This document shows, in pieces, positions 1-32,227 of a stretch of 32,227 nucleotides of DNA. Positions within the stretch are counted from its first letter, which is position 1. Each line of letters starts with the position of its first letter. A program made the translations under genes and the position numbers. The notes beneath the pieces are model-generated. The model was not told the DNA's origin. It saw only the letters and a list, made by a program, of their open reading frames with translations, and ran no database searches. The stretch comes from a virus, in the IMG/VR virus record IMGVR_UViG_3300025872_000187, positions 1-32,227 of that record; one strand, given 5' to 3'.

Positions 1-44
1 GCGGTCGAGGCGGCAGCGGTTATGTAATACTGAGGTGGTGGTGA
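1..44 (+). CDS. Glycine-rich tail protein, 3' end only (partial)
   Basis: Only the last codons are present, read in the frame starting at base 3 and ending at TGA 42-44. The final residues are GRGGSGYVILRWW, nearly the same as the end of the next gene (GGTGGNGYVILTWW). This makes the truncated gene a probable tandem paralogue of its neighbour. Its stop codon directly abuts the next ATG at 45, so the two are very likely co-translated. The GYVIL ending after a glycine-rich stretch is known from phage tail-fibre tips and adhesins. What lies upstream of base 1 cannot be seen. Confidence 0.7.
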   Translation, partial: GRGGSGYVILRWW

Positions 45-1151
45 ATGCCTAGAGAAGACACAATAATCATATACAACTCCATTACTACCGGAGCCGTGCC
101 TTCAGGTCTGAGCCTGGGAGAAATTGCGGCCAATAGTGCCGACCAGCGGTTCTATGTGGGAATATCTGGTAGTACCGCAGCACTCTTGTCCCCTTTCACA
201 AGCGGAAACTCTATATCGTCTACACGATACGACTCTTCCAACGCATCCATCCCTGTTCCGGGCGGAGCGGTTCTTCTTGAAATCGTTGGGTGTGGTGGGG
301 GCGGAGGGGGAGCGGGTGGAGCCGTTCGTTTGAGTGGAAATGCTGCCGGTGCTGGTGGTGGGGGTCAGGGGGGACAGGGCGAACGTGTGGTGTTACGATT
401 GGAAGATGCGGGAATAACCGCCGGAGTTTCCACGGTTGGAGTGACTGTGGGTGCTGGTGGTCTTGGTGGAGCCTCACAAAATGTTTCAGGAAACCTTACA
501 GGAAATCCTGGAGTAGACGGGGGAAATACCACAGTATATCGTGCGTCTGGTGGTGGAGTAATAGTAGAGTTTCCTGGTGGAGAAGGCGGTGTGAGTCCCT
601 ATGCCACAACCACAACCATTGTTCGTCGGGCTTTCACCCATTCTTTCTTGGGAAAAATAAACGGACTTGGAGGCCAAGGTGCCCGTGCCACAACACCCGC
701 AACCGCTGCGGGCAACTCCAAGTGGGGCGGTGGGGGTGGCGGTGGTGGTGCGGCGTCCACTGTAACAGGAACTGCCCGGGCCGCAGGCGGAACTGGTGGA
801 AGCGCAAACTATTGGATTACTTTACCACACCCAACAACAAATATTAATGGTGGAATACCCGGACTCAGCGGTGCGGGGGTTTATAATGGTGGAAATGGCT
901 CTACTTCCGCATACGGAGGCGGTGGTGGTGGAGGGGGATGGGGTGGAAGAGTAGACACAGCAGATGCCACCGAAGCCACTTACTATGGATTCACAGCAGG
1001 TCGTGGCGGAGAAGGTGGAGGCGGCGGCGGTGGTGGGGGTGGTGGCGGAAACATGATTGTCATAAACGCTGGAGCAGGAGTCACCGCCAACTATGCTAGT
1101 GGTCCTGGTGGAACTGGCGGAAACGGATATGTAATCTTAACTTGGTGGTGA
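45..1151 (+). CDS. Glycine-rich tail fibre/adhesin-like protein
   Basis: 368 residues. The first ~60 residues contain SGLSLGEIAANSADQRFYVG, which resembles the GE(I/L)AxNxADxxxxVG motif common near the start of phage tail-fibre proteins. From about residue 80 the chain is dominated by glycine, with several runs of G separated by short beta-like stretches, and it ends in GGNGYVILTWW. Similar glycine-rich domains form polyglycine-II-type packing in some T4-like receptor-binding adhesins (the Salmonella phage S16 gp38 type), so a host-recognition role is an inference from composition. A GAGG lies about nine bases before the ATG. It follows a truncated paralogue with no gap. Alternative: a structural linker rather than the adhesin itself. 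No signal peptide or membrane segment is seen. Confidence 0.7.
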   Translation: MPREDTIIIYNSITTGAVPSGLSLGEIAANSADQRFYVGISGSTAALLSPFTSGNSISSTRYDSSNASIPVPGGAVLLEIVGCGGGGGGAGGAVRLSGNAAGAGGGGQGGQGERVVLRLEDAGITAGVSTVGVTVGAGGLGGASQNVSGNLTGNPGVDGGNTTVYRASGGGVIVEFPGGEGGVSPYATTTTIVRRAFTHSFLGKINGLGGQGARATTPATAAGNSKWGGGGGGGGAASTVTGTARAAGGTGGSANYWITLPHPTTNINGGIPGLSGAGVYNGGNGSTSAYGGGGGGGGWGGRVDTADATEATYYGFTAGRGGEGGGGGGGGGGGGNMIVINAGAGVTANYASGPGGTGGNGYVILTWW

Positions 1152-1155
1152 TCCC

Positions 1156-1365
1156 ATGTATATCGCAGTTGTAGAACTATCAAACATGAAAGTATTCTCC
1201 CTTTTGGATTCTATTGGAAACGAGGACTATATCTGTCCCAGTGGTTGTACTGCCATCTGGTTTAACGATACAAATGTGGGACAAAACTGGACCTTTGACG
1301 GAACCAAGTTCATTCCCCCACCAGAGGTAAATTTTCCAGAAGAACCCGTTCCACCCCAAGAATAA
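1156..1365 (+). CDS. Small hypothetical tail-associated protein
   Basis: 69 residues, starting four bases after the stop of the glycine-rich gene. There is no strong ribosome binding site of its own (GGTGGTGATCCC precedes the ATG), so expression probably depends on translational coupling. The C-terminal third, NWTFDGTKFIPPP followed by a Pro/Glu-rich tail, resembles the ending of many small proteins encoded beside phage tail-fibre genes (W-x-G-x-x-F-x-PPP). That suggests a fibre-associated or fibre-assembly role, but I do not recognise a defined family. Two cysteines (SGC and ICPS context) are present and no membrane segment is seen. Confidence 0.55.
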   Translation: MYIAVVELSNMKVFSLLDSIGNEDYICPSGCTAIWFNDTNVGQNWTFDGTKFIPPPEVNFPEEPVPPQE

Positions 1366-1416
1366 CCACGGAAAGCCTGTTTCTCAAAGATACATAAAAT
1401 CGGAGGACGGGCGTAT

Positions 1417-1707
1417 ATGGCACAACCAGTATCAAAATCTGGTGATTTCTATACCTATACAGACTCAGAGGGTGTCGGGCGACGGGCACCCCTGACGGGC
1501 GTGGCATCGGATAGGGTCACAGCCAACGGGAGTCCTGTTTTAGTATCCGGAACTTTGGCTCGTACAGCAAACGGCACTGTGGTTTTAAGTGCCAATCAGG
1601 GATCAGGATTCACCATTAATGGAAACCCCGTGGACGGATTATTTTCGCAGAATGTCCGAACAGACGGACACGGTGATCTTGGGGGAAGGTATGGAACATC
1701 CAGATGA
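1417..1707 (+). CDS. PAAR-like spike-tip protein candidate (gp5.4-like)
   Basis: 96 residues, about the size of T4 gp5.4 (97), the PAAR-type protein that sharpens the central spike. Supporting features are an MAQPVSKSGD start like PAAR N-termini, and two similar beta hairpins, VTANGSPVLVSG and FTINGNPVDG, matching the ANGxPV pattern repeated in PAAR proteins. A late HGD might contribute to a metal site. The position just before gp25/gp6 matches T4, where gp5.4 precedes gp6. GGAGG at 1402-1406 is its ribosome binding site. The stop overlaps the next gene (ATGA at 1704-1707). The usual cysteine and histidine metal ligands are not clearly present, so this is a fold-level guess. Confidence 0.5.
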   Translation: MAQPVSKSGDFYTYTDSEGVGRRAPLTGVASDRVTANGSPVLVSGTLARTANGTVVLSANQGSGFTINGNPVDGLFSQNVRTDGHGDLGGRYGTSR

Positions 1708-2354
1708 TAGACATCAAGTATTGGCTAGAAACAGGGATCGCTATCAGCACGACCATTGGCGGGCTTGTCCTCGGTTGGATAGGTGTGAAAAAGGTTATAG
1801 TCGAAGTCCGCAAACGGCTGGCAAAGGGGTCCATCCATGACCACCAGGAAGCCATATCCGCAGACAAAAAAATACACGAATACTTGGCTGACCTGCGCCA
1901 CGAAACGGATTCCTGTCGGACCAAACTTTTCCAATACCATAACGGGTCCAGTTTTGCGAACGGGGTAAGCATGAAAAAGATGTCCATGACCCACGAATCG
2001 TGCCACCCCGGGATGCAGCCCACTTTCCGTGGGAATACCGATCAGGTGCTGTCCCTGTTCGTGGACATGCTGGAACTCTTGGAAAAGGACAACGCAACGC
2101 CCGTAGTGGTAAACTCCCTGAAAGATTCGTATTTCAAGTCGTATCTACAGTCCAACCATGTCCTCATGGTGTCGGCAATGCCCGTGCGAAACACGGACGG
2201 AATACAGACAGGGTGTATACTGTGCGAATGGTGCGGCTGGGCTTTTGCGGACAAGGTTGAAGAAGAACACCTACGGAACAAGTTTGCGGAAGTCCGAAAC
2301 AGCATACAGTATGTGCTGAGTACCGAAACCAAAGGTCGGAGAAAGAGCAAATGA
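1704..2354 (+). CDS. Membrane-anchored protein with probable GAF-like domain
   Basis: 216 residues. Residues about 10-28 form one hydrophobic segment (AISTTIGGLVLGWIGV) followed by basic residues, suggesting a short outer N-terminus and a cytoplasmic body. A helical stretch (about 45-70) leads into FQYHNGSSFANGVSMKKMS, which resembles the F-x-(Y/F)-HNG...SM(Q/K)K motif of a widespread phage family that I associate with GAF-like domains. Near the C-terminus, GIQTGCILCEW followed by a long helix fits the last strand and helix of a GAF fold, with two close cysteines. It overlaps both neighbours by ATGA and has no clear ribosome binding site, so it should be translated with the spike gene and gp25. 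Function unknown: ligand sensor, inner-membrane contact protein and infection-timing factor are all possible. Confidence 0.6.
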   Translation: MIDIKYWLETGIAISTTIGGLVLGWIGVKKVIVEVRKRLAKGSIHDHQEAISADKKIHEYLADLRHETDSCRTKLFQYHNGSSFANGVSMKKMSMTHESCHPGMQPTFRGNTDQVLSLFVDMLELLEKDNATPVVVNSLKDSYFKSYLQSNHVLMVSAMPVRNTDGIQTGCILCEWCGWAFADKVEEEHLRNKFAEVRNSIQYVLSTETKGRRKSK

Positions 2355-2743
2355 CTGAACCTGTCTATCGTGATCTGGACCTGTCCTTCCGAAAGCATCC
2401 GCTTACGGGAGACATTTCTACATTTATAGACGAGGATGCGATCAAGTCGGCTATACGAAATCTGGTTCGCATAGCCCGATACGAAAAACCGTTTCAACCC
2501 AATCTGTTTTCTCCTGTATACGAACTGCTTTTTGAGCCTATCAGCGAGCCGTCTTCAAGCATATTATCAGATAAACTATTATATCTTATCAAAACTCTAG
2601 AACCAAGGATACAGAAGGTTCAGGTAAAAGCCGTTCCCGTTTTTGATGAGAATAGATATGATGTAACCATAAATTATGAGATCAAGAAGATACAATCACA
2701 GCAAACACTGGAACTCACCATTCCTGTAGAGAGGCTACGCTGA
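2351..2743 (+). CDS. gp25: Baseplate wedge subunit gp25 (TssE/gp25 family)
   Basis: 130 residues, against 132 in T4. gp25 clamps the two gp6 chains and gp7 in the inner wedge and is thought to help start sheath polymerisation. The early motif SFRKHPLTGDIS, the basic helix IKSAIRNLV, and the hallmark EPR (residues 84-86, in KTLEPRIQKVQV) are all visible. EPR is the conserved core of gp25 and type VI TssE proteins. The alternating strands after it match the family. The start overlaps the preceding gene (ATGA at 2351-2354), and the stop overlaps the gp6 start (TGATG at 2741-2745). The adjacency with gp6 is as in other exo-T4 phages. Confidence 0.95.
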   Translation: MTEPVYRDLDLSFRKHPLTGDISTFIDEDAIKSAIRNLVRIARYEKPFQPNLFSPVYELLFEPISEPSSSILSDKLLYLIKTLEPRIQKVQVKAVPVFDENRYDVTINYEIKKIQSQQTLELTIPVERLR

Positions 2744-4713
2744 TGGCTAACGAAAATTTCATAGATGTAACAGAACTAGATTTTGATGCTGTAAAGCAAA
2801 ATTTTAAGAACTATCTGAAATCCAAAGGCAAGTTCAATGGTTATGACTTTGAAGGTTCGTCCATGAATATTCTTTTTGATATTCTTGCCTACAATACACA
2901 TTATGCGGCATTCTATGCGAGCATGGTGGGAAACGAGATGTTCATTGATAGTGCCACCAAACGGGACTCCGTGGTTTCCCATGCCAAATTACTGAACTAT
3001 CTTCCCCGTTCACGGACTAGCGCCAAAGCAAACATTCGGATAGACGGCATAACAAGAACAGTCAGGAGAGGCGAGTTTCTAACCGGTTCTTATACAAATG
3101 AAAACAATGAAACAATAAACAAAGTATTCACATTTCTTGAAGACTATATTCCTTCTTCCGCTCCTGTTAATGCCATAGAATCTGCTCAAATATACGAAGG
3201 AGTCCTTCTTACGCAGACGTATGTGTATGACGCACGGGCACGGGAGAACAAGTTTCTTGTCCCTCCAGATGCCGACATTTCCACAATACGGGTTTCTGTA
3301 CGACAGTCCGCATCAGCAGCCGAAGACGATACTCAGGTGTGGTACAGAGCCTCTGACTTTTCTGTTCTTGGTCCCAATGAGCGGGTCTTTTTTGTTCAAG
3401 GGGCATATGACGGACAATATGAAGTGTATTTCGGAGATGGTGTGATCGGAGAAGCCCTTTCTAACGGAAACATCATCTACATCGAATACCTACAGTCATC
3501 AGGAGAAGACGGAAACTTTTTCTCGTCATTTAGCGGAAACGGTTTTGGTTCCTCAATTAGTACAACTACTTCTGCCATAGGTGGCAGCAACGAAGAAGAT
3601 GTTACGGACATCAGGAAAAATGCTCCAAAGGCTTTCTCTGCCCAAAATCGTGCGGTCACGGCGGCAGATTACGAAAGCATGGTCCTACAACTGTATCCAC
3701 AAACAGAAACAGTAAAGGCTTGGGGTGGAGAGGACAACGATCCGCCACAATACGGAAAAGTGTTCATATCGGTCAAGCCCAATGGTGGTCTTGTGCTTCC
3801 CGCATCAGACAAAGAAGTTATCTTGTCTGCTATGAAAACAAAATCTGTAGCGGGCATTATTCCTGAAGTGATAGATCCTGAATACCTGTATGTGGTTTTG
3901 AATGTAAATACCACTTACAATCCAGTAAAAACAAATCTGTCCAGAAACGAACTGGCTTCCATACAAAAGGACACAATTCTATCATACTTTGACAGTTCTC
4001 TGGAAAAATTTGATGCTCCTCTGTATCTTTCCAAGTTGAATAAAATCTTGGACGATCTAGACGACTCCATACTTGGAACACGAATAAAGACAACAGTGGA
4101 ACAGCGGATCACTCCAAGCACAGTATACCCAACTCTCATAACCTTGTATTTCCAGAATCAGATTTTCCATCCGTACGATGGACACCTAAACTCGATACGG
4201 AGCACTTCTTTTGGCTATCGTGACTCTGTAGGAGCAACACGAGTATGCTATATTCGTGACGACGGATACGGAAAATTGTCTATTGTATCTGGCTCCGGTT
4301 CTGCCGAAGAAACCATTGTGGATGAAGCGGGAACTGTGGATTACCTTTCTGGATCTGTGGTTCTGTACGCATTCAAGCCTGAAAATTACGGAGACTATCC
4401 CCATATCAAAATACGGATTCAACCAGCATCCGACGATGTATTTGTTTCCAAAAACAAGATAATCACCACAGCATCTGAAAATATTCTGACCAAAGCCGTG
4501 ACTAAAGAAGAAACAGAGCGGTCGATAAGGTCTGGTATTCGTGATTTTAATGATATAATGGTTGGAACTGGAGTATTCCCTGAAGGTCCAGTTGTGGTGT
4601 CTGTGGGAACTACTCTTCGTAGCCCGTCTCCGTTCTTCGCACCAAACCTGCCAAGAACCCCACCACTTCCTAATTCCATACCCATAACACTACCTACTAT
4701 AGGCAGGCTGTAA
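2743..4713 (+). CDS. gp6: Baseplate wedge subunit gp6 (baseplate J-like)
   Basis: 656 residues, against 660 in T4. gp6 dimers link the six wedges into the inner ring of the baseplate. The N-terminal segment has the gp6 pattern of a helix ending in LKSKGKFNGYDFEGSS followed by MNILFDILAYNTHYAAFY. The baseplate-J-like core includes ITAADYES-type sequence (here TAADYESMVLQLYP, about residues 306-319), followed closely by WGGEDNDPPQYGKVFISVKP, highly conserved in gp6. The C-terminal part (about 470-656) carries strands absent from short J proteins and ends in a proline-rich tail. It begins by overlapping the gp25 stop, which fits production of wedge parts in fixed proportion. Confidence 0.95.
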   Translation: MANENFIDVTELDFDAVKQNFKNYLKSKGKFNGYDFEGSSMNILFDILAYNTHYAAFYASMVGNEMFIDSATKRDSVVSHAKLLNYLPRSRTSAKANIRIDGITRTVRRGEFLTGSYTNENNETINKVFTFLEDYIPSSAPVNAIESAQIYEGVLLTQTYVYDARARENKFLVPPDADISTIRVSVRQSASAAEDDTQVWYRASDFSVLGPNERVFFVQGAYDGQYEVYFGDGVIGEALSNGNIIYIEYLQSSGEDGNFFSSFSGNGFGSSISTTTSAIGGSNEEDVTDIRKNAPKAFSAQNRAVTAADYESMVLQLYPQTETVKAWGGEDNDPPQYGKVFISVKPNGGLVLPASDKEVILSAMKTKSVAGIIPEVIDPEYLYVVLNVNTTYNPVKTNLSRNELASIQKDTILSYFDSSLEKFDAPLYLSKLNKILDDLDDSILGTRIKTTVEQRITPSTVYPTLITLYFQNQIFHPYDGHLNSIRSTSFGYRDSVGATRVCYIRDDGYGKLSIVSGSGSAEETIVDEAGTVDYLSGSVVLYAFKPENYGDYPHIKIRIQPASDDVFVSKNKIITTASENILTKAVTKEETERSIRSGIRDFNDIMVGTGVFPEGPVVVSVGTTLRSPSPFFAPNLPRTPPLPNSIPITLPTIGRL

Positions 4714-4731
4714 TCCGGTGAGAACCATCTG

Positions 4732-6567
4732 ATGGAAAAGCGACCAAAAAGAAAAAGCGGACTAGCCAAGATAATTAAACAAAGGATTCCTCAATTTATC
4801 CTTGAAGAATATCCTTTGCTTGTGGAGTTTCTTGAAGCGTATTACGAGTGGCTGGACGAATACGGAAACCCTATGGAGTTTCTACAAAACAGTCAGCAGT
4901 ATTTTGATGTGGATTCCACATCAGAAAAGTTCTTGGAGCATTTCAAGAGTTCTTTCCTCCGTGAGTTTCCCAAAAATCTGGCAGTTCATAATGGAAAAAC
5001 CTTAGAGCCACGGATACTGATGAAAAATATCCGTGAGTTTTACAAACTAAAGGGTGGGGAAAAATCCCTACAACTGCTGTTCAAAATCATAACTGATTCA
5101 GATATTATTGTGGAATACCCACGAGAAAAGATGTTTCATCTTTCGGCTGCGGAATACAATGATTACAGGTTCATGTATCTGTTGAAAGACTACTCACATC
5201 TGTCTTCTGGTTTAAAAATAGCCGAACTTCGTGGCTCTGAAATTATACAAAGAGAGTACATTACGGATACAGGATCACGGCTAGGTACAGGCGTGGTAGA
5301 AGACGCATACGAAATACAAAGAAACGGGAAAGAGTACTTGGTGTTAGTACTAAGCCGTATTTCTGGTGAGTTTTACGAATCGGACTTGGCTCCAGTTTAC
5401 ATATCTCAAGGGGGTATAGAATATCCCCACTACCTCAAGACCTGCGTGAGTTCCCTAAAAATAACAGCCAGAGGATCGGAATATATGACCGGAGACTCTG
5501 TTCTTGTGGGATCAATTACGGGTGAACACATCCGTGGAGTGGTGTCTTTAACGAACAAGTACGGAGGTATACAGGAAATAGATCTGTTCTCCCATCCTGT
5601 TGACTACCGTGGTCTTACTGGAGTTTCTGTGACTAGCATATCTGGAACAGGTGCTTCTTTAGAATTGACCACAGGGGTGTACACGGAAATATTACCCAAT
5701 TACAAAAGTTACAAGAATGTTTTAGGGGGAATCTCACGGGTTCAAGACAGTTTTTACTACCAACAGTACTCCTATGATGTTAAGTCCAAACGATCCCTTG
5801 AAGAGTATGTTGATGCTATAAAGCGAATCGTTCACCCCTCGGGATTTGTCCTTTTCAACAGCCTGTACGACAATATTCAGATTCCTGTGGCGACAAGATA
5901 TTTGACACGGGCTATGGCATACGAAAACACATCACTCGGAGCATACGCATTCTATTCTCCGGCAACAACAGGTGACTTGGGAGATCTATACTTCTCGGGA
6001 TACAATCCTGGAAACTGTTTTGCCCACGGAAACTCCTTTTCGTATTGGCCTATAGGAAAGGTCAATCCCAATACCGCTCCCACAGGCTATACAGCAAATA
6101 CTGCCGTTTTGGGCTATCTCAACTTTGGTGGCAGCACCCTTGCTTACGGACCAGGACAAACAGGACTACAGGGAGAAGGCTTGACCTATTGGCGTGGATT
6201 CTCTCATATAAACACCCGTGGGATGAGTGCTGATGCGCCGGCAGGAGTTTGCTTTGCCAATGTGGATGTGGGCGTAATGTTAAGATTGGTACGCAAAGAG
6301 GTCAATGCCGCAGGCACTGGGTGGAGTCCACAAACAGTTGGGCCACCATTTATTGGACCACCATCATTGGCTATGGCAATAACAACCAAAACTCCAATAC
6401 CCAGAGTTCAAATTTATAATTTTAATCTTGGAAAGACAAGGCAAGAAGAAACTAAAAATACACTAAAAACAATACCTTATGAAAAATATTCTTATGCCGT
6501 ATCAGCATCATCTGGAAAAGTAGTGGTAGACACCGCCGATGATATTACTGTGGTTGATTCTGCCTAA
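4732..6567 (+). CDS. Baseplate wedge/virion structural protein at gp7 position
   Basis: 611 residues. The N-terminus carries LVEFLEAYYEWLDE (about 30-43) and later KLKGGEKSLQLLF with YPREKMF (about 105-135). This pattern recurs in a virion protein found between gp6 and gp8 in many marine T4-like phages. T4 gp7 is 1032 residues, so this is a shorter or different occupant of the same place. Its position argues that it joins gp6 and gp25 to gp8. The middle is beta-rich. The C-terminal ~200 residues are unusually rich in Gly, Tyr, Phe and Asn, and look more like an exposed or fibre-docking domain than wedge core. A GGTGAG lies ten bases before the ATG. Confidence 0.8.
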   Translation: MEKRPKRKSGLAKIIKQRIPQFILEEYPLLVEFLEAYYEWLDEYGNPMEFLQNSQQYFDVDSTSEKFLEHFKSSFLREFPKNLAVHNGKTLEPRILMKNIREFYKLKGGEKSLQLLFKIITDSDIIVEYPREKMFHLSAAEYNDYRFMYLLKDYSHLSSGLKIAELRGSEIIQREYITDTGSRLGTGVVEDAYEIQRNGKEYLVLVLSRISGEFYESDLAPVYISQGGIEYPHYLKTCVSSLKITARGSEYMTGDSVLVGSITGEHIRGVVSLTNKYGGIQEIDLFSHPVDYRGLTGVSVTSISGTGASLELTTGVYTEILPNYKSYKNVLGGISRVQDSFYYQQYSYDVKSKRSLEEYVDAIKRIVHPSGFVLFNSLYDNIQIPVATRYLTRAMAYENTSLGAYAFYSPATTGDLGDLYFSGYNPGNCFAHGNSFSYWPIGKVNPNTAPTGYTANTAVLGYLNFGGSTLAYGPGQTGLQGEGLTYWRGFSHINTRGMSADAPAGVCFANVDVGVMLRLVRKEVNAAGTGWSPQTVGPPFIGPPSLAMAITTKTPIPRVQIYNFNLGKTRQEETKNTLKTIPYEKYSYAVSASSGKVVVDTADDITVVDSA

Positions 6568-6570
6568 ATA
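6563..6570 (+). promoter_or_regulatory. Possible late-promoter-like octamer before gp8
   Basis: CCTAAATA overlaps the TAA stop of the upstream gene and lies about 24 bases before the gp8 start, resembling the T4 late promoter TATAAATA and the CTAAATA form reported for cyanophages. The match is short, lies partly in coding sequence and could be chance. Confidence 0.25.
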
Positions 6571-6593
6571 ATAACAACAAAGAGGGTAATAGG

Positions 6594-8687
6594 ATGGCAA
6601 TAAGCATACAAGCACTGGAAGAATCCACACGGGAAGTCATAAGGAGGGGAATAGCAACTTCCCTCTACGAGCGGTTGTCTGACCCAGATGAGTCTTATTT
6701 TGTTATTCTTGGTCACAGTTTTCCGTGGAATGCTGAAGATGGTGTGTTGATAGGAGGAGAAACGGTTCCGTATCCCACAGATACGGTGGTAGGTTTCAAT
6801 GAAAACTATCGGAATGCGTTTTTTGCCAAGCGTGTGGGTGTAAATGATGTTCGTCTGATGCTTCCCCTGTTCTCTTGGCGATTTGCTGGACAGTACGGCA
6901 AGTACTCTTCCAATACTGTGATTTTTCAAGAGGGCTATCCATTCTATGTGTATACCGACGAAGGCAATGTCTACAAGTGTATCGAGAACGGAACAAATGC
7001 TGACAGTCTGTCCTCTAGTACCGCAGTCCCTCCATCCACAGTAAAACCCACACACAAGAATACCGATGAGATTGTGTCGTATTCTGACGGTTACTCTTGG
7101 AAATACATGTATACGGTTCCCGATTTTGACCTTCGGTTGGTGACCGCATTCACGGAAGAGACAAACTACATCCCCGTATCCAGACCCGGTGGAAACTATG
7201 CCTATAACGAAAGAATACTACAGTACGATGTGGAACAGAATGCTGTTCCTGGTACTGTGGATAGTGTTTTCATTTCTCCTGAAGCGGGTCTTTCAGGAAC
7301 AGCACTAAGCATATCGGTTTCATCTGCCCGAGACACATACGGAACCTCAAAGGCCAAAACAGATTATGTGGTAGCACAGAACTCAAGTGTGGGGGCTACC
7401 GGAATTTGGATTAGTGGACCTACTCTAGCAGACAGCGGCAACGCATATAACGGATATACAATACTGCTTACCAGTGGACCTGCTGCGGGAACATATAGAA
7501 AAATAACAAGTTATGATAACAGTTTTAAAATAGTGAAGTTTTCTGAACCACTACAAAACGCAGTAGTAATAGGAAATGAATACCAAATAGCACCCACCGT
7601 GGACATCATAGGGGACGGAACCGGAGCCGCAGGGTATTTGAAACTAACAGAGAAGGGATCTCCGTTTGGCATATGGAAGTATGTGGTGACAAACAACGGC
7701 AGGAATTACACCACCGCTGGTGTGAGTGGTCCAGATCCAGCAGGCACTCTTTCCGACTTTCAGGCACACGCAAACATATCGCCTTGGTTTGGTCATGGTG
7801 GAAATGCGGTGGCGGAACTAAACCCCACCTATGTTCAGATATGTGTGGACATTAATGGTGGAGAAACTGCGGAAACCCTGCGTTTGGCTGACGGAGAGTT
7901 CCGTCAGATAGGGATTCTGAAAAACCCAAGGCTGTGGAACAGCAACCTCTTGGCAGGAACTGAAAATCCCCGATTCCATGAAGTATTTGTCCGTTCTGAT
8001 GGGCTAACAGGAATGTCTCCGGTCTTGACCGAAGGAAACTATATTTTCGGAGAATCTTCTAAATCGGTTGGAGAGATAAGAAAATTGCGATTTAGTGGGG
8101 ACGATTTGATTCTACTTGTAAAAAACTTGAATGGAAATCTACAGGCAACTTTTGGTGATGTCACCGGAGAGCGGATTTCTCTATATTCTCATACTGGAGC
8201 AGGATCTCAATTTGTTCGACTTGTTCCAAACATCGGTTATGTTCTTTCTTCGACTCCATACTTGACGGCGAACGCCACCAATCAGGTGTATAAACTCACC
8301 ACAACGGTTGGGGTGACTGGTGCGAGTGTAAACTCAAAAGATTATCAACACGGGTATGCTTATCTTAATGGGGTGACAGGGGTAGACAAAACCAAGTTCT
8401 CTGCCAGAATCTTCTCTGTAAAACCTAGCCTGTCGGCAGGAGAGAAGTACAGCATTGAACTCACTTCGGTGGTGGGGGTGGATCACATTACAAGTTCTTC
8501 CGTAATAGGCAAGCAATTGGAAATATCGAAACCAGACGCCACTTCTTCTACTACCTTCCAAATAGTCAGTGTAGATCCTCCGGCATTCGAGCCTTTCTCA
8601 GGCGAACTTGTATACATAGAAAATACGGAACCCAAGACTAGAGACCGGGTACAGACCGAACGGGTTTCCGTCCTAATCAAGATTTGA
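6594..8687 (+). CDS. gp8: Baseplate wedge subunit gp8, extended form
   Basis: 697 residues, about twice T4 gp8 (334). Identity rests on PYPTDTVVG (59-67), the block VRLMLPLFSWRFAGQY (86-101), a conserved VYKCIENG, and SDGYSWKYMYTVP (164-176), each alignable with T4 gp8. T4 gp8 bridges gp6/gp7 to gp10. The additional ~350 residues include small beta modules of the form GExxxGxxSGAxGxI (for example near NYIFGESSKSVGEIRKL), and the chain ends in SGELVYIENTEPKTRDRVQTE followed by a beta strand, a conserved ending in the long gp8 of cyanophage-like viruses. AGAGGG at 6581-6586, seven bases from the ATG, is a good ribosome binding site. Confidence 0.92.
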   Translation: MAISIQALEESTREVIRRGIATSLYERLSDPDESYFVILGHSFPWNAEDGVLIGGETVPYPTDTVVGFNENYRNAFFAKRVGVNDVRLMLPLFSWRFAGQYGKYSSNTVIFQEGYPFYVYTDEGNVYKCIENGTNADSLSSSTAVPPSTVKPTHKNTDEIVSYSDGYSWKYMYTVPDFDLRLVTAFTEETNYIPVSRPGGNYAYNERILQYDVEQNAVPGTVDSVFISPEAGLSGTALSISVSSARDTYGTSKAKTDYVVAQNSSVGATGIWISGPTLADSGNAYNGYTILLTSGPAAGTYRKITSYDNSFKIVKFSEPLQNAVVIGNEYQIAPTVDIIGDGTGAAGYLKLTEKGSPFGIWKYVVTNNGRNYTTAGVSGPDPAGTLSDFQAHANISPWFGHGGNAVAELNPTYVQICVDINGGETAETLRLADGEFRQIGILKNPRLWNSNLLAGTENPRFHEVFVRSDGLTGMSPVLTEGNYIFGESSKSVGEIRKLRFSGDDLILLVKNLNGNLQATFGDVTGERISLYSHTGAGSQFVRLVPNIGYVLSSTPYLTANATNQVYKLTTTVGVTGASVNSKDYQHGYAYLNGVTGVDKTKFSARIFSVKPSLSAGEKYSIELTSVVGVDHITSSSVIGKQLEISKPDATSSTTFQIVSVDPPAFEPFSGELVYIENTEPKTRDRVQTERVSVLIKI

Positions 8688-8695
8688 GGTAATCG

Positions 8696-11600
8696 ATGGC
8701 AGAGCAATTAGGAATAATCAATAATCCCCCATACTTCGATGACTTCGACCCCAAAAAGAACTATTCTAAGATTCTTTTCCGTCCTGGTCGGGCAGTTCAG
8801 GCTCGTGAACTTACCCAAATACAGAGTATTTTACAAAATCAAATAGCAGCACTTGGCGACAAAGTGTTGACTTCTCCCATAGTATCTGGTGGAGAAGTAC
8901 AGATAGCAAATGTTAAGTTTTTGAAATTTGATGAAGTCTTGAGCGGGGGGCAAGTAGTAAGTCCTGATTTCTTGAAGGGGAAAAGTGTAGTATTTGGAAC
9001 TGGTTCCACAGTCGCTAGATTAAAAGTTCTTAGCGTGGAAGAGCGATCTTACGAGGATTTGGATGTTATTTTCTTTACAGAGAACTCTGGAGTTTCTTTG
9101 AGTGATGCTGTTTCTACTTCGGAGGGGAGCACCATAACAGGAATAGTCATCGATGAAACAACACTGGAACAAACGACAGTACAATTCCGTTTAGAATTTT
9201 ATGGGGGAATTTCTCACTACGGTGATGCCCTGCTAGCGAGTCTTGGCAGTGGAATTTTCTACAAAGATGGATATTTTGTGGTCAGTGATGAACCAATTTA
9301 TTTGGGATTGTCTAATAAAATTCTTGTTCCTGGAGGAAAGGTTTTTTACAGAGATTTTACGCCAGGAGAACAATCTCATAAAGTTGGTTTAGTTCTGACC
9401 ACAAAATTTGTTACAACCGAACAAGACCCGACTCTGTATGATCCTTCTGCTGGATATTATAATTACGCCGCTCCGGGCGGTGATAGGCTACAAATACTGC
9501 CTTCTCTACGAACATTACCCGATGATTCGAATGGCGGCGGCGGTGGCGGCGGTGGTGGCGGCGGTGGCGGCGGTGGCGGCGGTGGTGGCGGCGGTGGGGT
9601 AGACGAAGATAAAGTAGCACCAGATGAATTATTTGTCGAACTAATAGGATGTTATGGTGGAAATACTGTACAAATCGATATAGAAAATAAAATAGGCTTA
9701 GGGTCTGATGGTTTTAATGATTGTAATGATCCTGATATCTTAATAAGAAGTCCAGTTATAGACATAGTACAAACAAATATCGGAGATGTGGTATCTTCCG
9801 CAGGAGTGACTTCTAGTCTTATTGTGGGGGATTTGGAAGTTGTGAGTAATTCTGTAAATATTCAAATAGTAGAACCACAAAAAATACCAATTCCAAAAAT
9901 CTCCAACGAACGCAGATTATATAACGAAAGATTCGATGAGCAATGTCTTTCTGATGCTATTCTAGTGAGAGCAACGACAGAATCTCCTCTGTTTGGCGGA
10001 GTTTCTGGTGATAATTATTCCGCAGTCAATACCAATTATTTTGGCAGTGGAAAAATCCAAAAACTGTTTTCTGATGAGGCCATTCGCCTAGAAATAGTAA
10101 ACTGTGATGGGATAAAAATTGGTTGCTTGACTGTTTTAGACATTTCCAAAGAAGACAATAATTCGTATAGACTATACTATAATGAATTACAGTCATATGT
10201 TGCGAGCATATCAAGTGATAGTTTGTTTGCGGAAGCATGTACTATCTCCCTAGAAGGGCAGACGGTATTCTCCATCTACAGCAACCGTATTCTTACTTGT
10301 TCTGACACTGTGCCAAACGGAAAAAGAAGATTGGTATACAAAATTCCTCGGGGAAACAACATCACAAATGTGACAGACAACGATTATATGATAACTCGTG
10401 ATTTTGTAGGAGACATCATCGGAAATTCCGTAAATTTCACAATGGATGTTCCTGGTGGTGTATTCAACGATAATTCTAGTGACATCGGAAACCCCTCTTT
10501 ATTCACTGTAGTAATAAACGGCAAAAACATACCACTAAACCAAACCGGAACCACTCCGTATATTGAAATGGTAGGGCAAAATCAAGCAGTTCTTAAGTTG
10601 CCCTCTTCTGGACCGAACACATACCCAACAGCAGGAAAAGCATATCTGATTGCCAAAGTTAGGTTCCCCGAAAAATCAACTGTAGTGGGATTAGATCCGG
10701 AACCACACAGAAAGAAAATACTCAGAGAAGTTCGTGGTGTGTACACCCAAGATCTCAGCACAAATCCTACAATAAGTTTAGGGTTTTCTGATGTGTATGA
10801 AGTCAGATCTGTGACTATAAGTGGATTTACTGATTACTCTCTGGACGATTTCATATTCGATAATGGGCAGAAGAACGACAGATACGATCATGGAAGTATA
10901 ACCCTAGATCCATCTAAAAAAGCACCAGACACACAAACAGTAGAAATCAATGTTGTGTTCAGATATTTTGAGCATCAACCTATTGCTCCTGGTTTCTATG
11001 GTCCTATCACCGTAAACTCTTATGGATTTGACCAAAAAGGCGACTCAATACCTGGATTCCACGGGTTAGACCTAAATGGAAACCAAATAACTTTGGGATA
11101 TAACCAAATACCAAACTTTTTAGACAAAGCAAGTGGAGAGGTTCTATCTCTTTCCGATTGTATCGATTATCGTATGTTTAGAACAGAAGAAGGATATATC
11201 GAAAATGGCTTGAACAAATCATCCATACTCCGTGGACGATATTTCCCATCTCCCGACGCATCTGCGGCTATAGAGGCAGCCTATGTGTTTAAGATGCCGA
11301 GAACTGATCTTTTGGTGGTACAACAAGACGGAACTTGTGGGATAATTCCTGGAGTTCCTTCAGAAGATCCTGTTCCTAGTGAATATCCAACAAACGGACT
11401 TGTGCTAGCAGAGGTGTCAATTCCAGGAATAGCAAATTCTGCGGAAGACTATACCATAAGAATGACTCCGATGAGAAGCATAGGGCTATCTGAAACAAAC
11501 GATCTACAAAATCGTGTTCGTGATTTGGAAATGGCACTTTCCCTGAAAACCATGGAAACCAAGATTAAATCCCAAGGAGCAAACGGTCAAGGTGAGTTCC

Positions 11601-13981
11601 TTACAGGGATGATAGTGGATGATTTTGGTGGACATTATGTGGGTGATGTGGCAAACGACGAATACAATTGCTCCATAGACTTTTCAAGTAGAGAATTAAG
11701 ATCTCCATTCACGACAAAGTTCCAATCGTTTGTCCCACTTTCTTGGGAAAATGAGGAAGATTTCAGGAATATAGAAAAAATTTCTGATTATTATACTATG
11801 GCACCAGAAATAAAAAATGCTGGCGTCACTCTTGTGAGCAATGTTCAGGCGACAGAAGAAGTTTCTGTTAATTCTTTCGGAGCCGTGAATTGGCAAGGGT
11901 ATTTGTCTATAGATCGCCCATACAATCTATGGATAGATCAGAATACCAAACCTGTTGTTCGGAACAATCAGCGAGGGAAAAATGACGCATGGGATGCCGG
12001 TGGGAGTGCTGTACAAACCAATGGAAGAAATAAAGGATTTGGAACCCAATGGGGATTCTGGAAGTCTCTATGGTTTGGTGACAAATTTATTCAAACTGGT
12101 TATTCAGAAAAAGACAGAGCAGCAGCAAAAAACTTCTCAGATGCCGTCAGTAATCAGTCTCCGTCAAGATTTCGTAGAAACATAGATCAAGAAAATCTTT
12201 TCAGCCAATCAAGAAATGATCTCAGTTCTGGTGGTTTTTCAATAACGGACACAAAAAACGGTAGATACTGTGATAGTTCTTTGAACTTTTTCTGCCCTGA
12301 AGATTATGTCATACTCCGAGCATACGGACTCAAACCCAATTCATCCTTTTCTGTTTATTTCGATGACATGGAATCTCCCGTATCTGCTTCAAGAATAGCA
12401 AGTGTGTCGGGCAGTTCCCTGACATCTCTGTCTTCAGACGGAAATGGATATTTGGAGTTTCGCTTAAGAATTCCTGGTGGATCATACCTCTCAGGGAACA
12501 AAGCGATTAAGGTTATGGAAAACGGCACAGTATCAAATCGGTCTTTTGCTTCAGCAATATATGAAAATGTGGGAGGAGATTGGAAGAACAGGGTTGGAAG
12601 AAAAGACAAAACTATTGATCTAGAAAAACTAGCAATAGGAAGATCAGATGTTTTCTTGGACAATCAAAAAACTCTATATGTTAATTCTTCTATAAACAAC
12701 GGGTTGATTCAAACATTTATTGTGGATGAAAGTCAGCACCCAGAGGGAATAATACTCAAAGATTTGAGCCTCTACATTTCAGAAAAAGACACATCATCTC
12801 CCATATCTGTAGAAATTAGAAAATTCTACAAAAATGGTGTAGATAAATTTAATATTGTGAGAAATTCTAAAGTATATCTAAACGCATCCCAAGTAACCGA
12901 AAACACAGACAATCTGTTCACCTTCCTTGCTCCTGTCTATCTGTCTCCTGGACAATATGCTTTGATTGTAAGAACAAATTCTTCTAATTACAAAATACAT
13001 CTTTCCAAAAACGGTTCTTCTAGAATAGACAGTGGAGCATCTCCTCTCACGAATGTTTTGGCAAGGCCAATTTCTGGTGCGGGTGTTTATATCGGAAGTG
13101 GTTCGGCAATTCCTGTTCCTGAAAGAAACAAAACACTTCGTTTCTCTATTCGCAGAAAACAATTCCAAACTGTATCATCAACAACGAGTCTTTCTAAATT
13201 CTGGACTCCATCGGACTTGGATTCTTCTTTACCCAATACCACTATATCAGACGGTGAATCGTTTGATGTGTTGTTCTTAGCAAACAACAATTCTGTAACA
13301 ACAAGTGGACAAGTGATTTACAGTTTAGAATCACGCTTGTATAATAAAAAAACTGGAACAAATCAGATAAATAAAGGAATTCCTGACGATTCTATATCAG
13401 CAAATACTGGATTGGCTGGCTCAATTCAAACAAACACAGATACGGTTTTGTCAGGAGAAATTGGGTCAAGAAATACACTACAGGTGAGAGTTTCTACACA
13501 AAGAGAAGATATATCTCCCATAGTGGACATGAGAAAACTCGGTGTGTTGTATGTCAAAAATAGAATATCCCGTATTACTGGATTTTCAACAGCCCAAGAA
13601 ACAAAAAACTTTGCTGGATCTGGTGGGTCTGCCATGAAATATATTACCAGAAGAACAGATGTGGATTTAGGAGCAAATATAATAAAAGCCACATTTGAAG
13701 CAAAACTTCCAGGAAATCTATCAGTTTCAGTGTACGCAAAAGTATTGTTTGAAGGTGATACAGATTTTGACAATCAACCCTATATCGAGATGTCTAAAAT
13801 TTCTGGACAAGAGAACACTGCTAGACAACAATTTAGAGAGTTTTCTTATGAATATGACGGAACAGCAAACCAAAAGAACATTGTTTCGTTCTCTGTCAAA
13901 ATAATAGTGTTGGATTCGGAAGAAGACTCTCCCAATACTCCAAGGATCAGAAATCTAAGCGTAATTTCGGCGGTGAGATAA
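8696..13981 (+). CDS. Large DUF4815-family virion structural protein
   Basis: 1761 residues, the longest gene here. The N-terminus (NPPYFDDFDPKKNY, then FRPGRAVQARELTQIQSIL, up to about residue 270) is characteristic of DUF4815 proteins of tailed phages. Other family-like stretches are GYYNYAAPGGDR, a helix RVRDLEMALSLKTMETKI, then FLTGMIVDDFGGHYVGD and a later GLKPNSSFSVYFDD. A run of 22 glycines (280-301) splits the family region. The last ~500 residues are beta-rich (repeated LSPGQYALIV-like jelly-roll sequence). It follows gp8 by eight bases and precedes fibre genes, so it probably forms the baseplate edge and docks fibres, perhaps standing in for T4 gp9/gp10. The gene is visibly more AT-rich after the glycine run. 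Confidence 0.85.
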   Translation: MAEQLGIINNPPYFDDFDPKKNYSKILFRPGRAVQARELTQIQSILQNQIAALGDKVLTSPIVSGGEVQIANVKFLKFDEVLSGGQVVSPDFLKGKSVVFGTGSTVARLKVLSVEERSYEDLDVIFFTENSGVSLSDAVSTSEGSTITGIVIDETTLEQTTVQFRLEFYGGISHYGDALLASLGSGIFYKDGYFVVSDEPIYLGLSNKILVPGGKVFYRDFTPGEQSHKVGLVLTTKFVTTEQDPTLYDPSAGYYNYAAPGGDRLQILPSLRTLPDDSNGGGGGGGGGGGGGGGGGGGGGGVDEDKVAPDELFVELIGCYGGNTVQIDIENKIGLGSDGFNDCNDPDILIRSPVIDIVQTNIGDVVSSAGVTSSLIVGDLEVVSNSVNIQIVEPQKIPIPKISNERRLYNERFDEQCLSDAILVRATTESPLFGGVSGDNYSAVNTNYFGSGKIQKLFSDEAIRLEIVNCDGIKIGCLTVLDISKEDNNSYRLYYNELQSYVASISSDSLFAEACTISLEGQTVFSIYSNRILTCSDTVPNGKRRLVYKIPRGNNITNVTDNDYMITRDFVGDIIGNSVNFTMDVPGGVFNDNSSDIGNPSLFTVVINGKNIPLNQTGTTPYIEMVGQNQAVLKLPSSGPNTYPTAGKAYLIAKVRFPEKSTVVGLDPEPHRKKILREVRGVYTQDLSTNPTISLGFSDVYEVRSVTISGFTDYSLDDFIFDNGQKNDRYDHGSITLDPSKKAPDTQTVEINVVFRYFEHQPIAPGFYGPITVNSYGFDQKGDSIPGFHGLDLNGNQITLGYNQIPNFLDKASGEVLSLSDCIDYRMFRTEEGYIENGLNKSSILRGRYFPSPDASAAIEAAYVFKMPRTDLLVVQQDGTCGIIPGVPSEDPVPSEYPTNGLVLAEVSIPGIANSAEDYTIRMTPMRSIGLSETNDLQNRVRDLEMALSLKTMETKIKSQGANGQGEFLTGMIVDDFGGHYVGDVANDEYNCSIDFSSRELRSPFTTKFQSFVPLSWENEEDFRNIEKISDYYTMAPEIKNAGVTLVSNVQATEEVSVNSFGAVNWQGYLSIDRPYNLWIDQNTKPVVRNNQRGKNDAWDAGGSAVQTNGRNKGFGTQWGFWKSLWFGDKFIQTGYSEKDRAAAKNFSDAVSNQSPSRFRRNIDQENLFSQSRNDLSSGGFSITDTKNGRYCDSSLNFFCPEDYVILRAYGLKPNSSFSVYFDDMESPVSASRIASVSGSSLTSLSSDGNGYLEFRLRIPGGSYLSGNKAIKVMENGTVSNRSFASAIYENVGGDWKNRVGRKDKTIDLEKLAIGRSDVFLDNQKTLYVNSSINNGLIQTFIVDESQHPEGIILKDLSLYISEKDTSSPISVEIRKFYKNGVDKFNIVRNSKVYLNASQVTENTDNLFTFLAPVYLSPGQYALIVRTNSSNYKIHLSKNGSSRIDSGASPLTNVLARPISGAGVYIGSGSAIPVPERNKTLRFSIRRKQFQTVSSTTSLSKFWTPSDLDSSLPNTTISDGESFDVLFLANNNSVTTSGQVIYSLESRLYNKKTGTNQINKGIPDDSISANTGLAGSIQTNTDTVLSGEIGSRNTLQVRVSTQREDISPIVDMRKLGVLYVKNRISRITGFSTAQETKNFAGSGGSAMKYITRRTDVDLGANIIKATFEAKLPGNLSVSVYAKVLFEGDTDFDNQPYIEMSKISGQENTARQQFREFSYEYDGTANQKNIVSFSVKIIVLDSEEDSPNTPRIRNLSVISAVR
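9533..9598 (+). repeat. In-frame GGC/GGT glycine-codon tract (22 codons)
   Basis: Twenty-two consecutive glycine codons encode residues 280-301 of the DUF4815 protein. They are mostly GGC GGC GGT triplets with a terminal GGG. Because the unit is three bases, length changes by replication slippage would keep the reading frame. The tract separates an N-terminal domain ending in GYYNYAAPGGDR from an acidic stretch (VDEDK). A flexible or polyglycine-helix linker is the simplest interpretation. Confidence 0.95.
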
Positions 13982-14169
13982 TGAGAATAGAACCAGACAG
14001 AATCTATGTGAGAGGCGATCGGGCCATGTATTCCCAGTTTTTACAAGAGAAGAACCAGAAAAAAGATTTAGAAAAACGCATAGATACTCTAGAAAAATGC
14101 GTAGCAGAAATGGCACAGGAAATAGCAAAACTACGAACAACAACAGATAGTATCGGAGACGGCAAATGA
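13981..14169 (+). CDS. Small coiled-coil protein
   Basis: 62 residues. The start overlaps the previous stop (TAATG at 13979-13983), and the end overlaps the next start (ATGA at 14166-14169), so it is translated between a baseplate protein and a fibre. After a short N-terminal stretch (MRIEPDRIYVRGD) the rest is a predicted helix with heptad-like spacing of Leu, Ile and Met (KDLEKRIDTLEKCVAEMA, then IAKLR), typical of a short parallel coiled coil. It may be a trimeric connector or chaperone for the following fibre. T4 fibritin is far longer, so this is not a direct homologue. One cysteine lies within the helix. I do not recognise a family. Confidence 0.7.
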   Translation: MRIEPDRIYVRGDRAMYSQFLQEKNQKKDLEKRIDTLEKCVAEMAQEIAKLRTTTDSIGDGK

Positions 14170-17100
14170 GTTCACCATTACATTCTCCAATCTCTACCGT
14201 ATCACTCAGTGATACTTTTGCCACTCTGTACGGCAGAGTAAATGAAACCATCACTGTTGTAAACCAGATAAGGATATACGACCTCCAGGCGAGGGGTGGT
14301 ATTGTTCATTCCAGAGAAGGTGGTGTGGAAAATATTCGCCTAAACTTGCCCGTTACTGGTGGAACTTTTGGATACGGATTGAATCTTATTGCGTTATCGT
14401 CTTCAGCAAGTGGTTTTGTGGACGGAGAAGCAGGAACCAGCGCAAATTTTGAGGGCATGACTCAGGGGGTTCGGGTAGATTTTGCTTCTCTTCAACCCTC
14501 CACGGCATTTACAGAAAATGGCGGAACCGCCTATGTGTCTGCGAATGATTTGGTTGCCGTCGCCGCTACAGGAAGTCGGGGAGACGGTGTATGGAGGCTT
14601 CGTAGCGTTTCTGCGACAAACTCACTTCCATACACCATAGCCGGAGATCACCGATTCTCTGGCGACATCTTCTTTGATGGCTCCAAGGTTGTAGTGAACT
14701 CTTCTCAGTTTCATCTGGACGATCGCCTGATCTTTATAGCCTCGGCAGGAAATACCGACGATCCTGGTGCTACATCGGGTCTGACCTCTAATTTTGGATT
14801 GGCAGGAGGTTCAGGATCTGGACTCGTGATCAAGGGAGCATCGGGCGACAAGTTCATGGTGTACTTCAACAGCGAAGGCACAGGAGACTACTACGCTTTC
14901 CGCTTCTCTGACCATATCCAAACAGACAAGTCGTATATTTCTCCCACAGGTCAGTTCAATTTTGTAGGAACTAGTGGAAGTGCACCAAGCATTTCTCTTC
15001 GGACAAAGGCACAGGACACCGCAACTGTACAGACAGGCTGGAAGATTTTCCAATCCGTTACAGGTGCGGCAGCGGGTTCCCTACAGATCGGGCGAGAAGG
15101 AATATCAGATGTTAATACCCTAGAGTTGTTCTCTAACGGTGAAGTGAAAGTGGGCACGCTTTCCACAGGAACTGGCGGACAGGGTTCTTTCCGAACATAC
15201 CCTGCTGCTTTTGCTGTTCCCGCTGTTGGTGCTGGTGGAGTTCTTCATTACGGTTGGCAAAACAGAGATATAGTGGAGTTTGGCACTACCGCCAATAGCG
15301 GACTGTTTGCGGAAGCACTTTCCCTGTATAGATCAGGAACAGCCCTTGTTTTCAATGACAACGGACAATACATTCGTGGACAATGGGACGCAGAACCGTC
15401 TACAGGTTACAAAAATGCTGAAGTGATAGGAATCCTAGAAAAGACCACATCCGACTATATCTTACAGGTTCCTGTTACAGGTGGTCTAGGGACTTCTTAC
15501 ACATTAAACGAGGCGGTTCGTATACAAAATGGAAATGGTCAGAGTATTTCTGGATATGTGTGGGAGGAGCCACCGACAACGGGACTCAGCGGAATAAAAG
15601 TAATCATTGATGATTTCCCTAGTGGAATTACAGCAGGAACAATAACAGGTGGATCTCCGTTCTACACTTCTGGTGCTACGCTCTATGGTAGTTTTGATAA
15701 TGCCGCTTTGGGCATTTGTGGAAGCATAGGAATAACAGCCACCGAAAAACAATGGGCAGTTATAGTTCGCAATGGTGTGTTTGAGATACCCCAAACGAAT
15801 GCTGCCACAGGCTATGCCGCTCTTTCTGGTCTTACTGCTGGTTATGTAATGTATCTCCACAAAGATGGAGGCATAACATATGCCAGTGGAAACAATTTCA
15901 GCAGCGAGGAGTTCTACGAGGAGGACGCAACAGTGGCAAAACCACTGTTCATTTACCTTGGATTAGACTCTAGTGGCAAAAGATTGGGAATGTACCAACC
16001 ATACCAAGGTTCTGGCATAACTCAGGCAGTTACTGGATTTAGTGCTGAACCTGTTTTCTACGAACCAAACACCCAAGAACTCACAAACTTCGATATTCTC
16101 GGAGATGTGGGTGGCAGGAACAAAATCGTAAACTCTGGTTTCGACCTGTGGACAAGATTGGACACAATGGGAAAGACCTATGCGGGTTCTGAAGGGTCTA
16201 CTTATTCAGGAGTGACTTTCGGAGAAACTTCGTACTCGGTGTATCCATTCGGAGTCACCTACACGGCTGCGGGCATACGGGCGGGATACATCGTAGACGG
16301 ATTCTTCATAGACGCCAGTGGCACTAGAGAGAAAAAAATAGTAGTGAACAGACGACAAGTAAATCCTTTCGATACAGTATTAGAAGATTCTACCAATCCT
16401 CCAGAAAATGAACTAGTCGTTGTTGGTCCCGATGGTACATCAAAAGCAGTAAGGCTGTATTCTGTTGTTCCGAACTACCATACTCTAGGAAATCACGATT
16501 TCAACTTCTCTTTCTATGCGAAATGTAGCAATGATGCGGGTTTCTCTGCGGGGATTACTGTTGGTGTAGCATATGTTTGGAATGGTGGAAGCACTTATGC
16601 GAAAATAGAAAGCCACCACCTGACTCTCGCAACAGGGACTGGTGTCAGTGGGGGAACTAGTTACTACAAAAAGTTAGACCAATCGTATAGAAGATATAAT
16701 TTCCCGTTCTCTAGTGAATCTCTGAGCCTCGGCACAACAGGATACAAAGATTCGTTTGTTGCCCCTTTCATTGAGTTTGGAACAGACATGACTTCTTCTG
16801 CTAGAACTATTTCTACTACAGGCTGGCAATTGAGCAAAGGAATGTCTGTAAAGCCGTATGTGAAAAAGTCATATGCGGAAGAAAAAGGAGAATGTGATCG
16901 CTACTTCCAAAATGTGGTTGTGGCTCATGGAGGATATTTCCCTCTCAATACGGGAACTTCAGGACCAGATCTGTTTGCTGCCGTAAACTTGCCTGTGAGT
17001 TTGGCAGAAACACCAAGAGTGGTCGAAGCCGTGGATATTTTGAATCGAGGAATTTGTGGAGGAACCACCGGAGATTATCAGAGTCTTCGTAAGAACTACA

Positions 17101-17225
17101 TTTCTGTATTCCGAAAAACGAATCCAAGTTCTACCACATACCATAGATATTTTGAAACTTTATACAGCCTTGACGCATCGGGTTTCTCTGGATCTGTCCA
17201 GTCCCGTCTACTTGGAATGGCCTGA
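14166..17225 (+). CDS. Tail fibre protein with carbohydrate-binding-type C-terminus
   Basis: 1019 residues. The N-terminus (TFATLYGRVNETITVVNQIRI, then LNLPVTGG) resembles the attachment end of cyanophage-type virion fibres. Around residues 180-320 are beta repeats including SSQFHLDDRLIFIAS. From about 653 (KIVNSGFDLWTR) to about 915 lies a domain widespread at phage fibre tips: a jelly-roll-like region framed by an N-S-G-F-D-x-W start and a GWQLSKG...KSYAEEKGECDRYF end, the counterpart of the common QLExG...RSxxEELxxCQRYF motif. About 100 further residues follow. This domain type is associated with glycan binding, so receptor recognition is a reasonable inference. It overlaps the coiled-coil gene by four bases. 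Confidence 0.85.
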   Translation: MSSPLHSPISTVSLSDTFATLYGRVNETITVVNQIRIYDLQARGGIVHSREGGVENIRLNLPVTGGTFGYGLNLIALSSSASGFVDGEAGTSANFEGMTQGVRVDFASLQPSTAFTENGGTAYVSANDLVAVAATGSRGDGVWRLRSVSATNSLPYTIAGDHRFSGDIFFDGSKVVVNSSQFHLDDRLIFIASAGNTDDPGATSGLTSNFGLAGGSGSGLVIKGASGDKFMVYFNSEGTGDYYAFRFSDHIQTDKSYISPTGQFNFVGTSGSAPSISLRTKAQDTATVQTGWKIFQSVTGAAAGSLQIGREGISDVNTLELFSNGEVKVGTLSTGTGGQGSFRTYPAAFAVPAVGAGGVLHYGWQNRDIVEFGTTANSGLFAEALSLYRSGTALVFNDNGQYIRGQWDAEPSTGYKNAEVIGILEKTTSDYILQVPVTGGLGTSYTLNEAVRIQNGNGQSISGYVWEEPPTTGLSGIKVIIDDFPSGITAGTITGGSPFYTSGATLYGSFDNAALGICGSIGITATEKQWAVIVRNGVFEIPQTNAATGYAALSGLTAGYVMYLHKDGGITYASGNNFSSEEFYEEDATVAKPLFIYLGLDSSGKRLGMYQPYQGSGITQAVTGFSAEPVFYEPNTQELTNFDILGDVGGRNKIVNSGFDLWTRLDTMGKTYAGSEGSTYSGVTFGETSYSVYPFGVTYTAAGIRAGYIVDGFFIDASGTREKKIVVNRRQVNPFDTVLEDSTNPPENELVVVGPDGTSKAVRLYSVVPNYHTLGNHDFNFSFYAKCSNDAGFSAGITVGVAYVWNGGSTYAKIESHHLTLATGTGVSGGTSYYKKLDQSYRRYNFPFSSESLSLGTTGYKDSFVAPFIEFGTDMTSSARTISTTGWQLSKGMSVKPYVKKSYAEEKGECDRYFQNVVVAHGGYFPLNTGTSGPDLFAAVNLPVSLAETPRVVEAVDILNRGICGGTTGDYQSLRKNYISVFRKTNPSSTTYHRYFETLYSLDASGFSGSVQSRLLGMA

Positions 17226-17237
17226 TAGGAGAAACCC

Positions 17238-18854
17238 ATGACTACCACAAGAATATACGGTAACAACCCGTTCGAAGTCTACCTCAAACCAACAAATAAA
17301 ATTGAAATAACCGTATCAGGTTCGAATTTTTCTGTTGGAGATGTTGTTGCTTATAATAATGGTACTTTGGTACGAGCAAATGCCTCAAATCGAGCAACTT
17401 CTTCTGTGCTTGGTGTAGTGACCGCCGTTCCCTCCGCAGGCTCTATAACTGTGGTCACTCAAGGAGTGATAGGGATAAATCCCAAAGGATTTGATGGTTC
17501 GTCTGTGGGAGATGTTTTGTTTCTTAGTCCGTCCAATGACGGAGAGGTTCAGCCCTCTCCTCCTGTTGCTCTCGGAACAACAAGAATTCCAGTAGTTCAA
17601 AAATTATCTGGACAAAGTTACTTAGTTCTTGGAATACCGGGTATAGTAAACGGACTTTCTTACCGTGGATATGTTAATATTTCTGCCATACAACCTGTGG
17701 GAACAGTTTCTCCATTCATTGGCAGCACCACCTCTGTTCCTAAAAACTGGCTACTGTGTGATGGTTCTTATGTGAGTGTAGACACCTATCCAGAACTGTA
17801 CCGATTAATAGGCTCGATATACGGTCCTGTTTTGGACGGCAGATTCAAACTACCAGATTTCCGTGGAAGAACTCTTGTGGGAGCAGGAAACGGAGATCAA
17901 CTCACTCCAAGATTTATCGGTGAACTTGGTGGATCAGAAAAGCACCAACTTGCGGTCAACGAAATGCCCTCCCACAGCCACAAGCCAGCCGTTGGAACTA
18001 ATTCAGGTGTGGATTTTTGGTGGGGCAGCGATGAGCGTGTTGGTGCTCCCAATTTTGACTATGATGGTGCGGGTGGAACAAAACCCAATGATGGGTTCAT
18101 TGCTCCATCCACGAAAACAGATACTGTCGGGGGCAATTCTCCACACAATAACATGCCTCCGTATTCTGTTGCTAACTGGATCATTCGTGCCAAAGCAGAA
18201 TCAGAATTTGCTCTGTTGGATGTGAATGTGGAAAGCCTGACTAATGTGGACAAAGGAGCAACCGCAGCAGCAGGTGATCTTCTCAGATACGACGGAGCAA
18301 CATGGAAATTTGTACAGAACAAAATAGTCAATAGTGTAGATTTTACTGCTCCAACCAATATATCTACAGGTTATCTAAAATACAACGGAAGCGGAACCAA
18401 TGTGACAGTGGAATCAATTTCTGGTTCCAACATTGTGATTAGTGACCCCAACCCTGCCCTTACACACACCAACGGCTCGCCAAGACCAGTATCAAAAACA
18501 GTATCTTTAGGTAGTAGTTTTGGGGTCATAACTGGAAGAAAAGGCATTATTCACCTACACGGAACTCTAGAGATAGAATCAACCACTGGTTCCATAGACG
18601 GAACTGTGAATGTTAATCTTGTAGGATATAGCGGAAGTAGTGGTTTGACGGTTTTGGATACTATCACCATCCCCCATTATATTAAGGGTGATGTTCGTTC
18701 AATGAAAATACCTTTCCACGCTACAGTGGCTGCTGAAGTATATCTTTCTGGAACAGACCCAACATACAAATTCGGATATTACTTGTCTACTGCCACAGGA
18801 TCTCAATTCAAGGCAAACAAACTCACAATAAATAATGTGAAGTTCGTGTTCTAA
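17238..18854 (+). CDS. Tail-collar domain protein, gp12-like short tail fibre
   Basis: 538 residues. Residues about 153-320 form a phage tail-collar domain: PVGTVSPFIG, then WLLCDGSYVS, YPELY, FKLPDFRGRTLVGAG, EMPSHSHKP and NNMPPYSVANWIIRA. In T4 gp12, an HxH pair in the receptor-binding part holds a metal ion at the trimer axis; H246-S-H248 here sits in the equivalent motif. The first ~140 residues include a beta domain (GDVVAYNNGTLVRA...LGVVTAV) seen in other phage fibre proteins. After the collar, LTNVDKGATAAAGDLLRYD is a common fibre repeat, followed by a beta-rich C-terminal ~180 residues with no clear match. AGGAGA at 17227-17232 gives a good ribosome binding site. The domain order (collar central, extra C-terminal domain) differs from T4 gp12. 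Confidence 0.88.
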   Translation: MTTTRIYGNNPFEVYLKPTNKIEITVSGSNFSVGDVVAYNNGTLVRANASNRATSSVLGVVTAVPSAGSITVVTQGVIGINPKGFDGSSVGDVLFLSPSNDGEVQPSPPVALGTTRIPVVQKLSGQSYLVLGIPGIVNGLSYRGYVNISAIQPVGTVSPFIGSTTSVPKNWLLCDGSYVSVDTYPELYRLIGSIYGPVLDGRFKLPDFRGRTLVGAGNGDQLTPRFIGELGGSEKHQLAVNEMPSHSHKPAVGTNSGVDFWWGSDERVGAPNFDYDGAGGTKPNDGFIAPSTKTDTVGGNSPHNNMPPYSVANWIIRAKAESEFALLDVNVESLTNVDKGATAAAGDLLRYDGATWKFVQNKIVNSVDFTAPTNISTGYLKYNGSGTNVTVESISGSNIVISDPNPALTHTNGSPRPVSKTVSLGSSFGVITGRKGIIHLHGTLEIESTTGSIDGTVNVNLVGYSGSSGLTVLDTITIPHYIKGDVRSMKIPFHATVAAEVYLSGTDPTYKFGYYLSTATGSQFKANKLTINNVKFVF

Positions 18855-18864
18855 GGGAGAAGTT

Positions 18865-21800
18865 ATGGGATACATGGCAGGATACAATTACGATGTCTCC
18901 AATCTAGACAGCAATTTTTACAAAAAGTTGTCTGCTGCTTCTTCTGTACCTGCTATTTACGAAACCATAGAACTGAATGGAACCTCCTCAGCAAATGTAC
19001 AGATACAGGACGCTCTGAACAAATTAAATGATCTGTTTATTGATGATTCTGTGAGTATTGTCCTACAATTTGAGGGAATAAGTGGTTCTACTTCTGATGC
19101 CACTGTATCTCCCACCTATCACAAATTCGATAATCCTGTTTTTATAGATCACCCCGTATCAGACAGATTAGTCATTCAAGGAATTCCTCCAAGCGATCAC
19201 TCGGTACTTGGGGTTTCTTACTATGATGCCGTCAATCGTGGATTGATTACAGGATCATCCTTTGCCAATGCCGCTACAGCCGCAGCCGAAGGATATTATG
19301 CCCAACTGATAATCAGCAACGGAAGTAGCCTAAAAATTGGAGAATATCTTGCGGTATATGATAATAGGCATCAGAAGTATCTTAATCCTTCATATTTCAA
19401 ATTTACAGATACTGTAAACGGTCGTGAATTTGCCACACCATATCCAGTTACGGCAGAAAAGTTAAGGGCAGCATTGATACAGGGTGTTCACAAAATTGTG
19501 GACAAAATTGATTTTGCCGGTAGATCTGGAGGTGTAGCAGGCAGCACCGCAAATCCCGCAAACAAAGTGGATTTTGTCACGGTTCATATTAAGAACCCAA
19601 ATCCCACTTACGAAATCGGACTACGGTCTTACGGGATAACCTTTGCCCGTCGTGCCTTCCTTTCTCCACAAGGAATAGTTGGCAGATACGAACAAGGCTA
19701 CGGTTCTAGCGCAGTTCTAAATGATCCACTGTTTTTCAGCGGCATGACTTCTGGTGCTACAGGGGAAGAGATCACTCTGCCGGGATATCGTTCCTCCGCA
19801 GATTATTCTTATGGTGTCAGTGGTTCTATAGCAGGAACAAGATTCTTGGCCGAAATTGCCACAGGAGGAACGAGCGGAATAGGTAGAAACGACTTTGGGT
19901 TCACTCCAACAGACAAACAAGGAAATGTTGTCGGTACTGATTGGGAAACCTATGACAGATTGGCAATCGCAGGAGCGTGCTTGTCTAATCCTATTCAAAA
20001 CTATCGTGATTCCAATGACTACCGTGCGAAGGGCTATAAAACAATTATTGAATGTGAGAGCGATGGATTCGTGATCGCCAATGATACCAAACCACCAGAA
20101 CTGAAAAACATACTCCTCCTTTCCAAGACAGGTAAGGGACACGGCATTCGGGTGGACAACAGTTCTTCTGTAAACCTTCGCCAAATTGCCGTGGTAGGGT
20201 TTACTGGTGGAGCAGGAGTTTTTGCTAATAATAGATCTACAGTTACAGTATTGGCAGACAAGTTCTCAGATCCTGAAGTATTCCGTGAAATGGGTGCTTT
20301 CTCTTGCTGTAACTACACAGGCTTTGAAAGCCGAAACCATTCCAATATTAATGCCTCCCGAACTGTGGCGGCGGGGAATCGGTTTGCGAATTACTACTCC
20401 GCCGAAAACTCGTATATTAATGCGTATGCCGTTGTTTCCCTTTCATCCAAGAAATACGGAATCGTCGCCGTAGGGAAGAGTTTCATTAATGCCGATTCCG
20501 CTTTCTCTTGCTTCAACGGCTCAGACGGGTTCTTCTCTTCTAATGGAAGTCTTCTGACCATAAACAGTGGACGGGCTTGCTACAATTACGGAAATGGAAT
20601 ACATGCGTTTTCTTCGGGAGAAATACGATCATTTGATGTCATTGCCTCTTCCAATATCAAAGACGGTATTGTGGCAAATGACATGTCCACAATAATCTGC
20701 GGTGATTCTTCCAAAGAACCCATAGAGTGGGATATTAAATTCGGATATGACTATAGAACACCGTACTACAACTTTGAAAATCCCACCAATATATCCCAAT
20801 CCCGATTCAATGGAATATCGGGTCTTGCTGCCTCCACAGATTCATTCATCAATGCTTCATTCTTCGAGGCTTATGACAATTCACGGCTCGGTGGCGAGTG
20901 GGGCAAGTTGCGTGATGTGGCCTGCGTGTATTCCCCGACCGTGGGATATTGCTACGGTGCGAGCGGTTCAGGCTCTTCGGCGGGAAGCCGGTGCGATGCT
21001 GCTTATGCGTATTGTGATGATGCTGTTTATTCCTCTCTTCCTGATCCTCCTAATTCAGTTAATATGAATGATCCATTGAATGATAAAACTCCAACATCAG
21101 GATCGCTCTGTATTCCTTATGCTGATTCCACAGGACTGACGGCTCAAGTACCAGTTTCGAAAAAGCGATATGCGGCACTAGTTGGAAAACTTACAACTTT
21201 ATATGGGGGGGCAGATGGAGTTACTCTTGGTCGAATACTTGCTTGTAAGGGTTATTTCCCAGGGTGTTTGCTCATAGGTCAAGGTTTCGACAATGGAGCA
21301 GATCCCGGAATGGCGAGCAGTTCTGTCCCTAGTGGATATTCCATATGCGATCCTACGGCAAATATTACACAAATACTTGAAGGCTCCACAGGAACCGTGG
21401 ACGAGTCTTTCATTGTGGCAAATGAAATTTTGGCTTGTACCGCAGACACAAATACCGTTCTTCAGAATACGATCTGTATAACCAGTACTAATACCGCCGC
21501 CTTTAATACTCCACAAAGACCCCTAACCCTTGTTCTTCCCAATTACGATGTGGAAATCCGTGATTCTTCCAAGATTGCCCTCGCAGGAAGAATTGCCAAC
21601 TTTGGTTACTACGACCCCCGCTCGGGCGTGCGGATACAGCCTGTATATAAGGGAACAGATCTAAATATTAAACCAGGCACTCTTGTGGGCTACGCAGGAA
21701 ACAAGAACGGAAGTGAACTGGTCATCACAGACCAAACACTTCTTGAAGGCGGTGCTCTAGCCAATCAAGGGACTGGCACACGAAGCACCCTTCGTAATAT

Positions 21801-22044
21801 TCGGTATTCGTCCGAAGACTTCTTGGCAGCAGCGGAATTGTATGATCCTGTTCCACAACTAGGATACATAAACACGGAACCGTATCAGTTGAATCTTGGC
21901 AAGGTTGATCCAGAAACAGGAGCCTTGACTAGTTCCATCGGCATCACAGCCGCATCAGTTTTGGTTTCAAACACTTCGTCTACTCCACAACAAACAATGG
22001 GAGTGAATGATGCTGAGGCAGGAACTGGCTATCCAACCTATTGA
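18865..22044 (+). CDS. Beta-helix virion structural protein A
   Basis: 1059 residues. The N-terminal ~210 residues (QDALNKLNDLFIDDSVSIVL, then IQGIPPSDHSVLGVSYYDA, later GVHKIVDKIDF) match the same region of the next gene. From about 415 to 640 come short repeats of roughly 20-25 residues ending in N/S-x-S-x-I/L-N (for example RSTVTV, HSNINAS, NSYINA, KSFINA, GSLLTI), typical of a right-handed beta helix such as tailspikes and pectate-lyase-like folds. The remainder includes a cysteine-bearing, GC-rich segment near 673-715 and a C-terminal beta domain. Whether it cleaves polysaccharide cannot be told; no catalytic set is obvious. It is probably a baseplate-attached fibre or spike. Ribosome binding site AAGGGAGA at 18853-18860. 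Confidence 0.82.
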   Translation: MGYMAGYNYDVSNLDSNFYKKLSAASSVPAIYETIELNGTSSANVQIQDALNKLNDLFIDDSVSIVLQFEGISGSTSDATVSPTYHKFDNPVFIDHPVSDRLVIQGIPPSDHSVLGVSYYDAVNRGLITGSSFANAATAAAEGYYAQLIISNGSSLKIGEYLAVYDNRHQKYLNPSYFKFTDTVNGREFATPYPVTAEKLRAALIQGVHKIVDKIDFAGRSGGVAGSTANPANKVDFVTVHIKNPNPTYEIGLRSYGITFARRAFLSPQGIVGRYEQGYGSSAVLNDPLFFSGMTSGATGEEITLPGYRSSADYSYGVSGSIAGTRFLAEIATGGTSGIGRNDFGFTPTDKQGNVVGTDWETYDRLAIAGACLSNPIQNYRDSNDYRAKGYKTIIECESDGFVIANDTKPPELKNILLLSKTGKGHGIRVDNSSSVNLRQIAVVGFTGGAGVFANNRSTVTVLADKFSDPEVFREMGAFSCCNYTGFESRNHSNINASRTVAAGNRFANYYSAENSYINAYAVVSLSSKKYGIVAVGKSFINADSAFSCFNGSDGFFSSNGSLLTINSGRACYNYGNGIHAFSSGEIRSFDVIASSNIKDGIVANDMSTIICGDSSKEPIEWDIKFGYDYRTPYYNFENPTNISQSRFNGISGLAASTDSFINASFFEAYDNSRLGGEWGKLRDVACVYSPTVGYCYGASGSGSSAGSRCDAAYAYCDDAVYSSLPDPPNSVNMNDPLNDKTPTSGSLCIPYADSTGLTAQVPVSKKRYAALVGKLTTLYGGADGVTLGRILACKGYFPGCLLIGQGFDNGADPGMASSSVPSGYSICDPTANITQILEGSTGTVDESFIVANEILACTADTNTVLQNTICITSTNTAAFNTPQRPLTLVLPNYDVEIRDSSKIALAGRIANFGYYDPRSGVRIQPVYKGTDLNIKPGTLVGYAGNKNGSELVITDQTLLEGGALANQGTGTRSTLRNIRYSSEDFLAAAELYDPVPQLGYINTEPYQLNLGKVDPETGALTSSIGITAASVLVSNTSSTPQQTMGVNDAEAGTGYPTY

Positions 22045-22055
22045 CGGAGTAAACC

Positions 22056-25000
22056 ATGTCCAAGAATCTCCAGTTTCTAGATGATCCTGATGATGTTCCG
22101 TATATCAACGAAAGCATCACTCTACATGTTGGCATAGATGGCAGCGATGAAGAAAACAGCGGAGCCGCAGATGCTCCCTTTCGCACGCTCGGAAAAGCCG
22201 TTGATGTGGTTCGGAACAAGATTATAGGTAAAGATAATTTTGTCACCATACAACTTGGTGCGGTGCGGACAGACAGAACAGGATATAAGCCAAAAAAGTA
22301 TTTTGAAGAAGAAAAGGTCAAGATAGATTTTGAATCGGCCAAGCGCATAAAAATCAAGGGAGTGAAGCCTACAGACCATGAAGTTGTTGGCATCAGTTAT
22401 TTTGACAAAGCCCAAGACCGTGACGGCTACTATTGCCAAGTTCTAGTGACGAATCAAGACAAAATCAACATTGGCGATTACATCGGAATATATGACCATA
22501 TAAACGCCAAAAAGAAAGATCCGTCCTACTTCTGGGTGCGGTCAAATACATTCACTTCTTACTTAAGAATGATTAATCCCAATAATTGCTATGCGGAAGT
22601 AATTAGGGGAGACATGATTTTGGGGGTTCACGAAGTTGTGGATGTTGGTCCGACCGTGAAGACAGCATTACCAACAGAACTGTTCGCACCGCAGGGTTTG
22701 GAAATTGGTGTTGTGACTCTTCATGTGAAAAACAACAACCACACCTATAAAAGGTTGAACGAAGTTCCGTTCTATAGCGGTATTGGAACCAAAAATAGCG
22801 AGCAAATACTCCGATACGGAACCTTGCCAGGATACTCTCCTGAAGACAGCAAACTGTCCATTCCAATACCCCCGATATTCTACGGAGCGGAAATGCTGTC
22901 CCGACCGGACGATTTGCTCTCTAAAGAGTATGAACAGTTTTATTACTCTGGTGGTGTTCAGATGATAGAAATCGTGGACATCATGGTTCGTGGATATGGC
23001 CTAAGCCTGTCTCCTCTTGACGGAAAGATTTATGACGACAGACCAGGACGAAAGGGTTTCGCAAAGGATGCCACATTGTTGTGGAACGACCCCACACTTA
23101 CACGGCACTATCGTGTTCTTGTGGCAAATAAAATAGCCACTTATTTCTACAAGAAAATGATAAACGATCTGCGATTGGATGCTGATTTGCCTTTCTACTT
23201 CGGCAAGTCCACAGACCCCACAATTACCGTGAAAGAACTCCTCGTTGCCGCAAAAAAGATCAGGGACTTTTTGCTGTCTGGAGCCAAAAATATCGAAGGG
23301 GTTCCTGTTTGGGATGAGAAGAATCACCCTGGATACGGCTACGGTCCATTCGATACAGGTGTCTACGGTTCTCCACTAAACAATCCTGGTCAGATAGACA
23401 AAACTTCATACCCCCGTGAGTATGCGGACGAGAACAAACTGTCTCTTTTGCTACAGTCTTACAATCTGTATCCTCCTATCAATGGACAGATGTATGGGCC
23501 TACTTTAGTTAAACGAATAACCAGATGGTATAATGAAATTGATTCCCTGAACGGACTTCAGTTGGAACGGTGGACCGCCAAGGGTTACGACAGCCCGTTC
23601 TTCTGTGGGTATATTACACCACAAGGATGGTTTAAAAAGCGTTGGTTGACCGACAATGAAGGCTACGGGGGAAACAGCGGGAATGATATTACAACTTTGG
23701 AAAGAGTGGAGTCTGAGGGAATACCGTCGTCCGATGGACTGACCCACGGATATTGGGAAGTTTTTGGTGGAACAAAACCCATCTATGCGGGCAACCCGTC
23801 AACAAGTTTCAACTCTGTTGGGAACGGAACTGTGGGAGCCTACTCCAACGACAAGAATGTTCCTAAAAACCTGTCCATCATAGACGAAAGCAGTTTCAAT
23901 TATGCTTATGCTGGAGTGACTAATGGAGGATGGAGTGGAAACACAGGACCACTGTATCGCATAGGCACTATGGGAAGTGCGTGGTATACAGGCACTGTTA
24001 ATTCTATTGGCAGTATTGCTGGTGGTGTTGGGCCTGGTCTTTTGGGTGGAGTCATATTCGATCAGTATTCCTTGGGATATTCCAAGGGAGCGGTCGGAGC
24101 AACAAATGATTCTATCAACGATAAAACCACTCCAATTGTAAGTGGAGTCAACGAAACGGAATTAGACCTGTTACACTCCACACAGACCACAATATTGCGT
24201 GCGAAATGCTACAAAACTGTAGTAAGATTCGGAAAAGACGGAATCTGTGTCGATGGAAAAACTAAATTGGGATTCCTGAAAGACCTGTGCCTTGTTGGAT
24301 TAAGCACACAAAATCAAACCCCCACTTATGGATTGCTTTCAGATCAAGAGTCTGTAGTAACAGCATCCAATATTGCCGTGGCTGGATTTAATTACGGAAT
24401 TTCCGCAAAAAATCAGTCGCTGATAAATCTTCTTGCCGATCTTGGGGACTCCGCAATCGTGACTTCTGTTATAGATCCTGGAGCAATATGCTCTGCTAAT
24501 GGAATTGGTATAATCAGTACAAACAAGTCTCATATAAATGCCAGACGAACTGTGGTAAGTGGATCCAGACTAGCGAATTATTTCACGGGTGTCAATTCCT
24601 CTTTGGATTGTTCCAATTCCGTGTCCGTGTGCTCGCACGGGCACGGGTACGTGTGCGACTTCAACTCGTATATGAAAGCACACAACGCTTTCTCGGAGTT
24701 TAATGGTGGAGTGGGCTTCTGTGCCTCGAACAACAGTATTCTTGTGTGCCATCGTGGTCGGTCTATATGGAATGGTGGCGAAGGGGTTCTTGCTCAAAAT
24801 AAATCGCAGATAAAAGCACTAGAGTTCATATCTCGCAGCAATGACGCAGACGGATTCTTGGCAAAAAATAAATCTGTCATAACAGCAGGCCAAAATTCTA
24901 CAGATTACTCCCAATACCGTAAAGAGTTCCTGAAAGCATCTGGAGGAGTTGGTGCTGGTACGATTTTAGAAGACACATATTATGGGACAGAGACTTCTCT

Positions 25001-25310
25001 TCCGCCTTTCATGTTCAGAGTCTTGGTAGAAGACCCCGAGGGTGGAGAAAAAGTGGTTTGGAGAGAAACTGCGGTGGGAATAAACAACAGCCCAATACAA
25101 GGATTGAATGTTCTATACCACGAATGTAACAGTACCATCTCAGAATTCAATGCTGGTTCTGGTTTTGCCGCTGACGGTGATTCCACTATTATTGCGGATA
25201 ATACCATAGCACGATACAACAGCAAACGCTATGGTGAGTTTTTCCTTTACGGTTGGTCTGGCACCCGTGGGGCATTTGCCACAGACACCTTTGTTCCAAG
25301 GGAGGGATAA
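22056..25310 (+). CDS. Beta-helix virion structural protein B (paralogue of A)
   Basis: 1084 residues. The N-terminus has DGSDEENSGAADAPFRTLGKA, the DG-x-D...G...PF-T-L-x-x-A signature that opens many pectate-lyase-like virion proteins. IKGVKPTDHEVVGISYFDKA and GVHEVVDV match the paralogue immediately upstream. Residues about 215-700 are an insertion-like region with no counterpart there. The beta helix resumes at about 725-970 (NIAVAGFNYGISAKNQS, KSHINARRTVVSG, NSILVCHRGRSIWN, KSQIKALEFISRS), again parallel to the paralogue, with a last repeat near 1030-1055. Cysteines occur within coils. The gene pair most likely arose by tandem duplication and diverged. CGGAG at 22045-22049 precedes the ATG. 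Confidence 0.82.
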   Translation: MSKNLQFLDDPDDVPYINESITLHVGIDGSDEENSGAADAPFRTLGKAVDVVRNKIIGKDNFVTIQLGAVRTDRTGYKPKKYFEEEKVKIDFESAKRIKIKGVKPTDHEVVGISYFDKAQDRDGYYCQVLVTNQDKINIGDYIGIYDHINAKKKDPSYFWVRSNTFTSYLRMINPNNCYAEVIRGDMILGVHEVVDVGPTVKTALPTELFAPQGLEIGVVTLHVKNNNHTYKRLNEVPFYSGIGTKNSEQILRYGTLPGYSPEDSKLSIPIPPIFYGAEMLSRPDDLLSKEYEQFYYSGGVQMIEIVDIMVRGYGLSLSPLDGKIYDDRPGRKGFAKDATLLWNDPTLTRHYRVLVANKIATYFYKKMINDLRLDADLPFYFGKSTDPTITVKELLVAAKKIRDFLLSGAKNIEGVPVWDEKNHPGYGYGPFDTGVYGSPLNNPGQIDKTSYPREYADENKLSLLLQSYNLYPPINGQMYGPTLVKRITRWYNEIDSLNGLQLERWTAKGYDSPFFCGYITPQGWFKKRWLTDNEGYGGNSGNDITTLERVESEGIPSSDGLTHGYWEVFGGTKPIYAGNPSTSFNSVGNGTVGAYSNDKNVPKNLSIIDESSFNYAYAGVTNGGWSGNTGPLYRIGTMGSAWYTGTVNSIGSIAGGVGPGLLGGVIFDQYSLGYSKGAVGATNDSINDKTTPIVSGVNETELDLLHSTQTTILRAKCYKTVVRFGKDGICVDGKTKLGFLKDLCLVGLSTQNQTPTYGLLSDQESVVTASNIAVAGFNYGISAKNQSLINLLADLGDSAIVTSVIDPGAICSANGIGIISTNKSHINARRTVVSGSRLANYFTGVNSSLDCSNSVSVCSHGHGYVCDFNSYMKAHNAFSEFNGGVGFCASNNSILVCHRGRSIWNGGEGVLAQNKSQIKALEFISRSNDADGFLAKNKSVITAGQNSTDYSQYRKEFLKASGGVGAGTILEDTYYGTETSLPPFMFRVLVEDPEGGEKVVWRETAVGINNSPIQGLNVLYHECNSTISEFNAGSGFAADGDSTIIADNTIARYNSKRYGEFFLYGWSGTRGAFATDTFVPREG
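24619..24646 (+). other. Strong GC-rich hairpin inside beta-helix gene B
   Basis: CCGTGTCCGTGT (24619-24630) can pair with GCACGGGCACGG (24635-24646) around a four-base loop GCTC. This gives twelve consecutive pairs, two of them G-U in RNA. It lies inside coding sequence for SVSVCSHGHG and is much richer in GC than its surroundings. Alternative pairing with GTGCG at 24653-24657 is possible but weaker. No function is known; it could slow ribosomes or stabilise mRNA. Confidence 0.6.
25301..25306 (+). promoter_or_regulatory. Ribosome binding site deciding the 25314 start
   Basis: GGAGGG lies within the last codons of the beta-helix gene B. Seven bases separate it from ATG 25314, against four from GTG 25311, favouring the ATG. 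Confidence 0.6.
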
Positions 25311-25313
25311 GTG

Positions 25314-26897
25314 ATGGGAGATCAAGGAGGAGATTTTAATGGAACTCCGGTAGACATCGACGGAATCACCTATCAGCCCGGTAGTGAATCTGGAATCACA
25401 TGGTCTACGCAATATTCTTCTGAATATGTGGGAATGTATGCCGGGGTCGGACCAGAGTTTTTCTCCAACTTTGTTCTTCGTGATATTGGAGGCAAGACTG
25501 CGGGAATATGCGTAACTCCGTGGGATTTTAATCTTGTCCGCTGGAAAGACACAGACGGTAATCCTACCGATCGTCCCTCCGCTTATGAAAGAGATGGATT
25601 TACGGGCTGCGATTGTTCGTATCGGACATGTGATTCCCTTGTGGGTCTTGGGTTTACATTCGATCCACAAGAAATGATGAATCAGATAGGAGGAATTTTG
25701 GTTTATGCTGGTCTGACTAATGCTAGAGACACCGTAAGCCAAAGTAATACGCTTTTGGATTTGGGCTATGGCTTGGGTGTTGGTACTGTACGAACAGGAC
25801 AACTATCTCCTGCACAAATTTCACAGTATAGAACACAAATAGCAAATCTTGAGGGAGTGGTTCTTGGGAGTCGTGAAAGCACATTGGCTAATTATGCCTT
25901 CTCCAATATATTGGGGACCGTAACGGCGGGTGTTCGGTTCAAGAATAACCTCATTTCACTACTGGCATTTGGAAGTTCGGAATACACAATAAATCCCGTA
26001 GATTGGAATGTTGGGAGTGAAGAACCAGTCAGTTGGAATACTATATCCGAAGATATAATCCGCAGTTATGCTAGTTCCGCAGAAATACCTGGTCTAGAAG
26101 TTGAATTTATCTACAACAACACCAACACCGAAGAATATTGTATGTGTCTCGATGCGGGGCTGTATGGATTTGACGGACATCCTGATGTGGATCAAAGAAT
26201 AGTGTCGTTTCAAAATCCAATAGAAAACGCCCAAGCCTTGAAAGACCTTGGATTCAATGGAGATCCCGCAGATTTCACCCAATTAAAAAATTTCTTCACC
26301 TTAGACCCAGAATACCTAAAAAGTAAAGGGGTTCGAGGAGTACGACCGTATCGATACGGACCTAATTGGGCTTTCGGTGGTGGTTTCTTGTCCCTGAACA
26401 TTCTTGCCACGGCAGTCCCTGAGTTCAAGAATTGGGAAGCCCGAAACTCTGGAAAGATACGGATGTCTGGAACACCAAATGGAGAGCCGTATGCTTTCGG
26501 CAATCAATGGCTGGAATGGGGAGGAAGAATAGGCATTCCAGAGATTGAGTATGTGCCAGTAAATCCTGTGACTCTCGGGGGAGGCGATTTTGTGGACATG
26601 AACTTTGGCTATCGTGGTGCCCTACAAGGAAGTCTTATCTACCGTGGCCGATTGCCATCAGATGTTCTTGCGTATGAAAACAGCGATTACGAGTTTGCTT
26701 TCACCGGTATAACTTATGGGAATAGCCCGCTCGGAAACGAGGGAAACAGTAAATACTTCATAGCCCTAACCAATATTCGTCAAGACGATGCTGTGACCAA
26801 TGAAGAAGCATACGGAATAAGCGGCGACTTGGAGACTTTGGTTTTCTCACAGAGGTTCAGTGAGTCCCCACAAGACAAGACCATACATATAGCATAA
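25314..26897 (+). CDS. Uncharacterised virion protein before the neck module
   Basis: I do not recognise this protein. Start choice: a GTG at 25311 precedes an ATG at 25314; GGAGGG at 25301-25306 lies seven bases from the ATG but only four from the GTG, so ATG is preferred (527 residues). The sequence looks globular and beta-rich with many Gly, Tyr, Trp and Asn. Cysteines cluster near residues 99-106 (FTGCDCSYRTC), with a second pair later (EEYCMCLDAG), suggesting metal binding or disulphides. The central segment TLANYAFSNILGTVTAGVRF looks helical. It occupies the place just before gp13 where T4 has fibritin (wac), but shows no coiled coil. A fibre tip, collar or baseplate accessory protein is possible. 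Confidence 0.65.
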   Translation: MGDQGGDFNGTPVDIDGITYQPGSESGITWSTQYSSEYVGMYAGVGPEFFSNFVLRDIGGKTAGICVTPWDFNLVRWKDTDGNPTDRPSAYERDGFTGCDCSYRTCDSLVGLGFTFDPQEMMNQIGGILVYAGLTNARDTVSQSNTLLDLGYGLGVGTVRTGQLSPAQISQYRTQIANLEGVVLGSRESTLANYAFSNILGTVTAGVRFKNNLISLLAFGSSEYTINPVDWNVGSEEPVSWNTISEDIIRSYASSAEIPGLEVEFIYNNTNTEEYCMCLDAGLYGFDGHPDVDQRIVSFQNPIENAQALKDLGFNGDPADFTQLKNFFTLDPEYLKSKGVRGVRPYRYGPNWAFGGGFLSLNILATAVPEFKNWEARNSGKIRMSGTPNGEPYAFGNQWLEWGGRIGIPEIEYVPVNPVTLGGGDFVDMNFGYRGALQGSLIYRGRLPSDVLAYENSDYEFAFTGITYGNSPLGNEGNSKYFIALTNIRQDDAVTNEEAYGISGDLETLVFSQRFSESPQDKTIHIA

Positions 26898-26912
26898 AAG
26901 GAGCAATAAACC

Positions 26913-27299
26913 ATGAAAGTGAAACTATCGATACTGTTTGACGCACATCCAGCCATTGAACTCTTGGCAAAACAGTTCTTTGCCGTTTCGGAAATCGGAA
27001 AGGTTCGGAACCTTATAGACGATGTAAATGGACACTATGCCGAGATTGCCCGAAAGCAAGAAGAACTACTTGGCCTGTATGCCAAACAGACAGAAACGGG
27101 CGATTACGAGATGGACGACGACAAAAAAGGCTTCTACGAGATGGAATTGACCCAATTCTTGGAAAAAGAAGTAGATATCCGGTGGGAACCCATGCCTATC
27201 GAAAACCTCGGGGAAAAAGTTCGTATGCCCATTCAAGGGTATAATCTACTTCAGTTCCTGTTCACACAAGCAGAACAGCCTGCTGAAACTGTGGCTTGA
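26913..27299 (+). CDS. Small acidic phage protein of unknown function
   Basis: 128 residues with many acidic residues. It begins MKVKLSILFDAHPAIELLAKQ, continues with a helix ending in YAEIARKQEELLGLY, an acidic link (ETGDYEMDDD), then FLEKEVDIRWEPMPIENLGE and a final PIQGYNLLQFLF. This layout (short strand, helical pair, a V-x-I...P-I/M-x-x-E-x-L-G-E strand, and a hydrophobic C-terminal helix) resembles small proteins found between tail or neck genes in diverse siphoviruses and myoviruses, whose role I cannot name. It has a good ribosome binding site (AAAGGAG, 26897-26903) and precedes the gp13 gap. It might be a chaperone or connector accessory. Confidence 0.65.
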   Translation: MKVKLSILFDAHPAIELLAKQFFAVSEIGKVRNLIDDVNGHYAEIARKQEELLGLYAKQTETGDYEMDDDKKGFYEMELTQFLEKEVDIRWEPMPIENLGEKVRMPIQGYNLLQFLFTQAEQPAETVA

Positions 27300-27308
27300 C
27301 TTCAGGAG

Positions 27309-27345
27309 GAACCCCCGTATACATAATAAAAGAAGAAGGGGGTTC
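27309..27345 (+). promoter_or_regulatory. Hairpin masking the gp13 ribosome binding site
   Basis: GAACCCCC (27309-27316) is a perfect inverted repeat of GGGGGTTC (27338-27345), with a 21-base AT-rich loop. The 3' arm includes the purine run GAAGGGGG that serves as the gp13 ribosome binding site and ends two bases before the ATG at 27348. When folded, the mRNA would hide that site. Upstream AGGAGG (27304-27309) partly overlaps the 5' arm. It could limit gp13 translation or act as an RNA-processing or weak termination signal; no U-run follows, so a standard terminator is unlikely. Confidence 0.55.
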
Positions 27346-27347
27346 TG

Positions 27348-28109
27348 ATGGCACAACCGTATTCTCGGCAATCACTAAAAGACTATTGTCTTCGGCGTTT
27401 AGGCGCTCCGGTCATCAATATTAATGTTGACGATCAGCAACTGGAAGACCGATTAGACGACACTCTACAGATATTTTCCGAATACCATTTTGATGGTGTG
27501 GAGAGGATGTTTTTTCCGTATCAACTGACGGCAGAAGATATTGCCAACAAATATGTGGATACCGACAAACTGAGCAAAAACATCATAACGGTTCGGCGGG
27601 TGTTTCCGTTCGGATTCGGTCTAAGCAACGTGACAAACATGTTTAGCGCCCGCTATCAGATGCACCTCCAAGACTATTTTGGTCTACGGAACGGAAATTT
27701 CAATCTTGGTTACTACGATATTGCTCAACAATATATCAACATGGTTCAGCAGATATTGGAACCAGAGAAATCATTCAACTTTAGTCGTGTCACAAATAAA
27801 TTGAGTATAGACACCAGTTGGAAAGAAAATATTCAGTCTGGAATGTATCTGATGATTGAAGCGTATGTGGTTCTTAATGCCGAACAGTATCCTGAAATAT
27901 TCAACGATCGTCTGCTTAAAGAATACTACACCGCTATGGTAAAGCGGCAATGGGGACAAAACTTGTCTAAGTTCTCGGGCATCCAATTGCTCGGTGGTAT
28001 TCAAATGGACGGGCAGAAGATTTACGATGATGCTCAGGCACAGATAGACAAAATTGAAGAGCAACTACAAGACAAATACGAACTACCCGCAGACTTCATG
28101 GTAGGATGA
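27348..28109 (+). CDS. gp13: Neck protein gp13 (head completion)
   Basis: 253 residues, against 309 in T4 and close to the shorter cyanophage-type gp13. gp13 with gp14 closes the portal after DNA packaging and provides the tail-binding surface. The N-terminal LKDYCLRRLGAPVININV, then DDQQLEDRLDDTLQIFSEYHFDGVE (split here as acidic helix plus YHFDGVE), are the clearest gp13 marks. The middle RYQMHLQDYFGL and the later YVVLNAEQYPEIFNDRLLKEYYTAMVKRQWG-type helix (Tyr/Trp rich) also fit, and the end is a predicted helix with QAQIDKIEEQLQDKYELP. It lies first in the conserved gp13-14-15-16-17-18 order. Confidence 0.93.
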   Translation: MAQPYSRQSLKDYCLRRLGAPVININVDDQQLEDRLDDTLQIFSEYHFDGVERMFFPYQLTAEDIANKYVDTDKLSKNIITVRRVFPFGFGLSNVTNMFSARYQMHLQDYFGLRNGNFNLGYYDIAQQYINMVQQILEPEKSFNFSRVTNKLSIDTSWKENIQSGMYLMIEAYVVLNAEQYPEIFNDRLLKEYYTAMVKRQWGQNLSKFSGIQLLGGIQMDGQKIYDDAQAQIDKIEEQLQDKYELPADFMVG

Positions 28110-28112
28110 TAC

Positions 28113-28997
28113 ATGAAGAACCCGTACTTTAAGCACGATTTTGCCGAAACACGGCTCATGGAAGACCTTGTAACCGAGGCCATTGAGATTCACGGTTACG
28201 ATGTCGTCTATATTCCCCGTGAAAAAATAGTACGGGATAATCTTTTCGGTGAAGACTGGCTCTCCAAGTTTGACGGTGGAGCCGCCTATGTGGAGATGTA
28301 TATTGCTTCTTTTGATGGAGTAGAAGGTGCTGAAGTTTTCTCCAAGTTTGGTATTCAAAAGAAAGAAAAACTAAAACTCGTTGTCTCCAAGAGAAAGTTT
28401 GAAAGGGCCATGTCCCATTACATGCCAGAATTGTTCCGGCCCCGTGAAGGTGATCTGATCCATATACTGCCCCTGAAACAATTTTTTGAAATCACCTTCG
28501 TGGACAGCAGCAGTTCTTCTCATTTCTATCAAGGAGACAGGCTCTATACCTACACCATAACCGCAGAAGGCTATCAATTCGACAGCGACATTATACACAC
28601 AGACTTTACCGAAATCGATAATCTGGTTACACATGACAGTGAACTTATGGTTTATCTCGACATTGATGAAGTTTGTGGTTCTTTCAAGAACAACGAAACT
28701 GTTTATGTGGGAAGTTCTCTGACCGGTTCTTCTTTCTATGGAACTATAGTAAACTACGACAAGAACACACCAGACCTGCTACAAATTCGCAACTACGGCG
28801 GGTCGGCGGGGGCAGTCGTGGGCCAAACAATCACCGGTCTTATTTCTGGTGCGTCTGGCTCCATTGCTGCGGACATGGGCAATACCTTGTCTAACATCCC
28901 CACAGACCTGTTTGCCAGCAACGATGAATTGCGTACAGAGGGCCACACCATTATTGATTTCTCTGAGGTCGATCCATTCTCGGAGGGTAATTACTGA
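28113..28997 (+). CDS. gp14: Neck protein gp14, with inserted beta module
   Basis: 294 residues, against 256 in T4. gp14 joins gp13 at the neck to complete the head for tail attachment. The family is shown by the start NPYFKHDFAETRLMEDLV, by IEIHGYDVVYIPREKI and DNLFGEDWLSKFDGGA, and by FSKFGIQKKEKLKLVVSKRKF. Residues about 191-253 look added: NNETVYVGSSLTGSSFYGTI and GQTITGLISGASGSI repeat the GExVxGxxSGAxGxI beta pattern also seen in gp8 of this phage. After the module the chain ends in acidic IDFSEVDPFSEGNY. It starts three bases after the gp13 stop and ends with a TGATG overlap onto gp15. Confidence 0.93.
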   Translation: MKNPYFKHDFAETRLMEDLVTEAIEIHGYDVVYIPREKIVRDNLFGEDWLSKFDGGAAYVEMYIASFDGVEGAEVFSKFGIQKKEKLKLVVSKRKFERAMSHYMPELFRPREGDLIHILPLKQFFEITFVDSSSSSHFYQGDRLYTYTITAEGYQFDSDIIHTDFTEIDNLVTHDSELMVYLDIDEVCGSFKNNETVYVGSSLTGSSFYGTIVNYDKNTPDLLQIRNYGGSAGAVVGQTITGLISGASGSIAADMGNTLSNIPTDLFASNDELRTEGHTIIDFSEVDPFSEGNY

Positions 28998-29836
28998 TGT
29001 TTACCCACTTTTACCACAGCACTATAAGGAAGTATGTTGTTGCCTTTGGCACACTTTTCAACAACATAAAAATAGAAAAGCCTGGAGAAGATGGATCTTT
29101 GGCAAAAACCCATGTGCGGGTTCCTCTTTCCTATGCTCCCAAGGAAACCTATGTCCGTATATTACAAGAAAATTTTTCTATATTGATAAGTGGAGACGAT
29201 CAAGGCAGACAGCAATGGGCAGGATTCCTTCCCCGCATGTGCTTTGAAATAGCAAATATTACCTACGATCCCACTCGCAAACGCAACACTATGAGCAAAA
29301 ATGTGATGTATGATGCTACTTCGACTGGTAAATTGTCATACACTTATTCTGAAATTCCATATAACATAGAATTTAACCTCAGCATAATGACCAGAAAAAT
29401 CGATGATGGGTTACAGATAGTGGAACAAATCATCCCTTATTTTGCTCCAGAATTTGTTGTTACCCTGAATCTTGGAGAATTTGCCCCCAAAGTAGACATT
29501 CCAATAACTCTCAATAGCGTGAATCAGACTGTGGAATATGAAGGAGAAGGGGATGCGGTAAATGTCCGTGTTGTGACTTGGGATTTGGTTTTTACTCTGC
29601 GTGGATATGTGTACGGACCAGTAAAGAACTCTTCTATTATAAAGACTGCCATAGCAGAGTTTTTCAATCGAGGAACAGACTATCGTTTGGAAACTGTGCG
29701 AGCCGATGCCCTAGATCCCGATTCTCCAGACGAACCACCGTTCACCCTTGCCACAGACCCCAACGATTACAAAACAAATATACGAATATTTGGAGAATCG
29801 GCCACGGACAACGACATATTTGACCCCAACGGATGA
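28997..29836 (+). CDS. gp15: Tail completion/sheath stabiliser gp15
   Basis: 279 residues, against 272 in T4. gp15 forms the hexameric tail terminator that ends sheath and tube growth and binds the gp13/gp14 neck. The characteristic start is MFTHFYHSTIRKYVVAFGTL. Conserved later parts are THVRVPLSYAPKE, the LPRMCFEIANITYDPTRK stretch, and IPYNIEFNLSIMTRKIDDG followed by LQIVEQIIPYFAPEF. These match gp15 sequences across T4-like phages. The start overlaps the gp14 stop by one base (TGATG at 28995-28999), so the two should be produced together. The C-terminus is acidic and proline-rich. Confidence 0.95.
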   Translation: MFTHFYHSTIRKYVVAFGTLFNNIKIEKPGEDGSLAKTHVRVPLSYAPKETYVRILQENFSILISGDDQGRQQWAGFLPRMCFEIANITYDPTRKRNTMSKNVMYDATSTGKLSYTYSEIPYNIEFNLSIMTRKIDDGLQIVEQIIPYFAPEFVVTLNLGEFAPKVDIPITLNSVNQTVEYEGEGDAVNVRVVTWDLVFTLRGYVYGPVKNSSIIKTAIAEFFNRGTDYRLETVRADALDPDSPDEPPFTLATDPNDYKTNIRIFGESATDNDIFDPNG

Positions 29837-29849
29837 TGGAGATTAGAAA

Positions 29850-30347
29850 ATGGAAGAAGAACAAGGTGAGCGAATATCGGACAAATTGAATATAGGATTT
29901 ACTCCCCAAGACGGTGGAGCCATTCGCAAAGTGGCTCCCGACATACAGGCAATTGAAGGCGGAAAGCCCATAGACGACCTGGATTTAAAAAAGGACTATC
30001 TCACGGTACGAAAAAACCTGCGTGAGATCCTTATGAGCGGATCAGACGCCCTTGATGGGGTACTTACCGTAGCCAAAGAAAGCGATTCTCCCCGTGCGTA
30101 CGAGGTTGCCGCCCAACTTATAAAAGCGGTTTCAGATGTAAACAAAGACCTGCTCGAAGTCCACAAGAAAATTAAAGAAATCGAAGGTGAGTCTGAGAGC
30201 AAAAAAGCCACAAGCATCACCAACAATTCCATTTTTGTGGGCAGTACCCGTGAACTACAGGCACTACTTAAAAATAAAGCCAAAGAAACTAAAGAAATAG
30301 TGGACACACAGATCGTGGAGGCTGAAGGTGACGGACAAACAGGATAA
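29850..30347 (+). CDS. gp16: Small terminase subunit gp16
   Basis: 165 residues, almost exactly the T4 size (164). gp16 forms rings that recognise concatemeric DNA and regulate gp17. The domain order fits: an acidic N-terminal region ending in LKKDYLTVRKNLREIL; a central helical part where SPRAYEVAAQLIKAVSDV and DLLEVHKKIKEIEGE resemble the T4 oligomerisation coiled coil; and a C-terminal NNSIFVGSTRELQALLK, conserved as the gp17-contact segment in T4-like phages, followed by an acidic tail. A TGGAGA at 29837-29842 precedes the ATG. The last 20 bases overlap the gp17 start. Confidence 0.9.
   Translation: MEEEQGERISDKLNIGFTPQDGGAIRKVAPDIQAIEGGKPIDDLDLKKDYLTVRKNLREILMSGSDALDGVLTVAKESDSPRAYEVAAQLIKAVSDVNKDLLEVHKKIKEIEGESESKKATSITNNSIFVGSTRELQALLKNKAKETKEIVDTQIVEAEGDGQTG
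30317..30321 (+). promoter_or_regulatory. Ribosome binding site for GTG-started gp17
   Basis: GGAGG lies within the end of gp16, six bases before GTG 30328. It supports this unusual start and the 20-base overlap between the two terminase genes. The next in-frame ATG is more than 90 bases downstream and has no equally good site. Confidence 0.65.
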
Positions 30348-31950
30348 AGGGGCATATCTAGGCAATCCCAACCTGAAATCGGCAAATGTGCCGGTTCAGT
30401 TTACCGAAGAACAAGTCTCGGAATACATGAAGTGTGCCGAAGATCCTGTCTATTTCATAAAAAAATATGTACGAATTGTAAATCTTAACGAGGGATTGAT
30501 TCCTTTTGACCTGTATGATTTTCAGGAACGGTTTGTTCAGACTATTCATGCGAACCGATTCGTGATTTCCAAGTTTCCACGGCAGAGCGGAAAAAGTACC
30601 ACGGTCATATCCTATATTCTCCATACAGTTCTGTTCAACCCCAACCAGAATGTGGCGATTCTTGCGAATAAACTTGCCACAGCCCGTGAACTCTTACACC
30701 GTCTAAAATTGGCCTACGAGTACCTGCCCAAATGGATACAACAAGGCGTAATCAGTTGGAACAAAGGGTCCATAGAACTTGAAAACGGTTCCAAGATTCT
30801 GGCTTCGGCCACTTCTTCATCTGCTGTTCGTGGTAATTCTTTCAATCTCATACTCTTGGACGAGTTTGCCTATGTGCCTTTCAACATTGCGGATGAGTTC
30901 TTTTCGTCGGTATACCCCACAATTTCTTCAGGGAAGAACACCAAAGTCATAATCGTGTCTACCCCCAAGGGCATGAACATGTACTACAAGTTGTGGACAG
31001 ATGCCGTAAATAAAAGAAATGAGTATGTCCCCGTAGAAGTCTTTTGGGATGAAGTGCCAGGTCGTGACGAGGCATGGAAAGAGCAGACCATCAAGAATAC
31101 TTCGGAAGAGCAGTTTCGCACGGAGTTTGAGTGCGATTTCGTGGGGTCTGTCCATACGCTAATTTCAGCAAAGAAACTACAGACCCTGACCTTTGTAAAC
31201 CCCATCCACAAAACTGAAGACGGATTCAAGGTGTACGAAAAGCCCCAAAAAGGGCATAATTACATTCTGATAGCAGACACCGCTAGAGGCACAGGAAACG
31301 ATTACCATGCGTTTGTGGTTATAGACATGACCACCCCACCGTATCGAGTTGTGGCTACTTTTCGAAACAACACCATTCCTCCAGCCATTTATCCCACAGC
31401 CATAATATCAGCGGCACGACAGTTTAATGAAGCCCTCGTCCTTATAGAACTAAATGATATTGGTGGACAGGTTTCTGACATCATCCATGAAGAATTTGAG
31501 TATGAGGGGCTGATGTCTACTTCCATAAAAGGCAGAAAGGGACAAGTTTTGGACGGAGGATTTAACGCCCAAAACCAACAACGGGGTGTAAAAACCACCG
31601 AAGTGGTGAAACGGGTGGGATGTACCACACTCAAAGGTCTTATAGAGCAAGACCGACTAATGATAGAAGACTTCGATCTGGTCAAAGAATTATTCTCTTT
31701 TGTCGCTAAAAAGAATTCTTTTGAAGCCGAAGTGGGCCACAACGACGATCTGGTTATGACTCTTGTCCTTTTTGCCTGGCTAACTACCCAACTATACTTT
31801 AAGGATATTACTGGAGGCAATATTTCGTTTGAGATGTATGCGGGACAGATGCGGCAACTAGAGGAGGAGATGTTTTTTGGATTTCTTGATGATGGTCTAA
31901 CAGACAACGACTCCGAAAATATTCAGGGCGGATGGACTCCGATACGGTAA
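30328..31950 (+). CDS. gp17: Large terminase subunit gp17 (packaging ATPase/nuclease)
   Basis: 540 residues, against 610 in T4. The protein pumps DNA into the prohead and cuts the concatemer. ATPase domain: Walker A PRQSGKST (84-91), Walker B ILLDEF with catalytic Glu179, and the coupling-type STPKG (211-215). Between them, WNKGSIELENGSKI and SSAVRGNSF align with T4 gp17. RNase-H-like nuclease domain: Asp317 in LIADTARGTGNDYHAF, Glu374 in VLIELND, and Asp473/Asp474 in GHNDDLVMTLVLFAW, the three acidic positions equivalent to T4 D401, E458 and D542. All key residues are intact. It starts at GTG and ends before the 79-base gap ahead of gp18. Confidence 0.97.
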   Translation: MTDKQDKGAYLGNPNLKSANVPVQFTEEQVSEYMKCAEDPVYFIKKYVRIVNLNEGLIPFDLYDFQERFVQTIHANRFVISKFPRQSGKSTTVISYILHTVLFNPNQNVAILANKLATARELLHRLKLAYEYLPKWIQQGVISWNKGSIELENGSKILASATSSSAVRGNSFNLILLDEFAYVPFNIADEFFSSVYPTISSGKNTKVIIVSTPKGMNMYYKLWTDAVNKRNEYVPVEVFWDEVPGRDEAWKEQTIKNTSEEQFRTEFECDFVGSVHTLISAKKLQTLTFVNPIHKTEDGFKVYEKPQKGHNYILIADTARGTGNDYHAFVVIDMTTPPYRVVATFRNNTIPPAIYPTAIISAARQFNEALVLIELNDIGGQVSDIIHEEFEYEGLMSTSIKGRKGQVLDGGFNAQNQQRGVKTTEVVKRVGCTTLKGLIEQDRLMIEDFDLVKELFSFVAKKNSFEAEVGHNDDLVMTLVLFAWLTTQLYFKDITGGNISFEMYAGQMRQLEEEMFFGFLDDGLTDNDSENIQGGWTPIR

Positions 31951-31963
31951 AGCGGTCAAACAC

Positions 31964-31971
31964 CATAAAAT
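31964..31971 (+). promoter_or_regulatory. Candidate late promoter element upstream of gp18
   Basis: CATAAAAT, followed by ATAC, lies about 59 bases before the gp18 start in the longest gap of the window (31951-32029). It is near the T4 late consensus TATAAATA but not an exact match. A transcript starting a few bases downstream would have a ~50-base leader and leave the gp18 ribosome binding site intact. Strong expression of the sheath gene makes a promoter here sensible. The exact sequence CATAAAAT also occurs at 1393-1400, in another gap. Confidence 0.35.
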
Positions 31972-32016
31972 ATACATACAAGCAGAACCAAAGTCCGATT
32001 ATTAGATTTTGCCAAG

Positions 32017-32022
32017 AAGGAG
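32017..32022 (+). promoter_or_regulatory. Strong ribosome binding site of gp18
   Basis: AAGGAG, seven bases before ATG 32030, is one of the best sites in the window, in keeping with the large amount of sheath protein each virion needs. Confidence 0.75.
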
Positions 32023-32029
32023 AACGCAC

Positions 32030-32227
32030 ATGGCATTCCAAATAAGTCCTGGGGTAAACATCACAGAAATTGATAGAACAGGGGTTGTGGCCCAAGTTTC
32101 AACCACAATCGGCGGTTTCGCCGGAGATTTCCGTTGGGGTCCGGTGAACGAAATCACCACTATTGACTCTGAAAACACGCTTGTAGCCCGATTCGGCAAA
32201 CCAGATCCAGGTAATTACCTGTCATTC
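32030..32227 (+). CDS. gp18: Tail sheath protein gp18 (5' part, cut by window end)
   Basis: The first 66 codons of an open gene running off the window; T4 gp18 has 659 residues. It begins MAFQISPGVNITEIDRT, matching the SPGV-x-x-x-E-x-(D) opening of contractile sheath proteins, and continues with TTIGGFAGDFRWGPV and the SENTLVARFGKPDP segment, conserved in T4-like sheaths. In T4 the N- and C-terminal arms of neighbouring sheath subunits interlock, and this segment would supply the N-terminal arm. It sits directly after gp17, as in T4. Tail tube gp19 and portal gp20 are expected beyond the window. Confidence 0.95.
   Translation, partial: MAFQISPGVNITEIDRTGVVAQVSTTIGGFAGDFRWGPVNEITTIDSENTLVARFGKPDPGNYLSF

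Follow-up and report, generated by a model that had tools for sequence, protein, structure and literature searches.

A membrane-tethered GAF-like protein encoded beside gp25 in T4-like phages is a candidate regulator of lysis timing

Why a T4-like phage should encode a membrane-anchored protein between its spike-tip gene and the baseplate gene for gp25 is the question raised by a short open reading frame (ORF) in an uncultured viral genome. The window, by which we mean the whole stretch of 32,227 nucleotides that was analyzed, is a 32 kb fragment of a viral contig, and it also holds T4-like genes for the baseplate wedge, tail fibre, neck, tail sheath stabiliser and both terminase subunits. We examined the predicted structure of the protein, the family to which it belongs and the genes that accompany the family in other phages, and we weighed a role in lysis against roles in the tail, in sensing and in hole formation.

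The gene, its predicted fold and its family

The ORF (1704..2354, + strand; ATG at 1704, TGA ending at 2354) encodes 216 amino acids. It is preceded by a small gene for a PAAR-like spike-tip protein (1417..1707, + strand; 96 aa) and followed by the genes for the baseplate wedge protein gp25 (2351..2743, + strand; Pfam GPW_gp25, E = 1.6e-7; phrog_261, E = 6e-34) and a gp6-like wedge protein (2743..4713, + strand; phrog_219, E = 1.5e-150). A sequence-only reading of this locus had proposed that the ORF shares ATGA overlaps with both neighbors, and the coordinates bear this out, as the upstream ORF ends at 1707 and gp25 begins at 2351. Judging from its many conserved relatives, the ORF is a real gene. 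The label ‘PAAR-like’ for ORF 1417..1707 derives from its size, its position and the typical PAAR-type genes found at the same place in relatives; a Pfam search of this ORF gave no PAAR match, and its own family (cluster c11) occupies the same position in six clusters of the close group. Further upstream, the ORF at 45–1151 has an extreme glycine content that includes long Gly runs; it has only weak matches to tail PHROGs and probably encodes a protein of the tail-fibre tip type.

The protein is predicted to begin with a Gly-rich membrane helix (about residues 10–30; 1731..1793, + strand; Kyte-Doolittle window 1.58 at residue 10), which runs on into a helical linker (about residues 31–68; 1794..1907, + strand) and then a GAF-like domain (about residues 69–206; 1908..2321, + strand). 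In the AlphaFold2 model, built from a 70-row alignment of relatives (pLDDT 87.6, pTM 0.73), the membrane segment and linker form a single helix over residues 2–68, and the alpha/beta domain that follows has strands at 72–78, 92–100, 155–162 and 168–176 in addition to its helices. All 70 rows were required for a confident model, since six close relatives only gave a pLDDT of 40. When the model was compared with the PDB by Foldseek, it matched phytochrome-type GAF domains at E values of 1e-7 to 1e-6 (the GAF domain of the cyanobacteriochrome RcaE with a query TM of 0.61 and rmsd of 3.3) and the periplasmic domain of T4 holin T (6psk_T; E = 1.2e-6, target TM 0.73), with the chains of 6px4 close behind. 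The viral models that matched included a number of phage proteins labeled ‘GAF domain-containing’ and three from T4-like phages that are annotated as holins, namely ‘Class III holin’ of Proteus phage Stubb, ‘Holin’ of phiP4-3 and ‘T holin lysis mediator’ of PS2. Thus, the GAF-like fold suggested earlier from the sequence is upheld by structure prediction, which returned a GAF-like and not an unrelated fold.

Profile searches add to this picture. The Pfam GAF profile did not match the window protein itself, but weakly matched 14 of 70 family members (best E = 2.2e-5), and a tblastn search with the homologue from Nonlabens phage P12024S found GAF-GGDEF proteins, a separate line of sequence support for the GAF fold. 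Three of the records concerned, deposited as ‘Bacteriophage sp.’ (L026, L027 and L028; MT835688.1, MT837964.1 and MT838977.1), carry genes for GAF-GGDEF proteins as well as bacterial genes for pyrimidine synthesis or other genes of cellular origin. These records are apparently bacterial, GAF-GGDEF genes included, and were counted as evidence on the fold and not as phage members. Sequence searches of the PDB found nothing with narrow profiles and, with a broad profile, only weak matches to GAF histidine kinases. The first Pfam matches obtained, to CCDC90-like and MFD_D3, were weak and were dismissed as chance.

A family signature, R72..HNG..(F)..G87..S94..E98..G103, spans 1917..2012 (+ strand) and is conserved across both subfamilies: in 133 aligned sequences, R72, H79, N80, G87, S94, E98 and G103 are kept at 98–100%. 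The loop near residues 81–90 is predicted with a pLDDT of only about 54, yet the HN, G, S, E and G in and around it are conserved at these same levels. A conserved flexible loop of this kind is typical of a ligand site and, in the model, hints at one here. The motif CILCEWC (2214..2234, + strand), in which the sequence-only reading saw two close cysteines, does contain cysteines, but there are three of them (C171, C174 and C177), all invariant among close relatives alone; across the wide family, the W-C part is all that is common.

The window protein matches PHROG 30125 (E = 9.5e-8) and PHROG 14038 (E = 3.5e-7), both without an assigned function, has no match among the Pfam and PHROG baseplate profiles, and belongs to a large phage family (PHROG 30125/14038/38864), here called GAF-TM. 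Its close relatives, at 51–65% identity, come from six other viral contigs, and scans of viral contigs, among which the family is common in those of aquatic origin, added about 160 further loci. Named relatives are LMM01 gp021, P12024S gp12 and members in Leptospira phage LE1, Microcystis phage Mel-JY01, Bacteroides phage BS-TP1 (already annotated ‘GAF domain-containing’) and the crAss-like phage cr127_1, so that siphophages, crAss-like phages and T4-like phages are all represented. By hhalign, homology between the P12024S-like group and that of the window is clear (99.8%, E = 2e-30), and one N-terminal membrane segment is retained in every full-length phage homologue that we looked at. A match in S-CRM01 (E = 0.5) was dropped because no profile match was obtained at its locus (L011). 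Scans of bacterial genomes found no cellular relative with a narrow profile, and a wider profile picked up one distant contig of an Oscillospiraceae MAG but no close cellular relative. Our literature search on the family found no paper, and phage proteins of this family have so far been left unannotated or labeled ‘GAF domain-containing’.

Linkage to gp25 and to peptidoglycan hydrolases

We counted gene neighborhoods after clustering loci at 90% identity. In the window’s clade, gp25 lies directly downstream in 28 clusters and, as confirmed by reading the DNA of L113, in the 29th (29/29); gp6 follows gp25 in all of these except L060, whose contig ends there. The upstream neighbor, in contrast, changes among at least three different families. 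The 29 gp25-linked clusters are monophyletic (support 0.996), their mean identities are 34.8% for the GAF-TM protein, 37.6% for gp25 and 41.0% for gp6, and the divergence of the GAF-TM gene tracks that of gp25 (r = 0.89) and of gp6 (r = 0.90). About half of the gp25-linked clusters have an unannotated family of 244–480 aa between the PAAR-type and GAF-TM genes (for example, L020 6068–6808, L058 4914–5750 and L105 4343–5785), and phage Melnitz-3 (L118 4538–4951) has a gene annotated as nuclease-like between its PAAR-type gene and gp25, which suggests that this slot takes different inserted genes in T4-like phages.

Such strict linkage could mean that the protein is a baseplate-linked factor of this T4-like clade, acting in tail assembly or DNA ejection, for instance as a membrane-bound assembly helper for the hub or wedge, or as a tail-tip component that the phage delivers to the host membrane. 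We consider this somewhat unlikely. The constancy of gp25 despite the changing upstream neighbor, the monophyly of the linked members, their near-gp25 pace of divergence and the translational overlaps with both neighbors all argue for it, as does GAP32_305, a Cronobacter phage GAP32 protein with one TM segment that the holin T profile matches (E = 0.0013) and that is annotated ‘virion structural protein’. Yet none of 25 further gp25 loci in viral contigs has the gene, and inspection of six cultured T4-like phages did not show it next to gp25 in any of them, which means that baseplates do not generally include the protein. Moreover, a membrane helix would be unusual in a virion tail protein, and homologues are also found in phages with different kinds of tail and away from baseplate genes. 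The linkage to gp25 is therefore strict but limited to one clade, and the relatives outside it are not tied to baseplates. Because the family is found in sipho-, crAss-like and T4-like phages, a function shared by its members cannot require a T4 baseplate. The idea that the protein might meet the incoming spike fares poorly on the same grounds, as homologues are present in phages without a T4 baseplate (P12024S and cr127_1), often beside endolysin genes.

Those endolysin genes recur in several lineages. In P12024S, the GAF-TM gene is followed by an M15 peptidase (+1) and then by a PHROG holin; an M23 peptidase lies at +1 in Leptospira phage LE1, an endolysin with PG-binding and Amidase_2 domains at +1 in contig L039, an Amidase_3 endolysin at +3 in BS-TP1 and an endolysin-type protein at −3 in L087. 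Within the P12024S-like siphophage group, a hydrolase (lysozyme, amidase or M15 peptidase) occurs at +1 to +4 in about 15 of 22 clusters. Pfam or PHROG matches confirm 14 clusters: a GH24 lysozyme in L122; Amidase_2 or amidase PHROGs in L121, L130, L133, L141 and L142; and M15 or endolysin PHROGs in L126, L132, L137, L148, L151, L164, L165 and L200. For L129, and more weakly L144, the call was made by sequence clustering with confirmed enzymes. The class of enzyme at the slot varies while the GAF-TM gene persists, and unrelated enzymes in the same slot point to a functional link with lysis and not to the descent of one block.

The window’s clade itself has no endolysin at the locus, and searches of its longer contigs, many of them fragments, with three enzyme families found no endolysin either. 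The one amidase found in each of L042 and L054 is some 12–13 kb from the gene, and in several large T4-like contigs the gene sits among unrelated genes. In two loci of a large T4-like group (L023 1389–4243 and L037 4369–4964), the GAF-TM gene sits amid genes with a common N-terminal tag, MKxIxxFExFIxE, that resembles capsid-targeting leaders. A separate holin-type gene lies 3′ of the endolysin in P12024S and some relatives. For MaMV-DC, ORF70 has been proposed as the holin (PMC12843271); we rejected ORF70 as a member of the GAF-TM family, the member in this phage being ORF21R.

Membrane topology and likeness to T4 holin T

We next asked on which side of the membrane the soluble domain lies. 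Lys and Arg are enriched C-terminal to the membrane helix in 27/27 gp25-linked clusters and in 25/25 other clusters of this layout (52/52), with a mean net charge in the gp25 group of −1.85 before the helix and +3.89 after it, and the helix of this layout is 40% Gly, Ala, Ser or Thr (GAST). By the positive-inside rule, this excess predicts a cytoplasmic domain. The soluble domain of the window protein thus probably faces the cytoplasm, opposite to the N-in/C-out arrangement of holin T, as judged from the charge pattern. In the P12024S-like group, by contrast, the helix is strongly hydrophobic (15% GAST, compared with 19% in holin T) and is preceded, as in holin T, by a basic stretch about 16 residues long. 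The positive-inside rule is nearly neutral on real T holins and so cannot settle the topology of the P12024S-like group, whereas the window’s group is strongly skewed.

A cytoplasmic GAF domain could also serve as a small-molecule sensor or sink with no part in lysis, reading or soaking up, for example, a host metabolite or a defence signal nucleotide at the membrane. The GAF fold with its family-invariant flexible loop, which looks like a ligand site, the charge pattern across the whole layout, the many non-lysis contexts in large T4-like phages and the match of a homologue to GAF-GGDEF signalling proteins are all consistent with this. The protein has no output domain, however, and neither the repeated endolysin linkage in other lineages nor the placement in a structural operon in the window’s clade would be expected, so that we regard such a role as quite unlikely.

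At the sequence level, the link to T4 holin T is marginal. The phrog_860 profile, which represents holin T, did not match the window protein, and hhalign of the family against holin T scored 27.0 (P = 0.0026, probability 11.6%), compared with at most 22.8 in 40 shuffles and 12.2 in a reversed control, a result that is suggestive at most. When the P12024S-like group by itself was compared with T holins, the profile scores were no better than those of shuffles. The likeness between the GAF-TM family and holin T is thus a fold-level resemblance. Is the window protein nonetheless a true class III holin, a functional replacement of T4 T that forms holes itself? Its fold, size and layout resemble those of holin T, phrog_860 was found in 0 of 28 searched records that carry the family (many of which are fragments), and the N-terminal segment of the P12024S-like group is basic, as in holin T. 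On the other hand, T4 T requires a cytoplasmic amphipathic helix for hole formation (PMC12162936), and the roughly nine residues N-terminal to the helix in the window protein leave no room for one; its predicted topology is the reverse of that of T; and in some relatives a holin-type gene is present in addition. Hole formation by the protein itself is therefore improbable. The globular domain of T4 holin T is regulatory and not pore-forming (PMC12162936), and it is this domain that the antiholin RI binds (PMC11413866). With a regulatory-type domain but no amphipathic helix, the window protein fits a regulator of lysis better than a pore.

A candidate role in lysis timing, compared with known systems

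We tentatively favor, at a little less than even confidence, the reading that the window protein is a late-expressed, membrane-tethered regulator of lysis timing of the GAF type, comparable to a holin or antiholin. This reading builds on the gene itself, its membrane segment and predicted fold, its likeness both to GAF domains and to holin T, and the endolysin genes linked to its relatives. One Gly-rich helix would anchor the protein in the cytoplasmic membrane, and a continuous helix would join this anchor to the GAF-like domain, probably facing the cytoplasm. The conserved HNG...S..E loop may bind a ligand or partner, and this binding would hold back or trigger membrane opening, by analogy with T4 holin T, in which the soluble domain is the regulated part. 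In the window’s clade, the gene has become fixed beside gp25, probably because the protein is made in the late tail operon; the T4 t gene, similarly, lies directly after the tail-fibre genes 37 and 38.

Several observations stand against a lysis regulator: the clade’s locus has no endolysin, P12024S has a separate holin-type gene and MaMV-DC a different proposed holin, the sequence link to holin T is marginal and the HNG loop is absent from T. Strict co-inheritance with gp25 also fits a tail-linked role. The sequence-only reading is supported in part: the data agree with a late-infection location in the membrane of the host, and neither the likeness to holin T nor the link to lysis figured in it. 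The likeness to the holin T fold, the recurrence of the endolysin linkage, the apparent split of the family into two membrane layouts and the fixed position beside gp25 in one clade are new here.

If the family does control lysis, many uncultured phages would gain a recognizable gene for lysis timing, the soluble domain of T4 holin T would be placed in the fold class of GAF sensors, and it would become testable whether phages time lysis by sensing the state of the cell from inside. A broader version of this idea, which we think unlikely, is that one module exists in two topological versions, one being the phage lysis proteins that resemble holin T and the other a widespread phage family of GAF sensors tethered to the membrane and facing the cytoplasm; the lysis clock of some phages would then read a cytoplasmic small molecule and not a periplasmic superinfection signal.

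Among the closest known systems are the families PHROG 30125, 14038 and 38864 (LMM01 gp021, LE1 and P12024S gp12), which share profile homology, the TM and GAF-like layout and an HNG-type signature with the window protein, although the fixed position beside gp25 is found in the window’s clade alone. GAF domains (PF01590), including those of phytochromes and cyanobacteriochromes, have the same fold, but the window protein has no output domain and no recognized ligand residues, and carries a phage-specific signature loop. GAP32_305 (L234 1681–2325, − strand), a 214 aa protein of a jumbo phage, resembles the window protein in its one N-terminal TM segment and differs in its holin T-like basic N-terminus, its lack of the HNG signature and its annotation as a structural protein. 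T4 holin T (phrog_860; 6psk, 6px4) is alike in architecture: at 218 aa, compared with 216 aa, it has the same single N-terminal TM segment, long helix and GAF-like soluble domain. The window protein nevertheless falls outside phrog_860, lacks the cytoplasmic amphipathic helix and reverses the charge pattern, while holin T lacks the HNG loop that is conserved throughout the GAF-TM family.
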